Source of the DNA: Maylandia zebra
Taxonomy: Eukaryota > Chordata > Actinopteri > Cichliformes > Cichlidae
Assembly: GCF_041146795.1 (NCBI RefSeq)
Contig: NC_135183.1
Location: forward strand, 17,178,840 to 17,242,839
Length of the DNA stretch: 64,000 nt
Reading direction: 5' to 3'
The translations under genes and the position numbers were made by a program. Each line of letters begins with the position of its first letter. The stretch's first letter is position 1. Below, piece after piece: positions 1 to 64,000 of this stretch. Under the pieces are notes generated by a model. The model was given only the letters and a program-made list of their open reading frames with translations, was not told where the DNA came from and searched no databases.

Positions 1-956
1 GTAAAATATTAATACAGAAAAAAATACTTTTGTTTGTTGGAGAAAAACTCCCGTACACAATTTTAGGCAACTGAATAAAGATAATTGTAATGAGACTGTA
101 ATCACGTGAGGATCCTGGAGGAGATAATGATTTCATTTTAAAAGGAGGTGCAGATTATTTCCTGTTGTTGATCAGTTCACTTATTAAGGTCTGAAAGCTT
201 AAAAAAAGTAATGTTCTCGCCCAGCGTGTTCCATATCTAATCAGCGGATCATTACTGACAATTATGGCTCTTCAGGTAAACATCAGGATTTAATTCATTG
301 TCGTCCATGTTTTTTTCTTTAATTATCTGATCATTCATGTAATTTCTACTCTCCTCTGTGCTTTGTGTCTGAAGGCTACAGTTAATTGAAGTTTCTCCTT
401 CGTGTGGTTAAATGAGCGTGCTGCTTAAAGTCAGAGAGCTGCTAATGGCTGCTCTTTGAGTCGTCATTAGATCGAGGTCCGCAGCTGCTTTACACACACC
501 AATTATTCCACATTATCAGAGAAGACCACAGAGAGAGGACTAACAGAAACAATCCTGGAGACAGACCGGATGACAAAACGGTGAATACCAAACATCAGAC
601 CCAAACAAACATGATAGGTGGACAGGACGTTTGATTCAAACAGTAATAAGATCGTTCAGCTGGTCCCCTGCATCCTTTTGAAGGATCTCGTGGTCTTTTT
701 AACATCCAGTCTGGGCAGTTTGCTTCACAGAGCAACAAAAGCCAACAGCAAACCATCAACCAATCTCACAGCCATCCCAATGGTAGCATCTGGAGCCATA
801 GTGAAGTTATAGTGCAGAAAGAAACACGTTTTAAATGTCTGATTTTTGTGCTCCTCTAGAGATGCTTTAAGGTTTTAAGCTCTGAGCTAACCTTCTGACC
901 TAAAATACAACCAAGAACCAGGTACAGCAGTAGTAGTTCCAGAAGCACTGGAACTA

Positions 957-1320
957 CAGTGGAACCCCGACTTACAAAATTAATTTGTTCTCGAGGGTCT
1001 TTCGTAAGTCGAAAATTTTCGTAAGTCGAAGCACCCATCGCGCCTTCTGAGTGAACGATAGGCTATAGGCTAATTGCTAACTGCAACAACAATATGTCGT
1101 TCAAGTGGAACAGCGAAGCGCAAGTACGAAAGCCAAGGGGTTGTCACATGATTCGGAAGGCGTTGTGGGAATTGTGGTCATTGTGGGCTCAGCCAATCAG
1201 AGCCAGCGGATTTCGTTACACAGGCATTTTGCCGTAACACGGGCAGAAATATTGCCGTTAAGTGCCTTCGTAACTTGAATTTTTCGTTAAATGGGGTATT
1301 CGTAAGTCGGGGTTCCACTG
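957..1320. mobile_element. Nonautonomous TA-target DNA transposon (Tc1/mariner-pogo-like MITE)
   Basis: The ends are perfect inverted repeats over about 19 bases: CAGTGGAACCCCGACTTAC at 957 and its reverse complement ending at 1320. Both sides are flanked by TA (955-956 and 1321-1322), the target duplication of the Tc1/mariner superfamily. Inside are further repeats of the GTAAGTCG/TTCGTAA type. There is no transposase ORF in the 364 bp. The superfamily follows from the TA target; the family name is not known to me. Confidence 0.8.
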
Positions 1321-4300
1321 TACTACACCTTGGGAAGTGATTTTCTGCGTAACACCAGCACCACGCACACCGGATCTCTAAAGAGACCAGTGCAGGTGAT
1401 CTCTCTTATATATATATCATAAAGTCTAAGTTCAAATACTGGGATGGTCAAAAGCATGAATAATCAGCAGATGAATGGATGAATAACTTCAAATATTTAA
1501 CTGTGGGTATTATCTCTCCGCTGTAACTGAACTGTAACTTAATACGATAAAGGGCCGACTCTAATCTTCTCTTGCATCTTTTTTTCACAAGATTCAGGTT
1601 TGAACACGTGTGACTAAACTTGGCATTGAGTAAAAAAAGTAGTAAAGGGGCGGCAATTAATTTAAATATGAACATGCATAATAGAGAAAATAAAGGTGTG
1701 GAGTACATCAGCAAAACTTCATCTTAAACATTTAAACATTTCATTTTAATTAACAGTTTAACTGTGATGGACTCCCTGTACCTTCATCCAACAGAGTGTC
1801 CCTGTCCTGGATGGTGTGGCGGAGCAGGTCCTTATTGACGCTGTTCTGATTCAGGTCAGCAGTCTGAGCTGTTTACAGGAGAATCTGTGTCAGTATTCAG
1901 ATGTAAAGGGAACTCAGGCTGAGTCACTGCAGGCGAGCGTGAGCCTCAAGAGGAGCTGCTGCTGGTCAAAAGCAGCGTTTCAACAATGTGACAGAGACTG
2001 ATGGACTCTGCCTGTGGATCTATTTTCAGGGCTTATTAATGCAAAACAGTGACAGCTGGGGAATACATTTGCATCCTCTCTGCCTTCTTCCTCTCTGCAT
2101 TTGCTCATCCTCCTCGCTTCTTCCTCTGCTCTTCAGACTCCACAGCTGCCACCTAATTGGTGTTTGTGTGTGGATGAAATGTGAGCGGCTGAAATAAAAA
2201 TCCATCTGAAACCACCGGATCGTTCTGATAATAAAGTAAATGAAGGAGACGGAAAGCCGAGGTCAGGTAAACGTGAAGGACAAACTGCTGTGTGCAAAGT
2301 AAAACAGCAGCAGAAGAAGAAGAATGATGACGCTGAGGCTGGATGGGTTTCCAGTTGCAGATATGAGTGATGGAGGTGTGTGCCATCATCAGAGCTGAAT
2401 GATGAGCATTTATTTACTGTAAGGTCCTCACTTCGAACTAACCACACACGTGTGTGTAGGTGTGTGTGTGTGTTGAAGAAGATGGATGTTGACCCTGACA
2501 GCTTCGATCTGTCACAGTGACGAGTTTAAAAATAGAGAGATGAATAAAAGTGTCTGCTGCGACCTTTAGCTTCTCTCTTCTTCGCTCTCTCTTTGTTTGG
2601 AGCCTGTTTTTCCTCCGCCTTCATCATCTTTCACTCCTCACTCCACAGAAAGCAGCTGCACAACCAACTGAGGAGGTTTTCAGTTGTTTTTGTGCTAGCA
2701 TTAGTCAAAATGCATAAAAGAGCCTCAGAGGAGGAAAATATTTTCAGACTGAGGTCACATTAGCATGTTTCATCACAAGGTGATGTGAGCTGCTGGTGCA
2801 GATGGAGGGGAGAACAATTAAACAGATGAAAGTGATAAGGGGGAAAAATACTGTTAGAGTTAATTGTTAAATGTTGTCATTTTTGTACTTAAATTTGTAA
2901 ACCTTGTCTTAACCTGAATGTTTAGAGATTTTTCTGTTCCTTCCCTACATCTAGCTGGGGGAGGCAATTAGCTATAGATAATGTTTAACTGCAGGCACAT
3001 TCTATGTGAAGGTTCTGTTTTCTTATTTAGATGTTTTACTTCCTGCCCTTTATGGCCTCACCTGTGCTTGTGTATGGTGAGACTGTTAAAAAGTGGTTGA
3101 GCCATATACAGGGTTAGGGGAGATGACCCTTTGTGATCAGCAGGAAGTCACACAAAAACATCCACACACACTCACACATGCTCGCACATGCATACACAAA
3201 CACTGAGTGTCTTAGTTCAAAGGGGTTTCACAATGGGTGTTTGTGAAACTGCGTGTCACAGAATAAAAGGCTGCAGGGGAGGCTGGTTTTTTGGAGTCAT
3301 CTGAGACCGAGGGCAGAGGTACTGCCAAACGCTGTCCCCTTGCTAGCACGTTAAAACCGGTTGAGCTGTTTGTCTTGCTTTCTTCATGAGTGGTAAGTCT
3401 TTGAACCAGCAGGGCCTGCAAGGTGCAGACCCAACACATACAGTTATGTAAGTAACCAACGTGAAGGCGTCTCCTGATTGTAGACTTCACAATGATCCTA
3501 CTGCTTAGAGAGAGACTTCCTGGTTAGATGCTGTGAGGTTGTTCTTTCCATTGTGTTGTGATACTCATGCTTGCAGAGAGCATCTCAGCTGATGTTCTTC
3601 TGACAGACCTGCTGTAAATCAAATCACATTAGAGTCAGACTCTGTGCGCTAAACATGAAGCTGCTGGTAATCCTGCTGAATCGGAGTGCTAATGCTGCAG
3701 GTGGACAGCCGAACAGTGAGCTGAACATCACTGCAGAGCTGCTTAAGGCTGAGCTGACAGTATGAGAATTCTCTGGAGGTTCATAACTGTTAGCCTGTCA
3801 GCTCAGACTCAGGGATCATGGGAACATGTGTGACTGTATTGAAGCCCAGAGGTCCAGGTTCGGGCTGGTCACAGTCCAGCGGTCCTGCCTTGGGTCGATC
3901 GGGTCCTGGTCTGTGTGGTTAGCATTACGGTGAAGAAGAATGTGCTGCTGTTAATAAAACCTGTTCAAAGCCTCCATCATGTCACCGCATTAATAACGCA
4001 CACAGGCGCACAGAGAACGCTCATCCATAATGAAGCAGGCCTCTCATTAAGCCAGAAACATTTTACTTTGACATGAGCAGGAGTGTGTGTGTGGCCTGTT
4101 TGTCCTGTTAATGGGAGAGCAGCAGCGAGGCGCCGTTTGTCCAGATAGCAGCATAAATAATTTAGACGTAGCGAGGCGAGAGCAACGTGAATTCACTTTA
4201 TGAAACGTTAAACATGCTGCCAGCAGCCAGCGTGTTAAAGCTCTCTGCAGGACGCACACACATTTACTTCCTGCACACTAAACTACGTTTTCCAACATCA

Positions 4301-5147
4301 CCTTCTCCCAGTGCAACCGCTCAGTGCCACATTTTAACTTTAGGGTCTACATGCAGGTCGAAAGACTGCCTTACTGCTGTAGAGTCTCATGGAGTCAGGA
4401 GGAACTCTAAGCTCTCCTGTGAAGGTGCAGGGGTCCATTTAAGATACGTACGAGCCCAACAAGTGTGAAGAAGTCAAAGCGAACCACAGATTAGAAAAGA
4501 TCTCTCTGTTAAAGCAGAATCTGTAGCTCACAGTGTACAACACCTCTCAGTGTGATAACACACTAGCAGGAACACGTTTCCTCTCATGTGTGCAGCAGCT
4601 CAGGTCCAGACTGGGCCGCACCGGCGCCGTGACCTGAATCTGCAGCTCCTCTCGGGCCTCAGTGTGGTGATGGATCGTTGTTGTTCTGAAACTTTCAGTG
4701 TTTCATCTTCTGTTAAAAACTGGACTTCATTACTTAGAAACTGCTCCAGCTGTAGATTCAGGCTCTGCTAGTGGCTCTGGGCTCCAGCTGTGAGAACTCC
4801 TCCTTGCCACCATTGAAGTGCAGCCATATTTTTCTGTCCGCTGTTTCTGCAGCAGAATCTGGGTCAGCCGGTCTGCGGGCAGATTCCTCCTAAGGGAGTT
4901 GTGTCTGGTTTCCTGGCTCGCCGTGCTGTGTGATCAACACTTTCTGCTATTGGTTTCATTATTTTACAACCTGCTGCAGATTCCCCCTCCAGGATGTTGA
5001 TTAACTGATTGATTGGTTGTGGAAGCGTGGCTGATAGCGCTTCCACTGGATGGAGGGATTAATGGTAAACTCTGAGGAGCTCAAATCTGAAGATTTCAGT
5101 GGGTCTGACAAAGTGCTGACCGCAGCATCAATATCTGCTTTTTGTTA

Positions 5148-5148
<1 letters not shown>

Positions 5149-5193
<45 letters not shown>
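5149..5193. repeat. (CA)n microsatellite
   Basis: An uninterrupted run of CA dinucleotides, about 22 units, in the kcnd intron. Confidence 0.95.
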
Positions 5194-5198
<5 letters not shown>

Positions 5199-8100
5199 GA
5201 CACGTGAAGGATGATGATGTGATGCAGTGTGATGGTATGTGATGAAGTTCACCTTCTCTCAGCAGCACACATGCTCTGAATGACATTTCACACTAAACTC
5301 CCATGAGCCTCGAGTGTTGCAGTGGGCAAGCTGCCAATCAGAGAAGTGAACCTGAATGCTTCATGTCTGCAGAAACTAATATCAACTCGAAGTCTTTCGT
5401 TTACATTGAAATAAAATTGGGATATGAGTCTGAGGGAACCTGCTCTGATCTACTCAAATTTATCATGTCGGGTGCTCTGTGCGACTTTAGTCAGAAGATT
5501 TTTATTGTTACTGAATGAACCGATTCTAACTTAACCTAAACAAACAGGCCTCCTTGACTCCTTCAGGAGCTGTCAGTGGCTCATGGACTGATTTCTGCTT
5601 TCTCTGTGAAGGACTTGGACATCCTAACCCTCCCTGCACCTCCTGCTCTCTCCCCTCACAGCTCGAGACTGTCACAAAATGATAAAGTCAAGAATAAGAT
5701 GAGAAAAAAAATATAATCGTCCTGTAGATCATCAAATGATATTCCATCATTTTATCATGACCTTCATCGTGATGAGCCTGATGATCGTAATCATTCAGAG
5801 ACAGGCGGGAAACAGTTTGTGTTGAATCATTAAAGTGCAAGTGCATCAAACTGACTCTCCTCACTGAGCATGCTCCATCATTAAAGCCATCATCTTTATT
5901 CATCACTAAAGCCGTTTCATCAGGATCATTATCAAACCCTCAGCTCTCAGCGCTCGGCTCTCACACTGTCTGAAGAGATTATGGTGCTTTTACTCCGAAG
6001 GAGCAGACGAGATCCTCTCAGAGCTCTGGGTTACTGAGAGATCAGCAAAGTAAAACCGCCGAAGAAGAGAGTGAGTTTGGGAAAGCTCTCAAAGACTTTG
6101 CTGTTGATGCAGAAGGAGGTTGATGGAGCAGATATTTTATTGCCTGATTTTCTTGAATTTACCTCTCTACTAAAGTTGAGCTGAGGGTGTTTCCTCCAAA
6201 TTAAAATATTAATGACGAATGACAGGATGAATGTTGGTGTTCAGCCTACAAATCCTGCTCAACTCTCACTTTCCTTTCAGCTTAGCCGTAAGGATCTCCA
6301 ACCACCCAGACTCTGAGCATTTGCACTGTTCATATTTGTGACCTCAGTGTGCATCTGAAAGCATATCGATCACGTGGGGAGTCCGGCCATCAGAGGAAAC
6401 ATGGTCATCCACACAGTACCTCAAAGCTGAGGCAGTGACATCACATTAAAGACGCTCAACAGTCAAAACCTTCAGACATCCTGCAGGTTCATGTGCGCAT
6501 CAGCAACAAAGTTTGATATAAAGTATTTCAGTAGGTTTATGTGGTTTTCTACCATAATAATAATTGTTAATATAACACTCAGAGACCGTCAGTGCTTAAA
6601 CGTTTTGTCCTTGTTCTCATTGTTTTTAAAAATTTGGTTCAAAAACAGTGCAATATTCCTATTTGTGGAAAAAATATTTGTGCTGCAATGAACCAGTGAA
6701 CTAAAGGTGGGTGCTGTATCTTATTATCCTCAGCTGATGTCAGTTACTCCACTGAGGTCAAAGTCATTACTGGCGGAACACCTACTAACACCCATATTTG
6801 ATCAAACACACAAGTTTGTGTGTGTGTGTTTGCTATAAAGAGGTGAATACACAGCAGAGTCAACACACACACCCTCCTTGATGAAGGACGTAGTCACATG
6901 ACTGACACAACCATACACAGCCACACACACACACCTGTACTCTGAGTGTGTTTCTAATTGGGTGAAACACACTGAGACAAGGTCGCGGCCTCTGATTGGC
7001 TGCCTGTGAGACGCGGTGGCTCGAGCTTTGAAGGTTTGCAGGAGGAGACGAGGCGATCCGTCACTGACTCAAACTTCACCTTGAGCGAAACATGAAACTC
7101 GACAGGAAGACAAAGAGGACAGAAGTTTACAGAAGTGACTTCCTCTTGGAACCCGAAGAATGGAACCTGAACCGCTTGATGTGGATCATGTTTATGAGGG
7201 TGATATTAATCAGTGCTGCATTTAGCAGCTGACATTTAGTCAGCAGCTGACACACCAGTTGTCGATATCTGAACTGCTTGGTTTATATCTTCATGCTGAT
7301 ATTTTGAAGTCTGAGTATTTGTTAGTCTGATTAATGTTTTCTCCACTCCAGACTTCAAATGAGTTTTTTCTGAAGGTCTTTACAGACCAGGTATTAGTTT
7401 GAAATATTTTAGGATTCCACATCCAGCCACTCACACTTTGGGGTATGTTTTTTTTTTCTTCTGAACCAAGCTGGACTTTTCAGATTTTTCACATGCAAAT
7501 AAACAGATCTGACCAATCAGAACACTGCATTTGGCAACTAGTGCGCTGTAGCTCAAAATGCAGCACTGAATATACAACAATATGGAAATGATAAAGTAAT
7601 CCTGTTTAACGTCAGACCAAAGGAGACCCAGATTTCTCTGCCTCCTCTGATGTGGTCCCAGTATTTTTTAGTTTTTATTATGTTGTTTTTATCGCTACTG
7701 TAGATGATTATACAAAAGCCGTGCCATCTTCCTTTGATTGTTGTCTACAGATCAGTTTGAGCTAGAAAAAATATCATTTCCACATGTGAAAATATTTGTT
7801 TTATATCTTACATTTTGAGATTTCTGTTGGTGTAAACTTAATCAGAGCGACCGATTTATTACTGAAAGCAATGATAATAGAAACTAAACATCTCCTTTGA
7901 AAAATCAGTAATTAGAAACCGAACAGTTACTGACATGTTCTGAGTGTTTTTGAGCCTCAGGGTGAATAAAGCTCATGACTTTAGCCTGATGGATACACTC
8001 TCCTCTGTCCTAGCGTCTGAGCACTGAGCATGCTGGGAATGCCGCTGCTGTCTTACTGTTTGAAAGTGGGGCAGAATTATTTGGGTGTTTTAAAGTTTTG

Positions 8101-9395
8101 ATGAATGTGTTGACGTGTGGTGGTGGTGGTAATGCAGAGCTTTAGCGCCTCCACGTGGATGCTGACTGAACTGCAGTTTCATTCATGAAACTGAAGGTAA
8201 AACGCTGCATCAGCTCCATTTTCTGCAGAGTCTTTGAAAAAGCTGCATTTAGTTTAGTCATTGAGTATCTGTCACACCAAACCGACTGATCATAAATGAA
8301 GAGGAAACTGTTGAGTGTGGTGTTCAGCTTACAGGAAAACAGATGTATAACAACAGCTCGATGATCACACAGGATTACTGATTCCGTCTGACTGTTTGAG
8401 AGCTTCACCTTAAACCTAGCTCTTACCATTGTAGTCAAACAGCTCAATCTCTGTCTTTCTGATCATCAGACTTGTGTTTGGTTTATTCAGGTGGGCAGCT
8501 TCAAATTTCAGTCAAGCTTGAAGGTGTCAGTTTTGGATCAGGGTCTTCTTTCTTTATCACCACCTCTCAGTCCTCTCAGCTGTATTCAACCCTGGACCTT
8601 CTTACTGTAAGGGGACAGAGCTAGCAGTTCACTGCTACACCACCTGGAGTCAGAACCAAAGGAGTCAAGCTAGTTTATAAAGTGGGTCCACATCAGAAAT
8701 GCTCCAACTTCAGTCACAGACTGTTCTGTCTGCTCTTTATGCTCTGTGTTGTAACAGCACATATCAGGCAACATTTTATTCTCACTTGAATCACAGTAAT
8801 GCAAACATTTTGTGAAATAATCGTTGCACTGCATGAAGACCAAAGATCTTAACACCATCTACCATCATGTTCGCTTCTTTACTGCCGTGCAAAGAAAAGA
8901 GACCCAGCATGCTTTTCCTTTTGTATGACATCACAGAGATGTTTGGGAAAATGACCTATCAGAGGCTGAAATACATCAACAGAGGTGCACTCATTTCACT
9001 GTAGCTTATGCTCAGCATAGGTCATGATTGTCTCCTCCAGTATAAATGACTCAAAACACAGTGTATATACTGTGTCCCAGTCTTTCATTTACAATCAGGT
9101 TAACTTTGGTATCTTCATCATAAACACACTGAAGTTCTTCTTCTTTACACCTTTACAGGAATAAGCTTCATAGTGTGTCTGTGGGATCTTTGGTGTATTC
9201 AAATTTATTTGTCTTCAGGTTTTTCTAAGTGGGCGAAATCTGAAGAATCCATGATGCTCCACGTTGCTGTGCGAAAGAACAAAAACCCAGATATACCTGC
9301 TGTTGTTCAGACCCTCTGAAAATGGCAAATCTCAGTTTACACAAACTGCTGCTGACCTCACAGCCGGGCTGACCTCTGACTCTCTGCTCTCTTAG

Positions 9396-9558
9396 ATATG
9401 GTGACATGGTGCCAAAGACCATTATGGGGAAGATCTTTGGTTCCATCTGCTCTTTGAGTGGCGTGTTGGTCATCGCTCTGCCGGTCCCCGTCATCGTGTC
9501 CAACTTCAGCCGAATCTACCACCAGAGCCAGCGAGCCGAGAAGAGAAGAGCGCAAAAG
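9396..9558 (+). CDS. kcnd2: kcnd exon: end of selectivity filter, S6, start of C-terminal tail
   Basis: Acceptor AG at 9394-9395 follows a pyrimidine-rich stretch. The first exon base completes a Gly codon, so the intron cuts the TLGYGD filter between the two upstream G bases and this base, a break also used in mammalian Kv4 genes. The frame then reads [17 protein letters not shown]6 with [11 protein letters not shown], and ends AEKRRAQK at AAG 9556-9558. The donor is GTGAGG, phase 0. Translation past 9558 loses similarity to the family. Confidence 0.95.
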
Positions 9559-12500
9559 GTGAGGACTCCATATTATCCATTCATCCATCCACTGACACAA
9601 ACTGTCTTCAGAGTGTAATGGGAGGACAGCAGTGACCTGGGATTTAGATGCAGGACATCAGTGTTTTTATGAAGAACTTTTTGTTTCTAATGAGTTTAAA
9701 ACTTTAACAGAAATTAACAGAATGTGAAGAAATAGTTATGACGTTATGTTCATTAATCAGTGCGGGCAGCTCTCAAGTAATCCCACACTGAACCACACGA
9801 CTGTGCTGTGACTCTGGAAGCCTCCAGCCTGCCCTGAGGCACGCTAACATTATTGTTATATTAGTGTTAGATGAACATCTGTACAGACATGATGTTCCTG
9901 GAATACATACCTGATTAATTTTAGCAGTTGAAAGCGCTCAGACTGCAGCTTTAAAAACTAACACAGAAACTTTAGAAGTCTGCAGTCATTTCAGATCTAC
10001 AGACCAGAATGTAATGCTGGTCATCACACTGAACCTTTCTGGTAAGACGCTGCCACCGTGTGGTGAACGTATTCATTGCATATTTGCAGAGGTGTTTACA
10101 GAGAGCAACTGTGGATGTGGGTGTGTTTACAGCTGTGAGTGTTCAGAGAGAAATCCAGAGTATCTCTGAGAGGAAGCAGGGCACTTCTGAAGTAAGAGGG
10201 CCGGCTGCTGCAGAAGGTCACTCACACATCAGTGTGGTGACAGTAGTTTGTTCTAATTTTGAAATCTGAGTTTGTGCACAACCCACAGGAGAAAAGAGAG
10301 GAAGACACAGAGAGCAGGAAGCTGTCCAGGCTTTACTTCCTCCCAGCATCAACAAATGAGTTTTCTGGTTGTGCTGGAGACCTTTGTTTACCCCACTGGG
10401 AGTCAGAGAGAAACACCATGTTGGAAAGTTACAGAGAAGCAGCTGAATCATGTTTCTGTCTGCAGCCTGAAGCCTGCAGAAGATCTCTGAAGAATAAATA
10501 TTATCAGATTCATACAACACATCTTCTACTGAGCAAAGCTTTTATGTTCTCTCATGCACATCATCAGTCACTCAGCTTCTGTCTGCAGAAACCATCAGCA
10601 TCACATACATGAACTTATTATCTGTGCAAATTAGAGTTGATGCTTCAAACTGAACCTAAAGAAACTTTGGGAAAGCTCATTTTACACCTACATATTCACA
10701 CCACTTGTGCTCACTTACCTTTAACCGGTAAATAAAACACCCTTGGCTCAATTTATGTTGGGATAATCTGTCAGAGATCATGAAAATCCTGCTGACCACA
10801 TCAGTGTCAGCTGTGAGGATGCAGTTCAAATTTGACATTTACACAAAGTTTGGATAGATTTTGATTGATTGGGAAATGAGTGGCTGCAGACACCCTGACG
10901 TTCTTCCACAGATTCTTGAAGGATTTAAAGACACTTGTTGCTGCACAGATGTGTCATCTAAATGGAGGTGATGCTCAAAGTGTTCATCCAAATTTTTAAA
11001 GGTTCACACAGCTCACGGAGCTCAGCTGGCTGCTCACCGGGTCATATTGCCCTTTGGTGGTGTTCTTCTCCAATACAGCGTTCCCCACCCCCGGGTGTGA
11101 AATTGATGGTTTTCAGGGCTTTATCGGTAACTCAGTTTTCCTGCATCTTTTCCCGCTTTGTAGTTGTGTCTAATTTTTGAAAGAAATATTTAAGAGTTAC
11201 CATAGCTACCAGAGAGCATTAAGGGGCAGAGAGGAGGATATTACTCTCAATGTTGTTGTCGCATTTCAGGAGGACGCTGCTAATAAAGTTACACAATTAC
11301 ACAGTGAATTCGCGTTTATTATGATATTTACAAAATACCACAGTTTTTGTCTTGGTTTTTTCCATTTTATTTTGTTGTTCTTATCCGCGACACCTTAAAG
11401 GTCGGTCCGTGAAAATATTGTCTGACATTAAACCGCTCCGTGGCACAAAAAATGTTGGGGACCGCTGTCAATCTGAAAATCATGTTATCCGGATAAATTA
11501 ATATGATTATTCTTCCCCAAACCCACAAACCTAATTTAGTGTTGGTGTCTGTCTTGCAGTTTCTGTGTAATAGTTCCTGAGACTGACATTAATCAGGATT
11601 ACATTACAATGTAAACATGGACAAACCAGGCCAAGAGGCAAGTGATCAGTCAAGTGATCTTGCATTTAGCCAGTAGGGGTGCTATTTTTGTAACTTACGT
11701 TGAAGCTTGCCACACGCCTTTTTCACTTTTTGCTGTTTATGTGCACTGCTTCATCAGCTGCTCATCACACAAGCCAACACTTTGTTTGCAAGCAGAAGTT
11801 ATTAAAAAGGACAGCTTATGTCCAGATATTGACATCTTTGATATTTTGATATTTTCTTCACTGAAGTGACTTTCTGAATGCAGAAGATATGATTTGCTCA
11901 CATTAGTTACCTTGTTAGTTTGGTTCTGGGTGTTTTGTTGGATTATCAGACTCAGTTTTCGTGGACGTCAAAGGCTGAGATAAACATGAGCAGATGAAGG
12001 ACGGCAGCAAATGGGATCTGAATCTTTGCAGCTTCTGTTTTCATGTTCACATCTAATCCTCCTGCAAGTTTGTTTTAGTGACCATGGTGGTGAGCCTGTG
12101 TTTGTGTTCCCACTTACAGTTGATCGCTCACAAACCTATGTGTGTTCACAAACAAAAAACCAGGCTTGCTAGAATTCGAGCAGTGAAGAGTGGAGGCGCT
12201 AACGCTTATTTGCAGTACAAACGCAGCCGGCTGATTATTGACCCTGAGGAGGAGGTAACCGTGGACATGCAGTGGTGGTGCTGTTGTTTGTTCTCTTGGT
12301 TTCTCATCTTTTCTGTCTCATATCCAGCTGTGAGGAGCATGCTGAGGGCTGCTTTCATTGTGCTTTCATCTGTGTGTGTGTGTGTGTGCGCTTCAGCAGT
12401 GACATGTTTTTGGATCAATGTAATGATAAAGCTGTGCTCTCATTTCAAAACTCCAGCCTTTTACATTAGTTTCTCTTTACCTGCCAAACAAGAGCGCTGA

Positions 12501-14336
12501 AGGTTCAGGTGGTTCCAGCTCCCAGATACCTGACAAACAGCAAACTCTGATGGACCCTTTCTTCTTCGCTGTTAAAGTGATCCATCTCTAAGTTCACAGC
12601 TCAGCACAGATATGGTAGAAGACCTGACTGACTATGGCTACATCCTGATATCCCCACAACATGTCCACAAGACTCTGGAGGGTCTAGAATCTAAAGCGGA
12701 GTAACATAGGCAGATACACCGTGACTCTTTGCAAAGCAAAAACCTACATTTCTTTGGTTTATTTTTGTGATCAATGAGGCCAAATTACAAGCAAAATTCG
12801 GATGACAGAAGCATCATTTTCTTTGTGGGGTTTTATACAGCACCACATATCAGTAGAATTAAAATAAAAAATAAAGATAAGAATCTAAGTCCAAGGACAT
12901 TAAAACTGTACTTCAGTGAAGTACATAAGTAACTCTGCTGAGTTACATCTCACTGGTTCCATCCCTGCTGTTGGAATATAAGAGGGCTCTAGGCCATTGG
13001 CAGTGGTGGGAGGGGAACAAGCTATAACCTTCTAATTCCTCAAAACTCCAAACTTCCTCAACACAAGCAGAAAGTGACAGCCTTGTTACTTACCCTACAT
13101 TTACCCTGCAAAGTCTGGACTTTCTCTGTAAAACAGTCTCATATCAGCACTAAATAGAGTAAAGGTAATATGATCTTTGGCTTTAGACCGGATGTTTGGA
13201 GATCATTTCTGATCCAGTGTCTGGACAGAGTTTGCTCTTCTTTTTTAAATGAAAGTGTTTTATTGTGAATTTAGCCTGTGTTAGCTGGTCCTCATCTGGT
13301 CCTTGCTCATGTGTTTAGCTGACTGAAATGTTGATGCTGAAGTGTCCATGATGAATTCATCTTCATCCTGTTTCTATCACTGTCTGTCTGTAGCCTGTCT
13401 GTAGTGTTCTGTCTTTTCACATCCTTCTTAGCTTTGCTCACAGTCTGAAAAACAAAATACCCGTCAGTCACTAACTAACTCACATGTGCATGATCTGATC
13501 CTTTGCTGTGTGGGGGTGCCTTACCTGACCAACAGGAAGTTCTCTACACCTCCACCTCTCAGTGTCTCTCCTACTCTCTGCTCTGTCTTCTTCCTCTTTT
13601 GTTTTGTTCCTTTGACTTGAGCCCTACCATGCAGCTCTGCTGTTAGGAGATGATTACCTGCGCGATTCATGACATCATCAGTAATAGTGTTGGACTTCAT
13701 TGACTTGTGGAGGAATGAAATTGGGCTGAACTGCATGTCAATCGCCCAGCCAATCCGCATGCAACTGGGCAGAGTCAATGTAAAGCAAAACTTTGGAATG
13801 AAGTCTTGTTAATATTTCAAAAGCTGTGTTGCTTCTGCCCAGCATAGGGGCTCATGATTTTGACTCTTCCTTTGGCAGCAGCTGAGCTTCTGAGCTCCAC
13901 GTGATTGGTTACTCTTCTGCCCACCTGGGTCACATTCAGTCTGAACTCCAGAGTTATACAAGCTCTGGAGGCTCTCTTGGGTTAAATGAGGCTGGAGTCA
14001 AACCACAGAAGTAAAACAAAAGCTGCTGAATGGCTGCTGTTGGTAGCCTTGGTTTGATCCAGTGAGTGATCCATCATTTTCACACTAACTTGAGAACAGG
14101 AAGGAATTGTGGCTAAGATGGAAATGCTGAGGTTTGGCAGATTTTGGTGGAAATATTAGCCTTGCTCAGGTGTTTCTCTGTAAATGATGGGGTCGCTGAG
14201 GTCATGTGTTTTGTGTTTATGTCTTGAAGGCATCCAAAGAAGCAGGACAGGCGCTGGTGTGTAAGGCCAACCCTAACTTCGAGGTGCATCATCATCATCT
14301 CTTGAACTGCCTGGAAAAGACCACGGTGAGGAGGCA

Positions 14337-14405
<69 letters not shown>

Positions 14406-17400
14406 TATTTGACCAACTGATTAACAGTTTACTCCTTTACATGTTTTCCCAGATTTTATAGATTTAACACATTAAAAAAAATTCTCAATAACTTCAAAGA
14501 GCCTAAATTGAATCTAAATCATTATATTTTTAATTAATGAGAATGACTATCATTTACCTTACCTGGAGATTAATTTTTTTCCAATTTTTCAGCAGTAAAC
14601 AAAAAATATTCAGTTTGATTGTTTACTGTTTGAATTTGGACATCTATCTAGTTCAGGGGTGCCCAATCCTGGTCCTCGAGAGCTACTATCCTGCAGCTTT
14701 TAGATGCATCCCTACTCCAACACAGCTGAATCAAATGGTTTGATCTCTTCAGCATGCCATCATGTTTGGCAAAGGCCTGATAACAAGCCATTCATTTGAT
14801 TCAGGTGTGTGGGAACAAGGATGCATCTAAAAGCTGCAGGACGGTAGCTCTCGAGGACCAGGATTGGGCACCCCTGATCTAGTTCATAGCAGATTCTCCT
14901 TTACCTGCCATCCTGTAAAACTGCAGCTTTGCTTTTTCTCAGAATCACGAGTTTGTAGATGAGAAGACGTATGAGGCGACCTGCAAGGATGTTACACTGC
15001 TGAAGCAGGTTTCTTGCTCTTCCTCCATCTCATCCTCTTCAACTCATGGCCTAAGCTCCTGCTGTGGCCGCAGGAAGAGGAAGACCTTCAACGTCCCAAA
15101 CTCCAACATGTCTGTGGGTCTGCAGGGCAGTCTCCAGGAGCTGAGCACCATCCAGATCAGGGAGCGACCACTAACCAACAGGTATGTTAGACAGCACTGC
15201 AACTCTGTTTTTTACAGTCATACGGTTACATCCAACATTTACATCTCTTTGTTTACTTCTAGTCATATTTGATCTCCATAAAGAAATAAAATCACCCAGA
15301 AGACATGACTGTGAAAATTGCAGGGGGTCCTACTGACTTTAAGGATATTCCAGAAGGTTACAAAGGTTCTTCTGAAGGGTCTTAAGTTCCTGATGAGCTT
15401 CCAGTATCTACGTGGACTTTGCAAAAGTCATTAAGAAAAAAAGAAAAATTCTTAAGAACATTTACAGCGCATGATCCTTGAAGAAAGCTCTACCAGGAGC
15501 TACCAGAGATTTCACAAGCCCTTTAACCTGATCGGCTCCGGGTACCGGGGGCAAAAGGAACGAGTTCACGTATAATTGGTTATAACACGGGGTCAGAAAT
15601 ATAAGTCCTGACGTGTGATATCCACAGAAACCTCTGAATCTCAGCTAAACTCTCATATAAACCATTTCTACAACCACCAAACACAACTAAAACAAGCCAT
15701 GATTAAAAGAGCAGCTAGGTAAATGCCAAATGTCCGCTAAACAAACAAAACCAGAGATTCTTCAGATTCATGTAACTATAACACCATGTAACACCAAGTT
15801 TCACCACACTCTGACCAAAATTCACTGAATGAGCCGCAAAAGAAGACCACAAAAACGCATAGCGGCGCAAATGCGCTAAGACAGAAATTGGCTTACCGTC
15901 CCGATTTCCTCCGTTACTTTCACCAGTAGCTGGTAGCCTCATGTTTATCAGCAGTTTCCACGGCTAACTAGCCAGATCAGAGCCATTTTCTGTCAACAAC
16001 CTCCATTTTAGACCCACCTACAGACACGTGACTAGACAGACGCCACATGCAGTAAATTTGGGACCACGTGGGGTTTGGCCTTGTAACTTCTGAGTGGTTG
16101 AAGTAACGTGAGTGTGGCATCATTACTGTGATCCTATTGGCTCAAACGATTAAAAAGAGGTGTCAATTATGCAAATTGGCCAAAAGAAACCAAAGTTACA
16201 GTCCCATCAGAGTTTAAAGGGCCAGAGACGCTCCATGCCCACGGCAGAAAAGCGCCATTGCCATGTAAATGTGTGGTTAAAAAAATATTCAAAAACACGC
16301 ATTTTTAGGCCTGTTAATAAAATTAAATAATTTCTGCTCTTTAATACCTACAAAATTCAACTAACATAGTGTCCAATGTGTGCCAAAATTGGACATTTTT
16401 GTACAATGTCTAGATATTTATGTATTGACAGTGCTGTAATTTTTCACTTTTTCACTTTTCTTTCTTTTTTTTTTTTTCTTTTTTTTTTGTGTGTCCCGTT
16501 TGGATCTTTAGCCATCAGAATTGTTGTCTTAAGGCCAAGAAAGATGCCAAGCGGATTTATTTTACCAAGTGGATCATCATGGCCTTGCCATATTGGTCCA
16601 TTTGATTGACCTTTATTTTAATTATGAATTTATTTTATTTTCAGTTGCTACAAACGGGACAGACATGACTGGGGGATAGGACAGGGAGAAAGAATGAAAG
16701 AGAGGGAGAGAGAGAAAACCAAAGGGGAGAAGAGACGGTGAGAAGGGGGGGAAGAAAGAAAAAAAACAAACAAACACCTGGGTCATCTGTATGGAGAAAA
16801 AAAACAGAAGAGAAAGCAAACAACAAAGAGCAACATAATAAAAAAACAGCACCATCACAATAAACTAGCTAGCAGTAGATAACAGTAGATATTAAATAAT
16901 AAACGATATTGTGCAGCACGCAAGATAGACAGCGCACAATGTGCTTTAAGGCAGCAGCCAAGAAAGCTTTAGTCCGTGTCTGTGAACACCCGTGTGTACA
17001 CCTGTGTGCATACCTGTGTGGATCAGCATGCTTGTATTCCATTTCACTGTTTCACTTTAGAAACATAAATCTTTGCACATATGATGTTTATATGTTGGTT
17101 ACTGAATTTCTGGAATGAAATATGAACGGAGTCACATTTTAAAATGGTTATATGCTACAAAATAAATAAAAAAAATTCGGTGAGGATAAAATCTACTTAC
17201 ATTTTCTGTGTTCCAGTCTCAGTAACTTTGACACAGTAATATCTGCTGCAATATTTACACCTCTGATGAAATTTTGATACCAAGATTGTATACACAGAGT
17301 TTGTAATTGCAGAGAAATACTCAATTGTTGGCATTTTATTTTCGAACAGGAAACTCAGAAAACCCTTTGGGGTCCATCAGGTTAAAGGAAAAAAAACAGA

Positions 17401-18873
17401 CACTCTTGCAAAGGTTCTAGATGTATGGAAGTGGATTTAATTGGAGATAAAGCATCGGAATTTCAGGAGCAGGACCACGCCTCCAAACACGCTCCTTCGG
17501 ATTCTTATCTATATATGTTCCCCCAGTTCTACAAGCTGTTCATTCTCTATTTTTATGCTTAAGGACAACAGATGGAAATTAGCCCTTGGCTATAATCTGG
17601 TATGTTTACATTCATGTAATTTTTTTTTTTTACATTTATGTTCATTAACATGCACTGTCCTAAATAAATAAATAAATAAATTTACATGCCCCAGCCTCCT
17701 CCCTCCCCTTTTATATTCTTTAACTTCACTTCTATTTAGTACATGGGGACCCGCTAGGCCTGGAAGCCGCTGTCCCCTTCGAGGCCTTCCCCAAACCACA
17801 ACTCAATTCACGTCCAAGCCATTCACCTTTATCTACTAAAACACTGTCACACCTAAAATAAGGACGTGGGCTCAGCTAGTGACATTATTTTTAGAGGATT
17901 TGATCCTGCTAGAGATACCAAAAGTACTTTTAGAAAAGGTCATTTTAGTTAAATGTTTTTATAGATTTTAAAGTGGTCTTTATGCAAGTTTCAGGATTCC
18001 AAGTATTAGAGGTTGAGTTTATTTTGGAAATTTTGGTGCGTTTGAGGAGTTTTCAGGAATGAGGGCATTTTAGAGCTGTCAGTACAGGCATGTGAGCTAT
18101 CTTTACTGGAAGCATTGGATGATGTAGAGGAGGCTCTATCCTTTCTTTTAGAGCTTCTGGAATTAGGTTTACATGATCTGCACTTTTACACAAAGGTCGT
18201 GTTCATCAATCAATCTGAGTAAAACTTCAAGTATTAAAATTCAGTACTGACAAATCCAAACCTTTTTGTATACCTCAGTTGTAAAATTAGTATAAATGAC
18301 TTAAAATTGGTGCAGAAAAAAAGAACTGAGCAAGAGATGTAATTCTTTAACCTTGATTTAGATAAAAAAAAATATAATTCAGATGATAAAATATAATTTG
18401 AATTTTAATGTAAAATCATTTACATTTACATTCTTATAAACCCAAATTTTCTTCACAACAGAACATAAAAAACATATTAAATGTTTAAACTGAGACTGAG
18501 AAGCATGGGATGGGCCAACATAGGAGTGGAGAAGTCAGCAGTACTAAAAGGGAACTGAGATGAATTGATGTGTTTACAACTGAAACACATGACAGGAAGT
18601 TGAACTAAAGTCCATTTGAACTGCTCAAAATTCACCTTTGCTTGTGAAGACTAAGTACTAAGTATCTCTCCTTTGCCTCTCTCTAGTCGTTCCAGTCGAT
18701 CCAGTCTCAATGCCAAATTTGAGGAGACAGTTCCTTTAAACTGTGACCAACCCTACATCACCTCCGCTATCATCAGCATGCCCACGCCACCTGGCACCAC
18801 CCCTGAAGGTGATGAATCTACCAGCTCCACTGACTACTCCCAGGCCAACATTGTGCGGGTGTCTGCACTTTAG
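9396..18873 (+). CDS. kcnd2: Kv4 (Shal) voltage-gated K+ channel alpha subunit, KCND2-like, 3' part (5 exons)
   Basis: Pore-forming subunit of A-type, fast-inactivating K+ channels in the plasma membrane; family members bind KChIP and DPP partners. Joining 9396-9558, 12120-12254, 14230-14325, 14943-15181 and 18687-18873 gives one open frame of 272 residues ending at TAG 18871-18873. Visible in order are the end of the selectivity filter (YGDM), S6 with the PVP gate ([11 protein letters not shown]), the [16 protein letters not shown] linker, [24 protein letters not shown], a CCGRRKRK cluster, [26 protein letters not shown] and terminal NIVRVSAL. Those last blocks match KCND2 better than KCND1 or KCND3, but QYK and QALVCK recall KCND1, so paralogue assignment is moderate. 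Exon 1 (T1 domain, S1-S5) is not in the 9.4 kb upstream and should lie beyond the left edge. The predicted 12-residue insertion at the start of the second visible exon is discussed under findings. Confidence 0.9.
11076..11467. mobile_element. hAT-like MITE in kcnd intron
   Basis: The left end CAGCGTTCCCCACCCCCGGG and right end TGGGGACCGCTG form imperfect inverted repeats (CAGCG-TCCCCA). Length is 392 bp, with no transposase. Flanks are only loosely alike, so no clean target duplication is claimed. The end sequence resembles abundant fish hAT nonautonomous elements, as recalled from general knowledge. Confidence 0.6.
12120..12254 (+). CDS. kcnd2: kcnd exon: LARIR segment of cytoplasmic tail, with 12 extra residues
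   Basis: The family block [18 protein letters not shown] starts at 12156, but the bases just before it end in AA, so no AG acceptor exists at the boundary expected from mammals. The nearest good acceptor is AG 12118-12119, after a T/C-rich tract. It is in phase 0 and open, and would add 12 residues ([12 protein letters not shown]). The exon ends at GAG 12252-12254 before donor GTAACC, again phase 0. The start is therefore inferred; the coding core is certain. Confidence 0.8.
14230..14325 (+). CDS. kcnd2: kcnd exon: [12 protein letters not shown] block
   Basis: Acceptor AG is at 14228-14229 and donor GTGAGG starts at 14326; both ends are phase 0, for 32 codons. The frame reads [12 protein letters not shown], then [19 protein letters not shown], the histidine-rich block conserved in Kv4 tails. 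A pure (CA)n tract starts 11 bases after the exon. Confidence 0.93.
14337..14403. repeat. (CA)n microsatellite next to a kcnd splice donor
   Basis: About 33 uninterrupted CA units, starting 11 bases downstream of the donor of the [12 protein letters not shown] exon. Confidence 0.97.
14654..14876. mobile_element. hAT-type MITE with perfect 8-bp target duplication
   Basis: Starts CAGGGGTGCCCAATCCTGGT and ends with its reverse complement; the inverted repeat continues imperfectly through the AGCTCTCGAGGACC and GATGCATC stretches, so most of the 223 bp can fold on itself. The flanking 8-mer ATCTAGTT is present at 14646-14653 and 14877-14884, as expected of hAT insertion. No coding sequence. Confidence 0.88.
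14943..15181 (+). CDS. kcnd2: kcnd exon: NHEFVDE to [12 protein letters not shown]
   Basis: Acceptor AG at 14941-14942 follows CTTTTTCTC. The exon begins AAT CAC GAG (NHEFVDE) in phase 0 and stops after two bases of a Ser/Arg codon (phase 2) before donor GTATGT. It holds a serine-rich stretch, [18 protein letters not shown] and [14 protein letters not shown], all close to KCND2. An hAT-like MITE ends 66 bases upstream. Confidence 0.93.
15527..17381. mobile_element. Possible piggyBac-like nonautonomous element (TTAA target)
   Basis: A TTAA at 15523-15526 is followed by CCTGATCGGCTCC, and 1.85 kb later the related inverted sequence GGTCCATCAGG (17371-17381) is followed by TTAA 17382-17385. TTAA duplication is the mark of piggyBac. 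The inverted repeats match only in part (CCTGAT-G--CC). The interior has no transposase and seems to contain another short inverted-repeat insertion (16489-16661). It could instead be two unrelated repeats whose flanks resemble each other. Confidence 0.45.
16440..16780. repeat. Pyrimidine/purine-rich block with GTCCCGTTTG inverted repeats
   Basis: A T-rich tract (about 16450-16488) leads into GTCCCGTTTGG. The reverse complement CAAACGGGAC occurs near 16651, followed by a GA-rich stretch. The paired 10-mers suggest a small inverted-repeat insertion of about 170 bp. Long ORFs here are low-complexity artefacts. Confidence 0.5.
18687..18873 (+). CDS. kcnd2: kcnd last coding exon, ending VRVSAL
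   Basis: Acceptor AG at 18685-18686 follows CTCTCTCT. The first base completes the split codon from the previous exon. The frame reads [42 protein letters not shown] and NIVRVSAL, then TAG. The SRS at the junction is partly doubled relative to the single SRSSLNAK of mammals. The C-terminal VRVSAL is the typical Kv4.2 end. Confidence 0.95.
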
Positions 18874-19917
18874 GCCCCAAAAAGACCCTCCCACACTACC
18901 ACCCACTGCGCTGGAAGACGGCAGGCGTTGGCGGTCTACAGCTTGAACCACACCAGACTCAGAGTAGGCTTTGGTAGCTGCATCATGTGTCCACAATGGA
19001 AGTGATGGGTTAGCTTAAATGCTTCAGACCTGCCGTGGAGAAGCAGGTCTACAGGTCACACTAAAACTGACTCTGATTTGGACTGTAGTTGTTTATTGTT
19101 CTCTCTTTTTCTTCTGGGAGGATTTTTCCGCTGGCAAAATAGCAGCCGCCTGACTGAAGGTGGATCTCTGCTTCTTGCTGAGAGGACATCACCACCACCA
19201 ACGTATCTTTGTCCTGAATGGTGGCTTAGCGAGCCAGCACTAAGACACCATTGGATCATTCTGAAATATGTTTAGCACAGAGACTGGCAGCTGGGGTCAA
19301 CGCTTCACATTCATTATATGTTGAATCCTCTTAGTCAGTTACTAGTCCATTTAGCTGAATTTGACTGTCTGGAGGTGGACTTTAGAGCCAGAAGCTTAAT
19401 CTGAGCTAACCAGACTTGTGTTTTAATCAAGCTTTAACCTTTTAAATTACCTGCATTACTTTCATATTAGGTCTACCGTACTCCTTTGAAAGATAATGTA
19501 GAAAATACATAAAGCATCAGACACAGCGTTTAGTTTAGGCTCAGAGGTCCTCAGCTGATTTGAACTTTATCTCCAATCACTGGAATTCAGTTAGCTGGGC
19601 TTGCAGTCTTTGTGCTAAGTTAGACTAAACCTGTCCCAGTAGAAACCAGGATGAGACGGATGGTGACGGAGGGTTTATCATCACACTGTCACACTTCTGA
19701 ACCTGACAGACCCTCTGTGTTTGTAGAAAATGTTCTGAGGACATGTTGAAGGTTGGGACTTGCCATTTGTTTTGCAGTCTTCTGAGTCTCTTTTATAAGT
19801 ACATATTTGTCCTGGGTGGAGGCTGTTTGTCGCTAAAGACTTCAGCGTTTGTCCTATCATGGGTGGGACAGCAGATATTTACAGCCTGCACCCAGTGATG
19901 AAATATATCATGTAATG

Positions 19918-19957
<40 letters not shown>

Positions 19958-22900
19958 TTCACGTTATTTTCTTTCAGTCATCATATTTTTTGTTATTATT
20001 ATTTATTAGTGTTGGTGAATGGGAAAGTTTATCTTGAGGTGTACGTGCTACAACAGGGAAATTATCTTTTTTTTTTTTTATTTCATTTCATGGATTTTAT
20101 TTGTTCGATTTTTAATTATCTTTTTATTCTTGTTTTCATTTTTTGAAATAATGATATATTTCCTTTTACCCCACATCAGTAGTTTGTGATCTGCTGGCTA
20201 CAGCCCTGAACATGTGTTAGCCACAGACAGTGGGCGGGGCTTTTCTTCTGAAAAGATGTGAACGATTTATATTTGCAGCTGTCATGAAGAAGAAGAGGAT
20301 GAGGAAAACAGTGAGCATGCTCAGTATCTGTGCGTTCCTGTCCACGGACCCGTGTGTTTCCATGTAAGCCAGGACGCTCCTCTGCATGCACATCTGGCTG
20401 GTGGTGTGAGCAGTTCGGGTTCTAGTACTTATTCTGTAAATATGAGTTTTCTAGCTGACCTTTCTGACTGCCTTCCTCTCTGCTGTACAGAAACACCAAA
20501 CCGCCATCGTGCAAATGTTGATGTCAATTTGTGATAAGATAATCTTTCTGTTGTTGCACTGGGTCTGGCAGTGATGTGTATTGTAAATCTTGCAGACTGA
20601 TTTGATGCACTTGTTGCCTGATGTTTTTTTTCTCATTGTTCACCTGAGTGTTGGGTTAGGTGACGGGAAACAGATTTACAGCTCTGACTCTGAGCTGACA
20701 GCTGGAACCACAGTTTAAACAGAAAATGGGCAAACCACCAGTTACCCACAAAAACAACCACAACAGCAAAAAAAGTGCTTTTTTTTTTGCTGTTGGTGTT
20801 TCCATCAACAACCTCTGTTTTACTTTTTGGTTAAAGATTTTAACAAATATTATTTATCTAAAGTACAAATTAACAGATCCCATTGTTTGATGTAAAAATG
20901 ACCAAAAAAGTGATTTTGTAGTATGGAAAGAAGAGCAATGAGTATAAAATCCAGTGTTAGCTGCCTGTGTAGCTTTCACATGCTTATCTCACAGAGACAC
21001 GTGAAATGATCGAGCTTCTTCAACTCAGCCAAGTAAATTTGTTGCCTGAATCACATTAAATGGAGACTGAAGTAAAAAATTCAACCAAACATCCAGAAGT
21101 AATCTATGATCAGTCTTTTGGTCTCCCTCTTCTGAGTGCGGGCATGGTCACACTGACAGCCTGAAAGCTGCATTTCCTGAAATGTCCAGCAGGCAGCAGT
21201 GAGTCAGTACCCACAGACTCGCATGTTAAAACTTTACAGCAGAAATAAACATGTTTACAGCCTGATACGCAAACTGTTTGTCTCTGTAGATATTTCCCCC
21301 TTCATTATACCTGTATGTGGGGAAAATGTTTTTATAACTTACCTGATTAAAAACTGTATTAAACAGGTGAGTTATAGACTGTATAATTAGGGGTGTGGTC
21401 TCTCTCACTGACATGCAGATGGCCACACACATGTATACTAGGTTTCACCTCAGCTAACTGGAGTCCCTGAACTGGACCTCTGGACAGTGTTTGTGCTGTT
21501 GGAGCTTTTTGGAGCATTTTTAATGACATCTTGTGATGAATAACAGGGCTTCTATGAGGTTACTGTACTAACAGACGGTCCAGGAAGGTGGAGCTCCAGT
21601 TCTGGTGAAATTCTAGGATTTTATTTGGAATGTTCTGAGAACTACTTAACAGGTATCCGTGTCTGTGTAATGCTCCTCTACTGTCTGTGGATGCAGACTT
21701 ATCATTAGTTGATAACTTAGAACCAACATAGTAGCCAAATACAATCACTTCTGGAACCAAAAAACAACAACAACATGACAGCAGCTAAAATGCTAACATG
21801 ATATGTCAGTCCACTGATGGATGATCTCATACTTTCATGGCAGTCTTTGGGTTTTCTTGTATCGTCACATCAGCAACATCAAAGCTCACATGTGCTGTCA
21901 ACATAGTTGCAACATCTTTAAGCTTTTAGAAAATTATTTTCACATGTTTCTGTGAGGTGAAGTTGGATTAAGTTTATTTCTCAAAAATGCTGAATCAATA
22001 AGAAAAAAAAGGGAGAATAAGAAAACATTTCCTGTCTTATGGAATATTTTTAGAGCACTCCAGATTTTTTTATTTGTCTGTCTCTGTCAATAATAATTTA
22101 TTGTTATTATCTACTCCAAAAACCTTCAATGTGTGGTTTTAAAGGTTTAAAAAGGGTTTAGGGTTCATTTCATTAATGAGTTCTTAGGTTCAGAGTGGTG
22201 TTGATGCTGTCTGCTGGGACCCTGATGAATGTTGAATATCTGCTTGTAGATTTTGGTATACAAAAAAAGTTCTTTGAATCTGTGTGACTCATCATGATGT
22301 GCCGTACACACCAAGTCTTAAAGCCTCATCATTGCAGAGGTGAAACACCATCAGTTTGTTCCCGTTTTGATACAAAGAAAACAATTTTCTTACGAAACAA
22401 ACTGAAACCTCTCATTCTTCTTTGGGGAAATATTTCTCTCTCTGGCTGAATTTTAGGGATGTGTTGAAATGTTGGATTTTTCATTTCTACGCCATGTATG
22501 GAATAAAAAAATATATGGAAGTAAGAGCACAGAAGACAACATTTTTCTCTTGCTCCAGAAGTAAAGAGCAGCTGGTATTGGGTTCTTACTGTCAAAGCTT
22601 GACTTGTTTGACTCGTCAGAATGAGGATCCAAATGGCCAACCCTGCTTGCAGCACCTTTACAACTTCAGTCATCCATGTCTGCGCAAGTTTAATGTGACT
22701 TATGCAAGTGACTTCTCTATGCTTTCCTTTGTTTTGTAAGGACAACCTCTGCTTTGTATTTAGGGTGCAGGGGACGGGCTGAGGGGGAAAGGATGAACAT
22801 ATTTTTGAGGAATTTATTATTATAAGTGTTAATAGTGCACATGTGTTGTAATTGTTCTGTAATTTCTTATTTTTAAAATTATTTCCATGAGAGTTTGTAG

Positions 22901-23123
22901 TGTTGTATGTTCAATTAACATCCCATGATATTTTTCTAAAGTCGTTAGAACATGCATGCATTTGGAGCAGAGATGAAGTGATAAAAGAAAGTGTAAAAAT
23001 TAGAGACATTTATGACAACTATCACTTTTGTTTGTTACAGCTTGTGTTCATCGAAGATAATATCTAAAAGAAAAAGAAGCTCATGGTTTTAGTCCGGTGC
23101 CGTGTCTGAGTAAACAGAATAAA
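18874..23123 (+). other. Probable 3' UTR of kcnd, ending at an AATAAA near 23118
   Basis: About 4.2 kb after the kcnd stop has no recognisable coding sequence and few obvious transposons. An AATAAA lies at 23118-23123, just before a known-looking AT-rich repeat block. Kv4 genes commonly have long 3' UTRs, so this AATAAA is a candidate polyadenylation signal. Where the UTR really ends cannot be seen without transcript data. An (ATT)n microsatellite lies inside. Confidence 0.4.
19920..19957. repeat. (ATT)n microsatellite
   Basis: About 12 ATT units in the probable kcnd 3' UTR. Confidence 0.93.
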
Positions 23124-23319
23124 AACATTGTCCTATTCAAACACTTCCCAGAGTTTGTACGTCTCTTTTCAGAGGTGGGATTGAGAGATCGAAGTCACCC
23201 AAGCTCTCATTATTAAAGAACTTGACATTCAGCCTGTTATGATTAAAGTGATACAGAGTGCTACCTTGATGTGTCTGTGCTAATAGTAAAGCTTTTTTAG
23301 GTGACACTTTATAATACAA

Positions 23320-23660
23320 CTCGAAACTAAGGGCAAAAGTACCCTGTAATTACATGTAATTTCAACATATTTTTATCTGAAATTTAGAGGAAACAATGAA
23401 AAAATTTACACTAAGTAATTTCACATACTTTGTAATTACCTGGTAATTATCCAGAAGAACATACAATATTTACCCTTTTAACACTGTACCTTGTGCGTTC
23501 CAAGGTTGGGCCATTTTATGAAGTCATTTAACATTGCCTTACTTCCTGATATTTTACAGGGAATGAAATGCAGACTTTATTTAAAATAATTGTAAATATT
23601 ATCTAATTAATTTTAAGTACTGTGCAATTCCATGGTAATTTTCTAGAAAAAAAAAAATTC
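23320..23660. repeat. AT-rich dispersed-repeat-like block (GTAATTAC motifs)
   Basis: The block has repeated motifs of the type CTGTAATTACATGTAATTTC and TAATTACCTGGTAATT, with partial palindromes. This resembles abundant fish nonautonomous DNA elements. No ends or target duplication could be fixed. Confidence 0.4.
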
Positions 23661-23937
23661 CATGTATTTTTCAGGGTATTTTTCATGATAATGATAGACC
23701 CAAGTTTATTTTTATCTGTTTTTCCTTCACAGACAATGTTCACCAGAAACCATTCAAACTTACTGCCACCTATGCGGACCAAGCTCTTGCAATGCTTGTA
23801 GCCCTGATACGGGCTACCACAGCAATCGGCTAGAAACCAAAACAATCACAAGGTTTTCAGTGCAGATTTTCAGTGTCTTCCAGTAGTTGTATAAGGATGG
23901 CATACCTGGCTGCTTGGGACAATCTGCCAGGGGAAAA

Positions 23938-24201
23938 CTAATGGCCTATGCTACCTTTGGCTACACTGGCTACAGGGGCCTGGCTAGCTATGTGTTTTTC
24001 AAGGGTGCGAAGCCGAGGGTCTAATTCAATGATTTTGGCCTCCAGAGCTGCAAACAAGCTACATTTATTACACGTATAATTACTGCTAAAGGAGGCCAAG
24101 GAGTAAGTAAACATCTGACACAATACGATGGAAAGTGCTGGAGGGCCAGGTAAAGAGGCCGTGCTGCTAGCGAGTCGGCTACAAACTAAGCAAGCTGGCA
24201 A
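23938..24201 (-). pseudogene. Fragment of LINE ORF1-like protein (TCNKC...LEAKI coiled coil)
   Basis: The - strand frame contains NYTCNKCSLFAALEAKIIEL followed by DPRLRTLEKHIAS, a short CxxC segment and coiled-coil start. This resembles ORF1 proteins of fish L2-like retrotransposons, as recalled from general knowledge. It has opposite orientation to the reverse transcriptase fragment that starts about 20 bases to the right, so the two come from separate insertions or a rearrangement. Weak similarity; no function expected. Confidence 0.4.
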
Positions 24202-24214
24202 ATCCCTAAAGGCA

Positions 24215-25470
24215 GTGCATGAAAATAACCAATGATCTTCTTATGGCAGCTGACTCCAATTTACTTTCCATTCTTATTCTCCTCAATCTGAGTGCTGCTT
24301 TCGACACTCTCTCTTACTCCATTGTCCTTAGTAGGTTAATCTCCATTGGTCTCTCTCATACTCCACTAGCCTGGTTTAAATCATACTTATCTGATCGCAA
24401 AGTATTATTATTCGACTTAAATCCTTTACTTTTAAACCCTTTCCTGGGGTCCATTGTTTTCATTATCTACCTTCTTTGTGTGGACACATTTTTCATAAAT
24501 ATAATATTCAGATTCACTGTCATGCTGATGTCACCCAGCTTATCGGTCCACTAAACCTGATTCTGCTCTTCCCCCATCCTCCCTCACCCTCTGTTTAAAT
24601 GAACTCAACTCATGGTTCTCTTCTTTCTTAACAGTAACAAATCAGAGCTTCTTCTGGTAGGCTCTAAATCAACCTTATCTAGAACTAATAGCTTTTCTAT
24701 TACTATCAATAACTCACCGGTCTCCGTTTCTCCATGTGTGAAAAAGTTTTAGTGTTATCCTCGACAGTACTTTACCTTTTAATTCGCATATCAATAATGT
24801 CACTCGGTCTGCATATTTCTAATTGTGTAACATTAATTGTCTCTGAACTTTTCTCACTCCACATGCTACTGCCATTCTTGTTCATAACCTTGTTACTTCT
24901 CGGATTGATTACCACAATTCACTCCTTTTCCATCCATAAGCTTCAACGTGTCCAGAACTCCACTGCCCGTATTATAACCAGGACCCCTTCTATTCACCAT
25001 ATCACCCCTGTCCTGCAGCAGCTTCAATGGGTCCCGGTCAAATATTGCATTAATTTTAAAATACTTTTGTATACATTTAAAGCTATTCATCAGCTCTCCC
25101 CTCTGATTTGATTCAGATCACCATCCCTTAGATCCTTTTCTTTGCTTTCTCTCTCTGTTCCCTCTCCCCGTCTTGCCGCTATGGGGAGCAGGGCTTTCAG
25201 CTGCTCTGCGCCTCGACTTTGGAATTCCCTACTTCCTGATATAAGAAATATCACTTGCTTTTCTCTCTTTAAGTCTAGACTCAAAACTCACCTGTTCAAA
25301 ATAACTTATCCCACATAGCCTTCTCCATTCCGCTATTTTAAATCTATTTTATCCTTTGTGATTTTGTAAACCGCCTGCTTTTATGCTTGCTTTTTATTTC
25401 TCTGATGTGTACACTGTCCTTGTATGTTCTGAAAGGCACATTCAAATAAAATGTATTATTATTATTATTT
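24215..25470 (+). mobile_element. Degraded L2-like LINE, 3' part of reverse transcriptase and tail
   Basis: Pieces of a non-LTR reverse transcriptase follow one another in different frames. At 24219 the frame reads NDLLMAADSNLLSILILLNL, then SAAFDTLSYSIVLSRLISIG and WFKSYLSDRKV. Near 24940 it reads [19 protein letters not shown], then HITPVLQQLQWVPVKYCINFKILLYTFKAIHQLSP. Near 25185 it reads MGSRAFSCSAPRLWNSLL-PDIRN with FKSRLKTHLF. These are the C-terminal blocks of L2/CR1-type LINEs. The catalytic YADD region is lost or shifted. The element ends in AATAAAATGTATTATTATT-type tail at about 25450. Multiple frameshifts make it a dead copy. Confidence 0.85.
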
Positions 25471-25589
25471 TTATTATTATGAATAAACAGAGAGTATGCT
25501 TCAGATACAGCACATGATGATATGAAATAAGGCGTTATCTATTAGTTTTAATTAAATTGGCTTCACACAAACACCTCTGTGTGTTGTAA

Positions 25590-25970
25590 CAGGCACAGGA
25601 ATTGATACTCTACCGCAGAGAGATCATACACGTCACTACCAAGCACTTACACACACACACCTTCATACACCAAGTGACTTTTTGCACAATACTCAGTCTT
25701 TTGCACATTTCTATTGCACTGTTGTGTCTTGTATCTGCACTGTCTTGTGTCTATATTGTTCTCTTCTGTCTGGTGTTGAACTGTCTTTGTTTCGTTTTTT
25801 TTTTTTTTGCCATTTTTGCACATTGCAATTTATGTAGTTCTGTGTTGATTGTCTGTTATATGCCATATGTAGCACAACAGTCTTGGAGGAACGTTGTCTC
25901 GTTTCACTGTGTACTGTACCAGCACACATGTTTGGAATGACAATAAAGCTACTTGACTTGACTTGAACAT
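25590..25970 (+). mobile_element. 3' end of a second LINE with (TTGAC)n-like tail
   Basis: A T-rich, noncoding stretch (TTTGCACA and GCACTGT motifs, T15 run) ends with GACAATAAAGCTACTTGACT and TGACTTGA repeats. That is the usual shape of a fish LINE 3' UTR with a pentanucleotide tail. The clade cannot be told because no coding region remains. Confidence 0.55.
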
Positions 25971-26763
25971 TAGCTGATAAACTTGAGAACGGTCAGTAAA
26001 ATGCATTCAGCTTTGTTGCTATGATTCTTTGGCTGAATGGGTTTAGGCATCTTGGCAGAAACTCTCCAAAAGAATATCATGGCTTTTAAATATAGCTTTG
26101 CAGGTCTCACTATAACATTGGTTGGTTTTCAACATACCAACAAGTATTTATAGAAAGTTTCACAACTGTGATAGAACAAGTTATTTGCGAGTTTAAATAA
26201 GTGTTATTCTTTTGATCTATGCTGGTGAAAATAGGCTGTGAGTTATTACAGGTGGAATTTAACCTTTTTTTGTTCTGTTGGTGCTTCCTGTTTGCAACAG
26301 GAAGAAAAGCTCCCACCTGATCCTGTCAAAATCAACTGATGTATTTATAGAGTAATATAATATTTAATGAAGGCATGTGATACTTTTATCTTTTCAGAGT
26401 CACAGGCAATCCAAGTACAAAAGGAGGGGTCTAAATTTGGTACTTAGTTTTTATTCTTACATTTTTGAGCCATCATAGCTTCAAGAGCAGACATCCATCT
26501 GAAGATTTCAGGGCTTAAAACAGATTTAAGCTTACAACTTTAAAATCGCAACAAAATTTATTTTACACTACAAGTGTAAAGACACAATTTGGCCTTTGGT
26601 TAACACAATTTTTCCCCTTATAATTACTTCTAAGTGTCAGTATCCTAGAATATATGGCAGTTTAAATAATCTGCATCAATTTAATTAATTTGATACAGAG
26701 GAGAAATAAACACTGGTATAATTTAAAGATTAAAATTTTGCATTTCAGTGTAAATTTTGGTTT

Positions 26764-27060
26764 TCAATTACTCAAACCCAGAGCTTTTGTGTCTCTATTG
26801 GAGCAGAAGGATTGGTGTCCCAATGTGTCGGCAAAAAGTATGTAAAAGACAGAGCAGTCCAGATCCACAAATGATGCTCTGATCCAGACGACACACAGGG
26901 ATGATAGTGTACTGTGAATTGTTTCTGACAGTGGAACTGTTTGGGCAAAGGAGCGCACAGTAACATGCCCTGGCAGACTGTCTCTACATACAAGTTTCTG
27001 GAATCTCAGCTTCTCGGGATCATCAGAAAATAACTTATCCTCTCTCAGCATACACCCCAT
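26764..27060 (-). other. Unassigned ORF downstream of the NLR LRR exons
   Basis: A 98-codon - strand frame follows a plausible acceptor (CTCTCTACAG ending at 27078). Its C-terminal part (SVFYILFADTLGHQ) is faintly like the end of a B30.2/SPRY domain, which often closes fish NLRC3-like proteins. However, joining the acceptor to the last LRR exon in the observed phase gives a stop after three codons. It may be a decayed terminal exon or chance. Confidence 0.2.
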
Positions 27061-27962
27061 CTTACCATCACTTCCATCTGTAGAGAGAAGAAATAAATAA
27101 TACCCAAGTCAGTGATTTAGCACATCCAGTATAAAAAGCGAGGCACTGGAACAGCTGTGTAACACAGTTGTCTTCCTCTCGTGCCCTATGTTAACATGTT
27201 GGAGTGAACCTGCTAATCCCGAAGCTCATACACTTCAGAGTCTCACTACAGAGACCTTTAGCATGAAGTCTGTTTCCACTGTAGATTTCACTCAATTCCA
27301 CAGTGAAAATGAAATGCTGAATCCTGAAAGCTTCATTATTGCACAAGCACTTTGTCAGGTATTCACCCTTTGTTCTTTTTTTTACGTTCCATTTTTTCCA
27401 TTTTTCACCACGCCAGGTGTTTAATCATAAACTTCTGTTTTGGCTGTAGGTCCTGGCCTGTATGGGACACCTTGTGGGTCTGGATCTGGACCGCGGTCCG
27501 CCTGTTAGTGACCTCTGTTTTATAAGGATGCTATATGTTTGTATCTTCTCTGTCCTGTTAGACCCATGTGGCAAAAATCAGCCTGGTTTAACGTTTTTTC
27601 TATTTGACTTAGGGCAGTTATGATATGGCATGTTTGGGTGAAGGAGAATCAGCCTCTGATACACCACATACCTATGAAACATCTCAGTAAAAGTAAGTCA
27701 AATTAAAACAAATTAAGATTATGCTGTCATTTCTGTATGACACTGAAGTACAAAATGCTTCTAGTGGGTAGTGTCATGGTTGAAAGGGAACCTGAGCAGC
27801 ACTTTATAGGCTAAATCATCATTTAATAGCTGCTCACTTCTGGCTTTCTCAGTGGTTGCGGTGTTTGAAGCACCCAGCTTACATAGACTGGGTTCTTCAA
27901 AGAAAGCAACCCTGAATTGAAACGGTACTGCTGAAAGCAATTGGACCGAAACCTCTACCTAC

Positions 27963-28136
27963 TTCAGATCCTCCAGTCTGGAGTGTGGACACTTCACAAG
28001 ATCAGACAGCTCTTTCATGGCTGAATCCTGCAGGTTGTTTTCCCTTAAGTCCAGATGTTTCAGATGGGACGGGTTGGACTTCAGAGCAGAGACCAAAGCA
28101 GCACAGCTGATTTCCGACAAACTGCAGTTACTCAAG
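27963..28136 (-). CDS. NLR LRR exon 3 (174 nt)
   Basis: Another 174-nt unit, phase 2 to 2, acceptor ATGCAG and donor GTAGGT. It reads [40 protein letters not shown] and [13 protein letters not shown]. No later LRR exon was found before 23 kb, so the terminal exon remains unknown. Confidence 0.88.
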
Positions 28137-28396
28137 CTGCATAAAGAATAAAAGAAGAAACTGTTGTCTTTCTGTCAGTGATCTGAAGAATCAATATCAA
28201 TGTTTAAACAGTTTTGTGAAGTCAAACACTATTAAATATTAGTAAAGCATTAGCAAGTGCCTAATTCAGTTTTAAAGCATTACTTCTCCTTAATATGTCA
28301 TTTATAAATACAGATATAAATGTTTACTTTTGATTAATAAGCTTATATATAATGTGTTGGCGTTATCATTTAGAAAGTCTCAATAACTGATTAACA

Positions 28397-28436
<40 letters not shown>

Positions 28437-31400
28437 ACACCATTAGAGTGCTCTAATGTGATGATATGGTAATATAGGGTCGTTAAGATACGATGGAGCC
28501 TGCTCATTCTTGCCCTTGTATGTGATGAGAACAATTTTAAATTTAGATTTAACAGGGAGTAAATGAAGAGAAGCCAATATAGGAATAATGTGCTTTCTCT
28601 TTAGAAAAGAATTTAAAAATGAAAATTAAAGTACCTTAAGACTCAAACAAGTCTAAGCTATGTCCACAACAGGAAAATGACATAGACAAAGCACAAAGAG
28701 ATACAGAACATAGAAATATTTATTCTCAGCTGCAAACATTTGTGTGTGTGTGCATGCATCTAAATACTTTGTTAATCACTTATGATACCATGAACATGTT
28801 ATATATAAGTTCATTAATCAAGAATAACATTTATGTTTTATGTGTTTATAAAATACATCCTAAGGAGAACTAATGCTTTATAAATGATGAGTTAAGCACT
28901 GAGATGTCTGCTGTTCCTGTCAGTGGCCTCATTTAATAATATTTGCTTGGAAATGTTGGAAATGTTTTAACCTGCTGAAGAAGTTTGTTACCATGCAAAA
29001 TTACTGTTGGATCATTGAAACCTGTGTATTGGCCTGTTTTGTTCTTGCCACATTTGTATATTGGGAAATGTTTGATTTCATTCAATTCAATTTAATTCAT
29101 TTTTTCCTTTGAAGAGTGGTCATTCCCTTAGTGATTGTATGGAGGCATGTGACACACGACACAGGAGCTCTGGTTTTACATTCCAACTTTTTTCACCTCC
29201 AAACATGAACTGAGCATATTGCGCCCAAACACAGCAGAATCCTTCCTCTCAGCTTGGGTGTAAGTGGAGTCCTCTAGTGGGTCACCACAATTGCATTTTA
29301 TTTTCTTTACATTCCTTTTATTTTTCATTTAATGGCATATGGTGTTTTGGAAAATAGTAAACAATGACCAAAGGGAATAAAAATAATAATTGTAATCATT
29401 GTTGTTATTATTAGTAACAGTAGTGATGGCTCGTTCATCATGTTTAAATTGAAAAAGCAGTAAGGCTGTCATTTGTTCATATGCAAGGTCAGGGGGACTA
29501 TTTTCCTAAAGAACAAACCAATTAAACTATGAAAATATTGATAAATTAAAGATTTGTGCATGAAACATTCGTATCCATGTTTGTTCACTGTGTGGCAGGG
29601 AGATTTAGGCCCCAATAAGCATGACTCCAGAGACAACAAGCAAACTCAAAAGACAGGTCAATTGCTGGAACTCATAGAAAACCAAAACCAAAACTAGAGA
29701 CTAAAGGGACCCAACAGAAAACAGGAATACACAGCATGTGGGAGAATGAAAGAAGGATCTGAGGAAAACTGGGTGTTTAAATAAACACAAGACATAGTTA
29801 GCGAGAAAGGACACAGCTGGGGAAAATAAGACACAGGTGAACAGAATCTAAATGATGAGACAAGGGGAAGCAAAACTGAACACAAAGCACATGAGATGAG
29901 GGACTCACAAAATAAGACAAGAAATAAGAAAACACAGGAACAGAAAGAGAAAGACAGAAAGGGAAAACAAATATGAAGACAAAACTGACTTCACACCGAA
30001 GATGCTAAGGACAAAACACAAAGATAAAACTAGGAGAGATTACACACGAAAGGAAACTATTATAATCAAACAAGGAAATAAGAGCTAGAAACATGGAAAA
30101 CAGAATTCAGAATGAGAGGAAAATAATACTATACCCAAAAGACTAAACAATATACTCCTAGAATAGAAACAACTTCATATTAATCATAAATTCTAAGAGA
30201 ATGCTAACAGGCAACTGACCTCTGCGTCTCCACTTTACAGTGTGGACTCTCCAAAAAAACACAAATGTGTTTCACTCCTAAATCCTGCACATCATTTTTG
30301 CTCAGGTCCAGATTTCTCAGATGGGATGGGTTGGACTTTAGAGCAGAGACCAGAGCAGCACATGCAGTCTCTGTCAACCTGCAGCACTTCAGTCTGAATA
30401 AAGAATAACAAAATTTCCTTAATCACAATATTTTGCAATAATTTGAGACAAATCACTTTTAGCACTAGGTAAAAGAGCCAGCAATAATAACTGAGTTACT
30501 GGGGGATGTGAAAGCTTTTAAAGTCGTATCTGGCATCAATCAGTGCCTCTTGTCACCAAAAAGCACTGATTGGGTGCCTCTCACTGCAGTGGAATAAATA
30601 CACGTGTTCATAGCAGAAACCAGATATGCTCCAGGAGGAGGAGTTGGGACTCCCAGTGGTTGAGATCTGGCTAGTGGCTGCGCATTATGTGTGGCAATAC
30701 CTGCAGCAGCTATATGATTGTTTTGAAAGTCTGAGGACCAGCAGTGTCAATATCTATAATCCTTTTTTCTAAGATCTACACAGTTAATGTGCACAGAGGC
30801 CCACTCTCTCCAAAATACAAAATCTGTGGGTCTCTCTCTCTCTGTTATTAAAAATAATTCTATAACCAGTACATGCAGTAGCAGCAGGATATAATTCACT
30901 ACAAAAATAAAATAGACGGAATAAAAGTTTTCTCAGTAATGGTCAATGTAAGTAGCTCATTCAACACAGTTCTACTATAAAACTACAGAAGAATAGTAGC
31001 AGCAAAAGTTTTACCAATATATATCTAATAAAATTGTTACTTGTGTTTAGTTCCTCTACAACGAAGGATTCAAGTACAGCAAAATATAAAGATTTGGCAA
31101 AGGTAAGAACAGTTTTAACTGACCAAAACAGGTCAGTGATGCTTTAGAAATGCATTAAACAAGTTAGCGTCTACCTAAACACGACTGCACACTGTGACAA
31201 CGTGTTCTCCTTCTTTGGACTATTGCTTAACCTTGAAGGGCACTGAAACACTACACATATATAGGCTAATTTACACCATTGAGCCCTGCATTCAAAAGGT
31301 GACATAAATGTGACACTGTCTGTGAAGCTGGATTTAAGAGTGCTTAAATTTAAAGTGCTCGAAACATATTTAGCGCCATCTTCAGTCAGTACAGAATGTT

Positions 31401-34400
31401 ACATCACTGGGTTGGTTAGTTGGTTGAGGCTAACAGACTTAGACTAATTTATGTTATAATGGGATTATTTAATAGTTCCAGCAACTTTAATATCCTAGAA
31501 AGAAAAGTTTAACTGAACAGACCTCAAAGTCTCCAGTCTACAGTGTGGACTCTCCAGACCAGCAAGCAATGGTTTCATTGCTGAATGCTGCAAAGAGTTG
31601 TTTCCACTCAAAATATGCAGGGGGGTGAAGCTCAGGTCCAGCTCTGTCAGATGGGAGGGGTTGGACATCAGAGCTGAGCCCAAAATTTCAAAGTGAGTCT
31701 CTGAGAGCCAAGCTTTACAAAGTCTGTGATGTAGAGGAGAAAACATGTTATTATAAAGAAGACACTTTAGATTACTCCCTAAATTTAATAAGAAGCAGTT
31801 TCTGTTTGGCATTTTGCTTTATGACACCAGTGGTTCAGCTAACCTGATCTGGCTGACATTAAACAATAGTTCGCCAGATGTTTCTTGGGCAGCCTCTCTT
31901 TCGCTTGCTTTGGGGGTTCCAGCCTGCTTTATGATGTTGGTTGGAGGTTTGCGTAGAGTGTGCCCTACCCAGCCTAGGAGAGAGATTTCCCATTCATTCC
32001 TAATCTGCATATGAATGGGATAAGCACTCACCCACTGCTTCAGCTTCAAATCCACAATTGAAACATTTAGAATCTGTTGTCGCGTGGTATAGGAATAAAA
32101 CTAATAACTCAACAGTATCAGACCTGAACTTCATTAAATATAAACATAATGAAATATTTCAATGTGGATGACATATGACTGTGCTTACTTCCTTAAATAA
32201 TGCTTCCCAGCATTATTTTTAACTTCTGAAAAATTTGTTCAGCACAAACACAATTAATAATTCAGTAGGGCTGAATATTTTTCAACATAATGTAATCAGA
32301 AAGATGTTGTTAGATCATGAACTAGTGATCTCACATGATCAGTAGTTCATGGTGTCTCATGTTGGTTCTTACAAGTTTTATAAAAATATTGCTCTTGAGC
32401 TGATTTTACTGAATAACTTTACTGATTTCATTTATATTACTGAAACCAAATAACTGCGACACTCAGTAACGGCTTCAAAAATTTTAAGCTACTGACAAAA
32501 TGAAATAATTAGAATAATCTTTCATTATAAATAAATATTTTCACAGTTTTTGAATCAGCTCCAGATGTGTGAGAAGATCAAACTGAAATGTAATGTATGG
32601 GAAGTAAGAAGAAAAGTGTAAAAGTATAAGAATAACATTGGGAATATTGTAGTGAGAATATCTGATAAACTATACAACTAATGTAAACTGATTTACAATC
32701 ACATCTGGACTCACAGAGCCTTTCTGCTGTTTCTCACAGCTGGAATCAGTCTTAAATGTCCCTCCTTTGTTGTGTTGTACTTCTCCAGGTCCAACTCATC
32801 CAGAACCTCATCTGACATCTGCAGAATGTAGGCCAGAGCTGAGCAGTGAATCTCAGAGAGGTTCTCTGATCTGTTCTCAGACTTCAGGAACTTTTGGATT
32901 TCTTGATATACTAAGACGTCGTTCATCTCTATCAGACAGTGGAAGATGTTGATGCTTCTGTCAGGAGAAACATTAAGTATGTTCATCTTCTTCAAGTTAA
33001 TGATGATTAGCTCAATGTGTTCTGGAATATTGTCTGTCTGACCCATTAGGCCTTTTAAAAGTTGTTGGTTGGACTCCAAACACAGGCCATGAAGGAAGCG
33101 AACAAACAGGTCCAGGTGGCCAGTTTCACTTTTAAGAGATTTCTCCATGATTCTATTCAAAAATACATCCAAAGATGAGATGTCTTTTTCCTGGAAGTCC
33201 TGCAGCACCTCTGTCTTTTTGTTGTTGTAACAGTGGAACATGTAGACAGCAGCCAGAAACTCCTGGATGCTGAGATGAACAAAGCAAAAGACTGGTTTCT
33301 GGAAGATCACACACTCTCTTTTGAAGATCTCTGTACAAACTCCTGAGTACACTGAGGCCTCTGTAACACTCAGACCACACTGCTCCAGGTCTTCTTGGTA
33401 GTACAGGATGTTTCCTTTCTCCATTTGTTCAAAGGCCAGCCTCCCGAGCTTCAGGAGAACTTCCCTGTCAGCCTCCATCAGCTCCTGTGGACTTGTCTCA
33501 CGTCCCTCGAGGTACTTGTTCTTCTTCCTCTTTGTCTGGACCAGCAGGAAATGTGAGTACATGTCAGTCAGGGTCTTGGGCAGCTCTCCCCTCTGCTCTG
33601 TAGTCAACATGTGCTCCAGAACTGCAGCAGTGATCCAGCAGAAGACTGGGATTGTACACATAATGTGGAGGCTCCTGGATGTCTTCATGTGGGAGATGAT
33701 TCTGCTGGACAGCTCTTCATCATTGAATCTCCTTCTGAAGTACTCCTCCTTCTGGGTGTCAGTGAAGCCTCGCACTTCTGTCATCCTGTCAATATAATCA
33801 GGAGGGATCTGATTGGCTGCTGCAGGTCGAGAAGTTATCCATATGAGAGCAGAGGGAAGCAGATTCCCCTCGATGAGATTTGTCAGCAGGAAACTGACTG
33901 ATGACTGCTGTGTGACATTAGACACAAGCTTTCTGTTGATGAAATCCAATGAAAGTCTGGTTTCATCCAGGCCGTCAAATATGAACAAAAGTTTACAGAC
34001 AGCGAGCTTCTCTGCTGTGACCTTCTGTAATGCTGGATGAAAAATATGGAGCAGCTCTAGAAGACTGTACTGCTCATCTCTGATCAGGTTCAGCTCCCTG
34101 AATGAAAGCAGAATCACCACACTGATGTCTTGGTTCTCCAAACCCTCTGACCAGTCCAGAGTGAACTTCTGCACTAAGAAGGTTTTTCCAATGCCAGCTA
34201 CGCCATTTGTCAGAACCACTCTAATTGGTCTCTGTTGGTCACATACGGCTTCAAAAATGTCTTGGCATCTGATTGGAGTGTCATCAAGAGTCTTCTTTTT
34301 GGAAGCTATCTCCAGCTGCCTCTCCTCATGTTGGTTATGAATCTCTTCACACTGTCCCTTTGTGATGTAGAGCTCAGTGTAGATGTTGTTGAGAAGAATT

Positions 34401-37400
34401 CCATTTCGTTTTTCATCAGTTCCTTCACTCACATGTTCATATCTCCTCTTCAAACTGATCTTATGTTCATCTAAAACCTCCTGCAAACCTGCAATTGCTG
34501 GAAAAAAGAAAAAAAAAACTGTGAAACTAAAGAACATAAAAATATCTCTAATACTTAAACAAATCAACAAGAAATCCAGCTTTCAGAAATTAGTCCAACA
34601 GCACACAGAGGTTCAGACTTACTTTGTTCACAGCTACTCTGACTGGTAGTCTGGAGTCGAGCTCTGATACTGGATTTTTCTCCACAATGGGGACAGGGGG
34701 AGTCTCCCGATGAAGCAGCCTGGTCCCAGTATGAGGTGAAGCACTGTCTGCAGAACCAGTGTCCACAGCTGGTAGAGACTGGATCCTTCAGGACATCCTG
34801 ACACAAAACACAGCAGCACAGCTGCTCCTCCACACAAGCATGACTTCCCTTCTCTCTGTGAATGACAATGAAAATTTATTTTGACCAATACAAACCACTG
34901 GCATAAAAGAAATACTAAGGTTTAAAACCAGCACTGGCTTCTAGAAAAAAAAAAAACTTTGGCATGTTTATAGTTCTGAGCACCTAGTAGTCTCTCCTTC
35001 AGCATCTTTTATTTCTGGTCTATTTTGACTCCAAACAAAATTACTTTATTGTATTTTATTTTCTTGAAATCATTTTTGTACCAAAAAAATAAATTCCAGA
35101 ATCTGAGAAGGCTTAACATCTTAAAGATTTTAAACTGTAACCAGTAACACCACTGTTTCATGGGATTATTAATTGAAAATTTCTGTCAGGGTTATTGATG
35201 TGGCAGGCAGGATGTGGACCCAAGTGTAGGACTCAAGGCACACATGGGGATAAACTCAAAGAGGCTGCTTTATTTGCTGTAAACATCCAAGCGACAAAAA
35301 TACAAAACTTAACCTAAATGGGAAACAAAAACTAGGGAGCTTGAAAAACACTAAACAGAGAAATTTGGAGCCAGGAGTTAACTAGAATGATTAACACAGG
35401 AGTAAAACAGAGAAACATACAACAACGAACAGAGCAAAACACAAGGCCTAAATAAAACAAGGTCAAAATGAGGGAATGGGAAACAGGAGGGAAATACAGC
35501 TGGGCTAATCTTACATAACAAGTTACGGAGGAAGAAAAACTGAATACACTGAACACAGGACAAGGAACTATCAAAATAAAAAGAGAAACACACAGACCAA
35601 AACTCAGACTTAAGACCGAAGCTTAACAAAGTGACTGGGGAGACAGGGAATACAGAGACAAGAGTGACTAGATGAAACACTGGACAAAGGAAAGGCACAG
35701 AGTAGACACAGGAACAGAGACTATGCACAGGTGAGATAAACACTAAGGGACGGAAAACCAAAATCATGAATAACAATAATCAAAGAATACTAAACCAAAA
35801 ATACAAACACTGGGTCACCAGACCCAGGATTGGGACAGTTACACCTGACAATTTCTGAATTTATCGAATCGACCATCATCTGTCCACTAATAGTTGCCCT
35901 TCATGAAAACATTGGAATTTCTTTTTGAGTGTTTGAAGCTAAAATTAAGCGTTACAATGACCATCACCGGTGCAGCTGACAGTTATCAAGTGGTGGGTAT
36001 ATCACTATTCACTAACTTTTTTTTTTTCTTTTAAAGCGTGTGTATGGGAGAAATTTTAATATTGTATGCCTGGAGTAGATTTTAGTAGTTTTTGCTGTAT
36101 GACTGTGAGCATTGAGCCTAGTCCTATTATTCTTTCGTGATTTTTTATTTTCTTGTTTTGTTTTTATTTTTGTGTTTTTTTTCACGCTACTTTTGTTTTA
36201 CAGCACCTTGGACGTATTTTCAAACTTTTGCCGCCTTTTGGTGAGTTTGTTTAAACACATAATTATATTTCATAATTATATTTCCTCAAGGTTAAACTCT
36301 TCTGGATGTCATTGTCTCAAATTTAATCATAACTCCTCTGACCACCACACCACAAGTGAGACATTTCTTCTTTTGCATGTTACCGGTTTTGGGCACTGAC
36401 CTGTAACTCTGTCAGGGTTGGTTTTATGGGGCTGAATCCTGTTATTCTGGCACCGGGAACACACTGTGGCACAGTGTTTAGGACTGTTGCCTCACAGCAA
36501 GAACTGTGTTCAATTCCACCATCAGGCTGGGATGTATGGAGTTTGCATGCTCTCCCAAAGACATACAGTTCGTCTTGTTTTCATGATAGAGCTTTAACCT
36601 AAATGTGTAGAGACCTGCTGCCGTCTGGTCAGCGCCTCAGGTCAATCAGGTACCACACCTCCAGACTCACAGTTTCTTCCCCTGAGACAATGTTAAGACT
36701 GAGTGTCGACGAGAGAGGTGAGGCCCTACTTTCACACTCTGTGGGCAGTATCTGAGGAAGTCCTTAAACCACATACAGATGTGGATTAATATGTGGGAGG
36801 CCAAGGTTAATTAGTTCTGCTATCAGTCTTTTAGTGATGATTGTTGAATGCCGAGCTGAAGTGTATAAAAAGAAACTTGGTATAACTGTGCTTGAAGCCA
36901 ATATAGGAGAAATATGTTCTCTCTTTCTAGTCCGTGCCAATACTTTCACTACAGCCTTTTGGATTAACCGAAGACTTTTCCGGGAGTTTTTAGGACAGCC
37001 CAGTAATAATGAGTTACAATAGTCCAGCCTACATGTAATAAATGCATAAACTAGTTTTTCATCATCACTCTGAGACAGGACGTTTCTAATTTTAGAGATA
37101 CTGTGCAAATCGAGGAAAGCAGTCCTACAAATTTGCAAACTGAAAGACATATTTTGAACAAAAATGACTTTGTTCAGATTTTCCAGTGTTAGGGAAGCCC
37201 AGGCAATGACATTAAAAGACGATATCTTTACCTATTTCTAAATCTTTTAGGGCCAAGTACAGTAACCCTAGTTTAATCTGAATTTAGAAACATTAAATTA
37301 GAGGTGATCCAAATTTTTATGTCTGTGTCTGGATCGATGTATTGGCATGGAGAACAACTCAGTATTAGTATCTTGCCCAAGGATATTTGCCATCCAGACT

Positions 37401-38813
37401 GAAGCAGCAGAGATTGATCCACCAACCTTCCAAATAGCAGGTGATTTCTGCTACCGTCTGAGCTACAGCTGCCAACGTGTTATAGCTCAGTAGCAAGTCC
37501 TAAGTATTTACCACTAATGTTGTGTTGATTTCATGTTAAACAATTAAGTTTTTCCTGTCAAAAGTGATTGTTCCATTACATTTCCTGTAATGTAACAATA
37601 GATATATTTCATTACTTGTGTAAGATTTTTATATCAACTTTACTTCTTCTGAACATTACAATTTTTGAAATATCTGTTTGTTACATGATTTTATCTGATG
37701 AAACAAAGTATTCTGTTTATCACAGGCTACTTTAGGTCAGAGTTTACAAGAACATTTATTTTGAAACATCTAAACTTTTATAGAGTCACACAAAGTAACA
37801 CCTTGCTTATGGTTCTGAGACCTTTTTTGGACTTGTTATTCATTCTTCAGAATTATGAGATACTTATGTTCATGTGATGTTCAGGTTTTGAGAGCCTCAG
37901 AGTTTTGTTGCTTATGTTTCCAGGTTTTGGTTGTTGTTTGTTTTCATGTCTGTTCCCTGTTTTTGCTGTCCACTCTGTCTCTGTGTTTTGTCCTTTTGTC
38001 GTCTCAGTCTCTAATGTCTCCATCTCTGTTTACTGTCCCGTCCCAGTGTCAAGCTTATGTCTGTTTCTTAGTTTGCATTACTTCCTGTTTTATTTTGTTC
38101 AACGCCTGTCTCACATATGTTCAGATTTGCTTCCACTGTCTCATAACTCCGATTATTTCCTGTGTTCCCTGGTGTATTCCATCACATCACTTATTACCTC
38201 ATGTGTATTTAAGCCCTTGGTTTTCTTCAGTTGGTGATCCCCCCTCATATTACTGTATGTGTTCTCTCATCTATCTGGCAGTGTCGGTTTTCAGTCAGTT
38301 TGCTCCAGTTTAAATGCCTTATGTGTTGACATATTTGCCTTGGCCAGCTAATAAAGCTGCGTATGGTTCACTCTGCCTTCCATACAACCATCCCATGACA
38401 AGTTTTTGTTATTTCAAATGCAAAACAGCTAAAAATAGTTTTGCATGTACATTTATCCTATGTATGAATTTTACATCCTCAAGCATAATTTCTTGTTTTA
38501 GGATGAGCTACTAATGATTATACAGCAATCCTCTGTTATCCTATATTATGGAAAATAACCTTCTCCAGAGTAGATTCAGCCCAATTAACTTACTCAATTC
38601 TTACAAATGCTTCTGAAATAATATAAAAAGACTGAAACAACCCAAATCATATTCAGCTCAATCCACAGTAGAAGCAGTCTCTTACATTGTGTCTGAGGGT
38701 CCAGGTTCATGACTGAAGACTGGAGGAAAATCTTTGGAATGGTCACTCTTCATAGACAGACAGCTGGGTGCTGGAGACTCTGCCCTGATCTCCTTTTCCT
38801 CCAAACTACTCAT
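27963..38813 (-). CDS. Fish NLRC3-like NOD-like receptor: RING, FISNA, NACHT, LRR (3' end unresolved)
   Basis: Cytoplasmic innate-immune receptor family, greatly expanded in fish. Six exons join in one frame: 38813-38686, 34855-34623, 34497-32715, 31723-31523, 30393-30220 and 28136-27963, about 897 residues before an unresolved last exon. Junction phases are 2, 1, 2, 2 and 2, all compatible. Domain order is a short acidic N-terminal exon ([17 protein letters not shown]), a C3HC4 RING finger, the fish-specific FISNA segment, NACHT with Walker A GVAGIGKT and Walker [11 protein letters not shown], a winged-helix/HD region, then LRR units of the ribonuclease-inhibitor kind. No premature stop is seen within these exons, so the gene could be functional. 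Introns contain LINE, SINE and other repeat insertions, chiefly in the 3.8-kb first intron. A terminal B30.2 exon was not found. The exact paralogue cannot be named. Confidence 0.82.
28401..28440. repeat. (CA)n microsatellite
   Basis: About 20 CA units with one interruption, inside an NLR intron. Confidence 0.9.
29590..30180. repeat. Purine-rich AC/AG repeat resembling the 35.2-kb element
   Basis: The stretch has strings of ACACAAGACA, GGGACTCACAAAATAAGACA and ACAGGAACAGAAAGA type, with no reading frame. Base composition and phrases such as CACAGGTGAACAGA resemble the 665-bp element at 35185-35849, so it may be a diverged copy. Ends not fixed. Confidence 0.4.
30220..30393 (-). CDS. NLR LRR exon 2 (174 nt)
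   Basis: The exon is exactly 174 nt, phase 2 to 2, acceptor TTCAG and donor GTCAGT. It reads [40 protein letters not shown] and [12 protein letters not shown], a classic ribonuclease-inhibitor-type LRR pair. It is too short an interrupted frame to appear as a long ORF. Confidence 0.9.
31523..31723 (-). CDS. NLR LRR exon 1 (201 nt, 27 nt longer than the others)
   Basis: Acceptor CACAG precedes 31723 and a GT donor starts at 31522; phase 2 in and out. The frame reads [38 protein letters not shown] and [20 protein letters not shown], then LETLR. Compared with the two 174-nt LRR exons of this gene it carries nine extra residues around [10 protein letters not shown], but the frame is kept. Confidence 0.85.
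32715..34497 (-). CDS. NLR large exon: FISNA + NACHT ATPase
   Basis: A single 1783-nt exon from a T-rich acceptor (CTTTTTTCCAG) to donor GTGAGT, phase 1 to phase 2, uninterrupted. FISNA-like start: [37 protein letters not shown], then ICQ-DIFEA-type linker. NACHT: Walker [25 protein letters not shown], Walker [26 protein letters not shown] (sensor 1) and [18 protein letters not shown]. These blocks are characteristic of fish NLRC3-like receptors. Later blocks include [35 protein letters not shown] and [16 protein letters not shown], the usual order through the winged-helix and superhelical regions. All nucleotide-binding motifs look intact. Confidence 0.93.
34623..34855 (-). CDS. NLR exon encoding a C3HC4 RING finger
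   Basis: Acceptor CACAG ends at 34856 and donor GTAAGT starts at 34622; length is 233 nt (phase 2 in, phase 1 out). The frame reads [15 protein letters not shown], then [24 protein letters not shown] and CPHCGEK. CxxC, CGHxxCxxC and CPxC are the zinc ligands of a RING domain like those of TRIM ubiquitin ligases. Phase matching to exons on both sides argues that the RING belongs to the NLR rather than to a separate gene. Confidence 0.82.
35185..35849. mobile_element. 665-bp nonautonomous DNA transposon-like repeat with 7-bp target duplication
   Basis: The element starts GTCAGGGTTATTG and ends TTACACCTGAC, so the terminal GTCAGG is inverted at the other end. AATTTCT is repeated directly at 35178-35184 and 35850-35856; counting the next G it can be read as 8 bp, which would suit hAT. 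The interior is adenine-rich with repeated AACACAGG phrases and has no transposase. It lies in the first NLR intron. Confidence 0.65.
36466..36565 (+). mobile_element. Degraded tRNA-derived SINE
   Basis: GTGGCACAGTGTTTAGGACT and GTTGCCTCACAGCAAGAA are followed by GTTCAATTCCA, which fits a pol III B box (consensus GGTTCGANTCC), and then GGAGTTTGCATGCTCTCCC, a phrase very common in fish SINEs. Several substitutions show it is old. Confidence 0.65.
36764..37330 (-). pseudogene. L2-like LINE reverse transcriptase fragment
   Basis: The - strand frame reads [60 protein letters not shown], the connecting region after the RT palm of L2/CR1 LINEs. The usual HWLP continuation is deleted after ISPILAS. 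Earlier codons to about 37330 match only in shifted frames. It is inserted in the first NLR intron. Confidence 0.8.
37355..37475 (-). mobile_element. SINE fragment with tRNA-like promoter, reverse orientation
   Basis: Read on the - strand, the block has GGCAGCTGTAGCTCAGACGG at its start and GGTTGGTGGATCAATCTC as a B-box-like segment, followed by the usual GTATCCTTGGGCAAG-like phrase with changes. A related + strand SINE start is at 59043. Confidence 0.55.
37860..38405. repeat. T/C-rich dispersed repeat
   Basis: The block is rich in TTTTGT, CTGTCTCT and TTCCTGTTTTAT phrases and ends near AATAAAGCTGCGTATGG. Its reverse complement is similar in style to the purine-rich repeats at 29.6 and 35.2 kb. 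Long ORFs here are low-complexity artefacts. Boundaries not fixed. Confidence 0.4.
38686..38813 (-). CDS. NLR first coding exon (MSSLEEKE...)
   Basis: ATG at 38813-38811 opens [20 protein letters not shown], then [20 protein letters not shown] and DT, ending in phase 2 before donor GTAAGA. This Ser/Glu/Pro-rich leader with MKSD and GPSDT is recalled as typical of fish NLRC3-like genes. The decayed copy at 40767-40890 matches it, which supports the reading. Confidence 0.75.
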
Positions 38814-38933
38814 CTTCAGTCAGCCTGAGAGCAAAACCAGCAATACTGACTGCAATGGAAATAAAAGCATCATAGCAATCGTGTTTACACAACAGCCAAA
38901 GTGGTGGAACAGGAAATATAACAAACTCTTGTT

Positions 38934-39440
38934 ATGATCCAGTGATGTGTTTGTTTTGTGTTACTCCTCCCACCAGAGGATGGCTGTGGGTATCTTTCCC
39001 CTTTTCTCTCCTAGGAGGTGGACACCTGGGCGTGGCTGCTAGGTATCTGGGTGGAATCTCTGCCTATCCTCGGATTGGATAATTGATGGATCACCTCCAG
39101 TACTTAACTACCGGATGACCTGGCCCCTCTCCCCGAACCGCCACCACTTAACCAAGAACCTGTGTGTTGATTTATTGCAGTGTAGAGTTTTCATGTGTAT
39201 GTCTGGCGTTATTATGTCCATTTTGTAAATAGCTGTAAATAGATTTGTCAAGTAGCGATCGTACGCTTTGTTCACTTTGTATATATCCTTCACTGCAGCA
39301 GCGTAGTAGGCGTGAGAAGCCATTTTTGTTGAATACGTTTTCTCCTGTTTTTTCATTAGAAAGCTAGGTAAGTGAATTGTCTTTTGTTTGGTTTTTTTCA
39401 TTTTTGTGTAGGGAAGCGTAGGGACCACTAGGCTTTAGAA
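38934..39440. repeat. Possible LTR-type or other dispersed repeat between NLR first exons
   Basis: It begins near TTGTTATGATCCAGTGATGT and includes CACCTGGGCGTGGCTGCTAG, a phrase I associate with fish interspersed repeats, possibly an LTR. No terminal TG/CA pair or target duplication was confirmed and there is no coding sequence. Confidence 0.3.
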
Positions 39441-39552
39441 ATGTCATGTAAAGTGGAGTGTCATTGTCAAATTACAAATGTCAAATGAAAAAGAAACAAC
39501 ACAGACAGAAGTCCAGTTTTCAGAAATTATTTAATCAGATCTTTAGTCTTAC

Positions 39553-40890
39553 TTTCCACACATGTAACTCCCTCCAAGTTGAAAAACGGACATGAGGCGT
39601 TCTTTATTTTTACTGGCATGTATTGGACACAGGTGCCACAACCAATGCTGTGAGAACTGTACAAACAACATAAAATAATCAATTTTCAAAGTAAGTCGTT
39701 CTCATAGACAGTAAACAATAAAGTATATTATTCAACAATACAAAAACATTCACAATTTGACCTTTACAAAATGTTGACACATTCTGTATTACACGTGACT
39801 AACATAAAGTCAACAGTTCTGTGACACATAAGCATCTTATTTTTAACTTGAAGGGGTTAACGAAAACATATCTTGCAGCGCACACTCTGTACCCACAGCT
39901 GAAAAACTTCACTGCATCCTTCTCCAAATCTGTACCACCTGTTGAGAAAGGAAAGCATGCTGCTGCCCTCTACCGAGTGTGGCGTGTAACTGGAATTATC
40001 ATCAACCCTGAACAACAGACTGAACATTGGTTCCACCCTGGAAACATTTTGTAGAACCTTTAAATGTGTTTTTTTTAAGACCAACAATGTATACATTATA
40101 ATTGATTTATTAAAAATAAAATATTTTTAATGTATTTATTGTAACTTAAAACCATGAAATTACCTTAAACTCAATAACAGCTGCTGATGGCAGCCACAAC
40201 ACAGCTACTCTAAGTCTCCTGATGAAGTGCACTGTATGAGGAGATGCACTGTTTGCAGAACCAGTGTCCACAAATGGCAGAGACCGGATCCTTTAAGACA
40301 TCCTAAAACAAAGGCCACCTGCTGTCCAGACAAACATTACTCCTCTTCGTATCTCTATGGGTATCAACCAAAAACATTTCAGATTATTACAAACACTGTA
40401 ATGTCCCAAATGAAAAAGTTTAATACCAGTTCTGACCTCCAGAAAAATCTATATTTCTGTGCTATGTTTGTGGTTCTGAGTTGTTAGTAGTTTGTCTTCT
40501 GTCTTTCATTTCTGGTCTTCTTTTAGCTACTGCAGCAAATTCCCTTTGTGACAGTTTATTTTCTGAAAATAAGTTTTGTACCAAATACAAAAATTCCAAC
40601 ATCTAGAAGGTGCTTAATATAAACACATATTAATCAGTGAAATAGAAACACCCGTGTTCATGTTGGCAAATCCGGATGAATTAATTATTTTATCCTGAGA
40701 ATCTATAAACCCAAAAACCCTAAATCTCCATCTTTAGCTCAATTTACAGTAAAAACAATCTCTTACCTCGTGTCCGAGGATCCAAATATATACCTGAAAA
40801 CTGGGGGAGAATGTCTGGAGTGATCACTTTTTATAGACAGAAAGCTGGATCCTGCAGACTGTGCTCTGTCTGTTTGCTGCTGACCTCTGA
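39553..40890 (-). pseudogene. 5' remnant of a second, decayed NLRC3-like gene
   Basis: Three blocks in the same order as the intact NLR lie upstream of it. (1) 40890-40767: a first-exon copy reading SIKSDHSRHSPPVF and SSDTR, ending at the same phase before GTAAGA, but without the ATG-MSSLEE start. (2) About 40330-40190: a RING-exon copy with [19 protein letters not shown], then a deletion and a TAG. (3) 39647-39553: a short exon-like block whose downstream flank (GTAAGACT, then AATTTCTGAAAACTGGA) matches the flank of the intact RING exon. No NACHT or LRR exon follows. This is read as a tandem duplicate that kept only its 5' end. Confidence 0.65.
39821..40054 (+). other. Unrecognised 77-codon ORF
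   Basis: An open + frame includes LKGLTKTYLAAHTLYPQLKN and AALYRVWRVTGIIINPEQQT, and ends PGNIL*. No family recognised. It lies between blocks of the decayed NLR copy, with no obvious promoter. Probably noncoding or a repeat fragment. Confidence 0.15.
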
Positions 40891-41030
40891 AAACAAAATG
40901 ATATATTCCACAATGTTCCTGTTGTTGGAAACTGGGTTTCTTATCTCTCAAAGTCAAAGTCCCAAAGCTAAAGATCTGAATGTGTTTACAGCAGGAATCT
41001 CGCAACTATTTTGTATAAAAGATTGATTGA

Positions 41031-42773
41031 CTGACTGATCATTTATTTCAAGCACGGAAAAACTTTCCTAGTAGTTCTCACCACATGCACTTGAAAATTT
41101 TCATTCCCACTCAAACTGTAGCCCCCATCTCTCTGGTTGAAAAGATTTTGAATATTGACTTGTAAATTATTGTTTCTAGCTCTAAAAATGATCTGTGCTG
41201 TATTGTAACTAACTAAGTCATGAAATCACCATGGTTTCCTCTTTTACCACAGTTGTTCACATTAGCAATCAAATCATGGCCACATATTTATAGAATAACA
41301 ATAAGAAGACTGAGATAATGCATTTTATATCCTACTGTATTACATGGATGTGAAAAGATAAGAAATATGTCTCTGGCCCCTCATTATGTATTTAATCTGA
41401 ATAAGAGATATAAGATAATAAGTATGTTGTAGTTTTTAAGACAGAATCATAATTTATATGTGATTTTGCCAATGGTTAATTATGCTTAAACGCTTAATAC
41501 TGATCAGAATATAATCAGGTATAGGTTTAATCAATATAAATTTGTTTTATAACTTTGGACTTTTTCTCTGCTCATTTTTAACATGTTAGATTATAAATTT
41601 AATCTAATTTATGTGATATGATTATTTGATTAGTAATATTATTCTTTGATTTGACTTTTGCTTAAAAAGCCAAATCAAGCAGTGATATAGTGGGATGCCT
41701 GACAGCTACATGCCATGTCAGGAGAATACAGAATACACTACCTCAGGACAATCCAGTCTCTCCCACAGTTTTACATAATTCAATATCAGCATTATCCACG
41801 AGTGACCTTTAATGAACTGCAGTGGTCACTCCCATCATAAAAACTCTGCCTTTATATTATCACTAAGTTATTCTTTTTTATTAAAGAGATAAATGCAAAA
41901 AAAAAAACAAAAAAAAAAAACACCATCATGAATGAGACAACAAGATCATATTTGTCTACTAAATTTTAAATCATCCTTGTTGAGGAAATTGCTGCATCTG
42001 TTGGATTTATAGGCAAATAGGGTGCTTATTGTTTTTTTTATTATCATTTATGTAGATTTCAATTTCTTGTGTTAACCCCAGATCTTTAATTTAAATCTTA
42101 GATTCATGAATTTAACCCATTTTCTTCTTAAACCGTAACAGACTGACATGCCGTCACGGATCATCTAAAAAAGTCTGAACTTCTACCCCATTATAGTTTT
42201 ATAAAATATCACCCCAGAGAAATCTTCAATAAGCACCCAAAAATGGCTTTAATGTGCACTTTTCTAGATGTCATGGTGTTACAGTGCACTTACACAGAGG
42301 CACTGTGTGCTTTAACTGCACAGTGATTTAATATTATCCCTTATTAATAAACCAGACGTGTTGCTGCAGCAGAAATAACATTAAGAGGTAATTTCATGAA
42401 ACAAATGAGTGGTAAAATCCAAAATGCACTCTGCCTAAAATGTTAGCAAGCAAAAGTTCCAATTCTTCTGATAATGCAGGGTCATTAATTTGACTAAAGT
42501 GTCCACTTATGTACATTTTCTCTCTGAACAGCATCAAATAGGCAACATTAGTGTTATGATTTGAGGGCTGAACTCCTGTAAAGTTTTGATCCTAGATTCG
42601 CTCCTATGAGTGAATAATAGCACAGCTTCTCACCTTTGTCTTAAATCACTTGGTATCTGGAAGCAAAACAGCCATTTATATTAAGTTGATGAGGTCTGAA
42701 GGGGTGATGTGTGTATTAATTTTATTCATTCTTCATTTGAAAATGAAATCAGCCCTGTAGTGTACAGTTTGGT
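41031..42773. other. Intergenic, AT-rich; no gene seen
   Basis: Between the decayed NLR copy and the histone cluster the sequence is AT-rich, with an A-run with single-C breaks at about 41899-41922. No coding, RNA or clear transposon feature was recognised. Confidence 0.5.
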
Positions 42774-42789
42774 GGCTCTTAAAAGAGCG
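42774..42789 (-). promoter_or_regulatory. Histone 3' stem-loop of the H1 pseudogene
   Basis: On the - strand the 16-mer CGCTCTTTTAAGAGCC differs from the canonical GGCTCTTTTAAGAGCC at its first base only, so the outermost pair is lost. It sits after the decayed H1 frame and is the SLBP-binding processing signal of replication-dependent histone mRNAs. Confidence 0.85.
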
Positions 42790-42904
42790 TTTTGAGCTTC
42801 TTAAGCATCTTCTCCGAGCTAACGCTTTCTTCTTGGACGCTGATTCAGAGGAACCAGCGGCCTACTTGGCTTAGCGGAGGGCACTTCTTCCAGTGCAGTT
42901 TCCC

Positions 42905-43144
42905 TTAACACCTACTTGGGCTTTTTACCAGCATATTAATGGCGCGTTTGATGAGGAAGCCGTGCTGATCCACATCGTAGCCCTGGAAGGTCAGCGCCTG
43001 CTTTATGGCGTAGTAGAAAAGACCTTTGCGGTCCTGGGAGGCGGCCACAGCTCTGTACACAACGGATCCTCCTTTCTTCTTCTTCCCTGAAGCTTTGGCC
43101 TGGGCGGCAGAGTCACTGGGCGCTTGTGAAGCTCCCCCTGTCAT
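42905..43144 (-). pseudogene. Histone H1 pseudogene (globular domain, C-tail lost)
   Basis: From ATG 43144 the frame reads MTGGASQAPSDSAAQAKASG, then KKKKGGSVVYRAVAASQDRK, GLFYYAIKQALTFQGYDVDQ and LIKRAINMLVK, aligning with the H1 winged-helix domain (SELI-KAV-ASKERKG---A-KKAL---GYDVE). It stops after about 79 residues. A shifted frame just downstream reads VGVKGNCTGRSALR, the counterpart of the conserved [11 protein letters not shown], then meets further stops before SASKKKALARRR. So the lysine-rich tail, needed for linker DNA binding, is broken by a frameshift and nonsense changes. A near-perfect histone 3' stem-loop lies 115 bases downstream, so this was once a replication-dependent H1 gene. 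An upstream in-frame extension would add a hydrophobic leader, which is not H1-like and was not used. Confidence 0.8.
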
Positions 43145-44656
43145 CGTGTTGTCACCCGACTGACTAAAAATAACTAATAGTAATAATGCCAATAATATAA
43201 TTACACAGCCAAATTGGAATTTCCGAAAGAAACAGGAACCTAAACGCATCATGAGAACCATGGAGACTCAACCCAGCCTGCTGCTCGTGTCCGCGGCGGG
43301 AGGGCGCAGATAGTTGTGTTTTTTCGTCACCAAAAACGGCTTTAAAATCACATTTAAATGAGAAACTGAAGCATGAACTTAAACCGATACGATAGCGGAG
43401 AACTTGCTCTTTACAAAGAAGCATTGTAGACGTTTACTGTTCATCTACAGTTTGCTTGAGGCGGACTTAAACCTCTCTTCGACACACTGCTCCGTCTCTT
43501 TGCCCTGCAATTTCTTATTGTAAATGCTTTAAAAATACACAAACACCACAAACAATGAGGTTAAACAGCGAGATAACATGTTTCTGCAGACATCTCATGC
43601 ATAAACACCTAGTTTCTGCGGACATGTTTTCATTAGCCCGAGGTTTTCTCAGTGTCTGCAAACACACTAGGGCTGATGGAAGAAACTGTCCAGGCACGAA
43701 GTCCCACAGCGTTTTCCTAAATTTAGTTAGTTTAACTTCTTAGTTACTGATTCAGATATTCCTGTATTATAAATATTACTATGTGAAATAGAAAGAAAGC
43801 TATGACTTCAACTAGTTGTTTTAAACTAAGATCTACGTTGCTTTAATAAACTGCATCCTTGTTCACTGACCTTTATCGAACATTAGTTGAATCAAAATAA
43901 TAATTATTCAACTTACCTTCACTGTTTCAGTACTTAAAATAAAAATATTTAACAATTAAACATGTGAGCTACAGCTATAAACATGTTAGTATGAAATATA
44001 GGTTAGACACGCCCATTATAAAAGGGCTCAATACTTCGAATGTTAGTACAATACTTGAGCGGGGTTTTGAAGCACAAAAAACTGCACCTAATAAAATCTG
44101 ATGCAGTATGATTGAACAGGCCTGAAGTAAATCTACCTTATACAGGTTTTTTGTTTTCTGCTGGACAACATACAAAAAGGCACATTATAAACACCCCTGG
44201 CCTTGCTTTCACGGATATAACAGAAAAAGAATGTCATAAATTTTCGATTAAATATTTTAATAATAACTATTTGTTTAAAGTTTCTCAGGGTCACATATTT
44301 TAGACAATTTAAGGTATATGTAATACAATATATACATAATGGTCACTTTTTAAACTATGCATATTATTAGAGCCACTAGATATGGCTATTGTTCAGCATA
44401 GGCTCTATAGCTAAAACCTTGGGATTGGCAAGTTTTGAATTATTTGAACTCGTAGTCAAAGATAATGCTGTTTTTCCAGTTTCAAGTCAGACCCCTGCCC
44501 TGCTAATTAAGTACCTGTTAGCTGATAAAGTGAAAATGTATAGCTAACTTTTCTTTTTCAGCTTACTAAGATTAGCTAGATAGCTGTACAGTAGTAGTAG
44601 CACTGCGTAATTCTGGCTTGGATAGTGTGTAATATGGCCTGCCGATGGCTAATAAT

Positions 44657-44687
<31 letters not shown>

Positions 44688-44725
44688 TCTATATCTATAT
44701 ATATCTATCTATCTATCTATCTATC

Positions 44726-44771
<46 letters not shown>

Positions 44772-46860
44772 GTAATTAGTTTAATAATTATGCAGAATTT
44801 TATCACTCAAATTGTCATAATTTAAAACATTTATATATTTGTGTCAGGTAAGGGGTAATAGATCAATAGCTTTACTCCATGAGGACTGATTGTGCTTTTA
44901 TGTTACTCCTAAAGGCCAATTCTGAAACAGAAAAACAGCATTTAGACAGTTTTTGAACTAAAATTAACAAGAGGAAAGAAAGCAAAGGTTTGGGTCTAAT
45001 CCCCAAAACAAATAAAGTCCCCATATGCACTGAATTCCTTGCTCATATTTATCTTCATTACCACTACAACCATCTTAGGCTTTTTCATTCCACACAAAAC
45101 AGGAAGTGTGATTTTTTTTTTCCTGTAATTTTTACAAACCTACAGAAGATGGTTACCTAAAGAGAGTAGCTCAGTCCTGGATAGTCCCCTAGATAGATCC
45201 CACAGAGAAGGCAGTTGTTGGCTAAGCTAATGTCGATTATGGACAACACCTGCTATCCGCTGCATGAGACTGTGGAGGACCTGAGTCCTTCAACAGCAGG
45301 ACGGAGTGCTATTGCAGGTCGTTATCTTTAGCAGTCAAACTGTACAATATCCAAACAGGATAAACACTGTCTAAAAATACATGTTCATCACTTCCACTGT
45401 TTGCTCTGTAGATAATCAAATATTATTGTTAACAATTATAATTCTACTCAACATTTTAACCATTTGTATATAGCATATTATTGTGGAATTTAAAAAAATT
45501 CTAATGATTTTATTAATCTATTTTTTCTTTCTACTTTTATTTTTCCAACATATAGTTTCACTATTCTTCCTTTGTAAAAACATATCCGACGGAGATCTCT
45601 TCCTGTTGTACCAGTGTGGGATTAAATAAAGTTTAATGATGTAATCTAATTTTAAACTGATGAAATGACCAATACACGAATTCAAAGTAACTTAATTATA
45701 AACGTATTGTAGAAATGAGTAGAAATGTATATTTAATTGTATTGTTTAACAAGAAAATGTCAGTTTAAAACATTTAAAAAATCCAACTAAAATCAGTAAC
45801 TAAATATAAACTTTTACTTTATTTTCAGTATTTTTCAGTATTTAAGTTTGGCTGAGCATTTCTAACTTTGAACCACCAATACTGACTCAAATTGCTGAGT
45901 TCAAACTCAGAGAAGGTACCCACACCCACAAGAGGCTTAATATTCAAATGAACTAACTGCTTGACAACCATGAGTCATTATTCAAAGCAAATCAAGAAAA
46001 TATATATATATGTATATATATACACAAACACACAACACTAGAGTCAAGCAGTGAAAGTACTGAAACACTTAATTTTAGGAGTTCCAGCTTACAGCCACTG
46101 ACATTTGGCCAAAAAGCAGCTATGGTTAAGGAAGTGGAGAGTTTCCTGCCAGAACTTTCCAGACTAACTGTTTAATCTATTCCTGTTTATGTGAACATTG
46201 TCAGCTCTGGATATTTACTTGTAATTTTCTTTTGATGGGTGTTATTAGCGATGATTAGCGTTTTGACTGCACTGGGATGCAGTAGCCAGTGAACTGGGAT
46301 GCAATATGATGATGCTGAGCCTGGTGGAGCTATAGTCTGTTTGCCTGTCTAAGAGCTGTAGTGCTGTTAAACTGTTAGATTTATCCATATTACACATTTC
46401 ACGGAGCCAGAGCTATAATTCGTGTATCATTAATTAATGAAAATCTACAGTAAATTGAGGGCACAGAGTGTGTGGAGTTAACGAGTTACACTGTTTCCTC
46501 CACCAACTCATGTGTGTTTGCAGGCACCGAAATAACCTCAGTTTTATGAAAAGGTATCCGACGGGGATCATTGTTTTGACATAGCATGTGTGGACAAACA
46601 TGTTGCCTCGCTGTTTACCTCGTTTTTGAGGGGTTATTTTAGATTTTAACGCATTTAGAAGAAAAATGTCGGAGAAAAGACACGAATCGGTGCCTCACGG
46701 CGCGGCGGACAGGGCAGGTTTAAAGGCTTCCAAAACAAATTGCAGAAAACTAATAAAGTTTATAAAGCTTCCCTATAAAGAGAAAGTTCTTCTCTATCGA
46801 TTCGATTTGAAATTTTTATCTACTTTCACCTTCAGATATTGTTTTAACGTAGTTTATTAA
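43145..46860. other. Intergenic between H1 pseudogene and H1; microsatellite only
   Basis: No coding sequence recognised. The stretch is AT-rich and contains a long TATC/TA microsatellite at 44654-44768 and a short TATA-rich run near 46000. CpG-containing sequence at 43280-43320 may be the remains of the H1 pseudogene promoter. Confidence 0.5.
44654..44768. repeat. (TATC)n / (TA)n compound microsatellite
   Basis: Alternating ATATCT and CTAT units grade into a pure AT run of about 19 units. Confidence 0.95.
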
Positions 46861-46867
46861 GAGGAGA

Positions 46868-46874
46868 AAACACA
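46868..46874 (+). promoter_or_regulatory. H1 box (AAACACA) upstream of H1
   Basis: AAACACA lies 137 bases upstream of the H1 ATG. This heptamer is the H1-specific promoter element of vertebrate replication-dependent H1 genes. A TATA-like TGTATTTAAG lies closer to the start (about 46940). Confidence 0.75.
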
Positions 46875-47010
46875 AGAGCCAAGGTCTTCTCGCTGCAGCT
46901 GTGAGCTGCAGGCAGGGTTGAGTCTCCACGGTTCTCGTGTTGTATTTAAGTTCCAGTCACTGTGCGGAGATTTCTATCGTCTCATCGACAAACACCACTC
47001 TCTTAACGAC

Positions 47011-47646
47011 ATGGCAGAAGTCGCTCCCGCAGCAGCCCCAGCACCGGCCGCCGAGGCAGCTCCAGCAAAGGCCCCGGCCAAGAAGAAGAAGGCATCAGCA
47101 AGCAAGACTATCAAGAAGTCTGGCCCGTCCGCTAGCGAGCTCATCGTAAAAGCTGTGAAAGAGTCCAAAGAACGTAAAGGACTCTCTCTGGCTGCTATTA
47201 AGAAGGATCTCGTCGCTCGCGGTTACGACGTAGAGCATAACTCTGCTCACGTCAGGCGCGCTTTGAAAAGCCTGGTGCAGAAAGGCGCTCTGGTCCACAC
47301 CACCGGAACCGGGGCATCCGGTTCTTTCAAGGCAGCAAAGCCAGCGGAGAAGCCCAAGAAGGCAGCCAAAAAGCCCGCTGCTAAAGTAAAGAAGCCGGCG
47401 GCAAAGAAGGCAACTGCAGCTAAGAAACCAGCCACCGCCAAGAAGCCCAAAGCAGCAAAAGCCACCCCGAAGAAGGCAAAGAAGCCCACGGCAGCTGCAA
47501 AGAAGGCTGTGGCCAAGAAGGCAAAGAGCCCCAAGGTGAAGAAGACAGCCGCGCCCAAGAAAGCAGCGACCCCCAAAAAGCCTGCAAAGAAGGCTGCAAA
47601 GCCTAAAGCTGCTAAGGCCAAGAAGGCTACACCAAAGAAGAAGTAA
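47011..47646 (+). CDS. Linker histone H1, replication-dependent type
   Basis: Binds the nucleosome dyad and linker DNA and compacts chromatin. The 211-residue protein has an Ala/Pro-rich N-tail ([20 protein letters not shown]), a globular winged-helix domain at about residues 36-110 ([40 protein letters not shown] and GTGASGSF), and a long Lys/Ala/Pro tail with many KKA and PKK repeats and TPKK/SPK sites. Length fits vertebrate somatic H1 (about 195-225). The chosen ATG at 47011 gives the usual MAEVAPA start; 31 upstream in-frame codons are 5' UTR. The upstream H1 box and downstream stem-loop support S-phase regulation. An intronless single exon, as expected. Confidence 0.97.
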
Positions 47647-47673
47647 ACCACTCGCTTCTTCTTCGCAACAAAA

Positions 47674-47689
47674 GGCTCTTTTTAGAGCC
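47674..47689 (+). promoter_or_regulatory. Histone 3' stem-loop of H1
   Basis: GGCTCTTTTTAGAGCC followed by ACCA, 27 bases after the H1 stop. One base differs from the H3/H4 copies in the loop/stem edge (T for A). An AATAAA at 47949-47954 further on could give a polyadenylated alternative. Confidence 0.92.
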
Positions 47690-48198
47690 ACCAGCTGTTT
47701 CTCTGAGAGATCCTCCGGTTGCTCATCGGACTCCTTTATGCTTCATGTTGGCTTTATCACAGACTGTAATTGGACTGGTTCCTATCCCACCCGCCTCTGG
47801 ACTGTAAATATCCACGAAGAATTACCCTTTTGGTGTGTGTGTGTGTGTGTGTGGTTTTTTTTCCTGAAAATTTAAAGCTTGTAAATATGCTTTCTGATGT
47901 GCTGTTAACGTGTACTGTTTGCACTTTCTATTCGAAAGTCTGTTCATAAATAAAACTTATTTTTACATCAATATTGTTATTGTTCCTGTCATGGCACAGC
48001 CTTAGAAGTCTGTTTAACTCAGGTTGAGCGTGATGAACATGATGCAAATTATTTATACCAAGTTTCCTTGTCGCAGGTGAAATTTTAAAGGGTTTAATGT
48101 TAAAAACCGGGTACTAATAATGCAAGGAGAAATGATGTTAAACCAATAAGCTCAGCAAAGCCAGGAGAACCATGAGCTGTCAGGAGGGTGTGTGTGTG

Positions 48199-48200
<2 letters not shown>

Positions 48201-48228
<28 letters not shown>
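48201..48228. repeat. Poly-T run
   Basis: 28 T in a row after a short GT run. Downstream, GGGGTGTCCAATTTCACAGC and the following GCTCACTTCC resemble the block near 61397 in the hAT element, suggesting two copies of a dispersed repeat. Confidence 0.85.
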
Positions 48229-48232
<4 letters not shown>

Positions 48233-48613
48233 AGTCGGGGTGTCCAATTTCACAGCCGCTCACTTCCGGCCTTTTGGAAGACCCAGTCCATGTAGACCAA
48301 TGCAATCTCTGAATTTGTGACTGGTTTTACACGTCCATAAGTCTCAGCCATCAGCCAAAAACATTAAACAAAAATTAAAACGGGGCTTAAACAAGTAAGA
48401 GACATACAATACCTGGTGAGTTCAGTTAAATTGAAAATAAAATATTCTCTAAAATCTTCGATCTTAGAAGATAGTCTGAGTAAAATACATATGTTTTATT
48501 TGGTTATGTTTTTTAATGTATGCACTAATTTGATATCTTCTGTGTTCACCAACTCGTCTGTTTGCAGGCTGTAGTAGCTTTCTTGTCTGCTGACAATTTA
48601 ATGGTGTCGGAAA

Positions 48614-48652
<39 letters not shown>
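48614..48652. repeat. (ATCA)n microsatellite, LINE 3' tail
   Basis: About ten ATCA units (TGAT on the element strand) at the 3' end of the LINE. Confidence 0.9.
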
Positions 48653-48653
<1 letters not shown>

Positions 48654-48697
48654 TTTATGGGCAGACTTCATGTCCATAAAAACAAGACAGAAATACA

Positions 48698-48701
48698 CCC
48701 C

Positions 48702-48732
<31 letters not shown>

Positions 48733-48736
48733 ACAC
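48698..48736. repeat. Poly-C run followed by (CA)n
   Basis: Twenty-one C in a row, then about nine CA units, in the LINE 3' region. The G-run on the element strand could form quadruplex structures and is prone to assembly error. Confidence 0.9.
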
Positions 48737-49009
48737 AAAGAATAAACCAAAATATACATAAAACACAATTACTTAAAAAAAATCAATAAATACACAAACA
48801 CTTCAACCAGTGCTTTCTCAGACTGGATGAGTAATGGGAACCACTCACTGTCGGATCTGTGAGTGCTAAAATTACACTGTTACTCGAACCATCCAGTCAT
48901 TCTCTAAAATTGAACATTAACTTTCTTAAAAGTGCTTTAAAAGTCCAAACACCCACAGCTACAAACATCTGGCTGGCACCACCCCTTCTAGGTATCCTGC
49001 AAAGGATTC

Positions 49010-50182
49010 TCATCGCATCATTATATGCAACATGCAGCTTCTGCATGCTACATTGTTTGTAGGATGTGCAATACGCTTTAAACAAAGCCACTTTAACTGG
49101 AAGTGAACAAAAGCTGAATTTGCGTGTGATAGTATTTGCCTGCACATAGAGCTTACACCGTTGTCATCATCATCATTCATTTGCTCAGTAATAAAGTGGC
49201 CGAGGTATTTCATCTTTTTATAAACTTCAAGAGTTTTTTGGGGCAGTTTAAACAAAGGAAAATGTAGGTGTTTATCCTGCTTGGTTCTACATATCAAAAC
49301 AGCACTTTTAACAGCATTGTACTTTATATCATATTGCACACCATATTCAGTACAGACATTGAGAAGATCCTGTAACCCAGCACTGCTTGGACTAAAAACA
49401 ACCAGGTCATCTGCATACATAAGATGATTTATCAGTGCTTCACCTAATATACACCCAGTGTTACAGGCTCTCAGCTGTATGGACAAATCATCAACATATA
49501 GATTAAATAAAATTGGAGACAAAATCCCACCCTGTCTAACACCATTGCTGACACCAAAGGGGGCAGAAATACTGCTTCCCCATTTAACCTGCATGTTCTG
49601 ATGAGCGTACCAGTAAGAAAGAATCCTCACGATGTACTGAGGAACTCCCCGTCTCTTCAGTTTATCAAAAAGGCTTCTGTGGTTCACAGAAATCCAGAAC
49701 CAGAACACACTAACTCTGTCAAACAAGATTCTTTCTAACACCTTAGATAAAATACTGGCTAGTGCAATCGGCCTATAATTATCCAAACAGCTCACATTTG
49801 CAGCTTTGTCCTTCATAACTGGTACCAGTAAAATACACAGCATTGAGTCTGGTAATATGCCATGAATCATAAACCCAGTGAAACAGAGTGCTAGAAGAGG
49901 AGCTAGCCTTACACTAGCATGTTTTAAATGTTCTGCAGTGATGTGATCCAAACCAGAGGATTTATCATCAGATAACCTATGAATGGCTCCATATACTTCA
50001 TATGTCCTTACACTTATTGTGTCATTACTCATGTCAAAATTGTCCTCATATGGTTCACTTTTTATACAGTTAAACAACGCACTGTAATGCTGTCTCCATA
50101 ATGCTGCAATGTTATCTGCCCCAGAAACACCTTCAACAGTTGATGGTAGAAATGGTTTACAGTCATTAAGAGCTCTTTTCAA
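49010..50182 (-). pseudogene. LINE reverse transcriptase (broken)
   Basis: Copies element RNA into DNA at the nicked target in active relatives. This copy keeps the fingers and palm blocks and YADD, but an internal deletion removes the segment with the first catalytic Asp, and the C-terminus continues only in the frame of 49145-48897. The start at 50182 is simply the first start-type codon after a stop; the true ORF2 began in the endonuclease upstream. Confidence 0.85.
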
Positions 50183-51304
50183 AAATCTGTCATATTATTA
50201 CACAACATTTTCCTGGACAAAGAATCTGCTGTCAGCATTTGCTCATTTTTAGTTATAAAGCGAACAGCGTACTTATATCTGGCATTAGCACATTTTTTCT
50301 GGGCCTTGTTTAGGTCTTCTAGCCATGGCCCAACATTTATAAGCTATGCGAGCTTGATCATGGTACATGGATACATGTTCTTTCCAGCCAGGTCTGATGT
50401 TAGGTTTCTTATGCTTATATTGTTTATCAAGCAGTGTACCACTTTCATACAGAGCAGTCACTATATCATCATACATGGAGCAGAGTAAATGTTTATGCAC
50501 AGCATTCTTACAGTTGACATCCTTGCACAAAATAGCTTCTTTGGGCAAAGAAATGTTGTTCAGATGTATATCGGTATTACTATGATAAGCTAAGAAATCA
50601 TCTTCACCAAATGCTGACCAGTCTAATTTTACACTGGTAGCAATATTAGCAATATTATTTCCAGTTGTTGCTGGCATTTGTTCCACATTCACAGTAAAAC
50701 CAAAAGGTATATGGCCTGACAGAGTTACCTCATACCTAATAGTCATGTTTGCTAAAGCTGCATGTCCATCAGCTGTACAGATACAGTGGTCCAGCCATGA
50801 TGTACTATGTCAGGCTTCACTTATGTATGTATAGCTCTCTGCAGGCAGTAACATTTGGGTAGACAGGATAAGATTGTTAACTTCACAAAAGTGGGTTAAG
50901 TGGTTAGCAAACCAAGAACTGCTGTCTGTGAGATCAGCATTAAAATCACCCAAAACATATGCTGTAAGTATCGTTGTCTTGAATAAATGTATTAATAAAG
51001 GCCAGCCTACTAAGGTATTCTTGCTCATTTTGACAAGAGGGAGCATACATATTAAGAATGATAAAACTACTATTATTTTGTGTATATTGTATACCAATAC
51101 ACCAGTCTACATTCAGTCTAATTGGCTTTATCTTTTAAATGATTTGATAAAAGTTGTGTTTTCCATTAAGCTCTGCGTTTTGGGGTGTGTTTCATTCAGC
51201 TCTGGTTTGAATCACTGCGCTTAATCTATGGCTTCACTTCCTTATCAGGACTTTTGATTTTCCCGCTTCAACAGACGAGCCATTGATCACGCGCACAGAT
51301 TGGA

Positions 51305-51343
51305 CCAATTAGCGCTGCCCACACGCCGGCGCTGGCTTTATAA
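51305..51343 (+). promoter_or_regulatory. H3 core promoter (CCAAT and TATA)
   Basis: CCAAT lies at 51305-51309 and TATAA at 51339-51343, about 80 and 45 bases upstream of the H3 ATG. This spacing is usual for replication-dependent core histone genes. Confidence 0.8.
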
Positions 51344-51378
51344 GACTGGTGACGGCACTGAAGAAAGGAAGCCGATAG

Positions 51379-51798
<420 letters not shown>

Positions 51799-51826
51799 GC
51801 TGATCTGAGACCACTTTATACACAAC

Positions 51827-51842
51827 GGCTCTTTTAAGAGCC
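51827..51842 (+). promoter_or_regulatory. Histone 3' stem-loop of H3
   Basis: Canonical GGCTCTTTTAAGAGCC followed by ACAC, 28 bases after the H3 stop. Confidence 0.96.
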
Positions 51843-52556
51843 ACACAACTACATCTGAAGAGCTAATTTCACAAGTCAATAGTCCCTGATTATGAAAACT
51901 TGTTACAAACTGTTCGTAAGAGAGCACGGGAAAATGCTGTTCTACCTCTCACTTGGCTCTGTGGTGAAAGAAAAATAATTAAATTAGAAACATCGAAAGT
52001 TGTCATTTTAGAGAACGTTTCACAGGAGATTAAAACTCGTGTCCGTGAAGGGTTTTTTTTTTTTAAACTTTTCTGATATAACTCTAAATAGAAAATGTTC
52101 ACCTTAAATCACAAACACAGCGCAGCTCTGAGCCACCGGCTTAGAAGCCATTTCTAGAGACTACGTCACAGCGCGTTATGGCATCCATTTTGTTTAAAAA
52201 AAAAAAAAAGTTATGTCCCAAGGCAACTAATGTTAGGTTTTTACAGGGAAATAGAGTTTCATTGAGAAATGAGCAAGACAGTCATTTTAAGGTTAGGAAA
52301 GGTGGATATTGGAAAGCTAGGTGGGAAAAAAGTTAACATTGTTAACTTCACATCAGCGGCGTCGCCATTTTTGTTTGGGGCACGAAGCCAGCCCGACGAG
52401 TTACTTACAGCCACAACGGCCGTTTCAACGGCCCATAAGTTCTATGTACAATCACGTTGCAATGTTTAAGAGTCTCATTAGCAGTTTCACAAAATTCGGT
52501 GTACCCAAGCCACTAGTTGTAAAGTTGGAACACTTATTTCTTAAGAGGAGTTGTGT
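51843..52556. other. Spacer between convergent H3 and H4
   Basis: It contains a T-run near 52052 and an A-run near 52195-52208. The segment GGCGTCGCCATTTTTGTTTG with nearby GC-rich sequence (52360-52430) is the only CpG-bearing part. No gene recognised. Confidence 0.5.
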
Positions 52557-52572
52557 GGCTCTTAAAAGAGCC
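52557..52572 (-). promoter_or_regulatory. Histone 3' stem-loop of H4
   Basis: On the - strand, GGCTCTTTTAAGAGCC follows the H4 stop by 26 bases and is followed by ACACAAC. Identical to the H3 stem-loop. Confidence 0.96.
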
Positions 52573-52598
52573 GTTGTGTTGGAATCAAGACAGTAGCG

Positions 52599-52919
<321 letters not shown>

Positions 52920-52973
52920 TTAAGTGATACTGATGAAAAGTCACCGCACGGGTGCGACTTTAAGTCAGTACAA

Positions 52974-52994
52974 CGGACGTATTTGAAAAACCCC
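52974..52994 (-). promoter_or_regulatory. H4-subtype promoter element
   Basis: On the - strand GGGGTTTTTCAAATACGTCC, then G, resembles the vertebrate H4 site II (TTTTCAA---GGTCCG), the cell-cycle element bound by HiNF-type factors. One base of the GGTCCG half differs. It lies 64-84 bases upstream of the H4 ATG. Confidence 0.6.
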
Positions 52995-53220
52995 AGCGAC
53001 AACGTGATTTGAGGACGTAATAGGAAACAGGGACCTGCCCTTTCGAGTATGGTTGTTCTCGTTGTGTCTGAACATGAATTAAAACATTTAAAACAGTTTT
53101 TAATATCAGCGACATATTTACAGATAATCACATTTGAATCAAAGAGACACATGCTTTTCAATTTTAACAATTTATTGGCATTTAAACGTCTTGATGCATG
53201 CTCAATCATCCAGGTAAGTA

Positions 53221-53292
53221 AATCTCCAAAGGTTCATTCTGTTTATCTGGACGTAGCGTTTTCCAGATGAACAGAATCAACTTTTGGAGATT
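53221..53292. repeat. Near-perfect 31-bp hairpin
   Basis: Arms at 53221-53251 and 53262-53292 pair at 28 of 31 positions around a 10-base loop. The arm sequence (ATCTCCAAAAGTTGATTCTG on the complementary side) is not a histone stem-loop. Likely the end or core of a dispersed repeat. Confidence 0.85.
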
Positions 53293-53867
53293 ATTGGTGT
53301 TTAATTTTATTTAAATGTTTAATTTTATTTTGATGGTTTGATGGTTATCTGATGATGTTGGACTAGAAATATTTACTCCCATTATTTTCTATTCTATTAC
53401 AGACTACTAGCAACCATCGTGATGCCCCGGCCAGCTACCGGCTCCTTTCGCCAACCTACACAGCTATGCAACCTCCCCAGCAAATAGTCTGTGTTCAGTG
53501 CCTTCTCTCACGACAGTATGCTTTGAAACAATCACAAATTCATTGTAATCTTAAATCTTAATCTTAAAACACTAATTTATGTTGCTGAATATCATCATAT
53601 TTAGCTTTTTTAGATTCCAGAGACTCTGAGGCAAGAATTAATTTCTAAATTCTCTTTGTGCATTTACAGGTAAACAATATCTAATATTTTATCTAAATGA
53701 CTGCTTTGTCTTTGAAAAGGTGAAGAGTGACGGTGACGGTCCAGTTCTACTTCAAGTACATCCTTACGGTGGCTCACAAGACAAGGCCACATTCCTGTCC
53801 TGCCAGAAGAAAAGAGAAACTTCAGAGTCTTCACGCAGTTCAACCACACCTGTCATATTCCGTATGA

Positions 53868-54229
53868 CAGGGGTCTCAAACTCCAGTCCTCCAGGGCCGG
53901 TGTCATGCAACTTTTCCATGTGTCCCTGGTGCAACACACCTGAATACAATAGGTCAGTAGGTCATTAGCAAGAGTATAGAACTTGACTGCATGCTAACCC
54001 TACTCAAGTAAATTTAAGTAAATGTATGTATTTGGAAACATATACTTCTAAAAATACTTTTATTGCACCATGTTCATTCACTCATGAGCTGCTGTAACAT
54101 GACTCAAATGGCTGAATTGCCAACGCAGCATGCAGTCAAGTTCTATACTCTTGCTAATGACCTACTAGGTGTGTTGTAACAGGGACACATGGAAAAGTTG
54201 CCCTCGAGGACTGGAGTTTGAGACCCCTG
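53868..54229. mobile_element. hAT-like MITE with imperfect 8-bp target duplication
   Basis: Begins CAGGGGTCTCAAACTCCAGT and ends with its reverse complement ACTGGAGTTTGAGACCCCTG. Inner inverted segments (TCATTAGCAAGAGTATAGAA and its complement) extend the palindrome. Flanking 8-mers CCGTATGA and CTGTATGG match at six of eight positions. No transposase. Confidence 0.85.
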
Positions 54230-54496
54230 CTGTATGGTGTTCATGCAGTTTTCTACCCCACAGTTACAGCATGTCTGACTGCCTGCTCAGCGTATGCAAA
54301 AATATATGATGAGATGATGAGTTTAAGCATGTGATGAGAAAGGCCTTCCATTATGGTGTTTGTCATCACATGTCACAGACATCTGGATGATCATCTGGAA
54401 TAAACAAGAAACTAAAAACTTGTTACTTCATCTTTTATCTTTATTATTGTTCTTATTTCCCTCTTCCATGTTACTGTGTCAGCTTGTCAGCATCTA

Positions 54497-56111
54497 CAGT
54501 GGGGCAAAAAAGTATTTAGTCAGCCACCGATTGTGCAAGTTCCCCCACCTAAAATGATGACAGAGGTCAGTAATTTGCACCAGAGGTACACTTCAACTGT
54601 GAGAGACAGAATGTGAAAAAAAAAAAAAAAAAATCCATGAATCCACATGGTAGGATTTGTAAAGAATTCATTCGTAAATCAGGGTGGAAAATAAGTATTT
54701 GGTCAATAACAAAAATACAACTCAATACTTTGTAACATAACCTTTGTTGGCAATAACAGAGGTCAAACGTTTACTATAGGTCTTTACCAGGTTTGCACAC
54801 ACAGTAGCTGGTATTTTAGCCCATTCCTCCATGCAGATCTTCTCGAGAGCAGTGATGTTTTGGGGCTGTCGCCGAGCAACACGGACTTTCAACTCCCGCC
54901 ACAGATTTTCTATGGGGTTGAGGTCTGGAGACTGGCTAGGCCACTCCAGGACTTTCAAATGCTTCTTACGGAGCCACTCCTTTGTTGCCCGGGCGGTGTG
55001 TTTTGGATCTTTGTCATGTTGGAAGACCCAGCCTCGTTTCATCTTCAAAGTTCTCACTGATGGAAGGAGGTTTTGGCTCAAAATCTCACGATATATGGCC
55101 CCATTCATTCTGTCCTTAACACGGATCAGTCGTCCTGTCCCCTTGGCAGAAAAACAGCCCCATAGCATGATGTTTCCACCCCCATGCTTCACAGTAGGTA
55201 TGGTGTTCTTGGGATGCAACTCAGTATTCTTCTTCCTCCAAACACGACGAGTTGAGTTTATACCAAAAAGTTCAACTTTGGTTTCATCTGACCACATGAC
55301 ATTCTCCCAATCCTCTGCTGTATCATCCATGTGCTCTCTGGCAAACTTCAGACGGGCCTGGACATGCACTGGCTTCAGCAGCGGAACACGTCTGGCACTG
55401 CGGGATTTGATTCCCTGCCGTTGTAGTGTGTTACTGATGGTGACCTTTGTTACTTTGGTCCCAGCTCTCTGCAGGTCATTCACCAGGTCCCCCCGTGTGG
55501 TTCTGGGATCTTTGCTCACCGTTCTCATGATCATTTTGACCCCACGGGATGAGATCTTGCGTGGAGCCCCAGATCGAGGGAGATTATCAGTGGTCTTGTA
55601 TGCCTTCCATTTTCTGATGATTGCTCCCACAGTTGATTTTTTCACACCAAGCTGCTTGCCTATTGTAGATTCACTCTTCCCAGTCTGGTGCAGGTCTACA
55701 ATACTTTTCCTGGTGTCCTTCGAAAGCTCTTTGGTCTTGGCCATGGCGGCGTTTGGAGTCTGACTGTTTGAGGCTGTGGACAGGTGTCTTTTATACAGAT
55801 GATGAGTTCAAACAGGTGCCATTCATACAGGTAACGAGTGGGGGACAGAAAAGCTTCTTACAGAGGACGTTACAGGTCTGTGAGAGCCAGAGATTTTCCT
55901 TGTTTGAGGTGACCAAATACTTATTTTCCACCCTAATTTACGAATAAATTCTTTACAAATCCTACCATGTGGATTCATGGATTTTTTTTTTTCACATTCT
56001 GTCTCTCACAGTTGAAGTGTACCTCTGGTGCAAATTACTGACCTCTGTCATCATTTTAAGTGGGGGAACTTGCACAATCGGTGGCTGACTAAATACTTTT
56101 TTGCCCCACTG
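54497..56111 (-). mobile_element. Complete Tc1/Sleeping Beauty-type transposon
   Basis: The 1615-bp element starts CAGTGGGGCAAAAAAGTATT and ends with the inverse; TA flanks it at 54495-54496 and 56112-56113. Inverted repeats of 208 bp (54497-54704) and 201 bp (55911-56111) differ by three substitutions and an A-run of 18 versus 11. Each repeat holds an outer and an inner copy of a (G)AAAATAAGTATTTGGTC-like motif, the IR/DR layout of Sleeping Beauty-type elements. A single intact transposase is encoded on the - strand. All parts needed for movement appear present. Confidence 0.96.
54722..55744 (-). CDS. Tc1-type transposase, intact (DD34E, 340 aa)
   Basis: Cut-and-paste transposase that binds the inverted repeats and inserts at TA. 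It is 340 residues, the exact length of Sleeping Beauty-type enzymes. N-terminal paired-like DNA-binding region: [20 protein letters not shown] with helix-turn-helix [20 protein letters not shown], then a GRPR-like hinge (SGAPRKI, about 58-64) and a second HTH ([18 protein letters not shown]). Catalytic triad: D153 (WSDET), D244 ([10 protein letters not shown]) and E279 ([11 protein letters not shown]), with 34 residues between the second D and E. The glycine-rich box [13 protein letters not shown] is present. The frame ends TKY*. No premature stop or frameshift. Confidence 0.97.
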
Positions 56112-56201
56112 TATTTGGGGTTGGGAGTGGAACAGAAAGTAAGGAAACCCAGAGTGCCATTAAAAACAGGAGAGGTTCTTATATTTCAAAAATGGTAAAT
56201 G

Positions 56202-56300
56202 GCCTGTATTTGTATAGCGCTTTACTAGTCCCTAAGGACCCCAAAGCGCTTTACACATCCAGTCATGCACCCATTCACACACACATTCACACACTGGTGA
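56202..56300 (+). mobile_element. Fragment of an abundant fish dispersed repeat
   Basis: TGGTAAATGGCCTGTATTTG, TATAGCGCTTTACTAGTCCC, CCAAAGCGCTTTACACATCC and CACCCATTCACACACACATT phrases are those of a very common teleost SINE-like repeat, as recalled from general knowledge. Cut off after CACACTGGTGATGGG. Confidence 0.6.
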
Positions 56301-56429
56301 TGGGATTAATTCAAAAGAAATGACCTCAATGCCATATTTTATTTAGGAACCTTAGAGAGCACTTTGCAAAATAACACATTCTTATAATTTCACCCTCAGA
56401 TGAGCCAAGCTACGACTGTCAGGGAAGGT

Positions 56430-57780
56430 GATGTACACTGTAAAAACTGTGATTTGGGTTCATTAATATCTAATAGAAAAGTAATAGTAAGTATTACTCA
56501 GTAAAAAACATGTATGTGTTGTTTTAATTAAATCTAAACAAAACTAAACATTTTTGAGATGTTCAATTATTTAAATTTACACAGTTTTGTTTAGGGTAAA
56601 TTAAGCAATAGTTTGTTTAGCAGATTTAACAAAAATGTATGAGTACCATGAAAAATTAAGAAATCTAATAGATTTAAGTATTGAAAGCATTTTCATTTCA
56701 ATCATTCTACACTTCCACCCGTAGTCTGCTGTGCCATGTGCAGGACACTCACGGCTCAGCAGTGGATGATCTCCATTTTGTCTGAGGTGAGATTATCTTA
56801 ATTTGTTCGAATATACAACACGTTTTAAACAATAACGTATAGCAGTTTTAAGTTAAAGTTCTAAACAGTATGATACGTCAAAATTAGATTAATAATGACC
56901 ACTGTAATGACAGTATCGTATTTTTACGCAAAATGGCATGAAATGGACTGCTAGCAGAAGGTCACTTTCCAAGTCTTCACATCTTTGTTACTTCGCAGCT
57001 TTCACTAACCACATGTTTTATCATAAAAAAAAATATATCAATGATATATTTCGATGGACTGTAACCTCCCTCATTTAGTTTTAAAATTTTATGAAAAAGT
57101 TTCGCACTCAGTGGTGAGTGATGTAGTTAAAATCGTTTGTGCGGGATTTTGTCAGTCACAGTTTTTCGAAGCTTTTGTCTCCACGCAGTGTTTTTCAGTT
57201 GTGGTAATTAAGCTAAAGCGGCTCAGTCCAGCGACATAACTGGTTTTCATATTCATGCTGTCAGAGCCCTGTGACTTTAGTGCAGGCACAGCTCACATAG
57301 AGGGATGATGCGAGTTTTCAGGTAAACTTGGTTGTGTATCAGTGAGACCCATGCTCAGTCACGATGTTTATGTTTCTGTAGAACGATCTTCAAGACAAAG
57401 GTACATCCAGGAAATAATATAGTAATGCGTGTTTAATGTAACTTAAGTCTTTCATAATTTCTATGTTTAACACCCAATGGCGTTTGGATACAGAGATGAC
57501 ATTGTGTAGATTAAAGGACCTCTTTTCAAGTATGGGAAGCTATATACAGTATATAAATACATAAATAGTGTTATTTCATGTCATGATCTGTCACCAAATT
57601 GGTACAGAAAATAGGGTCTATCCCCTTTTTAATCTAATAAAGAGTTTCATTGTTTTATATGTGAGCCTCACCTTTAAAAATGTTAGTATTAATTAAATCA
57701 AATTTGTCTTTAACAATTTGTGTGTGTAAAATTTTTACTTCGGAGAGTGCGATTGTTATTAATGTTGTGTTCTTTTCAGT
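56430..57780. other. AT-rich stretch with one exon-like block
   Basis: Mostly AT-rich, with an ACTGTAAAAACTGTG start that recalls fish MITE ends. At about 56724-56786 a GC-richer block lies between a CCCGTAG acceptor-like and a GAGGTGAGAT donor-like site and is open in one frame (MCRTLTAQQWMISILSE). No family recognised. Confidence 0.3.
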
Positions 57781-57784
57781 TGTT

Positions 57785-57960
57785 TACAGTGGCTGGGAAG
57801 TGCAAATCACATTTACAACATCGACAACAAAATAACATTTCTGAAAACACTTTTACATTGAAAAAAAAACAAATTAAAAAATTGACAACAAAATAACATT
57901 TCAGAAAACACTGAAAACACAAGTCCGCAACAAATTAACAAGTCTGCAACAAAATAAGTG
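57785..57960. repeat. Direct repeats with ACAACAAAATAACA motifs
   Basis: The phrase GACAACAAAATAACATTTC-GAAAACACT occurs twice (about 57821 and 57882), followed by related CCGCAACAAATTAACAAG and CTGCAACAAAATAAG copies. This lies just upstream of the integrase-like gene and may be the subterminal repeat of the element that carried it. Confidence 0.6.
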
Positions 57961-58153
57961 GCTCTTGACGGAAAGGGATTGTCTGAAATACCGGAAGTGA
58001 CTCAACGATTAGGCTTACTCCATATTTGTAGCACAGAAAAGTGATTTATAGTCAGCTAAACGTGGGATGTCAACAAACGTCGAGAAACTAACTCCTCACA
58101 GCGCTTCCTTATTACCCTGATGGTGCTCGCTGCACTACATAGAGAACTGGAAA

Positions 58154-58980
58154 ATGTTTTGCCCGTTTTGTGGCGTTAGCTTCAGCCTATTCACTCCTTT
58201 TTGTGCTTCCTGTGGACGGTCTCTGGAGCTTTTGCGGGACACAGACCAGGCTGAAGGATCAGACAACCTACAGTACTGCATTCAATTTTTCAACGAAGGT
58301 CACTCATATAGTGTTATCATGGACATGATGTTAAGTTTGCATGGTGTAAAGATGAGTTTAAAGAGTCTTAAAAGTAAACTCAATAATGCTGGACTTAACC
58401 GAAGAAAACATTTTCACTCTAGAACAACGATCATTAACGCAATCAGAGCGAAGCTTCAAGGACCTGGGTGATTGTTTGGGTATCGAACAATGTGGCAGGT
58501 ACTTAAACAAAAGCATCATCTTAAAGTAAAGAGGGATGATGTGATGAAAATACTCCAGGAGCTTAATCCTCATGGATGCCAGGTGAGAACACGCAGAAGA
58601 TTCATTAGGAGAACCTATCATTTGCTGGGACCCAACTACATGTGGCATGCTGATGGTTATGACAAGCTGAAACCATTCGGTTTGGCCATTTCAGGGTGCA
58701 TTGATGGGTTTTCAGGTTTTGTGTCTAGAATGTGGACCAACAAATAATAATCCAGCGGTTATAGTTTACTATTACTTGTCATGTGTTGGGAACCTTGGTG
58801 TTGTACCGATGAGACTGAGAACTGACTGTGGGAAAGAAAACTGCATTATGGCTGCAGTTCAGTGCGCACTATGTCACCATCATGATGACCACTTCAGCAG
58901 AGAGTCCAGTCACATGTTTGGTTCATCAACGAATAACCAGTGAATTGAGTCCTGGTGGTCCATATATAGAAAAGGAAGGT
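58154..58980 (+). pseudogene. Zinc-ribbon / integrase-core (DDE) gene, decayed
   Basis: Probable transposon-derived protein with an RNase H-like integrase core. The frame starts MFCPFCGVSFSLFTPFCASC (CxxC...CxxC zinc ribbon), then a helix-turn-helix-like region (YCIQFFNEGHSYSVIMDMML, LKSLKSKLNNAGLNRRK), GYRTMWQVLKQKHHLKVKRD and the core: HADGYDKLKPFGLAISGCID (first D), LRTDCGKEN (second D), STNNQ-IESWWSIYRKG (E). Breaks: in-frame TGA at 58469-58471, a shift of frame near 58738-58750 and a TGA at 58942-58944 just before IESWW. The coding match ends at GGAAG before GTAAAT, a possible donor at about 58979, so more exons may have existed. The family is a widespread fish integrase-core family I cannot name with certainty. 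Confidence 0.75.
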
Positions 58981-59042
58981 AAATATAACATTTGATTTGC
59001 CTGATATTTAAAGGTGTAACAAATTTGAATGTTGTGCAAAAG

Positions 59043-59105
59043 GGCAGCTGTGGCTACAACTGTAGCTTGCCTCCACCAGTGTGTGAATGTGGAAGTGAAT
59101 GAATA
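59043..59105 (+). mobile_element. SINE start (tRNA-like A-box region)
   Basis: GGGCAGCTGTGGCTACAACT and GTAGCTTGCCTCCACCAGTG are phrases of a common fish SINE-like repeat. Only about 60 bp remain. The 37355-37475 block is a related copy in the other orientation. Confidence 0.5.
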
Positions 59106-59569
59106 GTAGTGATGGTAAATTTGATTCTTTTTACTGAATAGAGTGTTAATGAGTCACTCACCAAAGTGAATCGGATTTTTGAGTCATTTGATTCACTGAG
59201 TCAGTTGACCAGAGAGTGCAAAAATTGTACATTTTCACTCAAACTTAATTTGTTTCCCTTTTCACGTAAATCCCACTGCTAAGATGAATGATAAAAAAAA
59301 AACAACAACAACTATTTTAGAGAGAAAAAAGAGCAAAAACATTTCTAAAATTAAGCAATTTCCTATCAAAATTGCTTAATAAACATTTATTTTGTTTATG
59401 TGTATTTTATTAGTATTTTCCTTAAGTGTGTCAAATATATATTTTATATATATTTTCTCATCTAAATGTCCACTGCGCTGTGAGCCAGGGGGCGGTAATG
59501 CGCCTTAACATTGGTTGCCAACCAAGAAGAAGAAGAAGCTGTGAGCCAGGAGGGAGGGGGTGAGTGTGT

Positions 59570-60432
59570 CACTACCCGATCCGTACCGGAAACCCGATCG
59601 GTACCCCGCATGCGCGAAAGGTTTCTACTTCCGGTCGTAGCGTTTTACGATAGTTATGGGTCAGAGTATCTGTTAAGATGTTAAGAATAACAAGTATATC
59701 TTAAAATGTTTGCAATAATGAAGCATTTCAGTACAATGTAGACAAAAACGAAAAATAAAAAGAAAGTTACGGATCAGGACTCTCCGATCCTTACTGCGCA
59801 TGTGTAAAGTCTGACCGTACAAATCGGGTCTACCCGATCCGTACCGCGCATGTGCAGATGTTTTCTTCTTCTTCTGTTCGTTTAATGGCAGTTTACTCCC
59901 CAGTGTACGAGGATACCGCCACCTGCTGACCGAGCGAATAAACCCTATTATAAACTGAATTATCGTCAATACAAACGTGTGTTAAATCTGATTTAGCGAT
60001 AGTCGAGTGTGTTTATGCTTGTCTGTGAGGAGAGGATTGTTGGAATAGTGATGATGATTTCCGCTATCACTGTCAATTGTCAGTAAACACTTCATCTGGC
60101 TGATGAATCTACACGTGAGATATTACAAAGTCTGCATTATTAACTCTGTAATTAGGCGCCATTCTTCTTATTTTACGGCGCTGTTGCTCAATCGGGGGAC
60201 ACTCTCTGTTGAGGAGAAAAGCATGAATTTCTTTGTACACGGATTATCCATTGTTTAAATGTCCCGGGTAGTCGAAAAGGAGGCAGAGCTGTTGAGAAAT
60301 GCTAGGAGCTAACTGGGCGATAACCGTATCATTCAAATATATTGAATGTCGCAATGTTGGCAAAGAGAGGAAGTGACGTAAGATTTGCGCATGCGGGGTA
60401 CCGATCGGGTTTCCGGTACGGATCGGGGAGTG
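59570..60432. mobile_element. 863-bp inverted-repeat element (CACT...CCGATCCGTACCG)
   Basis: Left end 59570: CACTACCCGATCCGTACCGG, then AAACCCGATCGGTACCCCGC and ATGCGCGAAA. The right end (to 60432) is the inverse with CACTC in place of CACTA and ATGCGCAAA. Inverted repeats are about 48 bp with few mismatches. Inside, two more copies of the motif CCGATCC-TAC-GCGCATGTG lie near 59788 and 59829. The CACT(A) end suggests a CACTA-type element, but no 3-bp target duplication is visible. No transposase; ORFs inside are short. Confidence 0.75.
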
Positions 60433-60545
60433 AGTGATTCGTTCGCTCGCTCTTTGATTCAGCACAGGAGGGAGGGGGTTAGTGAGTGAGTGAGTGATTC
60501 GTTCGCTCTATGATTCAGCACAGGAGGGAGGGGGTGAGCGAGTTG
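60428..60545. repeat. Tandem duplication (about 58 bp, two copies)
   Basis: GTGAGTGATTCGTTCGCTC, then TGATTCAGCACAGGAGGGAG, occurs twice in a row. A partial copy (CCAGGAGGGAGGGGGTGAGT) lies left of the inverted-repeat element, so that element was probably inserted within this tandem array. Confidence 0.75.
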
Positions 60546-60900
60546 GATGTTCCCAGAGACTATCAAAGCACATTAATAGAAAGTTTTGTCTAATGTAAGC
60601 GTGGATGAAAGGGGTGTCACATAGTGTAGTGGCTAAGAGCTGAAGGCTGCACTGTAAACCCCAACAGTCTACCTGACTTATAAAGTTTGTGGATATAACA
60701 ATTGAAATTCCTCACAAAGTTGAAACAACTTAAAAAATTTCTTTTCTGTTAACAATTCAAACAGTTATAATTGTATATGGCTTAGAAGTTAAGAGTAAAT
60801 ACTGCTTTCTTAATTATGATTTTTGAGTAAAATTTTTTTTTTCCGAGCTCCGCATGTGTACATCAACTACGTCATGACATTTTCTCTCTAACCTGAACGA

Positions 60901-62495
60901 TAGTGATGTGCGGATCGATACTGAAATATCAATTCTTCCGATACCAATCATTTATGTTCTAGAATCGATTCTCACATTAAAATATCGATATTTTAGTAAT
61001 TTAGAGTAAATTTGTAGTTTATCACTAACAGGAACACAGTGGAAAGAAACTATAACATTCGGATTATCTATATTCAAAGGAACTACTTCCTCTTCCGTCT
61101 TTCATAGTCATGTACGAAATACGGCTGTATAAATGTCTCGCAGCCCCTTGGCGTGCACACTCACAACAATGGCTGAGCGTAATCGTGCAGAAGTATTTTA
61201 CCTCCACAAACAGCTGAGACATGGTTTGCGATACATGTGGCAAAAAAAGTGCTCCAAGAGTGAGGTGTTGTGGCCATACTAGGGAGACATTCAAAGGGGC
61301 TGTTGGGGGGTGATAAGTACATTTTACAGGGTTTATTTATCAGATAAAATACGTTAAATGTCACCGTTATTATTGGCCGGCCCGGAAACAGCGGGGGTGT
61401 CCAAATTCAGAGGCTGCTTCCACCTGAGGACCCGGCCTTCGTGGTCTAAAGAAAGCCGGGTAGTACGTCACGAGCTCCTTCGGTGGAGTGAAACTCTGCT
61501 GTCTGCTCCTTGCTATCTAAAATATAACAGGGCGCTGACGTAAACTCTTCTGTTTAATTATTTTCTGTTTGACGTTTATTCAGCTGTGTGAAAACCCCGG
61601 AGGAACCCTCCCAAGGGATTAATAAAGTTACATTTTATTTAATCTAATCTAATAACTTTAATCTCAGCCAAACCGATTTAGTCACGAACAAATAAAACAC
61701 TGAAAAAGCCAAACAATAACATTTTTAAGTTATCAAAGTGACTATATCATGTTTAACCCGAGTAGCGAAAGACCGCGGGGGTTTGAAAACGATGTTTGGA
61801 TCGGCTCAGATATTTGAAGTTTACACAGCTACATTCTCACCTGAAAATATGTTAAAAGTTTTTTTGCGACCCAGAAAGAGAAATAAGAGTAATATTAAAA
61901 CTAAGCAGCTGCCGCCATTGTTGGAAACTGGAATTGGCTGGGCCGCACTATGAATTCTGCGATATGGTTTTTCAATTTTGCTGTCCGGCTGGAAAATCGG
62001 GAAAAATTCGGGAGAATGGGGGCTCCGGGAGATTTTCGGGAAGGGCACTGAAATTCGATGTTCTCCCGGAAAAATTGGGAGGGTTGGCATGTATGGTTGT
62101 GGCAACATCACTAACCTTGTCAAACACCTCAGAGTAAATCATATCACAGAATATCAGGAGCGTATGGTGAGGCGAACTTAAGAGGAGGAGAGGGACAGGT
62201 GCTGCTAGGGCGAGACAGACGTCTCTCACGGAGTCCTTTAGTGCTGCAGGCAGGCAAGGTGTTCAAATAGCACAACTTCAGTTTTTTTTATTTCTATATG
62301 ATGAACTCTGCATTATTAAGTGATAAGAACAAGTAATCTGATGTCCTGTAATCATTATGATGCTGTAATTTGAGATACAATAAATGAAATAAGTTTTTGT
62401 ACAAAGTATCGGTATCGGATCAGTATCATCGATACCACCCTGAATATTACTTGGTATCGGCTCGGAAAGAAAATCAGTGGTATCGCACATCACTA
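60901..62495 (+). mobile_element. hAT (ZBED-like) element with perfect 8-bp target duplication and nested insertion
   Basis: Ends are TAGTGATGTGCGGATCGATA and its imperfect inverse ending GCACATCACTA. CTGAACGA occurs at 60893-60900 and 62496-62503, a perfect 8-bp duplication. Inside, a BED-type zinc finger of the transposase is recognisable in two halves: VCDTCGKK at about 61217 and TNLVKHLRVNHITEYQE at about 62104. The 0.8 kb between them is foreign repeat, including GGGGTGTCCAAATTCAGAGG, a TAATCTAATCTAAT tail near 61645 and a CCCGGAAAAATTGGGAGGGT segment near 62067. The rest of the transposase is missing. Confidence 0.88.
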
Positions 62496-62527
62496 CTGAA
62501 CGACATTGACCGAAAATTCTTTTCAAT

Positions 62528-63425
62528 ATGGCTGCCCTTCTCGAGCGACTAGAGAGCACATTTGGAGAAACTTGTCAGTAAAACGGAACCTTCGTTATGT
62601 TTATTTTACAAAAGCAAGTATATTAATATGTTGCAGCCAGGAACTTCTTTTCGAATGCGCTGTTGTGTTAAAAAGCACAGACCCAGGTGGTGAATAGTTG
62701 TTCGCTGTTGTTCGCGCTCTTTTTTCAAACATAGATTATGTTGTCAGTTTTACAGTTTTAACAGATTAAAACACAGTTTTAATAAAAATCACACATAAAG
62801 AGAGGGTCTTAGTGATATTTTAACGACCCCTTGCCAACGCAAGAAAGTTTTCACAACAGCAGCCTCATTGTTCGGCAGTTTTTTTTCTTCTCATTAGCAT
62901 CGTTCAAAAGTGACTTAGCTAGCAGTGGCAACTTCTATCTCAAACAATTAAAAGTAATACCCAGATTGAAATATAGCAAGGTGTTGTATATTTAGTGTGC
63001 TGATAAGGTTTTCAGTATTTTTATTTTTTCTTCCAAGGCTGAAGACCGAAGACAAAAAGACCGAAGAAAAAAAATTCAGACTGCAAGTAATTTCAGGTGG
63101 ACACAGTAAACACAGGTGAGTTGAAAGATCTATTGAAGAGTCCTTTCTTCATGGCCATTAAAACATTTTTAGGTTAAAAGACCTGTTTTTTTAAATCATG
63201 CCCCTGCTATGTCACACTGAATCATGTTGAAAAGATATATTTTCATGGCTCCCCCCATTACCATTACCTTGTACTTCTTTCTACCAGTCTATTTTATTTT
63301 TTGACATTAACATCTTAAATGTACCCCGCCAGTTTAATTATTAATAGCTGTGTTAGTATTTATAATGCATTTTTTTTATCATGTGCAGATCTACCAAGGG
63401 TCAGTGGCACAGTTCACCTTTTGTG
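62528..63425 (+). CDS. Possible 5' exons of an unrecognised gene running to the right
   Basis: Three short candidate exons join in frame. Exon a, 62528-62577: ATG with context AATATGG, reading MAALLERLESTFGETC, donor GTAAAA, phase 2. Exon b, 63041-63118: acceptor TTCCAAG, reading LKTEDKKTEEKKFRLQVISG and GHSKH, donor GTGAGT, phase 2. Exon c, 63389-63425: acceptor GTGCAG, reading STKGQWHSSPFV, donor GTAAGT, phase 0. A fourth candidate from 63696 (acceptor TTTTTTAG) reads KKPFIKSLNCGT and stops. No domain recognised. The agreement of phases is suggestive, but short exons can arise by chance. Confidence 0.3.
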
Positions 63426-63708
63426 GTAAGTTATAACACTTCATATGTGGTCACATAAGTAAGTTGTTTCATCAGTTGTTCAGTTCTTATAAAATAATGT
63501 TGTATAATTGTACCAAATCACTGAGGATACATCCAATGTGTAAATCCCAATCAACAATTTTACTGTGATATTCGCTCGTGTTTAGAGAATCTCCATTATC
63601 TTGGTTACTGAGTTTCCATTTTTGTAGGGCCAAATTTGTATTAAAAATTAATATTTTCATATGATGTGAAATGACTCAATCATTTTTATTTTTTAGAAGA
63701 AACCATTC

Positions 63709-63736
63709 ATTAAGTCCCTTAACTGTGGGACTTAAT
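63709..63736. repeat. Perfect 10-bp hairpin
   Basis: ATTAAGTCCC and GGGACTTAAT face each other across an 8-base loop, in AT-rich DNA. It overlaps the possible fourth exon of the right-edge gene. Confidence 0.7.
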
Positions 63737-64000
63737 GTTAAGGTGCAGAGTTCATATATTGACAATGATAAATTTAACACAAATTAAAAGTTTCACCGAT
63801 AAACACTCAATTTTTCCTTGCTTTGAACCCCATGTTCTATATAGATTACAGCTCTGATCTGGAGAACACTATTTTAAAATACTGTGTAGGATTTTTGTCA
63901 AATGATTAAGAAACAGGCTCTTTGGCATAAGAGACAGAAATGTTGTGTCTTAAAAGAAATGTCTCCAAAATTTTGTAGTCTGATGTCATGCAGTTTCATA

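Follow-up and report, generated by a model that had tools for sequence, protein, structure and literature searches.

The window examined here, a stretch of 64,000 nucleotides from the cichlid Maylandia zebra, carries a Tc1-type transposon that an initial annotation described as complete, as a member of a young family and as possibly active, an exception among Tc1 copies that are mostly dead. Is this copy an autonomous source of transposase in a family that is jumping today? Or, is it one of many products of an amplification, in a family that may or may not still move? The evidence presented here indicates that it is very probably a full-length DD34E/Tc1 copy, which inserted at a TA dinucleotide in an older repeat while its family was amplifying largely in synchrony.

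The positions of the element and its parts are given in Table 1. The completeness claimed for it holds, with TA at both ends and a 340-codon open frame containing D153, D244 and E279. The terminal inverted repeats (TIRs), said to be of 0.2 kb with three base differences besides an A-run, align in just this way, with three differences and a 7-nt length difference in the A-run; the inverted-repeat arms are 132 nt at 99% and 83 nt at 98%. The IR/DR motifs, described as kept, are indeed present. The outer 27 nt are repeated at the inner edge of the TIR, at 21 of 27 positions on the left and 20 of 27 on the right, which is the long-TIR (IR/DR) layout of Sleeping Beauty (SB) type, with two direct repeats within each ~0.2-kb TIR. 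In a control made for the left end, the TIR interior was shuffled by mononucleotides 20,000 times and never attained 21. All of the 40 nearest copies, the window copy counted, start with TACAGTGG and finish with CCACTGTA. Three TIR mismatches are seen in each of 13 of 36 copies, the window copy among these, and such mismatches are not usable as a clock. Judged by the ends, we take Passport-like to be a possible match for the window element. The 32-letter TIR end gave no match in literature text, nor did the first nine TIR letters in the Tc1 transposon literature, and eight of these nine are absent from the main text of PMC2198921.

Table 1. The transposon, its component parts and its insertion site in the window
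Feature	Position	Strand	Basis or remark
Complete Tc1/DD34E transposon, TA to TA	54495..56113	- (transposase strand)	1,619 bp counting both TAs
Left terminal inverted repeat, ~0.21 kb, 18-A run	54495..54705	+	outer 34 bp identical to family
Outer direct repeat, left IR/DR end	54496..54522	+	27-nt repeat comparison
Inner direct repeat, left IR/DR end	54679..54705	+	21/27 identical to outer repeat
Transposase open reading frame, 340 aa	54722..55744	-	open frame with D153/D244/E279
Codon 245, Lys here versus Asn in nearly all examined copies	55010..55012	-	exact 33-mer counts
Right terminal inverted repeat, ~0.20 kb, 11-A run	55910..56113	-	end-to-end alignment
Left junction, host ...GCATC then TA	54493..54496		paralogous empty sites
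Older interspersed repeat, left part	54244..54494		joined-flank search of own genome
Older interspersed repeat, right part	56114..56191		joined-flank search of own genome

The transposase has the features of the DD34E/Tc1 class. The residues D244 and E279 are separated by 34 others, and Pfam recognizes a two-part HTH region (HTH_SB, 9.6e-24; HTH_Tnp_Tc3_2, 6.6e-23) and DDE_3 (4.6e-15), all three exceeding the cut-off. The translation includes RRVPLLK, a linker motif with the PLL core that the available text of PMC9777934 describes for SB-type Tc1 elements. The NCBIfam label is IS630 family transposase, a label designed for bacteria and archaea. A search of viral contigs for relatives gave no match; in prokaryote genome contigs eight stretches fitted a pattern and none encodes a relative.

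Sleeping Beauty resembles the window element in its domain order (HTH_SB, second HTH, DDE_3), its IR/DR ends and its TA target, and D153, D244 and E279 of the window transposase align to positions of the SB chain. The catalytic-domain chain of SB100X (5cr4_A) shares 134 of 227 residues with the window transposase, about 41% of the aligned residues being different. Unlike SB, which was rebuilt from inactive copies (PMC7913693, available text), in the window family open frames occur in natural copies. The ZB, ZB-like and SB-like DD34E/Tc1 elements, compared here by description, are likewise of ~1.6 kb with a ~340-aa transposase, ~0.2-kb TIRs and a TA target (available text of PMC9777934 and PMC7913693). 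From what is known of this class, paired-like HTH domains of the transposase would recognise both direct repeats, outer and inner, at each ~0.2-kb end; excision would be the work of its DDE domain, and the element would re-insert at a TA that becomes duplicated.

The site into which the element inserted can be read from other copies of the repeat that surrounds it. The two flanks were fused at a single TA and searched against the own genome, with 40 of 1,368 first-look candidates scored. Copies of the older repeat that span the junction without a Tc1 account for 36 of 96 rows among the matches listed, one of them starting just four bases ahead of the TA. Three of these paralogous empty sites, compared base by base, read GCATC-TA-TTTGG and are 95–97% identical over 116–120 bp. 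They have a single TA, versus two in the window, as a target duplication gives. Across 80 loci including that of the window, symmetrised (n = 160), the positions beside the TA favour T at +1 (0.55), A at +2 (0.41) and T at +3 (0.67), a ATATATAT-like preferred site. No two of the 80 loci have the same 20-bp left flank, so these are separate insertions. The older repeat is split by a second insert as well, of ~107 bp at 56192-56298, which is missing from most paralogs among the matches listed; the repeat resumes at 56299.

The transposon sits ~2.7 kb past histone genes. Open frames are present for linker histone H1 (46861-47646, +) and for a core histone (51379-51798, +), presumably H3 from its sequence. 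Between these two genes is a reverse-transcriptase frame (49010-50194, -; RVT_1, 1.3e-21), apparently a broken LINE, and beside it is a frame without a Pfam match (50285-50809, -). Elsewhere in the window, a long open frame (32711-34582, -) with FISNA, which is fish-specific, NACHT, NOD2_WH and NLRC4_HD2 domains represents all or part of an NLR immune-receptor gene of fish.

How many copies of the element are there, and how many could still encode the enzyme? The count of near-identical copies that the initial annotation had proposed was made with the exact 34-bp end, which is found 3,052 times in forward and 3,007 times in reverse orientation in the own 962-Mb genome (6,059 in total; 0 for a reversed control). 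With two ends per copy, this gives ~3,000 copies. A sample chosen by position was assembled from 100 listed end sites within the initial 18 Mb of C1, where 40 of 41 convergent end-pairs less than 5 kb apart were used, the remaining pair being omitted for batch size alone; this C1 sample excludes 18 listed ends without an exact partner inside 5 kb. The 340-aa frame is open in 22 of its 40 copies, and in 21 of the 34 that are 1,590-1,640 bp long. The window copy is therefore not the exception among dead ones that it had been taken for. The 40 nearest copies, again including that of the window, are all full length and 38 have the 340-aa frame, although this set was picked by similarity and is not a neutral sample. 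A protein search, biased in that it reports the best candidates only, scored 119 places; a stop is absent from 118 of these, and 112 have the same bit score. Broken frames were found in 14 of 35 C1 copies, and six of these are slips at a T run (55636; L050, L075 and L087) or a CA run (54795-54797; L068, L070 and L085). The slips may be slippage or assembly error, in which case 22 of 40 could be an undercount. Extrapolated to the genome, the number of coding-intact copies would be well above a thousand.

A full-length open frame might also be expected if the transposase were a domesticated host gene under selection. This is extremely improbable, as the frame is accompanied by ~6,000 dispersed exact ends and the changes that it has acquired are in near-neutral proportions: single changes in 40 copies comprise 49 nonsynonymous or stop versus 18 synonymous, with a neutral expectation of 2.96:1. 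Copies of this transposon decay almost neutrally once inserted. The family's transposase itself probably works.

The family is young. The C1 copies of 1,570-1,640 bp, 35 of the 40, have a mean pairwise K2P divergence of 0.79%, and the 40 nearest copies one of 0.57%. The initial annotation had allowed that all copies might prove diverged, and at a mean of less than 1% among ~3,000 copies with so many open frames they bear out the youth that it proposed. In a tree of 77 copies the branching is that of a star, with 59 of the 74 inner branches open. The number of changes per copy, counted over 1,583 sites wherever a copy differs from the majority of its column, has a mean of 4.73 and a variance of 3.33 in 33 of the 35 C1 copies, consistent with one Poisson burst (dispersion p 0.89). 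When L076 and L051 are retained a single burst is rejected (p 2e-4), thus not all copies come from one burst. These two, with 20 and 12 changes, are the most altered of the C1 copies and lie outside the burst; they may mark an older wave or a source lineage. An exact 250-mer is found at 1,713 sites genome-wide and is without difference in 20 of the 35 C1 copies, for which the expected proportion is 0.52 under one burst versus 0.60 under exponential ages; the count does not separate these two models. A rate of 3.5e-9 per site per generation, given for cichlids, and a generation time of 3 years (PMC12186717, available text, citing Malinsky et al. 2018) would put the mean age of the C1 copies at 0.85 million generations, about 2.6 million years.

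Where does the window copy fall within this amplification? Compared within the C1 set it carries eight changes, a number that two of the 35 C1 copies exceed and one equals, the other 32 having fewer; among the 40 nearest copies and among all 77 it has six. The one-sided Poisson probability of at least eight changes with a mean of 4.73 is ~0.11, about one in nine. The window copy is thus on the older side of the burst but is no outlier and is not clearly older. Its transposase differs from the commonest protein by T48A, M217I and N245K, each present in no other, or almost no other, of 40 copies. Residue 245 adjoins the catalytic D244 in the motif HDNDPKH, and its equivalent is Asn in the Sleeping Beauty and Mos1 chains. 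Exact 33-mers genome-wide find the Lys-AAA form at three sites and the Asn-AAT form at 3,014. On this comparison of sequences, N245K probably weakens the window copy's own transposase.

The proposal that the family is jumping today, with the window copy as its active autonomous source, is consistent with the open frame, DDE triad and intact ends of this copy and with the full frame in about half of the position-chosen sample. It is nonetheless very unlikely to be correct, since the window copy has more changes than the mean by either measure (8 versus 4.73 in the 33 C1 copies, 6 versus 3.35 in the 40 nearest) and carries Lys beside D244 where nearly all copies examined, Sleeping Beauty and Mos1 have Asn. 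With six to eight changes, above the average, three of them protein-altering and one beside D244, the window copy looks unpromising as the active one. The activity that the initial annotation held possible is less likely for this copy as a source of enzyme. Its outer ends are exact, however, so that mobilisation in trans, by the enzyme of another copy, could still occur.

The possibility that the three Lys245-AAA copies represent one mobilised lineage was considered and rejected. Apart from Lys245, the window copy has no rare change in common with either of its two companions, which the tree groups together with weak support (85/76). A further Lys245 copy, L090, uses AAG, and recurrent mutation is therefore as good an explanation. 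By our own estimate, so few Lys245 sites are about what neutral mutation would be expected to produce over 3,000 copies. One of the two other Lys245-AAA copies, L089 (C17:17631692-17635700), is on the same chromosome as the window copy and just ~400 kb from it, yet the two have no further rare change in common.

If the window copy is not the source, might the family nevertheless be mobile at a low rate through other intact copies, with the window copy as a passenger open to mobilisation in trans? The intact ends of this copy and the full frames of 22 of the 40 sampled copies are in keeping with such mobility, as are four of the 40 nearest copies (L010, L030, L035 and L045), which have one change, or, for one of the four when compared with all 77, none. 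These four indicate a minority of insertions younger than would be supposed from the C1 sample, and they are the likeliest recent insertions in the 40-nearest set. On the other hand, none of the 35 C1 copies has fewer than two changes, there is no identical pair among the 77 copies, and an empty allele of the window locus was not found in the one assembly, in which the best junction-crossing match is 96% identical; a collapsed assembly would conceal any such allele. We regard low-rate mobility as a real possibility, somewhat short of an even chance.

Amplification in a burst, which remains our preferred reading for the window copy, has precedents. ZB, ZB-like, SB and SB-like Tc1 elements are known in vertebrates, SB-like and ZB being widespread in Cichliformes, and at least 100 intact ZB-like copies are present in 26 species, of which 19 are ray-finned fishes (PMC9777934, available text). 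Salmonid Tc1 elements have spread in short master-like bursts (PMC2198921, available text), and Tc1 elements have been transferred between teleosts and lampreys, the latter having thousands of copies (PMC3516227, available text). In Metriaclima zebra a Tc1-Mariner expansion has been described, with recent (0-1% divergence) copies making up 1.3% of M_zebra_UMD2 versus 0.5% of O_niloticus_UMD1 (PMC6447674, available text). That figure is for the superfamily and not for the window family, whose ~3,000 copies of 1.6 kb would amount to ~0.5% of 962 Mb. TRT is also Tc1-like, with activity inferred in Haplochromini, but is DD37E whereas the window element is DD34E (PMC5630946, available text). The window family fits this published picture of Tc1 bursts, and recent bursts in haplochromine cichlids have already been reported. 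No publication on Tc1 insertion polymorphism in cichlids was found, judged by search terms and by the titles listed.

More tentatively still, we suggest that the family is segregating and mobile in this fish lineage to the present, with well over a thousand coding-intact copies, by extrapolation, and with decayed copies carried in trans. Insertion polymorphism would then be expected in the low-divergence copies rather than in the window copy. With thousands of copies, about half of them coding in the sample, the family lets the start and stop of a vertebrate Tc1 invasion be measured and, if it is indeed still segregating and mobile, would be a natural system in which to watch the end of a vertebrate DNA-transposon invasion.
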